This document shows positions 1 to 54,753 of a DNA stretch of 54,753 nt, in pieces. Source of the stretch: Clostridia bacterium (lineage in GTDB: Bacteria; Bacillota; Clostridia; Peptostreptococcales; JAAYPU01). Numbering within the stretch: position 1 is the first letter of the stretch; every line of letters begins with the position of its first letter. A program made the position numbers and the translations under genes. The notes under the pieces were generated by a model. The model saw only the letters and a program-made list of their open reading frames with translations. It was not told the DNA's origin and did no database searches. The stretch is taken from the NCBI GenBank assembly GCA_016278615.1, contig JADQBM010000108.1, positions 1-54,753 on the forward strand, given 5' to 3'.

Positions 1-4
1 TTTC

Positions 5-25
5 GGACAGCCGCAAGGGCTGTCC
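5..25. repeat. short palindromic repeat (GGACAGCC type)
   Basis: An 8-bp perfect inverted repeat, GGACAGCC and GGCTGTCC, separated by GCAAG. It lies in the non-coding leader of the first operon, next to a second short repeat and a hexamer array. This looks like a REP-like dispersed element; only one copy of this type is seen in the window. Confidence 0.5.
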
Positions 26-35
26 CTACAGCTTT

Positions 36-61
36 CGGGCAGGTGCGAGACCAGCTCCTAC
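36..61. repeat. dispersed CGGGCAGG..CCTAC repeat, copy 1
   Basis: A 26-bp unit beginning CGGGCAGGTGCGAGACC and ending CTCCTAC. It is nearly identical to three units at 29133-29236 and in the same orientation. This shows that it is a dispersed intergenic repeat and not local leader sequence. Confidence 0.7.
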
Positions 62-69
62 ATGACTTT

Positions 70-147
70 ACTTACACTTAAACTTAAACTTATACTTGCA
101 CTTATACTTATACTTATACTTGCACTTGCACTTATACTTGCACTTGC
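70..147. repeat. hexamer tandem array ACTTNN x13
   Basis: Thirteen consecutive hexamers of the form ACTT followed by AC, AA, AT or GC (mostly ACTTAT and ACTTGC). The array fills most of the leader between the palindromic repeats and the first gene. I see no convincing promoter in it. A related array in the opposite sense (AAGTTT-type hexamers) lies at about 27846-27880 in front of dnaE. Confidence 0.85.
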
Positions 148-191
148 ACATATTTTTATATCTTTTTATTAGAAAAAGGGAGATGATTTAA

Positions 192-1250
192 ATGAAAGCA
201 AAAATGGCTTTTTTACACAAACCTCATGATCTTCGAATTGAAGAGGTTCAACTGCCCGCTTTAAAGGCGAATCAAGTGCTTATTCAAGTTGGTGCTTGCG
301 GCGTCTGTGGTTCTGATGTGGAGTGTTATGAAGGACTCTCTGCAGAAGGTAGATATGACCTTGGTCCTTATACACCAGGACATGAATGGGGCGGGAAAAT
401 CGTAGATACTGGTGATTCTGTTACAACACTTAAGGCTGGAATGAAAGTAACAGGGGACTGCGTTATGGCATGTGGCGTTTGTGCCAACTGCAAAGATGGA
501 CTTATGCCCTCCGCTTGCTTAAATATGCGAGAAATTGGTTTTAGACCCGATTCTCCCGGCGGAATGGGCGAATATATGATTGTTGAAGAACAATACGTCC
601 ATCAGATTCCTGATGATTGGTCCTATGCAGATGGCGCATGGGTAGAAACCTTCTCAATTGGATATTTTGGTATTTGGGGAAATGATGGTTACATCGATGC
701 TTCCGACATTGCTGTTATTTTTGGCTGTGGACCAGTAGGCATATCTTCGGTGATGGTTGCAAAAACTTCAGGTGCAAAGGTAATTGTTGTAGACCCCATT
801 GCCTCCAGGCGTAAGCTTGCACTAAAATATGGTGCAGATCATGTGATTGATCCTACAGAAGAAAATCTGAAAGAACAAATCGACAAACTCACAGATGGCA
901 AAGGCCCTTCTGTTATTGTAGAAGCATCTGGCAACGACAATGCTATTGCTGCGGTATTTGATGTGGCTGGCCATAGTTGTCGTGTCAATTTTATTGGGCA
1001 TTCCATTGGTCGTAAAGTGCCCGTTGAGCTTGGTTGGACGATTTGGAAAACACTTAAGTTAAAAGGCTCAGGCGGAACGAAAGATTTTGGTCAGAGAACC
1101 ATTCGATTTATGAGTGCCATTAAAGACAAATATGATTTTGAAGCTCTGAATACCCACTATTTTGACTTTGAAAACCTTCAAAAAGCAATCGATACTGCAA
1201 TTCATGAAAAAGACAACGCATTTAAAGTCATGCTGAAATTTGATATTTAA
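192..1250 (+). CDS. Zn-dependent MDR-family dehydrogenase (IolM-like / sorbitol or threonine dehydrogenase type)
   Basis: A 352-aa medium-chain dehydrogenase expected to oxidise a secondary alcohol of a polyol or keto-inositol with NAD(P). Visible motifs are the catalytic zinc ligands Cys39 (in GVCGSD) and His64-Glu65 (PGHE), the four structural-zinc cysteines at 94, 97, 100 and 109, and a Rossmann loop GCGPVG at 178-183. The start is supported by GGGAG about 9 nt upstream. It is the first gene of a four-gene plus-strand operon with a UxaE-like epimerase, a TIM-barrel isomerase and a Gfo/Idh dehydrogenase. In Thermotoga a Zn-dehydrogenase (IolM) oxidises scyllo-inosose to a diketo-inositol; the context makes that role plausible here, but this is inference. 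The family is certain, the substrate is not. Confidence 0.85.
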   Translation: MKAKMAFLHKPHDLRIEEVQLPALKANQVLIQVGACGVCGSDVECYEGLSAEGRYDLGPYTPGHEWGGKIVDTGDSVTTLKAGMKVTGDCVMACGVCANCKDGLMPSACLNMREIGFRPDSPGGMGEYMIVEEQYVHQIPDDWSYADGAWVETFSIGYFGIWGNDGYIDASDIAVIFGCGPVGISSVMVAKTSGAKVIVVDPIASRRKLALKYGADHVIDPTEENLKEQIDKLTDGKGPSVIVEASGNDNAIAAVFDVAGHSCRVNFIGHSIGRKVPVELGWTIWKTLKLKGSGGTKDFGQRTIRFMSAIKDKYDFEALNTHYFDFENLQKAIDTAIHEKDNAFKVMLKFDI

Positions 1251-1279
1251 ATTTTCTAAAACCTCTGAGTGATACCGAT

Positions 1280-1324
1280 ACACATTAATTGTTTCGCCTT
1301 GGTGCTTAACAATTAATGTGTTTT
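1280..1324 (+). terminator. intercistronic 14-bp hairpin with short T tail
   Basis: A perfect 14-bp stem, ACACATTAATTGTT (1280-1293) with AACAATTAATGTGT (1308-1321), a 14-nt loop and TTTT at the end. It lies between the dehydrogenase and the UxaE-like gene. It could be a leaky terminator that lowers downstream expression, or an mRNA-protecting hairpin. Confidence 0.55.
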
Positions 1325-1341
1325 AAAGATATGGAGGAAAA

Positions 1342-2823
1342 ATGCTTATGATTTCTAATCTACAAACTATCATTTGTGACAAATTGAACGTTCTAGAAAA
1401 AAATATTAAGATTTACCCCTTATCTTATTGTAAGATTGCAGATATTGAGCTTCAAATGGTTGCAATCAATAACATTAAAAATATTGCCATTTACGGTAAG
1501 GGGCTTTCCTTTGATGCATTTGAAGGTAATACAGTTGCAGAAGGCTTTAAGCTTTGCCCCTTAATACATACCAACCGACTTGCCCTAAACAAATTATTAG
1601 ATTATACATGCCCTCAAGCATTTGGGAAAAACATTTCTACCTTTGGAGCTGGAGACAGATTAGGGCTTGCTTCTCCTGGACATATCCGAAGCATTTCTAG
1701 AAGTTTAGCAAAACCCATTCTGGCACAACAAAGCAAGCGGGAGCTTGAATTGACTGGACGTACCTATGAAGATGTTTTAGACAGTGTTTCCTTTGCTGTT
1801 TTTCAGGAAGGCTATAAAGATGGATTTGGTGCTGACGGCGATCATCTCAAAGAGGAAGCCCATATTATTGACGCCTTAAATTGTGGTTATACTATGATTA
1901 CCTTAGACTGTTCCGAAAAAATCGGTAAGGGCGTCGAAAAACTGTCTTCTGCTGAAATGGAAAACAGATATATTTCTATCCCTGCTGACATCCGCAAAAG
2001 ACTTGAGGATAAGTATTTAGCCCGTACTTTCAACATAAATGGGGTTCAAATTAAATATACTAAGTTAGAGCTCATTAAAAATGTTCTTATTTACTATGAG
2101 GCTATCTGTTTTATTATTTTTATATATAAAAAATATCTCTCACCATTAAAAAGAGAAAAAGACTTTGAAATCTCCATAGACGAAACGGAATCCACTACAT
2201 CTGAATACGGACATTTATTTGTTGCCTCGGAAATAATAGATGCTGGAGTTGATGTCACCAGCATGGCTCCTAAGTTTATTGGGGAATTTCAAAAAGGAAT
2301 TGACTATATAGGGAATGTGGCTGATTTTGAAGCGCAGTTAGGAATCCATGCAGCGATTGCTGATTACTTTGGTTATAAACTTAGCATTCACTCAGGAAGC
2401 GATAAATTTAGCGTATTCGAATTAATCGGTGACTATACAAAAGGCCGGCTTCATCTCAAAACATCTGGGACCAATTGGCTTGAAGCTGTAGGAACCATTG
2501 CCGAGCGCAATCCTACTTTATATAGACAAATTCACAAATGTGCTCAAAAACATTTCACGGAAGCAAAGAGTTTCTATGATGTTTCAGCGGACATTTCAAA
2601 GGTGCCTGATGTTGATTCCGTATCCGATGCTTTTCTTAAAGAATATTTAACAGACACTCACTCACGACAGTTGTTGCATATTACCTATGGGTATATTCTA
2701 AGAGATCCTGAAATCAGAACTTCTATCTATGATACACTTAATGAAAATGAAGATCTTTATATCCATAGACTTGAAACTCATATTGGCCGCCACTTAGAAC
2801 TTGTAGGCCTTTATAATTATTAG
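1342..2823 (+). CDS. tagaturonate epimerase family protein (UxaE-like)
   Basis: A 493-aa protein resembling the UxaE family, which interconverts D-tagaturonate and D-fructuronate. The recognisable signature is GDRLGLASPGH at residues 104-114, followed by QQSKRELELTGRT and FQEGYKDGFGADGDHLK, a pattern typical of this large metal-dependent epimerase family. The start has GGAGG 4 nt upstream; the ATG two codons later is equally possible. The next gene follows after 9 nt, so the two are cotranscribed. In the Thermotoga inositol route the 5-keto-gluconate product is converted to tagaturonate, which would feed this enzyme. The assignment rests on remembered family motifs; the exact substrate is unproven. 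Confidence 0.7.
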   Translation: MLMISNLQTIICDKLNVLEKNIKIYPLSYCKIADIELQMVAINNIKNIAIYGKGLSFDAFEGNTVAEGFKLCPLIHTNRLALNKLLDYTCPQAFGKNISTFGAGDRLGLASPGHIRSISRSLAKPILAQQSKRELELTGRTYEDVLDSVSFAVFQEGYKDGFGADGDHLKEEAHIIDALNCGYTMITLDCSEKIGKGVEKLSSAEMENRYISIPADIRKRLEDKYLARTFNINGVQIKYTKLELIKNVLIYYEAICFIIFIYKKYLSPLKREKDFEISIDETESTTSEYGHLFVASEIIDAGVDVTSMAPKFIGEFQKGIDYIGNVADFEAQLGIHAAIADYFGYKLSIHSGSDKFSVFELIGDYTKGRLHLKTSGTNWLEAVGTIAERNPTLYRQIHKCAQKHFTEAKSFYDVSADISKVPDVDSVSDAFLKEYLTDTHSRQLLHITYGYILRDPEIRTSIYDTLNENEDLYIHRLETHIGRHLELVGLYNY

Positions 2824-2832
2824 GAGAAACAA

Positions 2833-3669
2833 ATGACTAAGAAAAATGGTTTAAAAGAAAACATACGTCTATCCGCTACTCTCGCCTCTGAACTATCCAG
2901 TACATCTCCTATTGTGTTGGGAGGAGACCCCGCTGAGAATATTCGCATCCTCTCTGATCTTGGCTATGATGGGGTTGAATTACATTGGGGAGATCCTTCT
3001 CATATACATTTGCAAAAAATTATTGAAACTTGTGATAAGTATGGGATTGTTATCTCTGCCTTTGCTACAGGAAGAGCCTATGTGCAAGAAGGCCTGTCTT
3101 TGATAGATGATGAAGAAAACAAGAGACAATCTGCTGTCAAGCGGCTTCTTGAATTTGTAGATGTAGCCTCTAAATTCCAATCAACTGTCATTATTGGTTG
3201 CATTCGGGGTAATTTGAATTCAAGTGAGAACTATGATTATTATCTCAAAAGGCTGGCTCAATCTACTCTTACAGTAGCGGAATATGCTGCAGATAAAAAA
3301 GTACAAATCGTATTTGAAGCAATTAATCGATATGAAAACAATTATCTTAATACTGCAGCTGAAACCTTGGATTTCATTAAACGCTACAATTTACCTAACA
3401 CCAAAGTACTTTTAGATACCTTTCACATGAATATAGAAGATGCCAACATGTCAAAAGCTGTCCATGACTGCGGAAAAATGTTAGGATATGTTCACTTTGC
3501 AGATAGTAACCGGCATTATGTTGGTGCAGGACATATCAATTATAAAGAAATAGCTACTGCCTTAAAATCAATAGGCTATGAAGGTTTTATCAGTGCGGAA
3601 TGTTTACCCCTTCCAGATTCCAATACAGCCGTTAGAAAATGGATAGAGGGTGTCAAGGCTACATTTTAA
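2833..3669 (+). CDS. TIM-barrel sugar isomerase/epimerase (IolO-like)
   Basis: A 278-aa xylose-isomerase-like TIM barrel. Predicted metal ligands are Glu162 (FEAINRYENN), Asp195 (LLDTFHMN), His221 (YVHFADSN) and Glu256 (ISAECLPLP). The runs LLDTFHMNIE, HFADSNR..GAGH and SAECLPLP closely resemble the Thermotoga maritima IolO protein, a 5-keto-L-gluconate epimerase that makes D-tagaturonate. The ribosome binding site TAGGAGAAA overlaps the stop codon of the preceding gene, which indicates tight coupling. Next to a UxaE-like gene, an epimerase role at the keto-hexonate level is likely. An IolI/IolH-like isomerase function is the main alternative. Confidence 0.75.
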   Translation: MTKKNGLKENIRLSATLASELSSTSPIVLGGDPAENIRILSDLGYDGVELHWGDPSHIHLQKIIETCDKYGIVISAFATGRAYVQEGLSLIDDEENKRQSAVKRLLEFVDVASKFQSTVIIGCIRGNLNSSENYDYYLKRLAQSTLTVAEYAADKKVQIVFEAINRYENNYLNTAAETLDFIKRYNLPNTKVLLDTFHMNIEDANMSKAVHDCGKMLGYVHFADSNRHYVGAGHINYKEIATALKSIGYEGFISAECLPLPDSNTAVRKWIEGVKATF

Positions 3670-3694
3670 AAATTTTTATTATGGAGGTTTACTT

Positions 3695-4711
3695 ATGGAA
3701 AAAGTAAAATTAGGAATTATTGGGCTTGGCCGATTAGGAAAAAATCATGCAGGAAATATCAATTATAAAATTACCAACGCAGATTTAACCGCAGTATGCA
3801 GTGCTGTACAGGGAGAAGTAGATGATGTTATGGCTGAAATGCATCCTAAGTACGGAACCACAAATTATAAAGAATTATTAAATGACAAAGAACTTGATGG
3901 AATTGTCATCGCTTCAAACTCTGCATTTCATAGTCAAATGGTTATTGATGCTGCAGAGGCAGGGGTTAAGAACATCTATTGTGAAAAACCTCTTGGCATG
4001 ACTCTTGAAGAAATTGATTTAATGAAAAGAGCCGTTGAATCCAATCATGTAAACATTTTTCAAACTGGATATAATAGAAGATTCGATAAATCTCTTCAAA
4101 CCATGAAAGAAAAAATTGATCAAGGTTTTATTGGAAAACCTATTTTAATTAAGCTTGCAAGTCGAGATCCTTCATGGGTGGCAGATCACATTGTCAAATT
4201 CAGCCCTACAAGTGGCGGCTTGGTATTCGACATGTTAACACATGACTATGATTGTGCGAGATGGCTTATAGGCTCCGATGCCGAAACAGTTTATGGCATG
4301 GGTGGCGTCTATGTTTATGAAGGACTAACAGCGGTTGACGATTTGGACAATTGTACCATTTCTTTAGCTTTTGAAAATGGCGTCATGGGCTTTATGGAAA
4401 CATCCAGAAACTGCACCTATGGCTATCATGTAGAGGTTGAAGTCTTCGGTACAGAAGGTTCTGTAAGAATGGGTATAACGCCTAATAAAGACCGCGTTGT
4501 TTCTATGAATAAAAATGGTGTCAATACAGAATGTGTTTCATGGTTCTTTGAATTCTGGGAACCTACATTTGAAGCAGAATTACAACACTTTGCAGATTGC
4601 ATCCAGAACAATACAAAACCTATTGTGAACTTTATGGATGGATACAAGGCCGTTCAGTGGGCTTTTGCAGCGAAAGAAGCAGTTGATAAGCGAAAAATTG
4701 TAAAAGTATAA
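3695..4711 (+). CDS. Gfo/Idh/MocA family oxidoreductase, probable inositol 2-dehydrogenase-like
   Basis: A 338-aa NAD(P)-dependent dehydrogenase. The N-terminal Rossmann fold carries GLGRLG at about 10-15. The catalytic lysine is Lys98 in CEKP, with Asp179 and His183 in the FDMLTHDYD segment, the triad pattern of inositol dehydrogenases. An upstream in-frame methionine would overlap the previous gene, whereas ATG at 3695 has ATGGAGG at proper spacing. It is the last gene of the plus-strand operon and is followed by a strong terminator. It is one of three Gfo/Idh paralogues in the window and the most divergent of them. A neighbouring polyol or keto-inositol is the likely substrate. Confidence 0.8.
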   Translation: MEKVKLGIIGLGRLGKNHAGNINYKITNADLTAVCSAVQGEVDDVMAEMHPKYGTTNYKELLNDKELDGIVIASNSAFHSQMVIDAAEAGVKNIYCEKPLGMTLEEIDLMKRAVESNHVNIFQTGYNRRFDKSLQTMKEKIDQGFIGKPILIKLASRDPSWVADHIVKFSPTSGGLVFDMLTHDYDCARWLIGSDAETVYGMGGVYVYEGLTAVDDLDNCTISLAFENGVMGFMETSRNCTYGYHVEVEVFGTEGSVRMGITPNKDRVVSMNKNGVNTECVSWFFEFWEPTFEAELQHFADCIQNNTKPIVNFMDGYKAVQWAFAAKEAVDKRKIVKV

Positions 4712-4725
4712 GAAATATAAAAAAA

Positions 4726-4755
4726 GGGCAGCTCAAATGAACTGCCCTTTTTTTT
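4726..4755. terminator. bidirectional terminator between convergent operons
   Basis: Stem GGGCAG (4726-4731) and CTGCCC (4742-4747), flanked by a run of A on the left and eight T on the right. It therefore works on both strands. It separates the plus-strand dehydrogenase operon from the minus-strand lacI gene, whose stop codon is 3 nt further on. Confidence 0.9.
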
Positions 4756-4758
4756 ATA

Positions 4759-5811
4759 TTACCAATCCAGATTCCATTTATTATCGCCTTGATTGCTTGT
4801 AGATTTTCGAACTATGAGCTCTGTATCCAAAACAATGACCGACCTTTTTTTAGTGGAACCCGATATTCTTTGGGAAAGTAACTCAATGGCTTTATATCCC
4901 ATATCAAACTTAGGGAAATTTACGCTGGATAAAGCGGGAGTCACTAAAGTCGCCGGGAAATTATTGTCGAGACCAATAATCGCCACATCTTCCGGTATGC
5001 GAATCCCTTCATCAAGCAATACTCTCATGGCACCAATGCTCATCTGGTCATTGGCACAAAAAACAGCTGTAAAAGAAATCTTCCTCTTTAGAAGATCTTT
5101 CATACAGCGATAGCCACTTTTAGGAGAAAAGTCCCCCTCTATCACACGATTAGAATCAAATTTTATCCCTGCTTCTTCCAGGGACTTTCTATAGCCTTCC
5201 ATTCGAAGCTCTCCAATATTAAATCTTTGAGGCGCTGCAATATGCAGGATTTGTGTATGTCCCAAATCCAACAAATGACCCATGGCCGTTTCTGCTGCTT
5301 TCTTGTTGTCCACTATAACGGCATCCATACTGGGTCCAAGAATATTCTCCAAGGAAACCACGGGTATTTTCTTTTTATTTGTACTCATATCCGAAAGAGA
5401 CCATATATACGCTCTATCAGATTCGTTTTCTATATTGGCATAAGAAGCCAATATAATGCCATCTGTCCATGAATTTTTTAAAAATTGAACATATTTTTTT
5501 TCAATCTCCACATCCCCGTTGGTTTCATAAACTGAAACAGTATAACCATATTTCATGGCAGCTTCATGAATTCCCTGCAAAATAGCAGGGAAATAAACCT
5601 GGCTGAAAGAAGGCACAATAACACCAATCTGATTGGTTCTATTGCTTTTCAAGCCTCTTCCTACCGGGTTTACTTCATAATTTAAATCCTTTACGGCTGC
5701 CAAAACTTTTGCTTCAAGTTCAGCACTTACAGGTTTTCTTTTATTCATAACATTTGAGACTGTTGCAATAGATACTCCAGCCTTTTTTGCTACATCTTTT
5801 ATTCCTGCCAT
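4759..5811 (-). CDS. LacI-family transcriptional regulator 1
   Basis: A 350-aa repressor: N-terminal helix-turn-helix (AGIKDVAKKAGVSIATVSNVM) and a periplasmic-binding-protein-like sugar sensor (GVIVPSFSQVYF, later FCANDQMSIGAMRVL and VAIIGLDNN). ATG at 5811 is preferred over the TTG four codons upstream because GAGG lies 6 nt before it; that GAGG overlaps the stop region of iolG, 8 nt away. The gene is the last of lacI - iolD - iolE - iolG - lacI. It probably senses an inositol-derived sugar and represses this operon and/or the convergent one. Confidence 0.88.
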   Translation of the reverse strand: MAGIKDVAKKAGVSIATVSNVMNKRKPVSAELEAKVLAAVKDLNYEVNPVGRGLKSNRTNQIGVIVPSFSQVYFPAILQGIHEAAMKYGYTVSVYETNGDVEIEKKYVQFLKNSWTDGIILASYANIENESDRAYIWSLSDMSTNKKKIPVVSLENILGPSMDAVIVDNKKAAETAMGHLLDLGHTQILHIAAPQRFNIGELRMEGYRKSLEEAGIKFDSNRVIEGDFSPKSGYRCMKDLLKRKISFTAVFCANDQMSIGAMRVLLDEGIRIPEDVAIIGLDNNFPATLVTPALSSVNFPKFDMGYKAIELLSQRISGSTKKRSVIVLDTELIVRKSTSNQGDNKWNLDW

Positions 5812-5819
5812 AGGATACC

Positions 5820-6833
5820 TCAAATTTCACTTATTTTAACGGGTTTTCCCTCTGCTAATGATTTTTTAGCCGCAATCCCAATAAGAACAGCTTTTAGACC
5901 ATCCTCAGCGTTAACGGGTGGTTCTGTATCATTTATAATGGCGGCCACAAACTGTGACATTTCATCTACGAAAGAATTCATATATCTCTCAAGAAAAAAG
6001 TACAATGGTTTTTCTGAAATGATTCCCTCTTTTGTGGATATAACTGCCGAGGATAAAGTATCATTTAAGACGGCAACAGATCCCTTGGAACCAAAAACTT
6101 CAGCGCGTTGGTCGTAACCGTATTCTGCGCGTCGACTGTTATCAATAACTGCTAAGGCACCATTTGCAAATTTAAGGGTAATAATCGCTGTATCCACATC
6201 GCCTGCCTGACCGATTTCAGGATTCACCAAACAATTACCAACAGCAAAGACTTCCGTGACTTCACTACCTGTTAAATATCTTGCCATATCGAAATCATGT
6301 ATGGTCATATCTAAGAATATCCCGCCAGAGCTTTCAACATATTCGATAGGTGGTGCCTCTGGATCTCTGGATGTAATTTTTACAATATGAACATCTCCTA
6401 TTTTTCCTTGGTCAACTGCACTTTTTATGGCTTTGAAATTGTGATCAAAGCGTCTGTTAAATCCTACTTGGTACTTAACCTTTGCCTTTTTTACAACTTC
6501 TAATACTTCTTTAATTTTTTCCAAATCATGATCAATGGGTTTTTCACAGAAAATATGCTTACCCGCTAATGCGGCCTCAATAGAAATAGGAGAATGTGTT
6601 TCCGTTGATGAGCAAATTAAAACAGCCTCAATCTCAGGATCACTCAATATCTTTTTATGATCTTCGTATACACAAGGAATACCAAAGTTTTTTGCAGTTT
6701 CTTCTGCTGCTTTAAAATTCACATCAGAGATGGCTTTAATCTCCACATGGGGCATATAGTTTGTAATGCTGGTTGTATGCACTTTCCCAATTCGTCCAGC
6801 TCCAATGATTCCTACTTTCAATTTCTTATTCAT
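5820..6833 (-). CDS. iolG: inositol 2-dehydrogenase
   Basis: A 337-aa Gfo/Idh/MocA enzyme that oxidises myo-inositol to scyllo-inosose with NAD+. Visible features are the Rossmann loop GIIGAGRIG (8-16), catalytic Lys98 in CEKP, and Asp175 and His179 in GGIFLDMTIHDFDMARYL. The length equals that of typical IolG. The gene is 12 nt downstream of iolE and 8 nt upstream of a lacI gene, in operon with iolD and iolE, which makes the IolG identity solid. A close paralogue lies at 10943-11956; the two share almost all active-site segments. Confidence 0.92.
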   Translation of the reverse strand: MNKKLKVGIIGAGRIGKVHTTSITNYMPHVEIKAISDVNFKAAEETAKNFGIPCVYEDHKKILSDPEIEAVLICSSTETHSPISIEAALAGKHIFCEKPIDHDLEKIKEVLEVVKKAKVKYQVGFNRRFDHNFKAIKSAVDQGKIGDVHIVKITSRDPEAPPIEYVESSGGIFLDMTIHDFDMARYLTGSEVTEVFAVGNCLVNPEIGQAGDVDTAIITLKFANGALAVIDNSRRAEYGYDQRAEVFGSKGSVAVLNDTLSSAVISTKEGIISEKPLYFFLERYMNSFVDEMSQFVAAIINDTEPPVNAEDGLKAVLIGIAAKKSLAEGKPVKISEI

Positions 6834-6845
6834 CTTTTATTCTCC

Positions 6846-7742
6846 TTATAAACCCGTCTTTTCTCGAATATATTCTCTTCCCTTTAAAGCGTATTCCAAG
6901 GGGTTGGCCTTAGCTGGATCTTGCTCAGCTTCTACAACCATCCACCCTTCATAGTTGCATTCATTAAGAATGTCAAATATCGGTTCAAACTTAATGAACC
7001 CATCTCCTGGAACCGTAAAAGTTCCCAATCGTACGCCTTCTAAGAAACTCAATTTTTCTTCTTTTACCTGCTTTAATACTTCAGGTCTTATATCTTTTAA
7101 ATGAATATGTGCGGTTCTGTGAATATACTTTTTAAGAATCTCCAATCCCGCTTCTTCATTGCCTTCGGAATACACGAAATGTCCTGAATCAAAAAGTAAA
7201 TAGACATTATCGTGAGTCATTTCCATAAACCGTTCAACTTCTTCTTTTGTCTGAATACCTGTTCCCATATGATGATGACAAGCTAATTTCATTCCTTTTT
7301 CATCAGCTAATCTTGCCATTTCATTGAAGCCTGTCGTCACTGTTATCCACTGTTCTTCAGTGTATATGGGCTTTTCATCAAAAATAGAAACATCCGAACC
7401 TTGTATACTATTTCCAACCTCAGCGGCTCCAATCACTTTTGCGCCCATTTCATATAAAAAATCTCTATGGGCAATAAATTTGTCCAGGACTTCTTCCATG
7501 GACTTTGTGGTAAACTTTGCACTAAACCATGCATTGCAAATACATAAGCCTCTCAAATCCAACGCTTTTTTTAGCACCGACACATCTCTTGGATACTTGT
7601 TTCCCACTTCACATCCTGTAAACCCTGAAAGTGCCATTTCACTGATACACTGTTCAAAAGTATTTTCAGCGCCTAAATCTGGTAAATCATCATTGGTCCA
7701 TGCCACTGGGGCTATTCCTAATTTCACTTTATTCTGATCCAT
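6846..7742 (-). CDS. iolE: myo-inosose-2 dehydratase
   Basis: A 298-aa xylose-isomerase-like TIM barrel that dehydrates scyllo-inosose to 3D-trihydroxycyclohexane-1,2-dione. The N-terminal run [18 protein letters not shown] and the later [22 protein letters not shown] and [12 protein letters not shown] are hallmarks of IolE. The length matches the family. It lies between iolD (19 nt away) and iolG (12 nt away), in the reverse of the reaction order. Its product is the substrate of IolD. Confidence 0.93.
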
Positions 7743-7761
7743 CTTTCACCTCGTATATAGT

Positions 7762-9627
7762 TTAAAATTGTTTTGCTTTAGCCACTTCTTCTTGAATTGC
7801 TTCTGCCGCTTTTTCAACTTCTTCATTTTTAGATATTTGGGCAGTCCCAACACGCCACCAAGAATTATACCCATCAGACATGGTTCCTGGCAATATTTTA
7901 ATATCCAATAGTGTTGTTATATTAGAATTTTGAATTTTATTAAATGCGCTATAAATCTCTTCAATACTATTTGCACTAAATGAGCGTACACCATACCCTT
8001 CAGCAACTTTTGCAAAATCCATGGGAATATATTCACCTGTTAATCGTTGGGTTTCAGCTTCTCTGAATCGGAATTCATTGGCAAAGCTGGGTATCCCTTG
8101 ACTTCTCTGAAGATTATGAATGCATTGGAATCCATGGTTATCCATTAAAATAACATTGATTTTAATGTTTTCTTGAATGCTTGTAACCAGCTCAGTATGA
8201 AGCATGAGAAAACTGCCATCTCCTAAGACAGCATAGACTTCTTTATCTGGTTCTGCAAGCTTTACACCTATAGCCCCAGCAATTTCATATCCCATACAGG
8301 AAAAAGCATATTCTGCATGATAAGCATTATGACTTCTGGTTCTCCAAAGTCGCTGGCTGTCACTTGGAAGACTTCCTGAAGCAGTTACAATGATAGCATT
8401 GGCTTCTGTAAGTTTTTCATTTAATTCTCCAAGAACTCTGGTTTGAGAAAGACCTTCCGACAACTCCATTGTGTATAGTTTGTCTGTTTCTTCTTTCCAT
8501 TCCTCAATAACTTCTTTGATTTCTGCGGTGTATTTGCTTTTATATCCTCTTTTTTCAAGTTCAAGGGTGATGCTTTTCAATGCATTCTTAGCATCCGCAA
8601 TGATGGGAAAAGCATTCATTTTATACGCATCAAAATCATTTAGATTAATGGTTAAAAACTCTACATCTTCGTTCTTATAAGCCCATTTAGATGAAGTGCA
8701 AAAATCATTAAGTCTGGTTCCAACACCTATTACCAAATCCGCATCCCATGCTATTTTATTTGCAGCTGATGTTCCTGTTACGCCTGCCCCCCCAAGGTTG
8801 TAGGCATGATCCCATAGTATAGTCCCTTTTCCTGCTTGTGTTTCACCAAAAGGTATATGGAACTTTTCGCAAAATTTTTCTAATTCTTTCCCTGCTTCTG
8901 AATACTTGACGCCTCCGCCACAAATAACATAAGGTTTCTTTTTTGAAGCAATCATATCAACCGCTTTTATCAACGCATTTGGATCCACATCTCTCCTTTG
9001 AATGTAATGTACCCGTTTTTCAAAGAATTCAGCTGGATAATCATAGGTTTCACCCTGAACGTCCTGGGGCAAGCACAATGTCACTGCGCCTGTCTCCGCC
9101 TGATCTGTCAGTACTCTCATGGCATTTATCGCAGCAGTCATGAGCTGTTCAGGTCTTGAAATTCTATCCCAGTATTTACTAACAGGTTTAAAAGCATCGT
9201 TGGCAGTAATGTTAAAGTCATAAGGCTGCTCAATTTGTTGCAAAACCGGGTCTGGTTGCCGTGTGGCATAAGTATCCGCAGGAAGAAAAAGAACAGGTAT
9301 TCTATTAGCAGTAGCTGTCCCAGCTGCTGTAACCATGTTTAGGGCTCCCGGACCAATAGAACTGGTAACGGCCATAATTTTGCGTCGCTTCATTTGTTTT
9401 GCAAAGCCCATAGCGATATGTCCGATTCCTTGTTCATTCTTGCCTTGTATAAATTTAAGGCTGTGGTCCTTTTGCTCCAATGCTTCTCCTAATCCTACAA
9501 CGATTCCATGCCCAAATATACCCAATACGCCTTCAACAAATTTACTCTCATTTCCATCAAAACTAATATATTGGTTATCTAAAAATTTAACCAATGCTTG
9601 TGCCATTGTCATCTTTTCTGTCTTCAT
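7762..9627 (-). CDS. iolD: 3D-(3,5/4)-trihydroxycyclohexane-1,2-dione acylhydrolase (ring-opening)
   Basis: A 621-aa thiamine-diphosphate enzyme that opens the cyclitol ring to give 5-deoxy-glucuronate. The layout follows acetolactate synthase: an N-terminal pyrimidine-binding domain with the conserved Glu in GKNEQGIGHIAMG, a central domain, and a C-terminal TPP motif starting GDGSFLMLHTEL and ending ILMDN. The third-codon ATG (9627) is preferred because AGGAGG lies 7 nt upstream of it and only 1 nt from the first ATG. It is the first catabolic gene after lacI 2. The enzymes that use its product (IolB, IolC, IolJ) are absent from the window. Confidence 0.93.
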   Translation of the reverse strand: MKTEKMTMAQALVKFLDNQYISFDGNESKFVEGVLGIFGHGIVVGLGEALEQKDHSLKFIQGKNEQGIGHIAMGFAKQMKRRKIMAVTSSIGPGALNMVTAAGTATANRIPVLFLPADTYATRQPDPVLQQIEQPYDFNITANDAFKPVSKYWDRISRPEQLMTAAINAMRVLTDQAETGAVTLCLPQDVQGETYDYPAEFFEKRVHYIQRRDVDPNALIKAVDMIASKKKPYVICGGGVKYSEAGKELEKFCEKFHIPFGETQAGKGTILWDHAYNLGGAGVTGTSAANKIAWDADLVIGVGTRLNDFCTSSKWAYKNEDVEFLTINLNDFDAYKMNAFPIIADAKNALKSITLELEKRGYKSKYTAEIKEVIEEWKEETDKLYTMELSEGLSQTRVLGELNEKLTEANAIIVTASGSLPSDSQRLWRTRSHNAYHAEYAFSCMGYEIAGAIGVKLAEPDKEVYAVLGDGSFLMLHTELVTSIQENIKINVILMDNHGFQCIHNLQRSQGIPSFANEFRFREAETQRLTGEYIPMDFAKVAEGYGVRSFSANSIEEIYSAFNKIQNSNITTLLDIKILPGTMSDGYNSWWRVGTAQISKNEEVEKAAEAIQEEVAKAKQF

Positions 9628-9678
9628 ATTCATTCCTCCTTATTATAAGACTATTTTCAGTTAATCTTTTTTGGTTCT

Positions 9679-10680
9679 TTATACAATTTTCTTAGTGGTC
9701 TTTCTTACAATTAAATCTGGTTCCAGGGTGATCTTTCTAATAATTCTATGCTCCTTCACCTTAATTTCATCAACTAAAGTTTCCAAAACAATTTTCCCCA
9801 AGGCATATTTCGGTTGGTGAATGGTTGTCAATTGGATTTGTGGAAGCCGTGCATATGAAATATTGTCAAATCCAATAACCCCCAGCTCTTCTGGTATTTT
9901 AATGCCCAATTCATCCGCACGTTGTAAAACCCCCAGGGCAATAATGTCATTTCCCGCAAAGATAGCATCTATTTTTTCTCCGCTACTTAATACGTCCTTT
10001 GATAATTCATAACCACTGGACATTCCAAAGCTTCCAAAATAGGCCTTAAATGTTTCTATGTCCTCAGGCCTTTCATTAAATGCTTTTTGGAGGCCTTCCA
10101 ACCTCTGACGATTAGAATAGGATTCCTTTTTTCCTCCGATAAAGGCGATGTTTTTATAGCCACAGTCCAGCAGGTGCATAGCACCCATATACCCACCTTT
10201 CTCATTATCTACCTCGATATAACTGCACTTTCTGTTGGTAGGCCAACTTTCCAGTAATATATAGGGCACCGTTATATCATCGAAACGATCGTTTTTTTTG
10301 TCCTTAGAAGATTTTAGAATAATACCATCGACTCTTTTTTCCTGTAAAGTTTTAATGTATTCTCGTTCCTTTTTCTCATCCCACCCTGTAACACAAAGGA
10401 AAATGTCATATCCAAAATTATTAGCAGTCTCCATAATCCCTTTTGTAATTTCAGCAAAAAATGGGTTTAATATATCCGGAATAATAACACCTAATGTATT
10501 GGATACCTTATTGACAAGGCCCCTTGCAAGGGAATTAGGTTGATATCCCATTTTTTTTGCTGTAGCCAATATTCTATTCCTTGTTTCCTCACTCACACCC
10601 GATTTCTGATTTAGGGCGCGAGAAACCGCCGAATAGGATACATTTAGTTCTCTTGCTATGTCTTTGATGGTAACGGGCAT
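9679..10680 (-). CDS. LacI-family transcriptional regulator 2
   Basis: A 333-aa repressor with a canonical LacI helix-turn-helix (TIKDIARELNVSYSAVSRALNQ), a hinge helix (NSLARGLVNK) and a sugar-binding core (LGVIIPDILNPFFAEI, FAGNDIIALGVL, LGVIGFDNI). It heads the minus-strand inositol operon, 51 nt before the iolD start. A sigma-A promoter with a perfect LacI-type palindrome in its spacer lies directly upstream, so autoregulation together with iolDEG is likely. The effector is presumably inositol or an early intermediate (inference). Confidence 0.9.
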   Translation of the reverse strand: MPVTIKDIARELNVSYSAVSRALNQKSGVSEETRNRILATAKKMGYQPNSLARGLVNKVSNTLGVIIPDILNPFFAEITKGIMETANNFGYDIFLCVTGWDEKKEREYIKTLQEKRVDGIILKSSKDKKNDRFDDITVPYILLESWPTNRKCSYIEVDNEKGGYMGAMHLLDCGYKNIAFIGGKKESYSNRQRLEGLQKAFNERPEDIETFKAYFGSFGMSSGYELSKDVLSSGEKIDAIFAGNDIIALGVLQRADELGIKIPEELGVIGFDNISYARLPQIQLTTIHQPKYALGKIVLETLVDEIKVKEHRIIRKITLEPDLIVRKTTKKIV

Positions 10681-10713
10681 TTATTTATCAGCTCCAAAAC
10701 GTATAATAACATC

Positions 10714-10742
10714 ATTATAGCAAACGTTTGCGTCTATGTAAA
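10714..10742 (-). promoter_or_regulatory. sigma-A promoter of the lacI2-iolDEG-lacI1 operon
   Basis: Minus-strand -35 TTTACA (10742-10737), a 17-nt spacer, and -10 TATAAT (10719-10714). The spacer contains the operator palindrome listed separately. The start codon of lacI 2 is about 33 nt downstream of the -10. Confidence 0.85.
10720..10731. promoter_or_regulatory. LacI/PurR-type operator palindrome
   Basis: GCAAACGTTTGC is a perfect 12-bp palindrome with the central CG typical of LacI-family operators. It fills the promoter spacer right beside the -10 box, so a bound repressor would block RNA polymerase. I found no second copy in the window. Confidence 0.8.
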
Positions 10743-10827
10743 TCTATATTTTATACCTTATTTCAATCTTAATCTCTTTCAATATCATTTCGTTATATAT
10801 GTATTTTCATACTTTATCAACTAAGCA

Positions 10828-10855
10828 GAGAAGCACCTCTCCTTCGGTGCTCCTC
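10828..10855 (-). terminator. possible weak terminator hairpin after the iolG paralogue
   Basis: Inverted repeat AGCACC (10832-10837) and GGTGCT (10846-10851), extended by GAG/CTC beyond one mismatch. It lies about 90 nt past the stop codon of the downstream iolG paralogue. No T-run follows on the minus strand, so it may end or protect the transcript rather than be a full intrinsic terminator. Confidence 0.4.
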
Positions 10856-10942
10856 AAATAATATATTATATAAAAATGAGAGAGATATAAACTCATTAAA
10901 TCTATTAATTCTACACTTTTAAAGTCATACTATCCCTAAAAT

Positions 10943-11956
10943 CTACCATTTAAGTTCTGAAATTTTGACAGGGTGTCTTTCTTTTAGTGATTTTTGTGCA
11001 GCCATACCAATGACAACACTATTTAACCCATCATATATGCTAACTGAAACAGGCCTATCCTCGATAATAGCATTCACAAATTCATTAATTTCTTCCTTAA
11101 ATGAATCCATATATCTTTCTAAAAAGAAATATAAAGGTTTCTCTTTGATAATGCCTTGTGTATTGCTTAATACTACTGTTGAAGGCGTGTCATTGCCTGA
11201 AGTTATCATCCCGTTTGAACCAAATACTTCTACCCGTTGGTCATATCCATACACAGCTTTTCTAGAGTTATCGATAACAGCTAATGTGCCATTTTCCATC
11301 TTCATTGAGATAAGAGCAGTATCAACATCTCCAACATTACCAATCTCTTCGTCTATCAGAATATCTGCTTGTGCATAAACCTCTTCCACGTCACTGTTAA
11401 CCAAATATCTAGCCATATCAAAATCATGTATTGACATGTCCAAAAATAATCCTCCAGAAACTTTCACATATTCAATTGGAGGTGGAGAGGGATCTCTTGA
11501 AGTAATTTTCATTATATGTGGGTCTCCTATTTTACCATTTTTTATAGAGTTCCGTACTGCCTTGAAGTTATGGTCAAAACGTCTATTGAATCCAACTTGA
11601 TATTTCAGATCCTTACCTTGTAGTGCATTAATGACTTCCATAATTTTATCTATTGATAAATCTACAGGTTTCTCACAGAAAACATGTTTAGAAGCTTGGA
11701 TTGCTTCTATAGATATTGATGCATGTGTATTTGTAGAAGAACATATTAGGACAGCCCCAATTTCTTTGTCTTTAATAATGTCTTTATAATCCTTGTAGCA
11801 CTGTGAAATCCCTAAACTATTTGCCCATTTCACTATATCATCCGTCATTAAAGGATCTGCAACTGACACTACGTTTGCCTTTGGTACATTATAGCAAATA
11901 TTCTCAGTATGCATCTTTCCTATTCTTCCTGCGCCAATAACACCAATTTTTATCAT
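10943..11956 (-). CDS. iolG: inositol 2-dehydrogenase, second copy
   Basis: A 337-aa Gfo/Idh/MocA enzyme, a close paralogue of the iolG at 5820-6833 with the same length. It has GVIGAGRIGKMH at the N-terminus, catalytic Lys96 (CEKP), Asp173 and His177 (LDMSIHDFDMARYL), and the shared run YQVGFNRRFDHNFKAV. It is the last gene after the ABC importer and iolI, separated from iolI by 82 nt. The duplicate may act on another inositol isomer (scyllo, chiro) or serve a separately regulated uptake operon. Substrate split is inference. Confidence 0.88.
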   Translation of the reverse strand: MIKIGVIGAGRIGKMHTENICYNVPKANVVSVADPLMTDDIVKWANSLGISQCYKDYKDIIKDKEIGAVLICSSTNTHASISIEAIQASKHVFCEKPVDLSIDKIMEVINALQGKDLKYQVGFNRRFDHNFKAVRNSIKNGKIGDPHIMKITSRDPSPPPIEYVKVSGGLFLDMSIHDFDMARYLVNSDVEEVYAQADILIDEEIGNVGDVDTALISMKMENGTLAVIDNSRKAVYGYDQRVEVFGSNGMITSGNDTPSTVVLSNTQGIIKEKPLYFFLERYMDSFKEEINEFVNAIIEDRPVSVSIYDGLNSVVIGMAAQKSLKERHPVKISELKW

Positions 11957-12038
11957 TTTTTACGCTCCCCTTTTAAAATTTATGTCTACAATAATAATAT
12001 TAATAGCATAACGAATTAATCTGGTTATTAGATTTATT

Positions 12039-12875
12039 CTATTGAACAATAAAATATTTCGAAATTGCATCAATAGTCTTTTCTTTTCCAGTTTTAATAG
12101 TTTTCTCTATCTCCCAGTCCCAATATTCTGGGCGAAATAATTCAATAGAAACCATTTCATCATATCCAATGTCTCTAAGTGTTGATAAAATACCGTCTAT
12201 ATTAATAGCCCCATCCCCAGGCCACAGGCGTTTGTCATCTCTGGCTGCTCCCATTGGCAAATCCTCACTGTCATCGATATGAAAGATGAATATTTTATCT
12301 GGATTCGCAACTTTTAAATCCTCAATCCTTGAGCCCATCGCATGAAAGTGAAAGCAATCTAAAACAATTCCAACATTATCTAAGCCAACAGTTTGAACAA
12401 TATCATATGCCTGTTCAAAGCGATTAACAGAACAGTAAGGATATCCAACAAACTCAAAAGCTAGTTTGACATCAAATTGTTTTGCTATCATTGCTAACTC
12501 AGTTATTTTTTTTACACTTTCTTCTTTAATCTCTGTTTTTGTATAATCCCCAATATCAAAAGTAGGAACAACAACAATTCTTTTGCAATTAATTACCTGC
12601 CCAACTTGGCATAAGAAATTTAGATTATTCAATATTTCTTCATTCTCTTTTTCGTTCCTAAAAGTAATAAATTCTAAAGCATTAAAGGCAAAAGGCTTTA
12701 TTTTACTCTCCGCAAAAAAATCTGCTAAATCATTTACAGTATTCCTTGTTAAATAATCTTGTAATTTATCCAATCTTATTTCAATTAAATCATAGCCGTG
12801 TTTCTCACATAATTCTAAATCTTTTTCTAAAGTTGAATTTTTCATAGTCGTTGCTTGATTAAAGCATATTTTCAT
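12039..12875 (-). CDS. iolI: 2-keto-myo-inositol isomerase
   Basis: A 278-aa TIM-barrel isomerase, the same length as Bacillus subtilis IolI, with strongly similar text throughout: MKICFNQATTMKNSTLEKDL, ELCEKHGYDLIEIR, FHFHAMGSRIEDL, FIFHIDDSEDLP and VSIELFRPEYW. Metal ligands by position are Glu141, Asp173, His199 and Glu245. The start at 12875 has AGGAGGT 5 nt upstream; an upstream in-frame start would lack a binding site. It interconverts ketoinositols (2-keto-myo-inositol and 1-keto-D-chiro-inositol in Bacillus). Its position behind the importer genes supports an inositol-isomer transport operon. Confidence 0.9.
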   Translation of the reverse strand: MKICFNQATTMKNSTLEKDLELCEKHGYDLIEIRLDKLQDYLTRNTVNDLADFFAESKIKPFAFNALEFITFRNEKENEEILNNLNFLCQVGQVINCKRIVVVPTFDIGDYTKTEIKEESVKKITELAMIAKQFDVKLAFEFVGYPYCSVNRFEQAYDIVQTVGLDNVGIVLDCFHFHAMGSRIEDLKVANPDKIFIFHIDDSEDLPMGAARDDKRLWPGDGAINIDGILSTLRDIGYDEMVSIELFRPEYWDWEIEKTIKTGKEKTIDAISKYFIVQ

Positions 12876-12906
12876 TGTTAACCTCCTTATAATCATTTAT
12901 ATATAA

Positions 12907-13899
12907 TCAGGCAGCCTTTGCATGTTTTCTCATATCAAATACTACTGCACTGACAATTATGCTACCTTTTACAATTTGTTGTATGTAAGGTGAAACCCCT
13001 AATAGAAGCAATCCATTATTTACGACGCCCAGTATCAAAATCCCAGCAATTACGCCTCCTATTCGGCCGACACCCCCACTATGACTTACACCTCCTATTG
13101 TTGCCGCTGCGATTGCATCCAACTCATAGGCAACGCCCAGGGTTGCTATGCCTGAACCTGTTCTGGATGCTAACAGCACACCTGCTACTGCTGCGCAAAA
13201 AGCTGACCAAGTATATATAAAAACTAAATTCTTTTTAATCTTTACTCCCGCTACTTTCGCTGCTACTTCATTGCCACCAATTGCATACACATTTTTACCA
13301 AATTGTGTCTGATTTAATAGAAACCAAGCAATAAAGGCAAAAACAATTAATATAAGTAATAAATTTGGAATACCAAAAATAGCACCTTGTCCTATGGATT
13401 TAAATTCTGGTTTTAACATTGGGACAGGATAAGCATTGGTATATAGCATGGCCAACCCTCTTGCTACAACCATACTACCTAAAGTTGCTATAAAAGGCGG
13501 AATTTTAGTAAAAGCTATTAAATATCCATTAATAACACCAAATGCTGTTCCCGCGATAACCCCTGCGAAAACCGATACTGGAACACCAATAGAGATTGGC
13601 ATGTCTAAACCAGGAAACAACTGTGCTGAATAACTTGGATCCTGAATTAAACTAGCTGATACAACCGCTGAAAGGGCAACAATCGAACCTACTGATAGGT
13701 CGATGCCTTTTGAAAGTATACAAAACGCTACACCTAATGCCAATAACCCTTTTAGTGATTCAGTTGTGAATAAATTGATAATATTTGCAACTGACAGGAA
13801 ATTAGGAGATACAATTGTAATACCAATAATCAGAAGAGCCAATACGATATAAATTGAATTTTTTGAAACGATTTTTAGGAATTCTTGAATATTATTCAT
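12907..13899 (-). CDS. sugar/inositol ABC transporter permease (RbsC family)
   Basis: A 330-aa polytopic membrane protein of the ribose/galactoside-type importers. Hydrophobic segments run through the chain; family signatures are FCILSKGIDLSVGSIVALSA and the EAA-like GGNEVAAKVAGVKIKK, with VAYELDAIAAATIGGVSHSGG near the C-terminus. ATG at 13899 has AAGGAGG 6 nt upstream and overlaps the last 8 nt of the ATPase gene, so translation is coupled. With the ATPase and binding protein it forms a complete importer, probably for inositol given the adjacent iolI and iolG. Confidence 0.9.
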   Translation of the reverse strand: MNNIQEFLKIVSKNSIYIVLALLIIGITIVSPNFLSVANIINLFTTESLKGLLALGVAFCILSKGIDLSVGSIVALSAVVSASLIQDPSYSAQLFPGLDMPISIGVPVSVFAGVIAGTAFGVINGYLIAFTKIPPFIATLGSMVVARGLAMLYTNAYPVPMLKPEFKSIGQGAIFGIPNLLLILIVFAFIAWFLLNQTQFGKNVYAIGGNEVAAKVAGVKIKKNLVFIYTWSAFCAAVAGVLLASRTGSGIATLGVAYELDAIAAATIGGVSHSGGVGRIGGVIAGILILGVVNNGLLLLGVSPYIQQIVKGSIIVSAVVFDMRKHAKAA

Positions 13900-15406
13900 T
13901 GTTTTCCTCCTTATTTTTATAACCATCACTAATGTATTTCATAACTACTTCTTGGTTTGCATCATGGCGGTCAATAATCCCTGTCATCTTACCTTCATGC
14001 ATAGTTAAAATTCTATCACTCATGCCTAATACTTCAGGCATTTCAGACGATATCATGATAACACCTTTCCCTTGTGCAGCAAGTTTTGTAATCAAAGAAT
14101 GAATCTCTGCTTTTGCTCCAACGTCAATCCCACGGGTAGGTTCATCAACAATTAATATATCAGGTGCAGTAAGCAATGCCCTAGCAACAAGAACTTTTTG
14201 CTGGTTACCTCCACTAAGATTCTGAATTGCAGTCTCAAGATCAGCTGTTTTCACATTCAACTTCTTAATGTATTCCTCTGTATCTAATTTAATTTTTTTA
14301 TGATTAAGCGTTATCCCCTCTACATATCTTTTAAGATTAGATATTACCGTATTATCTTTAACACTGAGTACTGGAATAATGCCTGTTTTCTTTCTATCCT
14401 CGGTTAAGAGAGCTATGCCATTTTCTAAGGCATCATAGGGTCCTCTAATATCCACTTCTTCACCATTAATGTAAACTCTTCCTTCTGTTTTAGGCCTTAA
14501 TCCAAAGATTGTTTCAACAATCTCTGTTCTGCCAGACCCAACAAGTCCAGCAAGGCCGAGTATTTCACCTCGGTTTAATTCGAAAGATATATTGCTGAAA
14601 TCTTTGCCCGAACTCAAATTCTCTACTTTAAGTATTGGCTCGCCAATTTCACAATCAATTTTAGGAAACATTTCTGTTAATTCACGACCAACCATTAGAG
14701 ATATTAATTTATTAATATTTAGATTTGATGCACTGTCACTTCTAACATGTTCACCGTCTCTTAAGACTGTAATTTCGTCACATATCTGAAAAATCTCATC
14801 CATTTTGTGAGAAATATAGATAATTGTAACGCCTTTTTTCTTTAAATTTTCAATGATTCTAAATAACTGTTGAGTTTCTGTTGTAGTTAATGCAGATGTT
14901 GGTTCATCCATGATAACAATATCAGCATTAAATGATACTGCTTTTGCAATCTCGACCATTTGTGTCTTTGCAACAGTTAAATTCCGCATTGTTTCATCTG
15001 GATTAATATCCATATGTAATCTTTTAAGTAAATCTAAAGTATTCCTTTTCATTTTTTTGTGATCAACCATGAAGCCATTTTTAAGAGGTTCCCTGCCAAG
15101 CCAGATATTTTCTGCTACACTTCGTTCGGTAACAACATTTAATTCTTGATGTATCATCGAGATGCCTAGAGATAATGCAGAGATGGTGTCTTTTATTTGT
15201 ACTTCGTTTCCGTTTAGTATAATTTTCCCGGCAGTCATTTCGTAAATCCCAATAAGACACTTCATGAGCGTAGATTTTCCGGCACCATTTTCACCCATCA
15301 GTCCATGTACTGTTCCTGGTTTTACTTTTAAAGTGACACCCCTAACTGCTTTGACTCCTGGGAATATTTTTACTACATCAACCATTTCTAAAATATATTG
15401 ACTCAT
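13892..15406 (-). CDS. sugar ABC transporter ATP-binding protein (RbsA/MglA family)
   Basis: A 504-aa fusion of two ATPase domains. Domain 1 has Walker A GENGAGKST and Walker B VIMDEPTSALT. Domain 2 has a degenerate Walker A (GLVGSGRTE), an intact signature LSGGNQQK and Walker B LIVDEPTRGID, which is the usual asymmetry of the family. The start at 15406 is chosen because GGAGGTG precedes it; the upstream 22 codons do not align with the family. It energises uptake with the permease that overlaps its 3' end. A 12-bp hairpin separates it from the binding-protein gene. Confidence 0.92.
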   Translation of the reverse strand: MSQYILEMVDVVKIFPGVKAVRGVTLKVKPGTVHGLMGENGAGKSTLMKCLIGIYEMTAGKIILNGNEVQIKDTISALSLGISMIHQELNVVTERSVAENIWLGREPLKNGFMVDHKKMKRNTLDLLKRLHMDINPDETMRNLTVAKTQMVEIAKAVSFNADIVIMDEPTSALTTTETQQLFRIIENLKKKGVTIIYISHKMDEIFQICDEITVLRDGEHVRSDSASNLNINKLISLMVGRELTEMFPKIDCEIGEPILKVENLSSGKDFSNISFELNRGEILGLAGLVGSGRTEIVETIFGLRPKTEGRVYINGEEVDIRGPYDALENGIALLTEDRKKTGIIPVLSVKDNTVISNLKRYVEGITLNHKKIKLDTEEYIKKLNVKTADLETAIQNLSGGNQQKVLVARALLTAPDILIVDEPTRGIDVGAKAEIHSLITKLAAQGKGVIMISSEMPEVLGMSDRILTMHEGKMTGIIDRHDANQEVVMKYISDGYKNKEENNE

Positions 15407-15440
15407 TTTATCCCACCTCCAATGTATTAGGTGTACTTTT

Positions 15441-15469
15441 AAAGTGGAGCAATATTTTTGCTCCACTTT
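15441..15469 (-). terminator. intercistronic hairpin between binding protein and ATPase genes
   Basis: A perfect 12-bp stem, AAAGTGGAGCAA (15441-15452) with TTGCTCCACTTT (15458-15469), and a 5-nt loop. It lies between the binding-protein stop and the ATPase start. It has no long T-run. It most likely protects the upstream mRNA or partially terminates, giving more binding protein than ATPase/permease, as is common in such operons. Confidence 0.75.
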
Positions 15470-15477
15470 CATTTTTA

Positions 15478-16443
15478 TTATTTAAAGTCAGCTAAGTTTT
15501 CGCTAGATATGATTTGGAATGGTATCCATCCATATTTTTCAACTTCTTCTCCATTAGAAAAAGCATAGGCATGCTCTAATGCACCTGCTCCTTGTCCAGT
15601 TGCATCTTGGAATACAGAGCATGCTAATTCACCTGCCTCTATTGCAGCGAGTGCATTTGCAGTAGCATCAATACCTACAACTGGAATACCAGTGATGTTT
15701 GCTGATTTTAAAGCTTCAATAGCACCAAGCGCCATCTCATCATTATTAGCAATAACCACATCAAAAGGCTTCCCTGTTCCTATGAATTGTTGCATTTTTT
15801 CCATTGCTTTAGCTCTGTCAAAGTCTGCTGTATCTTCAAATTGCTTAATTAATGTAAATCCATTTGTTTCTAGTCCACTTTTTACTGAATCTGTACGTGC
15901 ATTTGTATTCTGAAGTCCTAATGTTCCCATAAATAATACATAGTTCAATTCCTTCTTGCCTTCATCTTTAAAGTAAGCGGTTAAGTATTCTGCTTGAAGC
16001 TGTCCTGCCTGACTTTCATCTGATCCAACATACGATGTTTTGTCAGTTGCTTCAAGGATACTTGGATCGGGAAGTCTGTTAACGAATACAACTGGTATGT
16101 CACCAGCGGCATCTAATATTTCTGCAGTAGAATCTGAGTTTACTAAGTTAACAATGATTGCACTGCATCCTTGAGAAACAAAGCTACTAATATGCGACAA
16201 TTGTTTCTGAATATCATTTTCTGAATCAAAAGCAACAATTTCCACATCTTCCTTAGCACTTGCAGCTTCTTGAACAGCAGTCTCTAAAGTAGAAAGAAAT
16301 TGGTCACGAGATGACATAGTGAGCCCGATTTTAATCTTTCCACTCTCGTCAGTACCTTCTTCGGTTGCTGTATTTGTACTACAACCAACAATCCCTGACA
16401 TCATCATGATAAATACTAATGATATCACTAATAGTTTTTTCAT
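15478..16443 (-). CDS. sugar ABC transporter substrate-binding lipoprotein (RbsB-like)
   Basis: A 321-aa periplasmic-binding-protein type 1 lipoprotein. The signal peptide starts MKKLLVISLVFIMMMSG and ends at the lipobox IVGC, so Cys21 is the lipidated residue. The mature part has IKIGLTMSSRDQFLSTLE, sugar-site text VVFVNRLPD, FDVVIANNDEMALGAIEAL and IPVVGIDATANALAAIEAG. ATG at 16443 is preferred over an upstream in-frame codon because the signal peptide begins there and GGAGAGG precedes it. It is the first gene of importer - iolI - iolG. The ligand is probably an inositol or related sugar. Confidence 0.9.
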   Translation of the reverse strand: MKKLLVISLVFIMMMSGIVGCSTNTATEEGTDESGKIKIGLTMSSRDQFLSTLETAVQEAASAKEDVEIVAFDSENDIQKQLSHISSFVSQGCSAIIVNLVNSDSTAEILDAAGDIPVVFVNRLPDPSILEATDKTSYVGSDESQAGQLQAEYLTAYFKDEGKKELNYVLFMGTLGLQNTNARTDSVKSGLETNGFTLIKQFEDTADFDRAKAMEKMQQFIGTGKPFDVVIANNDEMALGAIEALKSANITGIPVVGIDATANALAAIEAGELACSVFQDATGQGAGALEHAYAFSNGEEVEKYGWIPFQIISSENLADFK

Positions 16444-16485
16444 TCTTTCCTCTCCTTTATCATGTATTTTTTTAATTGTAAAATA

Positions 16486-16514
16486 AAAAGCATGACTTAG
16501 GTAGTCATGCTTTT
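16486..16514. terminator. terminator after the response-regulator gene
   Basis: A perfect 12-bp stem AAAAGCATGACT (16486-16497) and AGTCATGCTTTT (16503-16514), with A and T runs on the outer sides. It can work on both strands. On the minus strand it lies past the response-regulator stop and just before the importer operon. If the importer promoter is the candidate at 16579-16606, this hairpin would sit in its leader and could attenuate it. Confidence 0.75.
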
Positions 16515-16578
16515 TCAAGATTATAGGATATTATTTTTACGGAAACTTATTATCCTCTACTTATCAGTTTCTTAAATT

Positions 16579-16606
16579 ATTATAGAAAAGTGTACATTAA
16601 TGATAA
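16579..16606 (-). promoter_or_regulatory. candidate promoter of the importer operon
   Basis: Minus-strand TTATCA (16606-16601), a 16-nt spacer and TATAAT (16584-16579). The -10 is perfect and the -35 is weak, which would fit activation by the neighbouring AraC-type response regulator. The call is tentative because a terminator hairpin lies between it and the binding-protein gene. Confidence 0.4.
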
Positions 16607-16621
16607 TTGTGCATTATTTTG

Positions 16622-18181
16622 CTATAGGTCTGTCATATCTATTTTTTTTCTATAAGCTAATGGGCTTTCTCCAATCATTTTTTTAAAAATCTTACAGAAA
16701 TACCTGTAATCGTAGAACCCGCATTCTTTTGAAATATCTTTTACTTTCTTATTTGTGCTGCTCAACAGACTTCTAGCGTTTTGAATCCGACATGTATTCA
16801 AGTAATCAGTAAAATTCATCTGTGTTTCTTTTTTAAAAATCCGACTTAAATAAGTGGCATTTACTTTTAAAACTTCTGCTACACTTGTAAGGGAAATATC
16901 TTTTTCGTAATTTTGTATGATATGCCTAATCGATTGTGCTACAGTTATATTGGTAATTTTTTTACTAATGTTTGGATAATAATGAATGTGGTCTTTATAG
17001 GTTTCTATTATTTGTTTTACCTGATTGATGGATGTTATATGTTCGTAGACTTTATTTTCTCTTTCTACTTGCAGAATCGTATCTATTTCTTGCACCCAAG
17101 CAACAACAACTTCGCTCTTGGTATATTCTCTTTCAAAACAAGCTACTTGTCTTCTGAAAAGATCTATGATGGCGTCAATATCAACTTTAATCAATAATTT
17201 TCTAACATCATCATAGAATCGTGAAAAAGAGATTTTCTTTGTATTCGGCAGGTGCCTTGACTCATAATAATATATCTTATTATTTTTATAAAAACTATCT
17301 TCCACAGCCTGCTTTGCATGTAAATACGCATGCTTCAAACTCTCTTTACCAATACATATTCCACTTACTCCAACAACTAATGAAAGGTTAAGCTTTTCTT
17401 CAATAGTTATAATCAGCCTATTTGTTAAAAAGTGAAGTATGGAAATATCCGTAATAGAACTGCCATCCAAAATAATAACATACTCATAGTCTCTTTCATC
17501 AATGATTTCATAAGGATGTTCTTTCCCCAATATATCGTGACAAATTCTTATCAATCCATGAAATACTTCTTGCTTTTTTTCATTTAGTATCCATATAGGA
17601 TTATCAGGTTTCATGATTCTTAGTGCTAAAACGGCTGTTTTCAAGAGAGATAAGGATATACCGCAGCTTTGACTTTTTTGCTTGAGCTGGTCAAAGCTAT
17701 AATCATTATTTATGACATTGCTTATAAATTTCTTTCTTAGCTCGTTGCTGCCTAAATCGGCAAGTTGTAATATTCTTTCTTTTTCTCTCTTTTTTTCTCT
17801 TTCTTTATGAATTCTGTTTCTTAGATTTTCGAGAATATTAAAGATATTATCGTTTTTAAATGCATTTTTTAAAATATAGTCATCTGCACCTTGCTTTAAT
17901 GCTTCTTTTACATGATTGTATTCATCATGGCAACTAAGGACTACAATGGTACATGATAACTGCCTATTCCTAATCTCCTTTATGAGTTCTATCCCATCCA
18001 TTACAGGCATACTGATATCTGTTATAACCAGTTCCGGATTAAATGCTTCAATTTTTTCTAATGCTTGCTCTCCATCCTGAACATCAGCTACAATTTCAAA
18101 GCCTTCTTTCTTCCAATCCGTTACAGCTAACAAATACGTACGAACCAAGTAATCATCATCAACTATAAGTGTTCTTATCAT
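16622..18181 (-). CDS. response regulator with AraC-type DNA-binding domain (YesN-like)
   Basis: A 519-aa regulator. The receiver domain at about 1-120 has Asp8-Asp9-Asp10, phospho-acceptor Asp55 (LVITDISMPVMDG) and Lys105 (DDYILK). A long linker follows, then two AraC helix-turn-helix units at the C-terminus (SVAEVLKVNATYLSRIFKKE and VKDISKECGFYDYRYFCKIF). ATG at 18181 is used; a GTG four codons upstream is possible. It is the third gene after a split sensor kinase and a sugar-binding lipoprotein, and it lies next to the ABC importer that it most likely activates. Confidence 0.9.
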   Translation of the reverse strand: MIRTLIVDDDYLVRTYLLAVTDWKKEGFEIVADVQDGEQALEKIEAFNPELVITDISMPVMDGIELIKEIRNRQLSCTIVVLSCHDEYNHVKEALKQGADDYILKNAFKNDNIFNILENLRNRIHKEREKKREKERILQLADLGSNELRKKFISNVINNDYSFDQLKQKSQSCGISLSLLKTAVLALRIMKPDNPIWILNEKKQEVFHGLIRICHDILGKEHPYEIIDERDYEYVIILDGSSITDISILHFLTNRLIITIEEKLNLSLVVGVSGICIGKESLKHAYLHAKQAVEDSFYKNNKIYYYESRHLPNTKKISFSRFYDDVRKLLIKVDIDAIIDLFRRQVACFEREYTKSEVVVAWVQEIDTILQVERENKVYEHITSINQVKQIIETYKDHIHYYPNISKKITNITVAQSIRHIIQNYEKDISLTSVAEVLKVNATYLSRIFKKETQMNFTDYLNTCRIQNARSLLSSTNKKVKDISKECGFYDYRYFCKIFKKMIGESPLAYRKKIDMTDL

Positions 18182-18271
18182 ACTTATCCCCACTTCCGGA
18201 GTTATAACATTGTCCTACCAGCCATAAGTAAAAATAACGAAACATTACGAGTATCAAGATAAGTGTTAATT

Positions 18272-19252
18272 CTAATTATATGTTTGGCTGACCGAACCTG
18301 AATTCAAATATTTTAATGCATTTTCTTTAGTGATTAATTCACTTTCAATATAAATATTACCTTCTATTTTCTCCCCATTAAGGTGCTTAACTACTGTTTT
18401 AATTGTTTCATATGAAATATCATAACCATTCTGCGAAACCATACCTGCAATTTTTCCATCTAAAATTTTGAGAATGCTATCACTCTGCGTATCTACTCCA
18501 ATAATTGGAATATCATTATTAATTTCCATAAATTCCATTCTATCCACCACACCTAAGGCCATTGTAGCATTAGTACAAAAAATACCATCAATATCAGGGT
18601 ATTTATCAAATATCTCTTTAGTTTTTTGCACTGCCTCCAGAAAACTACAATATGCTTGTTCTTCATAAACGATTTCTATATCCGTTTGTGATTCTACATA
18701 TTCTCTAAAACCTTCAAGCCTTTCTGCATGCGGGGATTGAATTAACGTTCCTGCTAATACAGCAACTGTTCCTTTACCCTCTAACAAATCACTCATATAT
18801 TCACCTGCTATTTCTCCAATTTGTATGTTGTTAGAACCAATATAAGTTGCATCTTCGTAATACATTTCTGTATCCATTGAAAAAACAGGAATTCCTCTTT
18901 CCTTAGCTACATCCATATATTGCTTCGTATTAGATGAATCGCATGGCATAATAACAATAGCATCCAAATCACTATTAAGCATATCATTTATCATTATATT
19001 TTGGGCATCTACATCTGTCTCTGATTTCGGGTGAACTATTAAAGTATTTACATCAAATTCATCAGAAGCTCTTTCAATACCTGATTTCAACGATAAGCAG
19101 TATTCACTATCCATAGCTTTTAAAACCACACCTATTTTATATTGATCTGTAGATGTGTATTCATCATGTTCATTTGCACTATTATTTGAATCAACACATC
19201 CATATATTAATATGGGTATTAATAAAAAGGTAATCCAAATTACTTTTTTAAT
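18272..19252 (-). CDS. sugar-binding lipoprotein of a three-component sensor; apparent ATT start
   Basis: A 326-aa periplasmic-binding-protein type 1 lipoprotein. From ATT at 19252 the frame reads I-K-K-V-I-W-I-T-F-L-L-I-P-I-L-I-Y-G-C, a textbook lipoprotein signal peptide. The only upstream in-frame codons before a TGA are ATA and ACC. A GAGAGGGT binding site lies 8 nt before the ATT. The first conventional start codon (GTG, 19129) would remove the whole signal peptide. The mature part has VVLKAMDSEYCLSLKSGIE, DAIVIMPCDSSNTKQY and IPIIGVDTQSDSILK. It lies between a YesM-like kinase and a YesN-like regulator, so it probably presents bound sugar to the kinase instead of serving transport. A point mutation of ATG is the alternative reading of the start. 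Confidence 0.82.
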   Translation of the reverse strand: MKKVIWITFLLIPILIYGCVDSNNSANEHDEYTSTDQYKIGVVLKAMDSEYCLSLKSGIERASDEFDVNTLIVHPKSETDVDAQNIMINDMLNSDLDAIVIMPCDSSNTKQYMDVAKERGIPVFSMDTEMYYEDATYIGSNNIQIGEIAGEYMSDLLEGKGTVAVLAGTLIQSPHAERLEGFREYVESQTDIEIVYEEQAYCSFLEAVQKTKEIFDKYPDIDGIFCTNATMALGVVDRMEFMEINNDIPIIGVDTQSDSILKILDGKIAGMVSQNGYDISYETIKTVVKHLNGEKIEGNIYIESELITKENALKYLNSGSVSQTYN

Positions 19253-19266
19253 GGTTATTCACCCTC

Positions 19267-20286
19267 TCATAGTTGGTATTTTTCCTTGGTTTTTGTAGCC
19301 GGAATTGTAATGACAACTTTTGTGCCTTTATCTCTACAGCTCGAATAAACAATACTTCCATTTTTTCCATAATATAAAGCAATACGTTCTTTTATGTTAC
19401 TAATTCCAATATGATTGAATTTTTCTTTTTTCCCTTTTACCTTATTAAAAATATTACCTTTTTCCTCTTCACTCATTCCTCTTCCATTATCCTCTACCCT
19501 GATAACTAGGTAATTGCCTTCTTTATTTGCACAAATTAGAATTCTATTCCGATCTGTTTTTGTATCTAATCCATGGAAAATTGAATTTTCAACCAACGGC
19601 TGTATTATCAATCTAGGTAAATATAATTTCTCAGTTTTTGAATCAATCTCATAGTCTACTGAGAAATTGTCTTTATATCTAAATCGTTGTAGCAATACAT
19701 AATTCTGAACGAGTTTTAGTTCATCTCTTAAGGTTATAAAAGCTCCTTTTTTGTTGATACTTGATTGTAACAATTCAATGAAGGCATCCAATAATTGTAC
19801 AATATCATGAGCATTTTGCAAAAAGGCTGCACATTTAATAGAATTTAACGTATTGTACATAAAATGAGGTGTAATTTGGTATTGTAATGCCTCAAGCTCA
19901 GCCTCCTTTTTTAGTAACCTTTCTGTAACTAGTTCTTCAATTAATTTTTCTATTCTATCCGCCATACTATTGAATTTACTGCTGAGTATCGCTATTTCAT
20001 CTTTTCCTTCTACAATTGCTCTTGCAGACAAATTTCCTTCACTAAGCTTCTTCATTGCATCTTTAAGATTTTTCATAGGTCTATATAATTTATTTGACAT
20101 AAACAATGCTAAGCAAACAGAAATTGTCATAGTAATGATAGATACCTTAATAATGTAATCTCTAAGTTGAGCAAGATCTTTTGTTAATGCAGCAATATCC
20201 AAAGTAGTAACAAACCGATATCCGGTAAAAGGTGCAATTGAATATTGTTCTCTATTATTAAACTCACCTACTGGTGTTTCATCCAA
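19267..20286 (-). CDS. sensor histidine kinase, C-terminal part of a split gene (YesM/LytS-like)
   Basis: A 339-residue frame holding the end of the extracellular sensor, a second membrane segment (VSIITMTISVCLALFMSN), a HAMP domain (LYRPMKNLKDAMKKLSEGNL), the phospho-acceptor motif LQYQITPHFMYNTLN and an ATPase domain (LVENSIFHGL, VEDNGRGMSEEEKG, HIGISNIKERIALYYG). The frame begins inside the sensor domain and has no ribosome binding site. The missing half is the frame at 20301-20972. Adding one A to the run of six A near 20312-20317 would join both into about 568 aa. It is either a disrupted kinase, a sequencing indel or a slippage site. Confidence 0.85.
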   Translation of the reverse strand: MDETPVGEFNNREQYSIAPFTGYRFVTTLDIAALTKDLAQLRDYIIKVSIITMTISVCLALFMSNKLYRPMKNLKDAMKKLSEGNLSARAIVEGKDEIAILSSKFNSMADRIEKLIEELVTERLLKKEAELEALQYQITPHFMYNTLNSIKCAAFLQNAHDIVQLLDAFIELLQSSINKKGAFITLRDELKLVQNYVLLQRFRYKDNFSVDYEIDSKTEKLYLPRLIIQPLVENSIFHGLDTKTDRNRILICANKEGNYLVIRVEDNGRGMSEEEKGNIFNKVKGKKEKFNHIGISNIKERIALYYGKNGSIVYSSCRDKGTKVVITIPATKTKEKYQL

Positions 20287-20300
20287 ACTTTCACCTAAAT

Positions 20301-20972
20301 TTATAATTTTTTACTGGATACGATTATATTATTATTATTAACAATCTCTGTGTTGCTATTAAGAGTGCTATTGATACCGTCCAAGCATGAAAAATATACA
20401 ATTCGCTCATCCATATTAAATGCAATTTCTCCCAACATTTCACCTGTAATAGGATCTATAATGGGTTTTGAATATACAAATATATATTTTTTTACAGAGC
20501 CTACGTCATCTACTAAAGAAATGGGGCTTACATTATGTTGAGTTCTACCAATTGTATTAATCCAAGAATAGTTTTCAGGAACAATAATATTTTTAACTGC
20601 TTTATATTGTTGTGATTTTACTACTTTATTTTCTTTAGGCAGATATACATAAATAGAATCAATATTATTATTTGAGATTGTGTATTTATGAAGTAATATA
20701 CTAATTTGAAGTAGCCGATCCTCCCCTTTATACTCCTCTTTAATTAGATTAATTAATTCAGAATTATAGCTTAATTCAATGGTGTCATAGTACATTTCTT
20801 TCATCATATTATCAAATTTTGCTGCTTGATTGTTTACATTTTCTAGCATAGAAACTAAATAATTTTCTTCAATAACACTTGATGTTTTATTGTAATATAC
20901 AATAGAAGTGACTATGGATAATATGGCTGATATTAAAATAATAACCGATATTATTTTAGCTCGGAATCTCAT
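20301..20972 (-). CDS. sensor histidine kinase, N-terminal part of a split gene
   Basis: A 223-aa frame with a first membrane segment (AKIISVIILISAILSIVTSIVYY) and most of an extracellular sensor domain of the type found in YesM-like kinases (YVYLPKENKVVKSQQY, YIFVYSKPIIDPITGEMLGEIAFN). It stops just after SSKKL at the A-rich run; the continuation lies in another frame at 19267-20286. ATG at 20972 has GGGGGAAG close upstream. It is the first gene of the kinase - binding protein - regulator operon. Alone it could only be a membrane sensor without a kinase. Confidence 0.8.
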   Translation of the reverse strand: MRFRAKIISVIILISAILSIVTSIVYYNKTSSVIEENYLVSMLENVNNQAAKFDNMMKEMYYDTIELSYNSELINLIKEEYKGEDRLLQISILLHKYTISNNNIDSIYVYLPKENKVVKSQQYKAVKNIIVPENYSWINTIGRTQHNVSPISLVDDVGSVKKYIFVYSKPIIDPITGEMLGEIAFNMDERIVYFSCLDGINSTLNSNTEIVNNNNIIVSSKKL

Positions 20973-21091
20973 TTCTTCCCCCAATATAATATCAAAAAAT
21001 AAAATTTCATTTTATTTTTCTTATAATTAAAGCTTATTTTAATCTCTCAACAAAATTATACTTTATTTTTGCTTCTATTTCAAATAGTCAT

Positions 21092-21153
21092 AATACGCAA
21101 GCGTAAAATAAGATCAATTTGCGTATTCAATATCTTAGTGTACTTACTAAGAT
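21092..21153. promoter_or_regulatory. paired inverted repeats upstream of the sensor operon
   Basis: Two inverted repeats in the 238-nt gap upstream of the kinase gene (20973-21210): AATACGCAA (21092-21100) with TTGCGTATT (21119-21127), and ATCTTAGT (21132-21139) with ACTAAGAT (21146-21153). They could be operators or hairpins of the sensor-operon leader. No clear sigma-A promoter could be fixed beside them. Confidence 0.35.
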
Positions 21154-21210
21154 TCCTTTTTACCTGCTCCACTCCAATTGGGTGTTCTTCTTATTTTAAT
21201 TTACTCACAA

Positions 21211-21244
21211 AATTAAATGCAGAGGCGATTGCCTCTGCATTTAA
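21211..21244 (-). terminator. terminator of the pfkA-pyk transcript
   Basis: A 15-bp perfect stem (21211-21225 with 21230-21244), core AAATGCAGAGGC and GCCTCTGCATTT, and a GATT loop. It lies 22 nt past the pyk stop codon and is followed on the minus strand by a short T-rich stretch. Confidence 0.8.
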
Positions 21245-21266
21245 TAATATTATTAGAATATTTTTT

Positions 21267-23021
21267 TTAAAATACAGATGTTTTGCCATTATAAACCAAT
21301 CCTCTTAGGGTATCCATGGTAATAAGCATACCATCTTGAAGTTCCAGTGTAGCGTTTTCCGCACCCACAATGGTGGGCTTATTCAATGTAATGCCAACAA
21401 TTGCTGCATGGGAAGTTAGTCCTCCTTCTTCCGTAATGACGCCGGCTGCCTTTGTTATATAACTTACCATGTCCTTATCTGTGGAGGTGGTTACCAATAT
21501 ATCGCCTTCTTTGAATTTCATTTCGGCTTCCTTTGCATCTAAAGCAACGCATACTCTTCCTATAGCGGAAGATACCCCCATACTGGTTCCACGAAGAAGA
21601 ATTTGACTTACAATGTGTACTTTCATCATGTTGGTGCTTCCTGATACGCCTACAGGAACGCCGGTGGTAATAACAACCAAATCACCACACTGAATATACC
21701 CTTTTTCAATTGACTTTTCTATTGATTTCTCAAAAATCTCTTCCGTATCTTTACCTTCTTCAATTACAATCACAACGGTTCCCCAAACAAGAGACATCTT
21801 TCTTGCAACCTTTGAATTTGAAGTCGATACGATAATAGGTGCTTTTGGTCTAAACTTAGCAACCATCATAGAAGTATATCCAGATGAAGTTGCCGTTAGG
21901 ATTGCAGTTGCTTGTAAGTCCTGAGCGCTTGTACAGGTTGCATGACTAATGGCATCCGTGATGGTTTTATCCTTTCTAACACCTTTTTCCCTTAAAATGG
22001 CTTCATAGTTTAAGGCGTCTTCCGCCTTTAATGCAATATTAGCCATTGTTTTGACGGACTCCAAGGGATATTTTCCTGCCGCGGTTTCGCCAGACAGCAT
22101 AACCGCATCTGTTCCATCAAATATAGCATTGGCCACATCTGTGACTTCTGCTCTCGTTGGTCTTGGATTTCTCATCATAGAGTCTAACATCTGTGTGGCT
22201 GTAATAACAGGCCTGCCCAGACTATTACATTCTTTTATAATGCTCTTTTGTATAATCGGAATTTCTTCAGGTGCAATCTCAACACCCAAATCACCCCTTG
22301 CCACCATAACACCATCTGCGATGTTGATAATATCACTGACATTATCAACGCCTTCTTGGTTTTCAATCTTAGCAATAATGCCAATATCTACTGCATTATT
22401 ATCTTCGAGAAGTTTTTTTATCTCTAATACATCCGATACTTTTCTTACAAAAGAGGCTGCAATAAAGTCTATATCATTTTTGATTCCAAATAATATATCT
22501 TCTTTATCTTGTTCGGTAATGGCTGGAAGACTGATTCTAATGCCTGGCAAATTTACGCCTTTATTGTTTTTAACGACGCCTGAATTCATTACAAGACATA
22601 TAATTTCGGTTCCTTGTATCTCTTTCACTGTTAGTTCAATGAGTCCATCATCAATGAGTATCTTATTTCCTGGTTTCACATCTTTTGCCATATCTTTATA
22701 TGAAACACTACAGATTTCATCATTGCCTATAATATCTCTAACTGTTAAGGTATATGTGCTCCCTTCATTTAACACGACTTCTTCTTTATCAAATCTTCCG
22801 GTTCTAATTTCAGGTCCTTTAGTATCCAATAAAATTGCAACAGGAATATTTAATTCTTCTCTGATTTCTTTTATTAAATCCATTCTTTTCTGATGCTCTT
22901 CGTGAGAACCATGGGAGAAATTAAGACGCGCAACATTCATGCCTGCCTTTATCATTTCAGTTAAAGTTTCCCGATTTTCGCTGGTGGGGCCTATTGTACA
23001 GACTATCTTCGTCTTCTTCAT
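21267..23021 (-). CDS. pyk: pyruvate kinase with C-terminal PEP-utilizer domain
   Basis: A 584-aa glycolytic enzyme converting phosphoenolpyruvate and ADP to pyruvate and ATP. The N-terminus is KKTKIVCTIGPTSENRETL, with ARLNFSHGSHEEH, GVMVARGDLGVEI and TATQMLDSM motifs. The last ~100 residues form the mobile PEP-utilizer domain (GGLTSHAAIVG), an extension found in Bacilli and Clostridia. ATG at 23021 has AGGAGG 6 nt upstream. It follows pfkA after 19 nt in the usual clostridial order. Confidence 0.97.
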   Translation of the reverse strand: MKKTKIVCTIGPTSENRETLTEMIKAGMNVARLNFSHGSHEEHQKRMDLIKEIREELNIPVAILLDTKGPEIRTGRFDKEEVVLNEGSTYTLTVRDIIGNDEICSVSYKDMAKDVKPGNKILIDDGLIELTVKEIQGTEIICLVMNSGVVKNNKGVNLPGIRISLPAITEQDKEDILFGIKNDIDFIAASFVRKVSDVLEIKKLLEDNNAVDIGIIAKIENQEGVDNVSDIINIADGVMVARGDLGVEIAPEEIPIIQKSIIKECNSLGRPVITATQMLDSMMRNPRPTRAEVTDVANAIFDGTDAVMLSGETAAGKYPLESVKTMANIALKAEDALNYEAILREKGVRKDKTITDAISHATCTSAQDLQATAILTATSSGYTSMMVAKFRPKAPIIVSTSNSKVARKMSLVWGTVVIVIEEGKDTEEIFEKSIEKSIEKGYIQCGDLVVITTGVPVGVSGSTNMMKVHIVSQILLRGTSMGVSSAIGRVCVALDAKEAEMKFKEGDILVTTSTDKDMVSYITKAAGVITEEGGLTSHAAIVGITLNKPTIVGAENATLELQDGMLITMDTLRGLVYNGKTSVF

Positions 23022-23040
23022 GCTCAACCTCCTTTTTATA

Positions 23041-24000
23041 CTATGATAACAATATAGCTAAATTAAACATATCGTGGTCTAATTTGTCTTTTAACTTCAG
23101 CGCCTCATCTATTTTGTAATCCACAATATCATATCCTTTAATACCTACCGCCCTCCCTGCCTTTCCTTCTATTAATAGTTCTACTGCTCTACAGCCAAGT
23201 TTACTGGCTAAAATTCTATCATTTGCGGTGGGCGTGCCGCCTCTTTGTATGTACCCTAAAACAGAAACTCTTGATTCAATTCCAGTCCTATTTTCTATTT
23301 GCTTAATCAACTCTGCAGAAGTAATCTTCGCTCCTTCTGAAAGAAGAATAATGTTGTGTTGTTTTCCTCTATTTCTTCCAATGATCAGTCTCTCGCACAA
23401 TTGGTCCATATCCAGTTCCTCTTCGGGAACGATAATGCCATCTGCACCTCCTGCAAGACCCGCATACAATGCGATATCTCCACAGTTTCTGCCCATAACT
23501 TCAATAATCATAACACGCTCATGGGAAGAAGAGGTGTCTCGAATATTGCCAATGGCATCTAAAGCCGTGTTTACCGCTGTGTCAAAGCCGATTGTAAAGT
23601 CTGTATATCCTAAATCATTATCAATGGTTCCAGGAAGCCCAATGGCCGGAAAGCCAGCTTGACTGATTTTTTCAGCACCTTTCATAGATCCGTCGCCACC
23701 TATAACCACCAGTCCTTCAATTTTAAAAATCTTTAAGATGTCTAAAGCCTTTTTAAAGCCTTCCTCAGACTTAAACTCCTCACTTCTCGCTGTTCCTAAA
23801 ACGGTGCCACCTCTATTAATGATGCCTCCAACAGAAGAAATGGTCATTTCTTCAATATCTCCATTTATTAATCCCTGATACCCTTTTTTAATGCCTGCCA
23901 CTTCCAGACCTTTACTTATGGCGGTTCGCACCACAGCTCTTATGGCAGCATTCATTCCAGGTGCATCGCCCCCGCTTGTAAGTACTCCGATTTTCTTCAT
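23041..24000 (-). CDS. pfkA: ATP-dependent 6-phosphofructokinase
   Basis: A 319-aa enzyme phosphorylating fructose 6-phosphate. Canonical residues fall in the expected places: GGDGS at 101-105 (Asp103, Gly104) and PGTIDND with Gly124 and catalytic Asp127. Gly104 and Gly124 point to ATP rather than pyrophosphate as donor. The N-terminus is [26 protein letters not shown] precedes the start. It lies between the small conserved ORF downstream of dnaE and pyk. Confidence 0.97.
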
Positions 24001-24061
24001 TGTGCACTCTCCTTTTTAAAACATATTGGAAAGGGAAATTTATCCTCCCAAGTTAATAGTA

Positions 24062-24253
24062 TCAATATACCGTTTCACTCAAAACCTCATGAGCATCTTC
24101 TACTTCTTCTTTGGGAACAAGAAGCTCATATACTTTATTATCTTCTCTTCCTATTTTTCTTATTTTAACAAGAAGTCCCTCTTGCTCCAGAGCCTTTTGA
24201 ATTTTATCAGCATCTAATTTGTTGTGTCCCATGTAAATAACTGCCCACATCAT
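24062..24253 (-). CDS. small conserved protein of unknown function between dnaE and pfkA
   Basis: A 63-aa protein: MMWAVIYMGHNKLDADKIQK followed by EGLLVKIRKIG and ELLVPKEEVEDAHEVL. ATG at 24253 has GGGGG 6 nt upstream; the longer frame has a hydrophobic lead without a binding site and is rejected. Small proteins of this type recur at this locus in Clostridia, and the text hints at a compact alpha/beta fold. No function is known to me. Confidence 0.75.
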   Translation of the reverse strand: MMWAVIYMGHNKLDADKIQKALEQEGLLVKIRKIGREDNKVYELLVPKEEVEDAHEVLSETVY

Positions 24254-24345
24254 GGAAATCCCCCTTATGATGCTAAGATTTGAATATATTCTACAGAAAA
24301 AAACAAATAATATCAAACGACTTGTCCGAAATGAATTTTTTCTTT

Positions 24346-27300
24346 TTATTTATATTTCACACAGTCCTCGCCTAAGAATTCTCTCAATTCTGAAAATAAC
24401 TCGTCTTTCTTTATATTAACCCAATTTTCACTTCTTGCAACAATTTTTTTATTGGATGCTTCTAAAAGAATAACCACTGGCGCATTTCCCTTGTATCTTA
24501 ATAAAATTTGGTTGATTTTTTTAATGGTGGATTCTTCATTCAAATGCCTAGAAATCTTTAGATATAACCTACCCTGATTTTTTTTGAAAGTTCCTTGATT
24601 AATCTCATGGCTCTTAGTTATGGGTACAATCCTCTCAGCGATAATTTTAGGCACTTCCTCTTCTTTCATGCTTATCTTTCCTTTTAATGCTATGATGCTA
24701 TCTTCCTTAAGAACAGCAATGCTCTCTTCAAATACATTTGGAAATACAATGACTTCAACACTTCCATATAAGTCCTCTAAGGTAATAAAGGCCATCATTT
24801 TATTCTTTCTTGTCACCATATTTTTCTTTGAAGCAATAATACCTGCCAGTACCACCTGCATCTCATCTTTTATATGTTGTTCATCATGCATTAGGATTTC
24901 TGTATTGATGGTTGAAATCTTACTGATCTCCTTTTCATATTCTGAAAGAGGATGTCCGCTAATATAAAGTCCCAACATTTCTTTTTCCATAGAAAGAAGA
25001 ATTTTATTTGGAAATTCTTCAATGGCCGGAAGCATTTCCTCTCTTAAAGTATCGGTAAAACGATCCATGCTTTGAAACAAAGAGAGTTGTCCATCAATAT
25101 TATTACGTGCCATACTCTGGGAACCTTCCATAAGCTTTTCATAAACACCTATCATCTGTGCCCGATTAGCACCTATCCCATCAAAAGCACCTGCTTTAAT
25201 TAAACTCTCTACTGCTTTCTTATTGATTTCATGAATGTCAATCCTATCAATAAAGTCGAAAATGCTTTTGTATTCTCCACCCCTATCTCTTTCATTCATA
25301 ATGCTTTCAATCATATTTTGTCCTACATTTTTTATGGCATGAAGGCCAAAATGAATCTTTTTATCTTTAACCGTAAATTTTAATTCGCTCTCATTAATAT
25401 GTGGTGCCATTACTTTTATATCCATTTCCTTGCAATTTCGGATATACAATGCTATTTTCGATGCATCTCCCATAACACTTGTCAACAACGCTGCCATAAA
25501 TTCTACAGGATAATAAACTTTAAGAAATGCTGTTTCATAAGCCAATACCGCATAAGCAGCTGCATGGGATTTATTAAAAGCATATTTAGCAAAATCGATC
25601 ATCTCATCATAAATTTTATTCGCAATACTTTCAGGAATGCCACTCTGTACACATCCCATAATTTCCTTTTCACCTTGCTCATTGAGCTTTCCATGGATAA
25701 AATATTCCCGCTCTTCTTCCATGACGCTCATTTTTTTCTTGCCCATGGCACGTCTGACCAAGTCACTTCTTCCAAAAGAATAACCTGCAAGCTCTCTTAC
25801 AATTTGCATGACTTGTTCTTGGTATACCATGCATCCATAAGTAACGTTCAAAATTGGCTCAAGGCTTTCATGATCATATTTTATTTTCCCAGTCATCTTT
25901 TTATTCTGAATGTATTTTGGAATAGAATCCATGGGACCTGGCCTGTATAGCGAAATGCCCGCTATTATGTCTTCGAAGTTGTCCGGCTTTAATTCTGTCA
26001 TAAATTGACGCATGCCCTGACTCTCAAGCTGGAAAACACCCAGTGTATTTCCACAACTGATCAAATCATATACTTTGGAATCATTATACTCTAGTTGTAA
26101 AAGATCAATTTTATTGCCATGATTTTTTTCTATGAGTTCCAGCGCATCTCTAATGACTGTAAGATTTCTGAGTCCTAAAAAATCCATTTTTAAAAGTCCT
26201 AATTCTTCAAGGGTTCCCATAGTAAATTGTGTTGAAATACCTTTATCTTGTAAGTATAATGGCACATATTCATCAATGGATTCTTTTGATATTACCACTC
26301 CAGCCGCATGGGTAGAAGCATGGCGGGCAAGTCCTTCTAAAGCTTTTGCTGCATCAATAAGATATTTAATTCTCTCATCTTTATTATATTCTATTTTTAA
26401 ATCAGCATTTACCTCAAGGGCTAAGTCAATAGTCATTCCTAAATCCATGGGAATTTTTTTAGCAATGCCATCTACCTGAGCATAAGGCATATTAATGGCA
26501 CGCCCTACATCTCTTAACGCGGCTCTTGCTTTCATGGTTCCAAAGGTTATAATCTGTGCGACTCTGTCTTTTCCGTATTTTTCAATGACATAATTAATGA
26601 CTTCCTGTCGTCTCTCATAACAAAAATCAATATCAATATCTGGCATTGTGATTCTTTCAGGATTTAGAAATCGTTCAAAAATCAAATTGTACTTTATAGG
26701 GTCAATGTCCGTAATTTTAAGGGTATATGCAACAAGGCTTCCAGCAGCTGACCCTCTACCGGGACCTACCATTATATGATTCCTCTTTGAATAATCTATG
26801 AAATCCCAAACAATGAGAAAGTATTCTATATATCCCATTTTTACAATGGTATTCAATTCATACTCCAAACGATCTTTTAGCTCTGAATTCACGTTTTTAT
26901 ACCTAAATGAAAGCCCAGCATAACATAATTCTCTTAGGTATTGTTCGTTGGTATATCCATCCGGCGCTTGATAATTGGGAAGGTGTATTTCATTAAATGC
27001 AAATTCCACATGACACATATCCGCAATTTTTTTAGTATTTTCAATAGCCGAAGGCATGTCGAAGAAAAGCCTTTGCATTTCTTCTGTTGATTTCAGATAA
27101 AACTGGTCATTTGGAAACTTTAATCGGTTGCTGTCTTCAATATTTTTTCCTGTCTGTATGCAAAGTAGAATATCATGAGTTTCCGCATCTTCTTTTTTGA
27201 CATAATGAATATCATTGGTTGCAACTAAAGGAATATCTGTTTCCATACTTAATCTTTTAAGCATGGGATTAATCTTCAATTCTTCTTCAAGGCCTTGGTT

Positions 27301-27825
27301 TTGAACTTCCAAGTAAAAGTGATCTTTTCCAAAAATATCTTCCAACTCTTTGGCTTCAGCCTTTGCCCCTTCATAGTCATCCTGCAATAATTTTCTTTGT
27401 ATATTTCCTGCAATACATCCACTTAATGCAATGAGCCCTTCACTGTGATTTCTAAGGACTGAATAATCGATTCTTGGTTTGTAGTAAAATCCTTTGGTAA
27501 ACCCATAGGATACGATCTTAATTAAATTTTTATAACCCACATTGTTTTTAGCTAATAAAATTAAATGACCTGGGTTTTTATCTTTCTCCGAGTCTTTATC
27601 ATGCATGGTTCTTGGAGCTGTGTATACTTCACATCCAATAATAGGTTTAATCCCTTCCTGCAACGCTGCTTTGTAGAAGTCGATGACACCAAACATTGTT
27701 CCGTGATCAGTAATCGCCAAAGCAGGCATGCCAAATTCCTTGGCTCGCTTAACAATATCTTTGATTCTGGCAGATCCGTCTAAAAGACTATATTCCGTAT
27801 GTGTATGAAGATGCACAAAGCTCAT
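24346..27825 (-). CDS. dnaE: DNA polymerase III alpha subunit
   Basis: A 1159-aa replicative C-family polymerase. The N-terminal PHP domain has FVHLHTHTEYSLLDGSAR and ITDHGTMFG (1-70). The polymerase core has GPGRGSAAGS at 354-363 and the catalytic aspartates in PDIDIDF at 395-401; a helix-hairpin-helix region and an OB-fold (VVLAGIIASKKN) follow. The length is normal. The only nearby binding site is a weak GCGGGG. It is upstream of the 63-aa ORF, pfkA and pyk. Confidence 0.97.
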   Translation of the reverse strand: MSFVHLHTHTEYSLLDGSARIKDIVKRAKEFGMPALAITDHGTMFGVIDFYKAALQEGIKPIIGCEVYTAPRTMHDKDSEKDKNPGHLILLAKNNVGYKNLIKIVSYGFTKGFYYKPRIDYSVLRNHSEGLIALSGCIAGNIQRKLLQDDYEGAKAEAKELEDIFGKDHFYLEVQNQGLEEELKINPMLKRLSMETDIPLVATNDIHYVKKEDAETHDILLCIQTGKNIEDSNRLKFPNDQFYLKSTEEMQRLFFDMPSAIENTKKIADMCHVEFAFNEIHLPNYQAPDGYTNEQYLRELCYAGLSFRYKNVNSELKDRLEYELNTIVKMGYIEYFLIVWDFIDYSKRNHIMVGPGRGSAAGSLVAYTLKITDIDPIKYNLIFERFLNPERITMPDIDIDFCYERRQEVINYVIEKYGKDRVAQIITFGTMKARAALRDVGRAINMPYAQVDGIAKKIPMDLGMTIDLALEVNADLKIEYNKDERIKYLIDAAKALEGLARHASTHAAGVVISKESIDEYVPLYLQDKGISTQFTMGTLEELGLLKMDFLGLRNLTVIRDALELIEKNHGNKIDLLQLEYNDSKVYDLISCGNTLGVFQLESQGMRQFMTELKPDNFEDIIAGISLYRPGPMDSIPKYIQNKKMTGKIKYDHESLEPILNVTYGCMVYQEQVMQIVRELAGYSFGRSDLVRRAMGKKKMSVMEEEREYFIHGKLNEQGEKEIMGCVQSGIPESIANKIYDEMIDFAKYAFNKSHAAAYAVLAYETAFLKVYYPVEFMAALLTSVMGDASKIALYIRNCKEMDIKVMAPHINESELKFTVKDKKIHFGLHAIKNVGQNMIESIMNERDRGGEYKSIFDFIDRIDIHEINKKAVESLIKAGAFDGIGANRAQMIGVYEKLMEGSQSMARNNIDGQLSLFQSMDRFTDTLREEMLPAIEEFPNKILLSMEKEMLGLYISGHPLSEYEKEISKISTINTEILMHDEQHIKDEMQVVLAGIIASKKNMVTRKNKMMAFITLEDLYGSVEVIVFPNVFEESIAVLKEDSIIALKGKISMKEEEVPKIIAERIVPITKSHEINQGTFKKNQGRLYLKISRHLNEESTIKKINQILLRYKGNAPVVILLEASNKKIVARSENWVNIKKDELFSELREFLGEDCVKYK

Positions 27826-27845
27826 ATTAATTCCCCGCTTTAGTT

Positions 27846-27880
27846 AGTTTAAGTTTAAGGTTAAGTGTAAGTTTAAGTTG
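27846..27880. repeat. hexamer array AAGTTT-type upstream of dnaE
   Basis: Six degenerate hexamers of AAGTTT, AAGGTT and AAGTGT type. They are the reverse-complement sense of the ACTTNN array at 70-147. They lie directly before two copies of the 29-bp palindromic repeat. Confidence 0.6.
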
Positions 27881-27946
27881 TAGGGTTGGGTCCCTGTGCC
27901 CAACCGCAGTTCAATTCGTAGGGTTGGGTCCCTGTGCCCAACCGCA
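27880..27946. repeat. two exact 29-bp palindromic repeats (GTAGGGTTGGG type)
   Basis: Identical 29-bp units at 27880-27908 and 27918-27946. Each contains the inverted repeat GGTTGGG and CCCAACC around TCCCTGTG. A third copy in inverted orientation lies at 29081-29108, so whiA is flanked by opposed copies. REP-like dispersed element. Confidence 0.85.
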
Positions 27947-27949
27947 CCT

Positions 27950-28084
27950 TAGATAGAAGATAGATAAGAGATAAGAGATAATAGATAACAGTTAATGTAG
28001 AAATTTTGCCAAAGGCAAAATTTCCTCCTTAATTCTTAATTCTTAATTCTTAATTCTTAATTCTTAATTCTTAATTCTTAATTC
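27950..28084. repeat. heptamer-arm hairpin element A (behind whiA)
   Basis: Left arm: degenerate AGATAAG/AGATAAC units (27951-27990). Core: hairpin GAAATTTTGCC, AAA, GGCAAAATTTC (28000-28024). Right arm: eight exact copies of TTAATTC (28029-28084). The element begins 12 nt behind the whiA stop codon. It shares its plan with elements B-E. Confidence 0.85.
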
Positions 28085-28096
28085 TTAATTATTATT

Positions 28097-29050
28097 TCAC
28101 ATTTCTCCTTGCTTTATTTTCTCGGCTATTTTCTCAATTTTTTTCATTCTATGATTGACACCAGATTTACCTACTGGTGGATCTAGCATTTCTCCAAGCT
28201 CCAGCATGCTTGCATCCCTATTGTTAAGTCTAAGTTCAGCAATTTCTCTAAGCTTATCTGACAATATTTTTAATCCTCTTTCTTTTTCAATGTATTGAAT
28301 ATGATGCATTTGCCTTATGGACGTATCTACTATTTTATTAAGATTTGCTGTCTCACAATTAACAAGTCTGTTTACCTTGTTTCTCATATCCTTTACAATT
28401 CTAATATTTTCTAAATCTAACAAGGTATTATAAGCACCTATAATATTTAGAAAATCAACAATTTGTTCACCTTCTTTAAGATATATGACAAAATTCTTTT
28501 TTCTTGTTACTATTTTAGCATTTAATTCGAATTTATTTAACAGGTTTTTAATATCTTCACCCAATTGATTGTTATTTGTTACAATTTCAAGATGATAGGA
28601 CTTTCCAGGATCTGAAACTGAACCAGCTCCAAGAAAAGCGCCTCTTAAGTAGGCTCTTTTACAACATCTTTTTTTAATAAGTTTTTCTGGGATTGAATAA
28701 TCTATATCATTCAATCCGTCTCTTACTATGAGAACACCTGTTTTCTTAAGTATCTCTTCCGCTTTCATCTCAGAAAGAACAATAAGTTCATAATAATGAT
28801 GTTTTTTAAGCATTTTACTTTGACTGATGACAAGATCCGTATGAATATTAAAGTACAATTTTAACAGCTTGATTATCTTTCGTGCTGCAGCAGGATTTTC
28901 TGTTACTAGTTTAATATTCATCTTTCCATGACCTGAGAGCTGTATGGTCCCACACATTCTGATAAATCCCGAAATTTCTGCTAATTGGCAGCATTTGTTT
29001 TCAGGAATGACACGGGCTAGTTCGTTTTTGGTTGTTGCTGAAAAAGACAT
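28097..29050 (-). CDS. whiA: DNA-binding protein WhiA
   Basis: A 317-aa member of the WhiA family: an N-terminal LAGLIDADG-like homing-endonuclease fold without nuclease function (CCKRAYLRGAFLGAGSVSDP) and a C-terminal helix-turn-helix (RDASMLELGEMLDPPVGKSG). In Gram-positive bacteria it influences cell division and chromosome segregation. ATG at 29050 follows AAGAGGTGA; the ORF extends further upstream but only into repeat DNA. The usual yvcK-whiA adjacency is broken here by a GH26-like gene and DUF1540. Confidence 0.95.
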   Translation of the reverse strand: MSFSATTKNELARVIPENKCCQLAEISGFIRMCGTIQLSGHGKMNIKLVTENPAAARKIIKLLKLYFNIHTDLVISQSKMLKKHHYYELIVLSEMKAEEILKKTGVLIVRDGLNDIDYSIPEKLIKKRCCKRAYLRGAFLGAGSVSDPGKSYHLEIVTNNNQLGEDIKNLLNKFELNAKIVTRKKNFVIYLKEGEQIVDFLNIIGAYNTLLDLENIRIVKDMRNKVNRLVNCETANLNKIVDTSIRQMHHIQYIEKERGLKILSDKLREIAELRLNNRDASMLELGEMLDPPVGKSGVNHRMKKIEKIAEKIKQGEM

Positions 29051-29080
29051 TTTTTCACCTCTTTTATAAACAGATGGAAT

Positions 29081-29108
29081 GTGGTTGGGCACGGGGACCC
29101 AACCCTAC
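29081..29108. repeat. inverted third copy of the GGTTGGG palindromic repeat
   Basis: Reads GTGGTTGGGCACGGGGACCC and ends CAACCCTAC. It is the reverse complement of the two 29-bp copies at 27880-27946 with a few changes. It lies just upstream of whiA. Confidence 0.8.
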
Positions 29109-29132
29109 GCCTTTCACTCATCTTGCTTTTCA

Positions 29133-29236
29133 CGGGCAGGCACAAGACTCGCCCCCATTTTATTGCTTGTTCGGGCAGGCACAAGACCAGCCCCTACTTT
29201 ATTGCTTGTTCGGGCAGGTGCAAGACCAGCCCCTAC
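29133..29236. repeat. three tandem CGGGCAGG..CCTAC repeats
   Basis: Units at 29133-29156, 29172-29197 and 29211-29236, spaced by TTTATTGCTTGTT-like linkers. All match the unit at 36-61. With the GGTTGGG copy they fill most of the 355-nt gap between whiA and the DUF1540 gene. Short ORFs that cross this stretch are artefacts of the repeat. Confidence 0.85.
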
Positions 29237-29405
29237 TATATTATTGATTTACCTCCATGCATAATGTTTATTTTTTAAAGCAAACTAATTAGTAAGCTCT
29301 TGTTTTATATTGGGTCAAGCAAAGCCCGATATATACCATCTGATTATTCTTTCTTAGATGGGAAGTTTCAATCAGAAAAAGTTTAAAATTTTTGGAGGTG
29401 ACTAT

Positions 29406-29567
29406 ATGAACCAAAATCAGGATATCAAATGTAGCGTACATAATTGTCAGTATTACAAAGACAATTATTGTACAGCCGATCGTATTCAAGTTGATAACCA
29501 ATATGGCAGTCTATCAAACAACAGTGATGAAACAATATGTGTAACCTTTAAACCAAAAGACAGTTAA
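29406..29567 (+). CDS. DUF1540 domain-containing small protein
   Basis: A 53-aa protein with four cysteines at 9, 14, 22 and 45 in the pattern IKCSVHNCQYYKDNYCTADRI and ETICVTF, the DUF1540 signature. The cysteines suggest a small metal-binding fold. GGAGGTGA lies just before ATG at 29406, and upstream sequence in the same frame lacks a binding site. Members are common in spore-forming Clostridia, often as sets of paralogues; function is unknown. It is a single plus-strand gene with its own terminator. Confidence 0.88.
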   Translation: MNQNQDIKCSVHNCQYYKDNYCTADRIQVDNQYGSLSNNSDETICVTFKPKDS

Positions 29568-29607
29568 GTTTTAAAAGACCTTACTTCAAAGTAAGGTCTT
29601 TTAAAAC
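29568..29607 (+). terminator. terminator of the DUF1540 gene
   Basis: A 17-bp perfect stem, GTTTTAAAAGACCTTAC (29568-29584) with its complement at 29591-29607, and loop TTCAAA. It starts immediately after the stop codon. The T-run is inside the stem, so it may work in both directions. Confidence 0.8.
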
Positions 29608-29717
29608 ACTAATACCTAGCTAGCAAAGCTCTTCTGTTGTCTTCATGTTTTTTACTTCCAAAGTTCTTTTTCAATAAATATATTATATAGCTTTTTAGCT
29701 ATTGATTAACTTGTTTA

Positions 29718-31316
29718 TCATTTAAATTCCTGGAAATTTTTTCTGAAAATATTAATTAAAGCAGGGTTATCATCTAATCTATAAATTCTTGCCGCTCTTC
29801 CTTGAGTGTCATAGTCACATCCATTCCACCATATTGCTGCCTTAATTCTTTCATACTTGGAGATGTTTTCAAACATTTCCATTACCCATTCCTCTTTATT
29901 CCCCCCTACACTATTTGATCCAAACTCCGTTATCATAAATGGTTTGTTGAAAGTTTTGTCATATTCCATATATAATTCATCATAGATTTCTTGAAATCCT
30001 CGCCAAACCTCTCCGGGATAATAGTTTCCCGTGTTATATCCTGTCATTCCAATAACATCTACAAAGGAATCTCCCGGGTAATAGGCCAAAGGATCATTCC
30101 ATCTAAAATCGGGGAAGGATTTATCATGAGGGTTCCATATCCAGATAACATTATCCACTTCATTTTCTTCAAAAGTTCTATAAATGTACCGATAGAGCTC
30201 TTTATAGATCATGGGGTCCTTGGAGGTATAATAGGAAGAATACAGACACCAATCTCCATTCATTTCATTATTAAGCCTAAACAGCACTGGGTGTTCAAAT
30301 GCTTTCAACATCTCTGCATACTCTTTGAAATAAGCATCGTATTCACCATTTAATATATCGTACACCATATTTCCTTCTTGGTCATTTTGGCGACTTGTTT
30401 GTAAAGTAAGTTGCACATATCTTTCATCCTTGTAGGCTTTCTCTAATCCGCTCTTTAAAACTTCAAGATTTTGTTCAGATGGAAGGTTATGATACCTTAC
30501 AAGAAAATCAAATTTAAAATCCAATCTGTCTTCTGTCTTTTTAAAATAATCCAGATAGTCCGGCGCAAAATTATCAAATATGCCCCAAGTGAGCTTTGTA
30601 GCGTCAATAAAGTAATTGTTATAAAACGTTTGAGTCTCTTCATTCCAGCTCTTTATTGAATCATCTTCAGGCAGCTTGTCCATATATACTTGCCCTTTTC
30701 TCTCAATAATTCTGAAACTCTTAATCATCTCAAGACAAATCTCATCTTTCAGCGGTTCTGAAGATTTGAAAAACAAACTATATACTTCTTTATTGTTCTT
30801 GATAATTTCAGCGCTTAAATAATAATTCTTATCATTTTCTATCTTTTCCAGCTTATTTCTATTCCATTTCGCCGTATGTATCACATAACCATTATGATTA
30901 AATAGGCTTTCATTTTCCTTAAAATGGTCTGTCGTGTTATTTAAAAATCCATTAGAATAATAAATATAGCTCCAGACATTTGCTAATGAATTATTCAAAT
31001 TATCATAATAAATTTCTATTTGGGTGGTTTCATCAAAAATGAGATTGTGTACAGGGGAAAGGTGAACATCCAAATGCATATGATTAGGGTAATTCACACT
31101 GTATCCATTAGGATAATCTGTTAATTTATTGAAGCTATCTGATATAGGGGTAATGGTTTTTACATCATCAGTAGGGTTTGTACTCCTGGTTTCTGAATTC
31201 TTTCCATTAATAATTACCCTTTCATCCGTAGTAATCGAATCATTTGCAACTGCTCTTTCAGTAAAGACAATAAATAATAATGCTATCAATAATACTGCAA
31301 TACCTGCTCTTTTCAA
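29718..31316 (-). CDS. secreted GH26-like glycoside hydrolase (beta-mannanase type)
   Basis: A 532-aa predicted secreted protein. TTG at 31316 is taken as start because AGGAGG lies 6 nt upstream and the signal peptide KRAGIAVLLIALLFIVF begins there; the longer frame runs into repeat DNA. The N-terminal ~210 residues form an unassigned beta-rich module. The C-terminal domain (about 240-532) has GH26 features: predicted acid/base Glu351 in RLNNEMNGDW and nucleophile Glu464 in FMITEFGSN, with VIWIWNPHD between them. It may cleave beta-mannan or a related beta-glucan. It stands alone, without transport genes, inside a housekeeping block and therefore looks inserted. Confidence 0.82.
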   Translation of the reverse strand: MKRAGIAVLLIALLFIVFTERAVANDSITTDERVIINGKNSETRSTNPTDDVKTITPISDSFNKLTDYPNGYSVNYPNHMHLDVHLSPVHNLIFDETTQIEIYYDNLNNSLANVWSYIYYSNGFLNNTTDHFKENESLFNHNGYVIHTAKWNRNKLEKIENDKNYYLSAEIIKNNKEVYSLFFKSSEPLKDEICLEMIKSFRIIERKGQVYMDKLPEDDSIKSWNEETQTFYNNYFIDATKLTWGIFDNFAPDYLDYFKKTEDRLDFKFDFLVRYHNLPSEQNLEVLKSGLEKAYKDERYVQLTLQTSRQNDQEGNMVYDILNGEYDAYFKEYAEMLKAFEHPVLFRLNNEMNGDWCLYSSYYTSKDPMIYKELYRYIYRTFEENEVDNVIWIWNPHDKSFPDFRWNDPLAYYPGDSFVDVIGMTGYNTGNYYPGEVWRGFQEIYDELYMEYDKTFNKPFMITEFGSNSVGGNKEEWVMEMFENISKYERIKAAIWWNGCDYDTQGRAARIYRLDDNPALINIFRKNFQEFK

Positions 31317-31351
31317 AACCAACCTCCTAGTTAAATTAAGAGTTAATGAAA

Positions 31352-31511
31352 AATGAATAATGAATAAGGAATAATGAAGGAGGAAATTTTCAAAGAAAAT
31401 TTCTAACATGAAATTAATAATTTTTTTTATAACTAAATCGAGGAGATTTTACAATAGTAAAATCTTTTCCTTCATCGTTCATTGTTCATTGTTCATTGTT
31501 CATTATTCATT
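31352..31511. repeat. heptamer-arm hairpin element B (behind yvcK)
   Basis: Left arm AATGAAT-type units (31352-31380). Hairpin 1: GAAATTTTC/GAAAATTTC (31383-31403). Hairpin 2: AGATTTTAC/GTAAAATCT (31444-31465). Right arm: four GTTCATT units plus one variant (31477-31511). The yvcK stop codon (31503-31505) and its last codons lie inside the right arm. Confidence 0.85.
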
Positions 31512-32747
31512 GTTTAACTCCTTGATAATACTTGCTATTTTATCAGCATCATGTCGAATATAGCCTTGCTTCACATCCACATAAGCACCTTCGACAACTT
31601 GTATCCCTTTCTTTTTCAAAGCACGTGATTCCTTTTTTGTCAAAAGAACAGGTTTTGCGCCGTCCTCATTATATTTTACCAGATTATCTTCTGAAATTCT
31701 CTCATTATTTACAAGAATATAGTCAATTATTTTTTCGTCTGTATGCTGTAGAACTGCTTTTAAGTGGTCCATCACACCATAACCATCTGTTTCTCCAGGT
31801 TGAGTCATTATATTCGTTATGAATACTTTCTTTGCCTCTGATTTTAAAATTGCTTCGATAATACCTTTCACAAGAAAGTTAGGAATGATACTGGTGTATA
31901 AACTTCCCGGTCCAAAGACAATGATATCAGCACTTTGAATTGCACTAATAGTCCCCTCTAATGGCATGGGAGCATGAGGTTCTACGAAAACATGTTGAAT
32001 ACGGCTTTTGTATTTTATAACAGCTAAAGGAATTTTAGATTCTCCCACTATTATTTTTCCATTTTCCAGTTCAGCACATAATTGTATATCTTCGGCGGTA
32101 ACAGGCACCACTCTCCCTTTCACCGCTAGTATTTCATGCACTTTTGCAATTGCTTCTTCGAAATTTTCATATACACCTGTTAATGCAGCAATCAACAAAT
32201 TCCCAAAGTTCTGTCCTGACAGGCGACCTTCTTTGAATCGATATTGTAAAAGTTCCTGCATATCTTCCTCTGTATCAGCCAGTGCAAGAATACAGCTTCT
32301 GATATCACCAGGCGGTAACATTCCTAAATCTTCCCTAAGAACGCCTGATCCTCCACCATCGTCCGTGGTGGTGACAATAGCCGTTATATTTGAAGTGATT
32401 TTTTTAAACCCTCTGAGGATTACGGATAAACCAGTTCCCCCTCCAACCACTACAATTTTGAAGCCTTTATCAAGATGATACTTTTCATGAATTTTATATT
32501 GCAAAAGTTCCGATAAGTCGGATATCTCTAAAATGGAAAACAATGATCTCATGGCTTTACGCAGGGAATAAACAATCATTATAATGCCTATTAACAAAAC
32601 AAAAACATGGATTTGCATTGACCCTTGTTTAAGGAATTGATTAAGGTACGGATAAATACCAATGAAAATTAGAAATATTCCTATAGAACCCATGAATAAC
32701 CATCGCTTAATATGAATGCCTGGTTTCAACCAGTTAAAATGCTTCAT
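31503..32747 (-). CDS. yvcK: gluconeogenesis factor YvcK/GlmR (CofD-like)
   Basis: A 414-aa protein. Two N-terminal membrane segments (LFMGSIGIFLIFIGIYPYL and IHVFVLLIGIIMIVYSL) precede a CofD-like nucleotide-sugar-binding domain with VVVGGGTGLSVILRG, TTDDGGGSGVLRED and PPGDIRSCILALAD. In Bacillus it binds UDP-GlcNAc and steers carbon to the cell wall. GGGGGG precedes the ATG. The membrane anchor is common in clostridial members. The final residues NNE and the stop codon are encoded by the heptamer repeat of element B. Confidence 0.95.
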   Translation of the reverse strand: MKHFNWLKPGIHIKRWLFMGSIGIFLIFIGIYPYLNQFLKQGSMQIHVFVLLIGIIMIVYSLRKAMRSLFSILEISDLSELLQYKIHEKYHLDKGFKIVVVGGGTGLSVILRGFKKITSNITAIVTTTDDGGGSGVLREDLGMLPPGDIRSCILALADTEEDMQELLQYRFKEGRLSGQNFGNLLIAALTGVYENFEEAIAKVHEILAVKGRVVPVTAEDIQLCAELENGKIIVGESKIPLAVIKYKSRIQHVFVEPHAPMPLEGTISAIQSADIIVFGPGSLYTSIIPNFLVKGIIEAILKSEAKKVFITNIMTQPGETDGYGVMDHLKAVLQHTDEKIIDYILVNNERISEDNLVKYNEDGAKPVLLTKKESRALKKKGIQVVEGAYVDVKQGYIRHDADKIASIIKELNNE

Positions 32748-32784
32748 GGCGCCCCCCGAATAATCAAAGTGTAAGTTGCAAGGC

Positions 32785-32982
32785 AGATAAGAGATAACAG
32801 ATAATAGTTAAGGAAAGGTTTTGTTCCAAAACCTCCAGTATATGAACACCAACCGAAACGACAAACTTGAAAAAAATGAACAATGAAGGTAGAAATATTG
32901 CCAAAGGCATATTTCTGACCATAACTGTTATCTATTATCTGTTATCTGTTATCTGTTATCTGTTATCTCTTATCCCTTATCT
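32785..32982. repeat. heptamer-arm hairpin element C (behind rapZ)
   Basis: Left arm AGATAAGAGATAACAGATAA (from 32785). Hairpin 1: AGGTTTTG/CAAAACCT (32816-32834). Hairpin 2: GAAATATTGCC/GGCATATTTC (about 32892-32916). Right arm: eight GTTATCT-type units (32927-32982, five exact). The right arm ends about 25 nt from the rapZ stop codon. The two arms are mutually complementary and could fold into one long stem. Confidence 0.85.
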
Positions 32983-33006
32983 ACCTTGTCCCTGTAATCT
33001 TAGTAT

Positions 33007-33846
33007 TTATATATCTCTATGCGATATGACGACTCTTTTTCCTTCTTTCGAAAGAATATCATTAAACTCATTTGCAAGAACTACAGATCGATGCTGGCCC
33101 CCTGTACACCCAAAGGCAATGACCAATTGTGATTTTCCTTCTCTCAAATAATAAGGAATCAGAAATTTTATTAAATCATATATTTTATCTACGAAAGTTT
33201 TACTTTCTGGCCATTTTAATACATATTCCTTAACTTTGCGATTGTTTCCCGTTAGATGCTTCATACTACTAAGGTAAAAGGGATTTCTTAAGAACCTCAC
33301 ATCAAAAACAATATCTGAATCTAAAGGAATGCCATTCTTGTATCCAAAAGACATTATGTTTATAGAGAGGCTCTCAACCTTCTCATGTGTATCAAATATT
33401 TTTTTTAATTCTAGTTTTAGTTGCGTAGGAGACATGTTAGAAGTATCAATGATATAATCGGCAATTTTTCTGATCTCCGAGAGCTTGTCACGTTCTTGTG
33501 TAATCCCATCCTGAATACTTCCATCTTTACTAACCGGGTGAATTCGCCTTGATTCTTTATATCTTCTAATGAGCACTTCATCTGATGCCTCTAAAAAGAC
33601 AACTTTATGATTCCCCCCTATGCTTTGCATATCCTCTATGGCTTTATTCAAATCGTCAAAGAACTCTCCACCTCTTATATCCATTACAAAGGCTGCTTTT
33701 CTAATATCTTTACCCCCCAATGACACAAAATCTTTCATGAGTTTTGGAGGAAGGTTATCGATACAATAATAGCCTAAATCTTCCATGCATTCTACTGCTT
33801 TGGTTTTTCCTGCACCAGAAAGTCCTGTGATAATAGCAATTTTCAT
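33007..33846 (-). CDS. rapZ: RNase adapter / nucleotide-binding protein RapZ (YvcJ)
   Basis: A 279-aa protein with Walker A GLSGAGKT at 8-15 and the C-terminal RapZ signature (FGCTGGQHRSVVLANEF). In Enterobacteria it targets small RNAs controlling glucosamine-phosphate synthase; in Firmicutes it hydrolyses nucleotides and its role is less clear. GAGGTGAGGG precedes ATG and lies just after the stop codon of the PHP gene, so the two are coupled. The order PHP - rapZ - yvcK is typical. Confidence 0.96.
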   Translation of the reverse strand: MKIAIITGLSGAGKTKAVECMEDLGYYCIDNLPPKLMKDFVSLGGKDIRKAAFVMDIRGGEFFDDLNKAIEDMQSIGGNHKVVFLEASDEVLIRRYKESRRIHPVSKDGSIQDGITQERDKLSEIRKIADYIIDTSNMSPTQLKLELKKIFDTHEKVESLSINIMSFGYKNGIPLDSDIVFDVRFLRNPFYLSSMKHLTGNNRKVKEYVLKWPESKTFVDKIYDLIKFLIPYYLREGKSQLVIAFGCTGGQHRSVVLANEFNDILSKEGKRVVISHRDI

Positions 33847-33859
33847 TATTCCCTCACCT

Positions 33860-34594
33860 CTAATCTTCTCTTATGTTAATAATTCTATTAATTGGGAGTC
33901 CAGCCTCTTCAGCTCTTCTTAAACCCTTGCTGAATTCTCCTACCTTCTCTGGACTGTGCGCATCACTGTTAATAATGAATCTAACATTCGTCTTCGATGC
34001 TTCCATTATTTCTTCAACGGTCAAATGTCTATGATTGTTGTTGATTTCCATTAGGGTATGGTTTTTGTAACATGCATTGGCCACTTCATCCATATAAACA
34101 AACCCTTTTGAGCCAGGATGCGTTAATATATGAATTTCATTTAAATTAAGTGCCTTAATAATGGCTTCTGTATTCATGATTTTTAGCCGTTTAAACTGAA
34201 TGCTTGTAATAGAACTCACATAATTGCCCATGTGAATGAATCCCGATAAGGCAAAATTATTCCCAAAAACACCATAATGATACCCCGCAAGAATGATATC
34301 ATAGTTTTTCATTTCATCTTGCCTAATGTCTAATTCACCATTTGAATGAATGATATTTGCTTCTACCCCCAACTTTATGTCAAAATCAGAATAGGTTTCA
34401 TTTAGGTCTTCAATCTCTTCTCGCATTTTTTTTACTTTTTCTCTTTTTACTCCATAGGTTACGTGACCAGGCCCATGATCTGTTATTGCTATGGCTTCTA
34501 ATCCTTTATCAATTGCCACTTCAACATTTTGTAAAATGGTTCCCTTTCCATGAGAGTACAGAGTATGGGTATGATAGTCAAATGTCAAATGCAT
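33860..34594 (-). CDS. PHP-domain metal-dependent phosphoesterase
   Basis: A 244-aa PHP-family hydrolase. The metal-binding pattern is FDYHTHTLYSHGKGT at the N-terminus, ITDHGPGH, a mid-domain Glu in GVEANII, HILTHPGSKG and INSDAHSPEKV near the C-terminus. ATG at 34594 has GAGGAAG upstream and is preferred to a TTG 7 codons earlier that would overlap murB. It lies between murB and rapZ, a conserved clostridial position. Family members act on phosphorylated sugars or nucleotides; the substrate here is unknown. Confidence 0.88.
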   Translation of the reverse strand: MHLTFDYHTHTLYSHGKGTILQNVEVAIDKGLEAIAITDHGPGHVTYGVKREKVKKMREEIEDLNETYSDFDIKLGVEANIIHSNGELDIRQDEMKNYDIILAGYHYGVFGNNFALSGFIHMGNYVSSITSIQFKRLKIMNTEAIIKALNLNEIHILTHPGSKGFVYMDEVANACYKNHTLMEINNNHRHLTVEEIMEASKTNVRFIINSDAHSPEKVGEFSKGLRRAEEAGLPINRIINIRED

Positions 34595-34611
34595 ATTGCT
34601 TCCTCTTTTCT

Positions 34612-35526
34612 TCAATCACTACCAATTATTTTTACTTCTGGTTCCAAAGTAATGTCGAATTTATCTTGAACCGTACTTTGTATAATTGCAATGAGGTCTA
34701 GAATATCTTGAGAAGTGGCAGTCCCTTCATTAATAATAAACCCTGCATGTAAAGGTGAGACTCTAGCACCTCCTATGGATAGCCCTTTCAACCCTGCATC
34801 TTCAATGAGTTTACTGGCGTAGTGCCCTTGAGGCCTTTTAAAAATACTCCCGGCACTTGGATAGTTCATAGGCTGTTTGCTGTTGCGTCTGTCTGCCAAT
34901 TCCTTCATCCTATTTTTTATGGTTTCCTGCTGCCCTTTTATGAGTTTCAAATGAACTTCTAAAACAACATATGGCTCATAATGAAAAATACTGTCTCTAT
35001 AACCAAAATTCAATTCAGAATTCGAGAATACTTTTTCTACTCCTGAAGGATCCAATGCTTTAACCTTATAAGTAATATGGCTCATTTCTCCACCATAAGC
35101 GCCAGCATTCATAACCACTGCACCACCCACAGTTCCCGGTATTCCGCTTGCAAACTCTAACCCCGATAAAGAATATTGTGAAGCCTTCGAAGCTAAAGCA
35201 GACATAAGTGCCCCTGACTGTGCTATGATTAAATCGTCTTGGACTGAAATCTCGTTGAAACCATCACTGAGCTTAATGATAATGCCATCATAACCTTTTT
35301 CTTTTACAATGAGATTCGAACCTTTTCCCATGATATAATATTGTACGTCATATGCTTTGCATACAGATATAGCATAGGACACCTCTTTCATGCTTCCAGG
35401 AAGAACAAGAAGCTTTACCTCGCCGCCTACTTTAAAAGAAGTATATTCTTTCATAGGTGCATTCTTTATAAGCCTATGGGCCTCTATTCCTTTTTTAAGG
35501 CTATTATGTATTTTAAAAATATCCAA
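34612..35526 (-). CDS. murB: UDP-N-acetylenolpyruvoylglucosamine reductase
   Basis: A 304-aa FAD flavoenzyme of peptidoglycan precursor synthesis, reducing UDP-GlcNAc-enolpyruvate to UDP-MurNAc. Motifs: MKEYTSFKVGGEVKLLV, YIMGKGSNLIVKEKG, GLEFASGIPGTVGGAVVMNA, and the catalytic YPSAGSIFKRP. The start codon is TTG at 35526 with GGGGG 9 nt upstream; no ATG is available at the conserved N-terminus. It heads the murB - PHP - rapZ - yvcK group. Confidence 0.96.
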   Translation of the reverse strand: MDIFKIHNSLKKGIEAHRLIKNAPMKEYTSFKVGGEVKLLVLPGSMKEVSYAISVCKAYDVQYYIMGKGSNLIVKEKGYDGIIIKLSDGFNEISVQDDLIIAQSGALMSALASKASQYSLSGLEFASGIPGTVGGAVVMNAGAYGGEMSHITYKVKALDPSGVEKVFSNSELNFGYRDSIFHYEPYVVLEVHLKLIKGQQETIKNRMKELADRRNSKQPMNYPSAGSIFKRPQGHYASKLIEDAGLKGLSIGGARVSPLHAGFIINEGTATSQDILDLIAIIQSTVQDKFDITLEPEVKIIGSD

Positions 35527-35576
35527 TTTTATTATCCCCCAATAATATGAATTAAATTATTTTCTTTCTTCTCATT

Positions 35577-35608
35577 ATTATACCATGTTTGGCTCATTTT
35601 TTATTCAA
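35577..35608 (-). promoter_or_regulatory. extended -10 promoter upstream of murB
   Basis: Minus-strand TGGTATAAT (35585-35577) is an extended -10 box. The best -35, TTGAAT (35608-35603), is 20 nt away, longer than optimal, so the TG extension probably carries the activity. It lies about 50 nt before the murB start. Confidence 0.55.
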
Positions 35609-35616
35609 CAAACTCA

Positions 35617-36753
35617 TTACCTTTCCTCATATTTCTTCATTAGGTCCACTTTATCTTGAGTACTTAAAGTATTAATAAAACTTTTATTACTGTTCTTTAT
35701 TAGATTCTCAAGTTGCCCCATATCACTGTCTTCATCATAAATACTATGAACACCCTTCACAACAGGAAAAGCATTAAATTTCCATAAGTTCAATTGTTCA
35801 CTGTTGCAGGTAATGAAATCTATTAATTTAAGACACATTTCCAACTTCTGCTTATCTTTCTGTTTAAAAACCCCATAGGAAATACAATTGCCTTGCAAAT
35901 ATTGATTTTCACTTTCATTGTATAAAGTTATGAGTTTGTATTCACCAGGACTGCCCAGAGCGTATTCAACTTTGGCTAAATCCATTGTGCTACAAGAGAT
36001 GGCTGAAAAATCTCTTTTTTCAAATTCCGAATAAATATTCTTAGTTCTTTTAAAGCCATTGACCTCCTCTAAGTTCACTAATTCTCCCTGATCCTTTAGA
36101 TATTGAATTATTGAAAACAGTGTGCTTTCTCCAACAATAAAAGGCTTCTTTGAAATTTCATAGACAACTTGAGATAGATGAAGGAAATCTTTTTTGGTCC
36201 ATTTAACTTCTTTAGGAATATCCGAATCGCAATTTTCTAATTCATATCGATTAAAAGCAATAACATGTAAATCAATAAGTTTAGGAATACCATATATGTT
36301 TCCTTGATATGTAATAGAATCTTTCACCCCCGAAATATACTTATCCATACTGCCTTCATGAACAAAGCTATCTAGCGGCTCTAAAACGCCTAATTGTTGG
36401 ACTGCTCTCTCACTCCCCACCGGTGCAATGTCTGGCAGCGTATTTGTTTTTATAGCCGTTTCTATTTCTGGAAGACAATGTTCTGGATCTATGGGCTTAA
36501 AATCAATAAAAACGCCCCGGTTCTCTTTTTCAAATTCTTCTATTTTCTTTGCAATCCATCCATATCGTGTACCACTTTCTTTATCGAAACTGGGATAATC
36601 CCACAATACGATAATCCCTTGCCATTGGCTCTCTTTTTCATCTGTTTTTTCTTTATTTTGCTCTTTATATGCTTCAAAAGCAAAGGGCCCTGATATTACA
36701 AAAGCAACAATCAAAAGGGTAATGATCCCTTTTAATACTTTAAACACACACAT
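35617..36753 (-). CDS. extracellular solute-binding protein family 1-like, orphan
   Basis: A 378-aa exported protein. An N-terminal hydrophobic segment (VLKGIITLLIVAFVISGPFAF) acts as signal or anchor; there is no lipobox cysteine. The mature part resembles sugar ABC-transporter binding proteins: IIVLWDYPSFDKESGTRYGW, IAKKIEEFEKENRGV, LPDIAPVGSERAV, and IYGIPKLIDLHVIAFNR. AGGAGGAAA precedes ATG. No permease or ATPase gene is adjacent, so it either borrows a transporter or has another surface role. Confidence 0.75.
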   Translation of the reverse strand: MCVFKVLKGIITLLIVAFVISGPFAFEAYKEQNKEKTDEKESQWQGIIVLWDYPSFDKESGTRYGWIAKKIEEFEKENRGVFIDFKPIDPEHCLPEIETAIKTNTLPDIAPVGSERAVQQLGVLEPLDSFVHEGSMDKYISGVKDSITYQGNIYGIPKLIDLHVIAFNRYELENCDSDIPKEVKWTKKDFLHLSQVVYEISKKPFIVGESTLFSIIQYLKDQGELVNLEEVNGFKRTKNIYSEFEKRDFSAISCSTMDLAKVEYALGSPGEYKLITLYNESENQYLQGNCISYGVFKQKDKQKLEMCLKLIDFITCNSEQLNLWKFNAFPVVKGVHSIYDEDSDMGQLENLIKNSNKSFINTLSTQDKVDLMKKYEER

Positions 36754-36861
36754 TTTTTCCTCCTATAGCAATATTATTTTATATCATATACATTAAATAT
36801 TCACTAAAGTAGTCGTATTCAAGTAAAACCAAATGTATAATTGCATATTTATAAGTATTTA

Positions 36862-36877
36862 TGAATATTTATATTGA
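36862..36877. promoter_or_regulatory. possible ARG box overlapping the argG -35
   Basis: TGAATATTTATATTGA is an imperfect palindrome with one mismatch to the ArgR/AhrC half-site pair TGAATA and TATTCA. It overlaps the first 4 nt of the -35 box of the arg operon, a good position for repression by arginine. Confidence 0.5.
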
Positions 36878-36902
36878 TTCCCATTTTAATATCTGTTATA
36901 AT
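36874..36902 (+). promoter_or_regulatory. sigma-A promoter of argGHF
   Basis: -35 TTGATT (36874-36879), a 17-nt spacer and a perfect -10 TATAAT (36897-36902). The argG start is about 110 nt downstream, leaving a leader in which I see no clear riboswitch. Confidence 0.85.
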
Positions 36903-37011
36903 TTTATTAAATTTAATGAAGAATAATGTATGAAGTAAAGGAAGTAAAAAAATTAAATATATGACTGTAAGTAATGAATTGCTGTTTGGTCATAAATAGG
37001 AGGAAAATTTA

Positions 37012-38229
37012 ATGAATAAAGAGAAAGTAATCTTGGCCTATTCAGGCGGTTTGGATACTTCTGTCATTTTGACGTGGTTAAAAGAAGAATTAGGATATGA
37101 AGTCATCACAGTATGTGTAGACGTCGGGCAGGAGGATGACTTTAAAGCAGTAGAAAAGAAAGCTTATGCGACTGGAGCCTCGAAATCTTACATAGTCGAT
37201 GTTAAAGAAGAATTTGTAACAGATTATATATATCCTACGCTAAAAGCAGGTGCCATATACGAGGATGATTATTTATTAGGAACGTCCTTTGCGCGTCCCC
37301 TGATCACCAAAAAACTCGTAGAGATTGCAGAAAAAGAGAATGCCTCAGCCATTGCTCACGGTGCAACAGGAAAGGGAAATGACCAAGTCCGGTTTGAAGC
37401 TACCATTCATGCGCTTAATCCATCTCTTAAAATTATTGCGCCTTGGAGAATGTGGCATTTGAAATCCAGAGAAGACTGCATTGATTATGCAGAAAAGCAT
37501 CAGATTCCAATCGCTCAGACGAAAGAAAAAATATATAGTAGAGACCAGAACCTCTGGCATATCAGCCATGAAGGGGGAAATCTTGAAGACCCTTGGAATG
37601 AACATTCAGATGACATTCATGTTATGAGCCTTCCACCTGAAAAGGCAAAGGATAATCCTACCTTTATTGAACTTGGATTTGAAAAAGGTATTCCAATTTC
37701 TATTGATGGTCGCAAAATTGGTCCCGTATCTTTGTTGGCACTCCTAAATGAAATTGCCGGAGAAAACGGTGTTGGTACCATCGACATTGTTGAAAATAGA
37801 TTGGTGGGAATGAAATCACGTGGTGTCTATGAAACCCCAGGAGGTACTGTATTGTATGAAGCACATAAAGCTATGGAAAAGCTTGTGTTAGATAGAGATA
37901 CTTTGTCCTACAAAAATACCATAGCACTGAAATATGCACAGCTTGTTTATGATGGCTTATGGTTTACTCCCCTAAGAGAAGCCTTAGATGCTTTTGTAGA
38001 TGTCACACAGGAAAATGTAACTGGTACTGTAAGAGTGAAATTATATAAAGGGAATTGCACGGCCGTGGCGTCTAAATCACCTTATTCCTTATATAATGAA
38101 GAATTTGTCACTTTTGGTGCCGATGAAGTTTATAATCAAAAGGATGCAGAGGGTTTTATAAATCTCTTTACACTTCCTCTTACGATTCGGGCGATAATGA
38201 AAGAAAAAATGAAAAAGAAAGACAAATAA
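37012..38229 (+). CDS. argG: argininosuccinate synthase
   Basis: A 405-aa ATP-dependent ligase joining citrulline and aspartate. The ATP-pyrophosphatase loop AYSGGLDTS is at 9-17; further motifs are [14 protein letters not shown] and [12 protein letters not shown], and [16 protein letters not shown] precedes ATG. It is the first gene of argG - argH - argF, the last three steps of arginine synthesis in reverse order. The gap to argH carries a short heptamer/hairpin element right behind the stop codon. Confidence 0.97.
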
Positions 38230-38283
38230 ATTAAGAATTAAGGTTGGAAATTTGTAAACCAAATTTCTTTATTTAAACTTAAG
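38227..38283. repeat. short hairpin element D (behind argG)
   Basis: Starts at the argG stop codon: AATTAAG units (38228-38241), then hairpin GAAATTTG/CAAATTTC (38247-38267), then a T-rich TTTATTTAAACTTAAG tail. It is the smallest member of the heptamer-arm family and lies inside the arg operon. Confidence 0.7.
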
Positions 38284-38312
38284 TCTTGATTTATCTAAAA
38301 GGAGTGAGCCAA

Positions 38313-39689
38313 TTGAAATTATGGGGAGGAAGATTTTCTAAGAATACAGCATCCTTGGTGGATGCCTTTAATGCTTCTATTGAGTTTGATCAAAAGCTCT
38401 ACCGTCAAGATATCCAAGGCAGTATTGCTCATGCAAAAATGCTTGGGAAACAAGGCATTATATCTTCATCAGAAGCTGAATTGATTATAGAAAATCTTAA
38501 AGCAATACGCAGAGAAATTGAAACAGGTAAAATTGAATTTAAAATTGAATTAGAAGATATTCATATGAATATAGAAAAAATATTGACAGACCGAATTGGA
38601 GATACAGGCAAAAAACTTCATACTGCTCGAAGCAGAAATGACCAAGTCGCTGTGGGCATTCGTCTATATGTTAAAGAATCCATTATAGAGATTAATGAAC
38701 TCTTAGAAGCATTGTTAAAAACCTTTGTTTCTATTTCTGAAGAAAATATAGACACAGTTCTTCCTGGTTACACACATTTACAAAGAGCCCAACCTGTCAC
38801 ATTTGCTTATCATATAATGGCCTATTTCCAGATGTTTTCAAGAGACATGGATCGCCTAAAGGATTGTTATAAAAGAACCGACTATTTGCCCTTGGGATCT
38901 GGAGCCTTAGCAGGCACAACTTATGAAACCGACCGTGATTTTTTAGCAAAAGAACTGGACTTTTCTAACATCTGTGAAAATGCTATGGATGCCGTAAGTG
39001 ATCGGGATTTCATCATAGAATTCACCAGCTGTGCTTCTATCCTTATGATGCACTTAAGCCGATTTTGTGAAGAATTGATTCTTTGGAGTTCATCGGAATT
39101 TGATTTTATAGAAATGGATGATGCCTATAGTACGGGTAGCAGCATTATGCCTCAAAAAAAGAATCCAGACTTAGCGGAACTCATTAGAGGCAAAACAGGT
39201 AGAGTCTATGGCAATTTATTCAATATCTTAACTCTTATGAAGTCTTTACCCTTAGCTTATAACAAGGATATGCAAGAAGATAAACCGCCCTTGTTTGATA
39301 CAGTAGAAACACTTAAAAGCTCAATAGCTATTTTCATAGAAATGATTCAAACCATGAAAATAAAGCAAGATAATATGTATCATGCAGCAAAAACTGGTTT
39401 TTTAAATGCAACAGATGCTGCTGATTATTTGGTTCTAAAAGGAATTCCTTTTAGAGAATGTCATGAAATCATTGGAAAAATCGTCCTTTACTGTATTGAG
39501 AATCATAAAACCATTGAAGATCTTCCTTTAGATAAATTGAAACAGTTTTCAAATAAGTTTCAAGAGGATATTTATGAAAAGATAAGCATCAGAAGTTGCA
39601 TTGAAGCAAAGAAGTCATCTGGCTCTACTTCCCATAATAGTGTGATTTCTATGATTGAAAGTGCAAAGAAGAAGCTAAAAATAGATTAG
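38313..39689 (+). CDS. argH: argininosuccinate lyase
   Basis: A 458-aa enzyme splitting argininosuccinate into arginine and fumarate. The conserved N-terminus KLWGGRFSK begins right after TTG at 38313, which has GGAG 8 nt upstream, so TTG is the start. Signature motifs are HTARSRNDQVA, PGYTHLQRAQPV and GSSIMPQKKNPD. It is followed by argF after 12 nt. Confidence 0.96.
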   Translation: MKLWGGRFSKNTASLVDAFNASIEFDQKLYRQDIQGSIAHAKMLGKQGIISSSEAELIIENLKAIRREIETGKIEFKIELEDIHMNIEKILTDRIGDTGKKLHTARSRNDQVAVGIRLYVKESIIEINELLEALLKTFVSISEENIDTVLPGYTHLQRAQPVTFAYHIMAYFQMFSRDMDRLKDCYKRTDYLPLGSGALAGTTYETDRDFLAKELDFSNICENAMDAVSDRDFIIEFTSCASILMMHLSRFCEELILWSSSEFDFIEMDDAYSTGSSIMPQKKNPDLAELIRGKTGRVYGNLFNILTLMKSLPLAYNKDMQEDKPPLFDTVETLKSSIAIFIEMIQTMKIKQDNMYHAAKTGFLNATDAADYLVLKGIPFRECHEIIGKIVLYCIENHKTIEDLPLDKLKQFSNKFQEDIYEKISIRSCIEAKKSSGSTSHNSVISMIESAKKKLKID

Positions 39690-39701
39690 GGGGAAATAAT
39701 T

Positions 39702-40718
39702 ATGTCACAAAATCTGCTTGGGCGAAGCTTTTTAACTCTACTGGATTATTCATCAGTTGAGTTGCAGTTTCTAATTGATACTGCAAAATTTTTAAAAGAA
39801 AAAAAGAAAAATGGTATTAAAGATTCTCTGTTAGAAGGAAAAAACATTGTATTGCTCTTTGAAAAAACTTCAACACGAACCCGTTGTGCCTTTGAAGTAG
39901 GTGCTATGGACGAAGGCGCCGGCGTTACTTTTCTTGGGATGAAAGATAGCCAAATGGGCAAAAAGGAAACCTTTGAAGACACTGCACAGGTTTTAGGCAG
40001 AATGTATGATGGGATTGAATTCCGTGGCTATAAACAAGAAACAGTTGAAACTTTGGCTAAATACTCTGGAGTGCCAGTGTTTAATGGACTTACAGACGCC
40101 TATCATCCGACTCAGATTTTAGCTGACTTTCTAACTATTTCCGAACACATTGATAAACCATTTAATGATGTTAATTTTGTCTTTGTTGGCGATGCGCGAA
40201 ACAATATGGGAAATTCTTTAATGATTGGGTGTGCAAAATTAGGTATGAACTTTACTTCATTAGCTCCTAAAGAATTATTCCCTGAACCCGCTTTGGTTAA
40301 AAAAGTTCAAAAAATTGCTGATGAAACCGGTTCTTCTATCCGATTTACAGAAGATATTGTAGAAGCTGTTAAAAACGCTGATGTTATTTATACAGATGCC
40401 TGGATTTCTATGGGCGAGGAGCACTTAGCAGAAGAACGTGTCGCACTTCTTTCTTCTTATAAAGTGACCATGGATATGTTAAAGAAAACCGAAAATCCTC
40501 ATGTTATCTTCATGCATTGTTTGCCGGCTTTTCATAATTTCGAAACAGATTTTGCAAAGGAAATGCTGGAACAATATGATTTGGATATATGTGAAGTAGA
40601 AGACGAAGTGTTTAAGAGCAAGCATTCCGTGGTATTCGATGAAGCAGAAAACCGTTTGCATACCATAAAAGCCATTATGGTCGCTTCTCTCTCAGAGAAA
40701 TTTTATAAGAAAAGATAA
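39702..40718 (+). CDS. argF: ornithine carbamoyltransferase
   Basis: A 338-aa transferase making citrulline from ornithine and carbamoyl phosphate. The carbamoyl-phosphate loop STRTR is at 57-61; HPTQILADF and FMHCLPAFHN follow in the expected places. AGGGGGAAA precedes ATG. The same family includes catabolic ArcB; the argG-argH context favours the biosynthetic role. Its stop codon lies in the first AGATAAG unit of repeat element E. Confidence 0.95.
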   Translation: MSQNLLGRSFLTLLDYSSVELQFLIDTAKFLKEKKKNGIKDSLLEGKNIVLLFEKTSTRTRCAFEVGAMDEGAGVTFLGMKDSQMGKKETFEDTAQVLGRMYDGIEFRGYKQETVETLAKYSGVPVFNGLTDAYHPTQILADFLTISEHIDKPFNDVNFVFVGDARNNMGNSLMIGCAKLGMNFTSLAPKELFPEPALVKKVQKIADETGSSIRFTEDIVEAVKNADVIYTDAWISMGEEHLAEERVALLSSYKVTMDMLKKTENPHVIFMHCLPAFHNFETDFAKEMLEQYDLDICEVEDEVFKSKHSVVFDEAENRLHTIKAIMVASLSEKFYKKR

Positions 40719-40930
40719 GAAAAGATAAATAATAGATAACAGATAACAGATAAAAGTTAAGGAGGATTTTGTTATACAAAATCTTCTTTTTATTTTGTGC
40801 CCATGTTGGGCACACATCTAATGTAAGTTTTGCCCTTTGGCAAAACTCACCACAACTATTATCTATTATCTGTTATCTCTTATCTCTCCTATCTTTTTGT
40901 TATCTATTATCTGTTATCTCTTATCTCTCA
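40714..40930. repeat. heptamer-arm hairpin element E (between argF and the Fic-like gene)
   Basis: Left arm AGATAAG/AGATAAC units (40714-40757). Three hairpins: GATTTTGT/ACAAAATC (40765-40783), GTGCCCA/TGGGCAC (40797-40813), AGTTTTGCC/GGCAAAACT (40826-40847). Right arm: two blocks of TTATCT-type units (about 40857-40930). It joins the 3' ends of two convergent genes; seen from either gene the order is stop, purine heptamers, hairpin. Confidence 0.85.
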
Positions 40931-40941
40931 GTTCTTAGTTC

Positions 40942-41661
40942 TCAGTTTCCACTTGTTAACTGTAAAAAAAGTTCAAGTCTTGAATGTAGTATATTGAGAA
41001 GTAACTCATAGAATTCAGCTGTTTCCTGTTTGGTCACAAAGCCTGAGATCAATTGGAAATAAGTCTTTGATTGCATTCTAAAATCTATTGGTGGAAATCC
41101 TTCTTTCAATAATTCATAATTCAATAAGGCTCTAGCAATTTTTTCATTGCTATCTTCATAAGGATATATTTCAATGAGTTTGTTATGTAACAATAATCCC
41201 CTAGAAATGAAATTCATTTTTTGAGCATCTGAATGGTACCATTGAATTAATTCTTCCATTAACAATGGGATTTCTTTAAAGTGAGTGGGGACATAATGAA
41301 TATCTTGTATAACAGGGTTGTTCTGCCTAAACCGCATGGAACGATTCGTTGAGAGGAAAGAATGAATCTCATTAACTTCTTTAAGAAAAAGGTTATCCTT
41401 TTTCTTAACCATTTCTTCTATAAAGCTGATGCCTTCTTCATGATATCTTACTATCATATGATCCTCTATGGTCCTTTCAAGAATACACTCCCCTTTTAAT
41501 ATCGTTAATGTTTCATGAAGGGTTAAATGACTTCCACTCAATCTGTTGGATGAGTATATCCACTCAGAGAGCCATATTTCCCTTAAATAGTTTTCAGTTG
41601 TTGAAGCGTATGGCTTCCTATTCTCTAGCAAATATCTCTTTTTATTAATCTCTCGTATCAT
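40942..41661 (-). CDS. Fic-fold protein with degenerate active site
   Basis: A 239-aa protein whose layout matches Fic AMP-transferases: an inhibitory-helix-like SSNRLSGS at 37-44, LTLHETLTILKGE, an alpha-rich middle, and LLHNKLIEIYPYEDSNEKIARALLNYELLKEGFPP. The catalytic motif HPFxDGNGRxxR reads YPYEDSNEKIAR at 166-177: the catalytic His is Tyr, both Gly and the first Arg are lost. The Glu of the inhibitory motif is also lost. AMP transfer is therefore unlikely; a binding or scaffold role is possible. It follows the lipoprotein gene in the same direction, separated by a hairpin. Confidence 0.72.
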   Translation of the reverse strand: MIREINKKRYLLENRKPYASTTENYLREIWLSEWIYSSNRLSGSHLTLHETLTILKGECILERTIEDHMIVRYHEEGISFIEEMVKKKDNLFLKEVNEIHSFLSTNRSMRFRQNNPVIQDIHYVPTHFKEIPLLMEELIQWYHSDAQKMNFISRGLLLHNKLIEIYPYEDSNEKIARALLNYELLKEGFPPIDFRMQSKTYFQLISGFVTKQETAEFYELLLNILHSRLELFLQLTSGN

Positions 41662-41688
41662 TTTTTCACCTGCTTGTATCCATCAATA

Positions 41689-41711
41689 GGGAAAGGTCTA
41701 TGACCTCTCCC
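41689..41711 (-). other. intercistronic hairpin
   Basis: GGGAAAGGTC (41689-41698) and GACCTCTCCC (41702-41711) pair over 10 bp with one mismatch. It lies between the lipoprotein and Fic-like genes. No T-run follows, so it is probably not a full terminator. Confidence 0.5.
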
Positions 41712-41717
41712 CACGCC

Positions 41718-42590
41718 TTAATTCATGAAAGGTAATTCCTGTGCATCCATTGCTTCTTCTGGTACTTCAAAGTCTTCTACATTATTTTGATTATAAACCA
41801 CCATGGTCATTTCCATTTTAGCATCTTTATATATTTCAGCAACTTCTGAGAGCATTTCATCTTGGGTCGTCATGGCTTCTCCAATTTTTTGCATAGCTTC
41901 ACTTAAATCCATGTAGTATTTTACAATTTCCAAGTTGGACTTATCGACCCAAACAGAATAAGTTAAGTTTCCCATATTCGAAATGGTTTCCATGACACCA
42001 GATCCTAAGATACCCCCTACGTCTAAGGAGTCGTTTTTTTCCAGAAGCTCTTTATACATATCAAAAGATACTGTAAGATCGATTTTAACGGTATCTCTTT
42101 CTCTGATGACTTCCTCTTCAACTACTTCAGCACTCTCTAAATATTCCATAAATAATCCAATGTTTTCCATTGGGTCCATGGACATCATTTCCACCAATGA
42201 AGGATCACTGATTACCATCTTATACCATTGGTCTTCTACGTTTTGATAAATAACAAACCCTTCCTCTTCCTGAATCATATATTGCTCCATGGTTTGACTC
42301 TGTTCCAATTCAGGCATATCCATATCAAGTGTCATATGCATTTTCATGGGATCCATTATGACAACCCCTGTCCCTGACATATCCATTTGAACAAGACCTT
42401 GTTCGGGAATATTCATTTCCATTAACGTTGTAATCTCCATTTCATAACTCTTCCACTCTGCAGATTTCGTAATAGATTCTTGCAAAATCTCCTGAGCAGA
42501 TTTATTAGAAACCATATCTTTTTCAGAACAAGCAGACGTACTAAGTATTAACGCAATCGTCAGCGTTATTGAGATAATAATTCGTTTCAT
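41718..42590 (-). CDS. methionine-rich lipoprotein, DUF6612-like
   Basis: A 290-aa predicted lipoprotein. The signal peptide MKRIIISITLTIALILS ends with the lipobox TSAC (Cys21). The mature part carries repeated beta-strand text such as WKSYEMEITTLMEMN and MHMTLDMDMPE, and VWVDKSNLEIVKYYMDL, like lipoproteins that bind hydrophobic ligands or the DUF6612 family. Methionine is unusually frequent. AGGAGGAAG precedes ATG. No function can be named. Confidence 0.75.
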   Translation of the reverse strand: MKRIIISITLTIALILSTSACSEKDMVSNKSAQEILQESITKSAEWKSYEMEITTLMEMNIPEQGLVQMDMSGTGVVIMDPMKMHMTLDMDMPELEQSQTMEQYMIQEEEGFVIYQNVEDQWYKMVISDPSLVEMMSMDPMENIGLFMEYLESAEVVEEEVIRERDTVKIDLTVSFDMYKELLEKNDSLDVGGILGSGVMETISNMGNLTYSVWVDKSNLEIVKYYMDLSEAMQKIGEAMTTQDEMLSEVAEIYKDAKMEMTMVVYNQNNVEDFEVPEEAMDAQELPFMN

Positions 42591-42795
42591 TCTCTTCCTC
42601 CTAAATTTTAATTCATTATAAATATAACATAGTCCAAGACTAATTTAAACTTTGGTTTTTATGTGACGGATCAAACCATTTATCCCCTGAGTATACATCG
42701 TTTTAAGTATACCATTTAGATATTGAAAATGATATTTTTTTACTATTATGGATATACTATAAAACAAACTATAAATCTAAGAGGAGGTGGCATGA

Positions 42796-43248
42796 ATCAT
42801 ATTAGGATTTAATGTATCCTATCCACTAATTTGGATTGCCTTAGCGGTTATTTTTGCAATTATTGAGGCCTTTACTTTAGGGCTCACAACCATTTGGTTT
42901 ACAGTAGGCGCATTGGTTGCAATGTTATCTGCATTAATTGGTTTGTCCATAACCTGGCAAATTCTGTTTTTCCTAATTTCATCCTCATTCCTCATCTATT
43001 TTACAAGACCTTTTGCTGTAAATTTGTTAAGAGTGGGAAAAGAAAAAACAAATGCTCAATCGCTTATTGGCGAAATAGGCTTAGTAATTGAGGAAATAGC
43101 ACCTTTTGAAACAGGACTTGTCAAAGTATGGGGGCAAATATGGACAGCCAAATCCTTAGACACAGAGATCATTCACAGAAAAGAAAAAGTACGCATCATA
43201 TCAATTGTAGGCGTCAAACTAATGGTAAAAAAATTAAAAGAAGAATAA
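42796..43248 (+). CDS. NfeD-family membrane protein; apparent ATC start
   Basis: A 150-aa NfeD protein: membrane segments LIWIALAVIFAIIEAFTLGL, IWFTVGALVAMLSALIG and ILFFLISSSFLIYF, then a soluble OB-fold (LIGEIGLVIEEIAPFETGLV, VKVWGQIWTAKS). The frame is open back to a TGA at 42793. No ATG, GTG or TTG occurs before 42913, which would delete two conserved membrane segments. ATC at 42796 lies 8 nt behind AGGAGG. An out-of-frame ATG at 42792 stops after six codons. So the start is non-canonical or a one-base frameshift has occurred. It is paired with the SPFH gene, its usual partner. Confidence 0.8.
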   Translation: MILGFNVSYPLIWIALAVIFAIIEAFTLGLTTIWFTVGALVAMLSALIGLSITWQILFFLISSSFLIYFTRPFAVNLLRVGKEKTNAQSLIGEIGLVIEEIAPFETGLVKVWGQIWTAKSLDTEIIHRKEKVRIISIVGVKLMVKKLKEE

Positions 43249-43272
43249 AAAACCAACAGGAGGTAATTGAAT

Positions 43273-44175
43273 ATGTTTGAAATGGGAATACCGATTATAT
43301 TAATATTTATAGCCATTCTCCTTATTATTACAAACATCCGAGTGGTTCCTCAAGCGCATTCGTATGTTATTGAAAGATTAGGAGCTTATGAATCTACTTG
43401 GCAAGTGGGTATTCATATTAAAATTCCCCTAATTGACAAGATTTCAGAAAAAGTGTCCGTAAAGGAACGCGTTATAGATTTTCCACCACAACCTGTCATA
43501 ACAAAAGACAATATCACCATGCAAATTGATACAGTTATATACTATCAAATCACAGATCCAAAATTGTATACCTATGGCGTCGAAAATCCACTTTCTGCTA
43601 TTGAAAACCTTACTGCAACCACGCTTCGAAACATTATTGGAGATTTAGAGCTTGATGACACACTTACCAGTCGAGATATAATCAATACTAAAATGAGAAG
43701 CATCTTGGATGAAGCTACAGATCCATGGGGTATTAAAATCAACCGGGTAGAGGTTAAAAACATCATCCCTCCAGAAGGTATTCAACAAGCAATGGAAAAA
43801 CAAATGCGTGCCGAAAGAGAAAGAAGAGAGTCCATTTTACGAGCGGAAGGGGAAAAAAGATCGGCAATCCTTGTTGCAGAAGGTCAAAAAGAAGCTGTGA
43901 TTCTTCAGGCGGAAGCAGCAAAACAATCTGCTATTAGAGAGTCCGAAGGTCAAGCCGAAGCGATATTAAAGGTGCAACAAGCAACATCAGAAGGTTTGAA
44001 GATGCTGAAGGCCGCTGAAGTGGACAAAGCGGTTATTTCACTCAAAAGCTTAGAAGCCTTTGCAAGAATCGCTGATGGGAAAGCAACTAAAATTATTATC
44101 CCTTCTGAAATTCAAGGGCTTGCAGGTTTGGCCACATCTATTTCAGAGATACTAAATAGCAAACAAAGTTCTTAG
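43273..44175 (+). CDS. SPFH/band-7 family membrane protein (stomatin/QmcA-like)
   Basis: A 300-aa protein with an N-terminal membrane segment (IPIILIFIAILLIITNI), a band-7 domain (VVPQAHSYVIERLGAYE, VKERVIDFPPQPVITKDN) and a long Ala/Glu-rich coiled coil (RAERERRESILRAEGEKR). ATG at 43273 has AGGAGG 9 nt upstream. Such proteins form oligomeric rings on the membrane and act with NfeD partners in membrane-domain organisation. Its stop codon is 1 nt from that of the convergent ylqH-like gene. Confidence 0.92.
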   Translation: MFEMGIPIILIFIAILLIITNIRVVPQAHSYVIERLGAYESTWQVGIHIKIPLIDKISEKVSVKERVIDFPPQPVITKDNITMQIDTVIYYQITDPKLYTYGVENPLSAIENLTATTLRNIIGDLELDDTLTSRDIINTKMRSILDEATDPWGIKINRVEVKNIIPPEGIQQAMEKQMRAERERRESILRAEGEKRSAILVAEGQKEAVILQAEAAKQSAIRESEGQAEAILKVQQATSEGLKMLKAAEVDKAVISLKSLEAFARIADGKATKIIIPSEIQGLAGLATSISEILNSKQSS

Positions 44176-44176
44176 T

Positions 44177-44479
44177 CTACTTAAGGTCGTTGGAGGTTTT
44201 AATAATATAAGCAAATATTTCTGATACCACCTGATATAATTCTGAAGGAATTTCTTGCCCCAATTCAAGCTGCGATAATAGCCCTGCTGCAGTTTCATCG
44301 CGGCAAATGGGAATTCCTGCTTTATTTGCAACTTCAATAATACGCTCAGCTATATATCCCGCTCCAGAAGCAACAATAACTGGCGATGTATCTTTATTTT
44401 CATCATAAGAAAGGGCTACGGCATTTTTTATTTCTTTATCGTTGTATGAGAGTCGTCGATAATTATTATGCTTTGACAT
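44177..44479 (-). CDS. FlhB C-terminal-like protein (YlqH family)
   Basis: A 100-aa protein matching only the cytoplasmic tail of FlhB/EscU export-switch proteins: NAVALSYDENKDTSPVIVAS, GAGYIAERIIEVANKAGIPI and LELGQEIPSELYQVVSEIFA. The self-cleavage motif NPTH is not present. Stand-alone tails of this kind (YlqH in Bacillus) occur in Firmicutes and their role is unclear. ATG at 44479 overlaps the end of the FliK-like gene, indicating coupling. Confidence 0.88.
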   Translation of the reverse strand: MSKHNNYRRLSYNDKEIKNAVALSYDENKDTSPVIVASGAGYIAERIIEVANKAGIPICRDETAAGLLSQLELGQEIPSELYQVVSEIFAYIIKTSNDLK

Positions 44480-45563
44480 TGATTCCATCCCTTCTTTCGT
44501 GTGAATTGGGAAATACTTCCCTTAATATACGGGCCTGTTTCAATACCATGACTTGGACCCTATTTGAATGGAGACCTGCCTTAGAAGCAGCGTTTCTGAT
44601 GATTTCTTCCAAGTCAAAAAACTCATTAACAAGAGAAGGGGGACAATAAACATGGGTGTCCAATTTCTTGCCTTCAAAAAATATATCTATCTCAAATCGC
44701 CCCATGCTTGTAATATCAATGATCAACAACATACGGATGCTTTTCTCAACCGTCTTTGGTTCTTCTTCATTTTCGCTATTTGAATCCACCCATAATTCCC
44801 CAAATCCACTAATATCTTCATACTTTATGGGGAGCACAAAATGAAGCATAGGTGATTTCATGCTCTGCCCCGCCAATATAACTTTCAGTATTTGCTCACT
44901 GGCAGACTTAAACAAATTGTTTGCCTTATCTATATGGTCTTCTATAAAAGATAAAATTTTTCCTATTACTACCGTTTCTTTCTCAGAGTCCCCTAATATA
45001 GGTTTCCGGATAAAAGAATGTCCTTCGTCCAGAAGTTTTATAAATCGCCTTATTTCTCCCATGGTCTTTTTATTCTGTGTTTTTTGAAGTATCTTAGATA
45101 GTTCTATAAGAGATAATTTCATGTTTTTTTCTATATTTGTGTTTGAAGATTCTGATATATATTCTTTTAAAATCTGAACTACAGCATTTTCTACTCTTTC
45201 ATTATGGGGATTATTCTTGAGAATACTTCTTAGAAGATCAAAAAATTCACCTTTAAAAAGGTTTGTATACTGATGCTGATTTTTGATTTCATAAGGAATG
45301 GATTCAGGTAATATCAACAATTGAGAAAGACCATCTTGAGAGAAAGATGCTCCGTAATGGTATAGGTCTTTTATTGCATTCATAAGACTTGCCGGTTCTT
45401 TTCTATTCAGAATCTCCCATGGAGCAGTCTCCAACTTTTGCTGAGATTGATTCAAAAGATTCCGTTGAATTGACGCTGTGTCTTTACTTGAAGCTGATAA
45501 GATATGCTTATGGTACTTTAAAAGTCTTTCTGTTGCATTTATTTTTGTAAAGGAATCTGTCAT
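44466..45563 (-). CDS. FliK-like / YlqG-type protein upstream of the FlhB-tail protein
   Basis: A 365-aa alpha-rich protein. The N-terminal ~230 residues have no motif I recognise. The C-terminal part (FVLPIKYEDISGFGELWVDS, IDITSMGRFEIDIFFEGKKL and a final helix) resembles the C-terminal domain of the hook-length control protein FliK. FliK interacts with the FlhB tail in flagellar export, and here the next gene, overlapping by 14 nt, is an FlhB tail. No other flagellar gene is nearby. AAAGGAGA precedes ATG. Confidence 0.6.
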   Translation of the reverse strand: MTDSFTKINATERLLKYHKHILSASSKDTASIQRNLLNQSQQKLETAPWEILNRKEPASLMNAIKDLYHYGASFSQDGLSQLLILPESIPYEIKNQHQYTNLFKGEFFDLLRSILKNNPHNERVENAVVQILKEYISESSNTNIEKNMKLSLIELSKILQKTQNKKTMGEIRRFIKLLDEGHSFIRKPILGDSEKETVVIGKILSFIEDHIDKANNLFKSASEQILKVILAGQSMKSPMLHFVLPIKYEDISGFGELWVDSNSENEEEPKTVEKSIRMLLIIDITSMGRFEIDIFFEGKKLDTHVYCPPSLVNEFFDLEEIIRNAASKAGLHSNRVQVMVLKQARILREVFPNSHERRDGINVKA

Positions 45564-45606
45564 AACCCAATCTCCTTTAATTTAAAAAAACGGATAAATC
45601 AATATG

Positions 45607-46791
45607 TCATAAGCATTTTTCTTTACTATCTAATGGGACATTAGCTCGTGTACACGCTTTATAAAAGGTTTCATTTTCATCTCTTCCTGTATGTTCACAG
45701 AGGCCACATTGAATGGTTACACCTATATTATAATATTTAAGAAAGTTTTCTTTAACGGTCTTAATAACATGCTCCACTGCCTTTTGAGCTTTATCTGATG
45801 AAGTCTCAGTAAAGATGACAGCAAAAACACCTGAATTAATATATGCTGCAATATCCGTATTGCGAATACATTGATTTACCGTGTAGGCGGCATATTTCAT
45901 GTGATCTTTATTGAATAAAACTCTAGGGTCAGGATCATTTGATTTTATTGAAAATATGGCGATACAAAATGGATTTACATATCGCAAAAATCTATTTTTC
46001 TCTTTTTCCAATTCCTCGACAAACCCTTTCTTACTTAAAAGGCCTGTTGTTTCATCTTTCACCAGATGCATATCAGCATATAACTGTGCAGCAGAGGCCT
46101 TTGTATGGGAGTGATATAGGTATTTAAATTTATGAGCAAGTGCTTTCAAATCATGGTATTCTAATAACACCTTCCAGTTGTTATCCTCTAATACAAGCAT
46201 CTTTGTAAAGCGATACTCCGTTACTTTTCCTGATTGTATATTTTTTTCTGATATATTCACATCAAACTCAATAATCTTTTCGCAATAGATACCATTCAGA
46301 TAGGTACGTTCATATGTATTAAAAATCCGTGTTTCAAAGTTACCAATTCCATATATCTTTGATACAGCCTCTCTCCACTGTATAAATTCATCTAATACAA
46401 TATTCCTTTTATTCCAATTGCTCAGCAAATGATAGGCTTTTTCAAAACTCTTTTGAGAAAGCGCTGTTAAATACGTGTTCAATGCCCCTTGGGCTTTTTC
46501 ATTATGGACTAATTCAAAGCCCTTTTTCCACTCATGATGTTGATGGATAGATTGTTTTAATGATGAATTATTTTTATTGAGCCATAATTTATGAAATTCT
46601 TTTCTTCCTTCTGGATTTTTTAGAACTTCATAGGCTCTATTAATCTTTCTGATTTTTTCTTCGGAATGCTCGCCTCTATTGATATCCGGATGATATTTTT
46701 TACAGAGACGGCGATAGGCCCCTTCAATAACTTCCTGTTCAGCATTATGATGAACCTGAAGAATATGATAATAATCTTCCCATATTTTCAT
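45607..46791 (-). CDS. J-domain / degenerate GGDEF fusion protein
   Basis: A 394-aa protein. An N-terminal J-domain (about 5-70) has the HPD motif at 34-36 (YHPDINRG). A central module (about 93-215) rich in aromatic beta strands (YLTALSQKSFEKAYHLL, NWKVLLEYHDL) looks like an NTF2/SnoaL-like fold. The C-terminus (about 245-390) is a GGDEF fold starting DETTGLLSKKGF, but the GGDEF signature reads NSGVF at 319-323, so cyclase activity is unlikely. ATG at 46791 follows AAGGA and the J-domain begins there. It probably links Hsp70 binding to a nucleotide-sensing or structural GGDEF. It has its own promoter behind the glucokinase gene. Confidence 0.82.
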   Translation of the reverse strand: MKIWEDYYHILQVHHNAEQEVIEGAYRRLCKKYHPDINRGEHSEEKIRKINRAYEVLKNPEGRKEFHKLWLNKNNSSLKQSIHQHHEWKKGFELVHNEKAQGALNTYLTALSQKSFEKAYHLLSNWNKRNIVLDEFIQWREAVSKIYGIGNFETRIFNTYERTYLNGIYCEKIIEFDVNISEKNIQSGKVTEYRFTKMLVLEDNNWKVLLEYHDLKALAHKFKYLYHSHTKASAAQLYADMHLVKDETTGLLSKKGFVEELEKEKNRFLRYVNPFCIAIFSIKSNDPDPRVLFNKDHMKYAAYTVNQCIRNTDIAAYINSGVFAVIFTETSSDKAQKAVEHVIKTVKENFLKYYNIGVTIQCGLCEHTGRDENETFYKACTRANVPLDSKEKCL

Positions 46792-46849
46792 TACAATTTT
46801 CCTTTCAGCTGGTCCAATTTCCTTCAGTGTATTCAGTGTATAATGTATA

Positions 46850-46878
46850 ATTTTATCACATTTTACCATGAGAGTAAA
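46850..46878 (-). promoter_or_regulatory. promoter of the J-domain/GGDEF gene
   Basis: Minus-strand -35 TTTACT (46878-46873), a 17-nt spacer and -10 TAAAAT (46855-46850). It lies about 60 nt before the start codon. Just upstream is an inverted repeat, GTTCTCTG (46895-46902) and CAGAGAAC (46924-46931), possibly a hairpin ending the glucokinase transcript or an operator. Confidence 0.65.
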
Positions 46879-46983
46879 ACTTCTTGAGGATAACGTTCTC
46901 TGCAACAGGAGGGTCATAGGGAACAGAGAACTGTGGAAAGGAGATAAAAATCCTAAAAATATGAAAGCACTGGAAAACTTATC

Positions 46984-47925
46984 TTATAGACTGGTGCATG
47001 ACATAGCTGCTCCAATGATTCCAGCTTTATTGCCAAGTTCAGCTAAAACAATCTTCCCTACAGGAATTTCCTTGAAATACCGATGTTTCATAACTGCCTT
47101 TCTTACTTTTTCGAGAAGATACTCACCTGCCTCGGAAACACCTCCACCAATGATAATAATTTCCGGGTCAATAACGCTGATAATATTTACAATTCCTACC
47201 CCAAGATAGTCAGTCATTCTATTAACTGCTTTTTCAGCCACCTTATCGCCCTTTTTTGCTGCATTAAATATCATTAATCCATTAATTTTCTTAGTACTCC
47301 CCTTTTCAACCTTGGCTAAAATACTATGTTCTTCTTCTATTAACTTACATGTGTATCTAATAAGAGCAACCGCTGAAGAAAAAGTTTCTAAACAGCCACT
47401 TTTACCGCAACTACAAGGATAAAGTCCTTCTCCAACAACCATATGTCCAAATTCAGCAGCGATACAATTGCTACCGTTTATGAGGTTTCCGTCTATCATC
47501 ACCGCGCCTCCAATGCCTGTTCCAATGGTAATCATGACACCATTTTTTATGTTTCTTGTTTTAAATTCTGCAAGTCCGGCTAAGTTTGCATCATTTCCAA
47601 CAAATACAGGGATCCCCAAGGCATCTTCCATAATATCCTTTATGGCTATTTCTTTCCACCCCAAATTAACACATTTTATGACGCACCCTGTCTTAAAATC
47701 AACAGGTCCAGGCACACCTATCCCAATAGACCTGACTGATTCTTTTGAAATATCATTAGACTTCATAATATCTCTTGCTAAAAAAATGATGTCTTCTATC
47801 ATTTCTTCAGGACTTCTTCCACTGTCAGTTGGAATTGATTTATTAAACATCAATTTTTCCTCTGAGTTTAGCAATCCGCCTTTAATATTGGTTCCACCTA
47901 AATCAATTCCTATGTCATACATCAT
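46984..47925 (-). CDS. ROK-family glucokinase
   Basis: A 313-aa sugar kinase. Phosphate-binding DLGGTNIKGG, GVPGPVDF, the catalytic region FVGNDANLAGLAEF, ATP loop TIGTGIGGAVMIDG, and the ROK zinc motif EFGHMVVGEGLYPCSCGKSG followed by CLETFSSAVAL. AGGAGGG precedes ATG. It follows glgP by 22 nt, so it most likely phosphorylates glucose released together with glucose-1-phosphate during glycogen or maltodextrin breakdown. Confidence 0.92.
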   Translation of the reverse strand: MMYDIGIDLGGTNIKGGLLNSEEKLMFNKSIPTDSGRSPEEMIEDIIFLARDIMKSNDISKESVRSIGIGVPGPVDFKTGCVIKCVNLGWKEIAIKDIMEDALGIPVFVGNDANLAGLAEFKTRNIKNGVMITIGTGIGGAVMIDGNLINGSNCIAAEFGHMVVGEGLYPCSCGKSGCLETFSSAVALIRYTCKLIEEEHSILAKVEKGSTKKINGLMIFNAAKKGDKVAEKAVNRMTDYLGVGIVNIISVIDPEIIIIGGGVSEAGEYLLEKVRKAVMKHRYFKEIPVGKIVLAELGNKAGIIGAAMSCTSL

Positions 47926-47947
47926 CCCAACCCTCCTTTATTCTTTA

Positions 47948-50320
47948 TTATTTAACCTCTTCGATTTTCCATATAACATGGGCATACTCTTTAATAGATC
48001 TGTCACTACTAAATTTACCACTATTACACATGTTAATCCAACATTTTCTTGCCCAATCCATTTCATTTCCATATGCTTCATTTATTTTTTCATGAGCTAA
48101 GGCATAGCTTTCAAAATCCTTTAATATAAAATAGTGGTCCGCCATATGCCAATGTGTTCCTTGCAATAAGGCATTAAATAACTCTTTAAACATGCCAGTG
48201 CCTCCATCATTGAAAGTGCCATCAACCAGTGTGTCGACGACACGTTTTAGGCCTGGAACATTTTCATAATATTGTTTGGGGTTATAGTTTGAATATAGTT
48301 TTTCCAGTTCCTCTACATTGGCTCCAAAAATAAAATTATTTTCCCATCCTGCCTCTTCAACAATTTCCACATTGGCACCATCAAATGTTCCAATGGTTGG
48401 AGTGCCGTTAAGCATTAATTTCATATTGCCTGTTCCAGATGCTTCTTTTCCAGCTGTAGATATCTGTTCAGAAACATCTGCCGCGGGAAAGAGCTTTTCA
48501 GCATAGGTGACATTATAATTTTGAATAAAGATCACTTTTATCTTGCTGTTTATTTCTTCATCATTATTTACCATATGGGCAACCTCATTAATGTATTTAA
48601 TGATGGCTTTTGCTCTAAAGTATCCTGGCGCAGCTTTTCCTCCAATAATATAAGTTACTGGTGTAATATTTATATTTGGATTCTCCTTTATTTTATAATA
48701 CCTATATAAAATATGAAAAGCGTTTAGCAATTGTCGCTTATATTCATGAATCCTTTTAACATGAATGTCAAAAATAGAATTGGGCTCTACTATAACATTT
48801 TCTTTAGCTTTTAGATGCTCTGCTAACTGTTGTTTCTTTTTGTGCTTTATTTGTATAAAGCGTTTAAGGATGTCTTCATGGTCTTTATAATTTTCTAATT
48901 TTTTTAACATTTCAAGATTCGCAACCCAATCTCGATTCCCTAATAATTCGGTTATTAAAGAAGATAACTCTTCGTTACTGTAAACCATCCATCTTCTTGG
49001 TGTAATGCCATTGGTAACATTATGAAACTTATCTGGGTATAATGCATACCAATTCTTTAATTCTCGTCTTTTGAGTATCTCTGTATGAAGATAGGCAACT
49101 CCATTAATTGAAAAGCTCCCGAATATTGCAAGCCATGCCATATGAATTTGATGGTTAGAGATAATCTTCATGGATTCTATATTCTCGCCAGGGACTTTTC
49201 TATAATTTAATTCATCTAAGAATTTCCTATCAATACATTCGATGATTTCATATATACGTGGTAACAATTCTCTAAAAATATCTACGTTCCACTTTTCCAA
49301 TGCTTCAGATAAGATTGTATGGTTTGTATAAGCAAAAGTTCTAATGGTTATATTCCATGCTTCATCCCAGGTTAGGCCTTCTTCATCCATTAATATTCTC
49401 ATTAGTTCGGGAATTGCCACAACGGGATGGGTATCATTAAGCTGAATCACATGATAATCAGGAAACTTTATAAATTCCTTCCCGAATTTATGTTTGAATT
49501 TTCGTACCATATCCATTAGAGAAGCTGACACAAAAAAGTACTGTTGTCTTAAACGCAAAAGTTTTCCTTCTCTATGAGAGTCATTGGGATACAAGATTCG
49601 TGAAATATCTTTTGCGCGATTTTTCTCCGACACAGCTAAGTCATACTTTTGATCATTAAAGGCTCCGAAGTCAAAATCTTCTATGGGTTCACTTTTCCAC
49701 AACCTTAACCGATTAATACTTTTGGATTTGTATCCAATAATAGGCGTGTCATACGGAACAGCTCTCACCTTGCTATCTGAATACTGAACAATAATTGAAT
49801 CTTCAATCATTCGAAGGAACCATGGATCATCGTATTCTAACCAATTATCCGTCTTTTCAACCTGAAAACCATTTATGATTTTCTGCTCAAAAATCCCATA
49901 TTCATACCGAATACCATACCCGGTTAAGGGAAGATTGCAAGTTGCACTGGAATCAAGATAACCAGCGGCTAACCTCCCAAGTCCACCATTTCCTAAACCT
50001 GCATCTGCTTCTGCATTTTCTATTTCCTCCAGAGAAAACCCTGCCTTATCCAAAACGTCCTTGACTTCATCATATAGGCTTAAATTTATCAGATTATTTC
50101 CTAAAGCTCTTCCCATTAAGTACTCAGCAGAAAAATAACAAGCTTGCTTTACATCTTCATATCTCTTTTGAGTCTCTATCCAATCATCAGAAATCATTGC
50201 CATAATAGCCTTTCCAATGGCATAATATTTCTCATGTGCCTCCGCATTTTTTAGTGTTTTTGCATATTGTGACTTTAGAACCCTATTTACATTTTCAATA
50301 AAGTTATCCTTTATTGCCAT
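47948..50320 (-). CDS. glgP: glycogen/alpha-glucan phosphorylase
   Basis: A 790-aa GT35 phosphorylase releasing glucose-1-phosphate. Motifs: EADAGLGNGGLGRLAAGYLD, LTGYGIRYEYGIF, QLNDTHPVVAIPELMRIL and the pyridoxal-phosphate segment EASGTGNMKLMLNGTPTIG. ATG at 50320 is preferred to one six codons earlier because GAGAGG lies 10 nt upstream; it starts 5 nt past the malQ stop. It forms the core of malQ - glgP - glucokinase. Confidence 0.96.
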   Translation of the reverse strand: MAIKDNFIENVNRVLKSQYAKTLKNAEAHEKYYAIGKAIMAMISDDWIETQKRYEDVKQACYFSAEYLMGRALGNNLINLSLYDEVKDVLDKAGFSLEEIENAEADAGLGNGGLGRLAAGYLDSSATCNLPLTGYGIRYEYGIFEQKIINGFQVEKTDNWLEYDDPWFLRMIEDSIIVQYSDSKVRAVPYDTPIIGYKSKSINRLRLWKSEPIEDFDFGAFNDQKYDLAVSEKNRAKDISRILYPNDSHREGKLLRLRQQYFFVSASLMDMVRKFKHKFGKEFIKFPDYHVIQLNDTHPVVAIPELMRILMDEEGLTWDEAWNITIRTFAYTNHTILSEALEKWNVDIFRELLPRIYEIIECIDRKFLDELNYRKVPGENIESMKIISNHQIHMAWLAIFGSFSINGVAYLHTEILKRRELKNWYALYPDKFHNVTNGITPRRWMVYSNEELSSLITELLGNRDWVANLEMLKKLENYKDHEDILKRFIQIKHKKKQQLAEHLKAKENVIVEPNSIFDIHVKRIHEYKRQLLNAFHILYRYYKIKENPNINITPVTYIIGGKAAPGYFRAKAIIKYINEVAHMVNNDEEINSKIKVIFIQNYNVTYAEKLFPAADVSEQISTAGKEASGTGNMKLMLNGTPTIGTFDGANVEIVEEAGWENNFIFGANVEELEKLYSNYNPKQYYENVPGLKRVVDTLVDGTFNDGGTGMFKELFNALLQGTHWHMADHYFILKDFESYALAHEKINEAYGNEMDWARKCWINMCNSGKFSSDRSIKEYAHVIWKIEEVK

Positions 50321-50324
50321 TACC

Positions 50325-51824
50325 TCACAGCCTCTCATATAAATCTGTTATTTCATACATTTTTTTAACCAACTTATCTGTCATTTGTTCTTTTGTGACT
50401 CTCCATCTCCAGTTCAAACCCAATGTGGAGGGCGTATTCATCCTTGCAGAAACTCCCAGACCCAGACAGTCTTGCATTGGAGCAATTGCAATATTTGCCG
50501 GTGAGCTCCAAACACTTCGTATGAACCCCCAATGATACCCTTCTCTTCTGGAGAGTTTTAAGTACTTAATGGCATAAGCCTTATAAGATTTTCTCGTGGT
50601 CTTTAACCACCCTATTACCGTTTCGTTGTCATGGGTTCCTGTATAAGCCGCACAATTTTCACGATAATTATGGGGTAAATAAGTGCCTTTCCTTCTATTA
50701 TCAAAGGCGAATAGTAGCACTTTCATGCCTGGGAAACCTGTTTGATCTAAAAGCTCATTTACCTCGGGCGTCAGAAAACCTAAGTCTTCCGCAATAATGT
50801 GTATATCCTGAAAATCTTTTTTAACCTGATTGAAAAACTTAATTCCAGGTCCTTTTACCCATCTGCCATTTACAGATGTATGTTCTCCATAGGGCACTTC
50901 CCAAAAAGACTCAAAACCCCTAAAATGGTCAAATCTTACAATATCATATAGATTTTTACTGGTTTCAATTCTTCTCATCCACCAATCATAGTTGCTTTTC
51001 TCAAGAAATTCCCAATTATAAATTGGGTTTCCCCATAACTGACCTGTTCTGGAAAATGAATCTGGTGGACATCCAGAAACACATTTAGGTATCATGTTTT
51101 TATCCAAAAGAAAAATATCACTATGGGTCCATGTATCCGCACTGTCATAAGCCGTGTAAATTGGGATATCTCCAATAATTTTAATCCCCTTATCATTGGA
51201 ATATTCTTTAAGATTTTTCCATTGTTCAAAAAAGTTATATTGTATAAATACCCAAAAGTTTATCTCATCTTCCAGTTCCCCTCTGTATTCCTTCAAGGTC
51301 TTTTTGTCTCTTTGTTTCAAATTAGTGTCCCATTTAAACCATGGCTTATTATTGAATTTTGTTTTTAAAGACATAAACAATGCATAATCCAAAAGCCAGT
51401 ATTTGTTTTCTTTTTGAAATTCTTGTAGATCATTGATTTCACACCTTTTTGACCTTTTGTAAGCCAATCGAAGAATCGCCATTTTATTTTTTGAAATTTT
51501 TTGATAATCCAGCCTCTTCTTATTTCTTCCATAATTGACATGCTTATATTCTGCTTCTTTAAGCAATCCTTTTCTTCTTAATAAATCAAGACAAATAAAA
51601 TAGGGGTTTCCGGCAAAGGATGAAAAAGTTTGGTAAGGAGAATCGCCGTAACCTGTAGGGCCTAAAGGTAGTATTTGCCAATATTTCTGCCCGGCGCTTT
51701 CAAGGAAATCTACGAAGTCATAGGCCTCTTTACCAAAAGTCCCTATTCCGAATTCTCCTGGCAAAGAGGAAATATGCATCAATATGCCGCTACCTCTTTG
51801 ATTTTTTTTAATATCTGATTTCAT
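50325..51824 (-). CDS. malQ: 4-alpha-glucanotransferase
   Basis: A 499-aa GH77 enzyme that remodels maltodextrins for the phosphorylase. Motifs: GSGILMHISSLPGEFGIGTF, YWQILPLGPTGYGDSPYQ, nucleophile Asp in IVRFDHFRGFESFWEVP, acid/base Glu in IIAEDLGFLTPEV and YTGTHDNETVIGWL. ATG at 51824 is used; the TTG six codons earlier has no binding site. No strong promoter is seen directly before it. The nearest clear one drives the c-di-GMP riboswitch 460 nt upstream, with two terminators in between. Confidence 0.95.
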   Translation of the reverse strand: MKSDIKKNQRGSGILMHISSLPGEFGIGTFGKEAYDFVDFLESAGQKYWQILPLGPTGYGDSPYQTFSSFAGNPYFICLDLLRRKGLLKEAEYKHVNYGRNKKRLDYQKISKNKMAILRLAYKRSKRCEINDLQEFQKENKYWLLDYALFMSLKTKFNNKPWFKWDTNLKQRDKKTLKEYRGELEDEINFWVFIQYNFFEQWKNLKEYSNDKGIKIIGDIPIYTAYDSADTWTHSDIFLLDKNMIPKCVSGCPPDSFSRTGQLWGNPIYNWEFLEKSNYDWWMRRIETSKNLYDIVRFDHFRGFESFWEVPYGEHTSVNGRWVKGPGIKFFNQVKKDFQDIHIIAEDLGFLTPEVNELLDQTGFPGMKVLLFAFDNRRKGTYLPHNYRENCAAYTGTHDNETVIGWLKTTRKSYKAYAIKYLKLSRREGYHWGFIRSVWSSPANIAIAPMQDCLGLGVSARMNTPSTLGLNWRWRVTKEQMTDKLVKKMYEITDLYERL

Positions 51825-51934
51825 CGTCCACTCAACTTTCAAAGCTATTTTTCTTATATTTTGCTTCTTTACCCTTATAGTTATTCTTTTCCTTTAAAAT
51901 CATTTTTTCAATATTTAACCAAAAGTTAAGCATT

Positions 51935-51956
51935 TAAAAAAGTGGCTAACGCCACT
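51935..51956 (-). terminator. terminator between riboswitch region and malQ
   Basis: Minus-strand AGTGGC, GTTA, GCCACT followed by TTTTTA. It is the left end of a GC-rich hairpin-bearing segment (51941-52033). It would stop any transcript that had passed the riboswitch terminator. Confidence 0.7.
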
Positions 51957-52033
51957 CCGCTATGGAACCCTATGGTTCCCTTCGGCGCTGCACCCTCCTT
52001 AATCGGCAAAGGAGTATCCCCTCTGCACTCCCC
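51941..52033. repeat. GC-rich multi-hairpin intergenic segment, possible mobile repeat
   Basis: This stretch is far more GC-rich than its surroundings and contains several small inverted repeats, such as GGAACC(C)/GGTTCC around CTAT and AGTGGC/GCCACT. It has no coding support on either strand. It looks like a REP- or MITE-type insertion between the riboswitch and malQ, but no second copy occurs in the window. Confidence 0.45.
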
Positions 52034-52037
52034 TTTT

Positions 52038-52071
52038 TATATAATAGAAAATCGATATTTTCTATTATATA
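52038..52071. repeat. 15-bp AT-rich inverted repeat
   Basis: TATATAATAGAAAAT (52038-52052) and its complement (52057-52071) around CGAT. It lies between the riboswitch terminator and the GC-rich segment. It may be an end of an inserted element or a second hairpin of the leader. Confidence 0.7.
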
Positions 52072-52102
52072 AAAAAATAGCCTATATTAAAAAATATAGG
52101 CT
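52071..52102 (-). terminator. intrinsic terminator of the c-di-GMP riboswitch
   Basis: Minus-strand AGCCTATATT, loop TTTT, AATATAGGCT followed by ATTTTTTT. It lies about 48 nt past the aptamer, the usual position for a riboswitch expression platform. The aptamer segment CTATAGG could pair with the 5' arm (CCTATA), offering an antiterminator; that pairing is inferred. Confidence 0.88.
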
Positions 52103-52149
52103 TAAAAGTATATATATAAATGATGATAAGATTGGCTTGGTAAATATTT

Positions 52150-52258
52150 ATTGCAAAACAAAACTTCCCTTTCGGGAGCTGGCTGTCATACATTTTCATG
52201 TTTAGACCCTATAGCTTTGCGTCCTTATTTTTCAATAAGTTTGCCTTTTCGGTGGAAA
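52150..52258 (-). promoter_or_regulatory. c-di-GMP-I (GEMM-I) riboswitch aptamer
   Basis: On the minus strand the order of conserved blocks is GGCAAAC, a stem CTTATT-GAAA-AATAAG with a GNRA loop, GACGCAAAGC, GGGTCTAAAC, a small CATGAAAATG stem, and ATGACAGCCAGCTCCCGAAA. These are the hallmark blocks of the class I c-di-GMP aptamer, including the GAAA tetraloop. Closing bases ACTTTCC and GGGAAGT can form P1. The switch has its own promoter upstream and terminator downstream; the next gene in its direction is malQ. Confidence 0.92.
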
Positions 52259-52287
52259 GTAATTCCAAACAATTTTTAATTAACTTA

Positions 52288-52315
52288 ATTGTACCACATC
52301 ATAATTATAAGTCAA
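52288..52315 (-). promoter_or_regulatory. promoter of the c-di-GMP riboswitch
   Basis: Minus-strand -35 TTGACT (52315-52310), a 16-nt spacer and -10 TACAAT (52293-52288). The aptamer starts about 30 nt downstream of the -10. It lies in the gap behind the solute-binding gene at 52354. Confidence 0.88.
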
Positions 52316-52353
52316 CTTTTTTCTGCAAAATTTTACCTTTTTCTCAAATTTTT

Positions 52354-53169
52354 TTATAGGATCAGATTATTTCCAAACCACTTTTTTGAAATTCTTTCAA
52401 GGGTACCATCTTCTTTCATTTCATTTATTATTCGGTCCATTTCTTCTCTAAAAGTATCCTCTTCTTTTCTAAAACCTATTCCATGTAATTCGCTACCCAT
52501 TTCATCTATTATTCTAAATTCAGATGGTCTTTGTTTTATGACGTATTTCCCAAAGGTTTCTTTTACAACGGCAGCATCTATGGCACCTATCCCTAATTGT
52601 GTCATCGCCTCCTGATCCGTATCATATTCTACAATCTCAGCAATAGACTCCACAAATGGTTTATCTTCATCAATAATATGATAACCTTCACTATTTGAAA
52701 CAAGTCCTACGGTTCTATTTTGCATGCTGTCTTTTGACTGGATGTCGGAGTCAGACCGAACAAGCATGATGCTTCGATTATCTACATAGGGTTTAGAAAA
52801 TTCAATCTCTTCATTGGTTTCAGTTTCTGTGTCTATTATGACACCATTAATAACATCTACTTCTTTATTTATGAGCTTCAAGAAACCATTTTCCGAATTA
52901 ATCGTTTCTACCTGGATTTTTAGACCCATTCTATTGGCAACTTCTGTCATAAGTTCCAGATCAAAACCCGCAATCTCATCATTTCTCTCAACAAATGATA
53001 AAGGGGGCATGTCATCGTACAGACCAAGAATAAAGGTTCCTTTCTCTTTGACTTCCTGAAGCGATGTATCTGGAGTATTATCTTCAGGCGGCTCTTCCTG
53101 AGTGCAACCTACAATAATGACACTCAACACACATACAATTAAAATGAATAACCTTGCTTTTCTGATCAT
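52354..53169 (-). CDS. solute-binding lipoprotein, amino-acid ABC type (SBP_bac_3)
   Basis: A 271-aa lipoprotein. The signal peptide KARLFILIVCVLSVIIVGC ends in the lipobox IVGC (Cys22). The mature domain has FILGLYDDMPPLSFVERNDE, IAGFDLELMTEVANRMGL, EVDVINGVIIDTETETNEE, IEFSKPYVDNRSIMLVRSD and a C-terminal GTLERISKKWFG, typical of polar-amino-acid binding proteins. AGGAGG precedes ATG. No permease or ATPase is adjacent, so it works with a distant transporter or as a sensor. Between asnA and this gene no strong terminator is visible. Confidence 0.9.
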   Translation of the reverse strand: MIRKARLFILIVCVLSVIIVGCTQEEPPEDNTPDTSLQEVKEKGTFILGLYDDMPPLSFVERNDEIAGFDLELMTEVANRMGLKIQVETINSENGFLKLINKEVDVINGVIIDTETETNEEIEFSKPYVDNRSIMLVRSDSDIQSKDSMQNRTVGLVSNSEGYHIIDEDKPFVESIAEIVEYDTDQEAMTQLGIGAIDAAVVKETFGKYVIKQRPSEFRIIDEMGSELHGIGFRKEEDTFREEMDRIINEMKEDGTLERISKKWFGNNLIL

Positions 53170-53293
53170 GAGAACGCCTCCTAAAATATTTTTGCAGTCA
53201 TTGATAATTATACTTTATTCCACAAGTCCTGTAAAATGATTAAAAATGGTAAAAGAAAATTAAGAAAATGATCGTGTTATCTAAACCTCAAGT

Positions 53294-54316
53294 TTAAAGC
53301 AAAAATATTTTTTGTTCTTTGCAAATATCGATCATTTCCTTTGGCCAAACCGATACCTGTACTTCCCCAATATGGGCTTTTTCCAAAAAGTACATGCATA
53401 GTCTGGACTGACCGATGCCACCACCAATGGAATAAGGTAATTTTTTTTCAGCAATCATCTGATGAAATTCTAAATTCATTCGATCCATATTCCCTGAAAT
53501 CTCCAGTTGCTTTAATAATGTATCTTCATCAACCCGTATACCCATTGAAGTTATTTCATAAGCCCTCTCAAGTAATGAATTCCATAAAATGATATCCCCA
53601 TTAAGTTCCCAGTCATCATAATCCGGTGCTCTTCCATCATGCTTGATACCCGATTCTAAGACGCCTCCCACTTTCATGACAAAAACAGCGCGTTTTTCTT
53701 TTGCAATGGCATCTTCTCTCTCTTTAGGTGTAAGGCCTGGGAAGGTATTTTCTAACTCTTGAGTTGTAATAAAGTAAATATCCTCAGGGAGTTTTTGATG
53801 CAGTGATGGATACAAGTCACAAATATAATGATCTAATTTTTTTAGGGCCGTATATATTTTTTCAACCACATCCCTAAGATAGGCTTCACAACGGTCTTCT
53901 TTTTCTATGGCTTTTTCCCAATCCCACTGATCCACATAGATAGAGTGCAAATTATCAAGTTCCTCATCTCTTCGGATAGCATTCATGTCTGTATACAAAC
54001 CTGTATGTCGCTGAAAATCATATTTTCCTAATGCCATTCGCTTCCATTTTGCTAAAGATTGAACAATTTCAACTTTCTTTTCGTTTAAATCTTTCAGGGT
54101 AAAATCTACAGGTCTTTCGACACCGTTTAAGTTATCATTGAGCCCTGTCACTGGGTCCACAAATAAAGGGGCGGAAACACGTGTTAAATCTAACTGTTTT
54201 GACAACTCAGCTTCAAAGTAGTCCTTCATTTTCTTGATGGCAATTTCTGTATCCATTAGGCTCAATCCCGGTTTATAGCCCTGGGGTAAGATCAGGCTTT
54301 CCTTCATTGACTTCAT
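53294..54316 (-). CDS. asnA: aspartate-ammonia ligase (asparagine synthetase A)
   Basis: A 340-aa ATP-dependent enzyme making asparagine from aspartate and ammonia, related to class II aminoacyl-tRNA synthetases. Characteristic text: LTRVSAPLFVDPVTGLNDNL, GVERPVDFTLKDL, EIVQSLAKWKRMALGKYDF, HSIYVDQWDWEKAI and GGGIGQSRLCMYFLEKAHIG. AGGAGG lies 8 nt before ATG. An asparagine T-box in the leader shows control by uncharged tRNA-Asn. Confidence 0.97.
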   Translation of the reverse strand: MKSMKESLILPQGYKPGLSLMDTEIAIKKMKDYFEAELSKQLDLTRVSAPLFVDPVTGLNDNLNGVERPVDFTLKDLNEKKVEIVQSLAKWKRMALGKYDFQRHTGLYTDMNAIRRDEELDNLHSIYVDQWDWEKAIEKEDRCEAYLRDVVEKIYTALKKLDHYICDLYPSLHQKLPEDIYFITTQELENTFPGLTPKEREDAIAKEKRAVFVMKVGGVLESGIKHDGRAPDYDDWELNGDIILWNSLLERAYEITSMGIRVDEDTLLKQLEISGNMDRMNLEFHQMIAEKKLPYSIGGGIGQSRLCMYFLEKAHIGEVQVSVWPKEMIDICKEQKIFLL

Positions 54317-54347
54317 TTTTTAGTCCTCCTTAAAATAATTTTAAAAC

Positions 54348-54382
54348 AAAAAACCCCTCATCCCTGATAGGGACGAAAGGTT
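54348..54382 (-). terminator. T-box terminator hairpin of asnA
   Basis: A 14-bp stem with G-U pairs: AACCTTTCGTCCCT (54382-54369) and AGGGATGAGGGGTT (54365-54352), then TTTTTT. It overlaps the region downstream of the T-box sequence, as expected for a terminator that competes with the antiterminator. Confidence 0.92.
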
Positions 54383-54625
54383 GCTTTCGCGGTACCACCC
54401 TTATTAACGAATCATATTCGTTCTCTCAATGTAGGTACAGATATGTCATCGATACCCTACGCCAATAACGGTGCGCCTCCGTCTAAGTCTACTTTCCATA
54501 AAAGATTTTGATTAGATGCTCAGAGATGTTCTTCAATCGTAATATCCGTATCGGCTTTTCACCATCCCGACTCTCTCTTAACTTCATATTACGTCTACTC
54601 TTCTCATCATCGCTTTTCATGAATT
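54348..54625 (-). promoter_or_regulatory. asparagine-specific T-box leader
   Basis: The conserved T-box sequence AGGGTGGTACCGCG is at 54401-54388 on the minus strand. The base of stem I is formed by AGAGAG (about 54576) and CTCT near 54523; the codon directly before the 3' strand is AAC (54530-54528), the specifier for asparagine. This matches the downstream asnA gene. Uncharged tRNA-Asn should favour the antiterminator and raise expression. Confidence 0.93.
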
Positions 54626-54631
54626 TATAAT

Positions 54632-54660
54632 AGTATATATTTTAATACTATTATAGTCAA
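54632..54660 (-). promoter_or_regulatory. sigma-A promoter of asnA
   Basis: Minus-strand -35 TTGACT (54660-54655), a 17-nt spacer and -10 TATACT (54637-54632). A 10-bp inverted repeat, ATAATAGTAT and ATACTATTAT, spans the spacer and -10. The sequence from 54661 to the window end shows no gene or signal that I can support. Confidence 0.88.
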
Positions 54661-54753
54661 TACTTATAAAGATTATTACAAAAATTAGTCCTCTAAATCC
54701 GGGAGTTTGACAGTTGAATTTGAAAAAAATAGCTACGAGCCTTGAAATGGCTT

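Follow-up and report, generated by a model that had tools for sequence, protein, structure and literature searches.

A probable stand-alone c-di-GMP riboswitch RNA and a terminator-associated repeat next to a clostridial malQ gene

Features upstream of malQ

The window (the whole stretch of DNA analysed, 54,753 nucleotides) carries malQ at 50325..51824 on the minus strand, assigned from its ORF and a family match as the gene for a 4-alpha-glucanotransferase of family GH77. It is the first gene of a glycogen cluster and is followed on the same strand by glgP and a gene for a ROK-family kinase; a first-pass annotation of this DNA had placed a malQ-glgP-glucokinase operon downstream of a c-di-GMP aptamer, and these three genes do lie on the aptamer strand. 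Beyond the cluster, a 103-aa protein (44177-44488, minus) resembles the C-terminal part alone of FlhB (PF01312, 73.1 bits). Our comparisons draw mainly on G001 and G002, both MAGs whose own joins could be wrong, which limits all arguments from synteny. G001 is the closest relative found, of the same family and another genus, with a malQ 79% identical. A gene whose product has a J domain and, toward the C terminus, a GGDEF-like stretch (45607-46917, minus; PF00990, 27.5 bits against a cut-off of 23.8) adjoins the glycogen genes in both genera (L113:4113-5339 in G001), and by eye its GGDEF signature looks lost, reading NSGVF or NPGVF. The G001 locus also has, between glgP and the J-domain gene and on the opposite strand, a protein that reads as EAL-plus-GGDEF (L113:5511-7280).

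The c-di-GMP-I riboswitch aptamer (52171..52255, minus) was matched at full length, model positions 1-87, by Rfam RF01051, at 82.2 bits against a cut-off of 35 (E = 1e-14, whole window searched). The earlier description of a well-formed class I aptamer thus stands; by sequence and fold it is a genuine member of the c-di-GMP-I class, and it would be expected to bind the ligand. Upstream, at 52288..52315 on the same strand, a consensus scan found the promoter-like site TTGACT-N16-TACAAT with a TG extension, which agrees with the consensus at 10 of 12 positions. Shuffled sequence is not poorer in sites of this kind (19 found against a mean of 15.0), and the site is assigned as the promoter of the c-di-GMP RNA by consensus only; promoter-like sequence is visible by eye at the equivalent place in the alignment with G001 and G002. 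Downstream, the terminator scan placed an intrinsic terminator with its T tract at 52071..52102 (minus), the hairpin of 10 pairs spanning 52102-52079. Terminator-like sites number six in 50800-54753, against a mean of 1.9 in shuffles, and this terminator shows one compensatory change in G001, from A-U to G-C. The promoter and terminator claimed for the aptamer are therefore both present, as predictions.

A dispersed repeat at intrinsic terminators

Between this terminator and malQ, the first-pass annotation had seen a second hairpin, a GC-rich segment and a further terminator. All three are present, and together they form one copy of a dispersed repeat (51936..52070, minus), delimited by matches and folding. 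The copy consists of an AT palindrome, which is the second hairpin and lies at about 52076-52034, a GC-rich core, and a right-end hairpin followed by six T residues (GTGGCGTTAGCCAC + T6, 51936..51955, minus); this last hairpin is visible in the sequence and the fold and absent from the list of the consensus terminator scan. Within the core, 51975..52040 (minus) matches the Clostridiales-2 RNA of Rfam (RF02937) at 57.8 bits, just below the cut-off of 58.6 (E = 2.3e-13); five other copies score 73-79 bits. The family was reportedly first described in a 2017 survey of candidate structured RNAs. A search of the available literature returned no paper that names the Clostridiales-2 RNA.

This genome, of 3.5 Mb and 128 contigs, contains no fewer than 21 copies of the repeat, and the segment 51935-52035 gives 36 matches in it, pieces included. 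Six copies, that of the window among them, are nearly full length at 95-100% identity. The copies share a plan of T tract, AT palindrome, GC-rich core, terminal hairpin and T tract, and measure 135-137 bp; longer variants span 152-341 bp. The repeat was found in 25 of the 198 genomes of the order that were searched, own included, 18 of them over the cut-off, and six with at least 21 scored candidates each; genomes with copies include G066, G068, G083, G095, G120 and G130. With many dispersed copies and a patchy occurrence across relatives, it has the distribution of a mobile repeat. A phage origin was considered and dropped, there being no match among phage records. The genome has six matches to Y1 transposases and one to a reverse transcriptase, and blastn of one repeat copy against these seven loci (up to 1.5 kb of flank each) returned two short, weak matches. 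At one locus (L271, on contig C36) a copy lies, by eye, between parA- and parB-like genes, beside a hairpin that resembles a parS site.

Copies of the repeat sit against terminators. When position was tested tightly, 60 of 77 copies had a terminator directly against their left end (19 of 21 in this genome, 41 of 56 in others). The controls gave 12 of 446 for shifted windows and 8 of 385 for shuffled flanks, and some of the 17 copies that failed have terminators visible by eye. The right end is closed by a terminator in 43 of the 56 copies of other genomes and in 9 of 224 control windows. By eye, all 16 copies inspected come after a hairpin and T tract. The position-tight test supersedes a looser one (43 of 57 copies, 62 of 191 controls), for which 13 of 70 loci had been dropped because no core was found. 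G001 has an uninterrupted terminator at six of seven corresponding places, again by eye: hairpin and T tract are kept at the riboswitch, at a 72-aa ORF and at the sites matching C46, C11a, C18 and C31, and the C36 site has a hairpin that lacks a T tract. Because terminators abut the copies and the G001 sites keep theirs uninterrupted, we take this as insertion of the repeat into existing terminators, with the help of a putative mobilising enzyme. The data indicate that Clostridiales-2, an "sRNA" family in Rfam, forms the body of a terminator-invading repeat with its own end terminator. Such a repeat is relevant to annotation and to the placing of transcription boundaries, and it bears on how far contigs that cross it can be trusted.

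The junction between riboswitch and malQ

The junction riboswitch-repeat-malQ disagrees with G001. The look for the same arrangement in relatives that the first-pass annotation had proposed came out negative there on both sides: the G001 riboswitch precedes tRNA-Pro(GGG), and G001 malQ has another upstream neighbour, the 72-aa ORF with its own terminator, along with an EcsC-like gene. No Rfam family was found in the G001 malQ locus, including any riboswitch in the 1500 bases of flank covered. Control of glycogen use by c-di-GMP is thus unsupported, and across relatives it fares no better. A malQ match was found in 46 of 60 genomes, own included, and none of the 20 malQ loci scanned (of 29 from relatives, with flanks of up to 1500 bases) has the aptamer.

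These counts and the synteny led us to reject the idea that the glycogen operon answers to c-di-GMP by way of a long leader in which termination is staged, which the first-pass annotation had offered as one of its options. The orientation would fit such a leader, the aptamer is intact and has a terminator, and the gene cluster includes the J-domain protein with its GGDEF-like domain. Against it, besides the 20 loci, the intervening DNA is a copy of the dispersed repeat, and the malQ-side flank resembles the sequence after another gene's terminator in G001. We find such control barely credible, and an attractive connection of c-di-GMP with glycogen use, for which support is lacking, is thereby removed.

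Both missing neighbours were located on other contigs of this genome. On C113, the 72-aa ORF and its terminator lead into the left part of a repeat copy, and the contig stops about 69 bases into that copy; C61 opens within the right part of a copy and runs on into tRNA-Pro. Over its final 3.4 kb, C113 is colinear with the region that precedes malQ in G001. C61, except for about 0.9 kb found in C61 only, is colinear over the compared span with the region that follows the riboswitch in G001 (69-87% DNA identity for the two). To judge from this gene order, the window contig apparently changes context inside its repeat copy, and the true upstream neighbour of malQ most likely lies on C113. Since each missing neighbour sits on a contig broken inside the repeat, the adjacency of riboswitch and malQ is probably a misassembly, and otherwise a repeat-mediated rearrangement.

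A rearrangement could have taken the form of a real inversion between oppositely oriented repeat copies, putting the riboswitch before malQ in this lineage. An inversion would yield exactly the two novel junctions, and the copies that could serve as its substrate number at least 21. The assembly also often joins correctly across the repeat: 14 junctions were built and eight compared with G001, and the five that are informative on both flanks (C46, C11a, C36, C31 and C18) are all colinear with it, which leaves room for a true inversion; of the remaining junctions, C68 had no hits, C89 was left undecided by paralogues and C113a was covered on one side only. An inversion would require that the two copies, which lie on unordered contigs, be oppositely oriented on the chromosome. 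What tells against it is that its reciprocal junction, 72-aa ORF-repeat-tRNA-Pro, is unassembled, and that on either side of this junction a contig breaks off within the repeat, the pattern that a wrong join leaves. We regard an inversion as unlikely, though by no means negligible; were it real, whatever regulation malQ received would be new and would need read-through of two terminators. The proposal that an insertion cut the aptamer from its target is correct in that a repeat copy lies in the T tract of the riboswitch terminator, and falls short in that malQ most likely comes from elsewhere in the genome.

A candidate c-di-GMP-responsive RNA

The SBP_bac_3 gene upstream of the aptamer in the window (52354..53169, minus) has its closest matches in G001 and G002 (55% and 42% identity, respectively) also upstream of the riboswitch, with one extra ORF between gene and aptamer in G002. 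Farther upstream in the window, a T-box leader (54366-54619, minus, 120.5 bits) lies ahead of an asnA-like gene. The order in G001 is asnA-like and SBP genes, riboswitch, tRNA-Pro(GGG), and a cardiolipin-synthase-like gene on the opposite strand (asnA-like and cardiolipin-synthase-like are names given from reading the sequence, with no family search), and no same-strand protein gene was seen close behind the aptamer there. Could the riboswitch regulate tRNA-Pro(GGG) by read-through? In G001 the tRNA comes next, and C61 has a tRNA-Pro at its start, but a terminator and a separate promoter-like sequence precede the tRNA position, both recognisable by eye in the three genera; in G001 this promoter-like sequence belongs to the tRNA gene. 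The roughly 340 bases examined after the terminator of the c-di-GMP RNA in G002 yielded no tRNA. We therefore hold regulation of the tRNA to be very unlikely.

Judged by position only, the aptamer is not expected to control a coding gene directly downstream. The four other aptamers found in this genome each lie 33-137 nt before a same-strand ORF, and by eye these ORFs read as secreted, surface or chemotaxis proteins. From this sequence context, the window aptamer is the sole one found in the genome without a protein gene as its close neighbour in the ancestral arrangement. Elsewhere, the core could be located in 26 of 29 further aptamer loci. Two apparent exceptions, L070 and L085, proved on reading the sequence to have genes just downstream; at L087 the next ORF is at +404, and L068 is the G002 RNA itself. 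G001 also contains four tandem c-di-GMP-I aptamers ahead of one secreted-looking protein gene (L114:4225-4860, that is G001:C14:50224-50859), with, by eye, a very short ORF between the two pairs.

The c-di-GMP RNA is conserved in three genera of one family, a statement that rests on three known sequences. The longest identical run in their alignment is not in the aptamer. It is a 25-nt segment preceding the terminator, CCAATCTTATCATCATTTATATATA (52111..52135, minus). Identical columns, with gap columns counted, make up 25 of 27 over 52136-52110 versus 3 of 38 immediately before, 68 of 89 in the aptamer and 12 of 45 upstream of the promoter-like site. The segment is mostly unpaired in predicted folds, with a mean unpaired probability of 0.84 in the window and 0.81 in G001, and is less open in G002 (0.57). 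Its exact sequence is present in 3 of the 297 genomes searched in the order, this one among them; with three mismatches allowed, it was found in 14 further genomes, and a reversed control pattern in 19. A search of the genome contig collection gave six exact 19-nt matches, and the two that adjoin an aptamer are the G001 and G002 records. A conserved peptide is an unlikely explanation, as by eye the reading frame differs between the window and G001, and pairing of the segment inside the RNA was likewise set aside, as the folds of the three sequences share no such pairing.

How the aptamer might act on this segment is suggested by its flanks. The sequence GGGAAG (52164..52169, minus; from the fold and inspection) can serve as the 3´ strand of a possible outer P1 helix by pairing with CUUUCC at 52259-52254, or can pair with CUCCC just upstream, and both strands of the helix are kept in the three genera. 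In unconstrained folds the local hairpin CUCCC-GAA(A)-GGGA beats P1 by about 5-9 kcal/mol, so that P1 would need the ligand, and it is plausible that the two form a switch. In G002, an early terminator is visible by eye after the aptamer, and thus c-di-GMP could there decide whether the 25-nt segment is made. No early terminator was seen in the window or G001, and the folds revealed no coupling between the P1 region and the distant terminator; control in these two would therefore act on stability or accessibility.

The region has features typical of sRNAs: a promoter-like site, a terminator, an open conserved segment and no conserved ORF. A target scan of three genomes, with G-U pairs and at most one mismatch allowed, gave 26 matches to the segment, of which 3 are the RNA itself and 23 non-self, compared with 7 for the reversed control pattern. 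Nearly all lie within coding frames. In reading the translated ORFs, which is not a formal orthology test, we recognised no shared mRNA target, that is, no match in the same gene of two of the three genomes scanned.

Another reading is that the aptamer is an orphan relic that lost its gene and has no function. No gene lies closely behind it, and a class I aptamer is also listed as an orphan in C. difficile 630 (PMC11477304). A relic would hardly be expected to be followed by 25 nt more conserved than the aptamer across three genera, or to show a compensatory change in its terminator, and we consider this reading improbable. What we think likely is a stand-alone c-di-GMP RNA with the repeat in its terminator, and a malQ operon joined to it from elsewhere via the repeat. 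The self-contained RNA of about 200 nt would comprise the promoter-like site, aptamer, invariant segment and terminator, and its amount or accessibility would depend on c-di-GMP. As no gene is evident that it could control in cis, we infer a regulatory RNA that would act in trans. The 25-nt segment could be its functional part, in the simplest case an antisense seed together with a chaperone site. A terminator-seeking repeat whose core is Clostridiales-2 would have inserted into the T tract of the RNA's terminator. The malQ operon would belong elsewhere in the chromosome; its joining through the repeat would most likely be the work of the assembler, and less likely that of an inversion between two copies. 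The stand-alone RNA that the first-pass annotation gave as an option is thus partly right: the G001 RNA precedes tRNA-Pro(GGG), and transcription is presumed. More tentatively, as a possibility and not as our expectation, we suggest a c-di-GMP-gated trans-acting sRNA, in which the aptamer sets the level or accessibility of a 25-nt seed that pairs with mRNAs elsewhere. If true, c-di-GMP would here signal via a diffusible RNA rather than a leader. In any case the locus is a compact candidate for a c-di-GMP-sensing stand-alone RNA, with a predicted transcript of about 200 nt.

The aptamer is of the same class as the c-di-GMP-I (GEMM-I) riboswitches of Clostridia, with a strong Rfam match; the RNA described here differs in that no close same-strand coding gene follows in G001 and in the invariant segment before the terminator. 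SreA and Rli55 of Listeria are riboswitch-derived trans-acting RNAs with other ligands, and our candidate resembles them as an aptamer-bearing transcript proposed to act in trans. A precedent is given by the antitoxin RNAs RCd11 and RCd12 of C. difficile, which are under class I c-di-GMP riboswitches (PMC7699646; PMC11477304); they likewise present a c-di-GMP-I riboswitch feeding a noncoding RNA (PMC7699646). They differ in being prophage antitoxin antisense RNAs with a second, stronger promoter (PMC7699646; PMC11477304). The core of the repeat matches Clostridiales-2, filed as an sRNA (RF02937); here the matching sequence makes up the body of a repeat that lies in many copies in the T tracts of terminators and has an AT palindrome on the left and its own terminator at the right end. 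The SPRITE repeats of pneumococcus, likened here by description, are likewise small repeats with terminator-like sequence (PMC10969869). Group IIC introns insert beside DNA stem-loops (PMC10190682) and share with our repeat the targeting of stem-loops; for the repeat itself no mobilising enzyme was identified.
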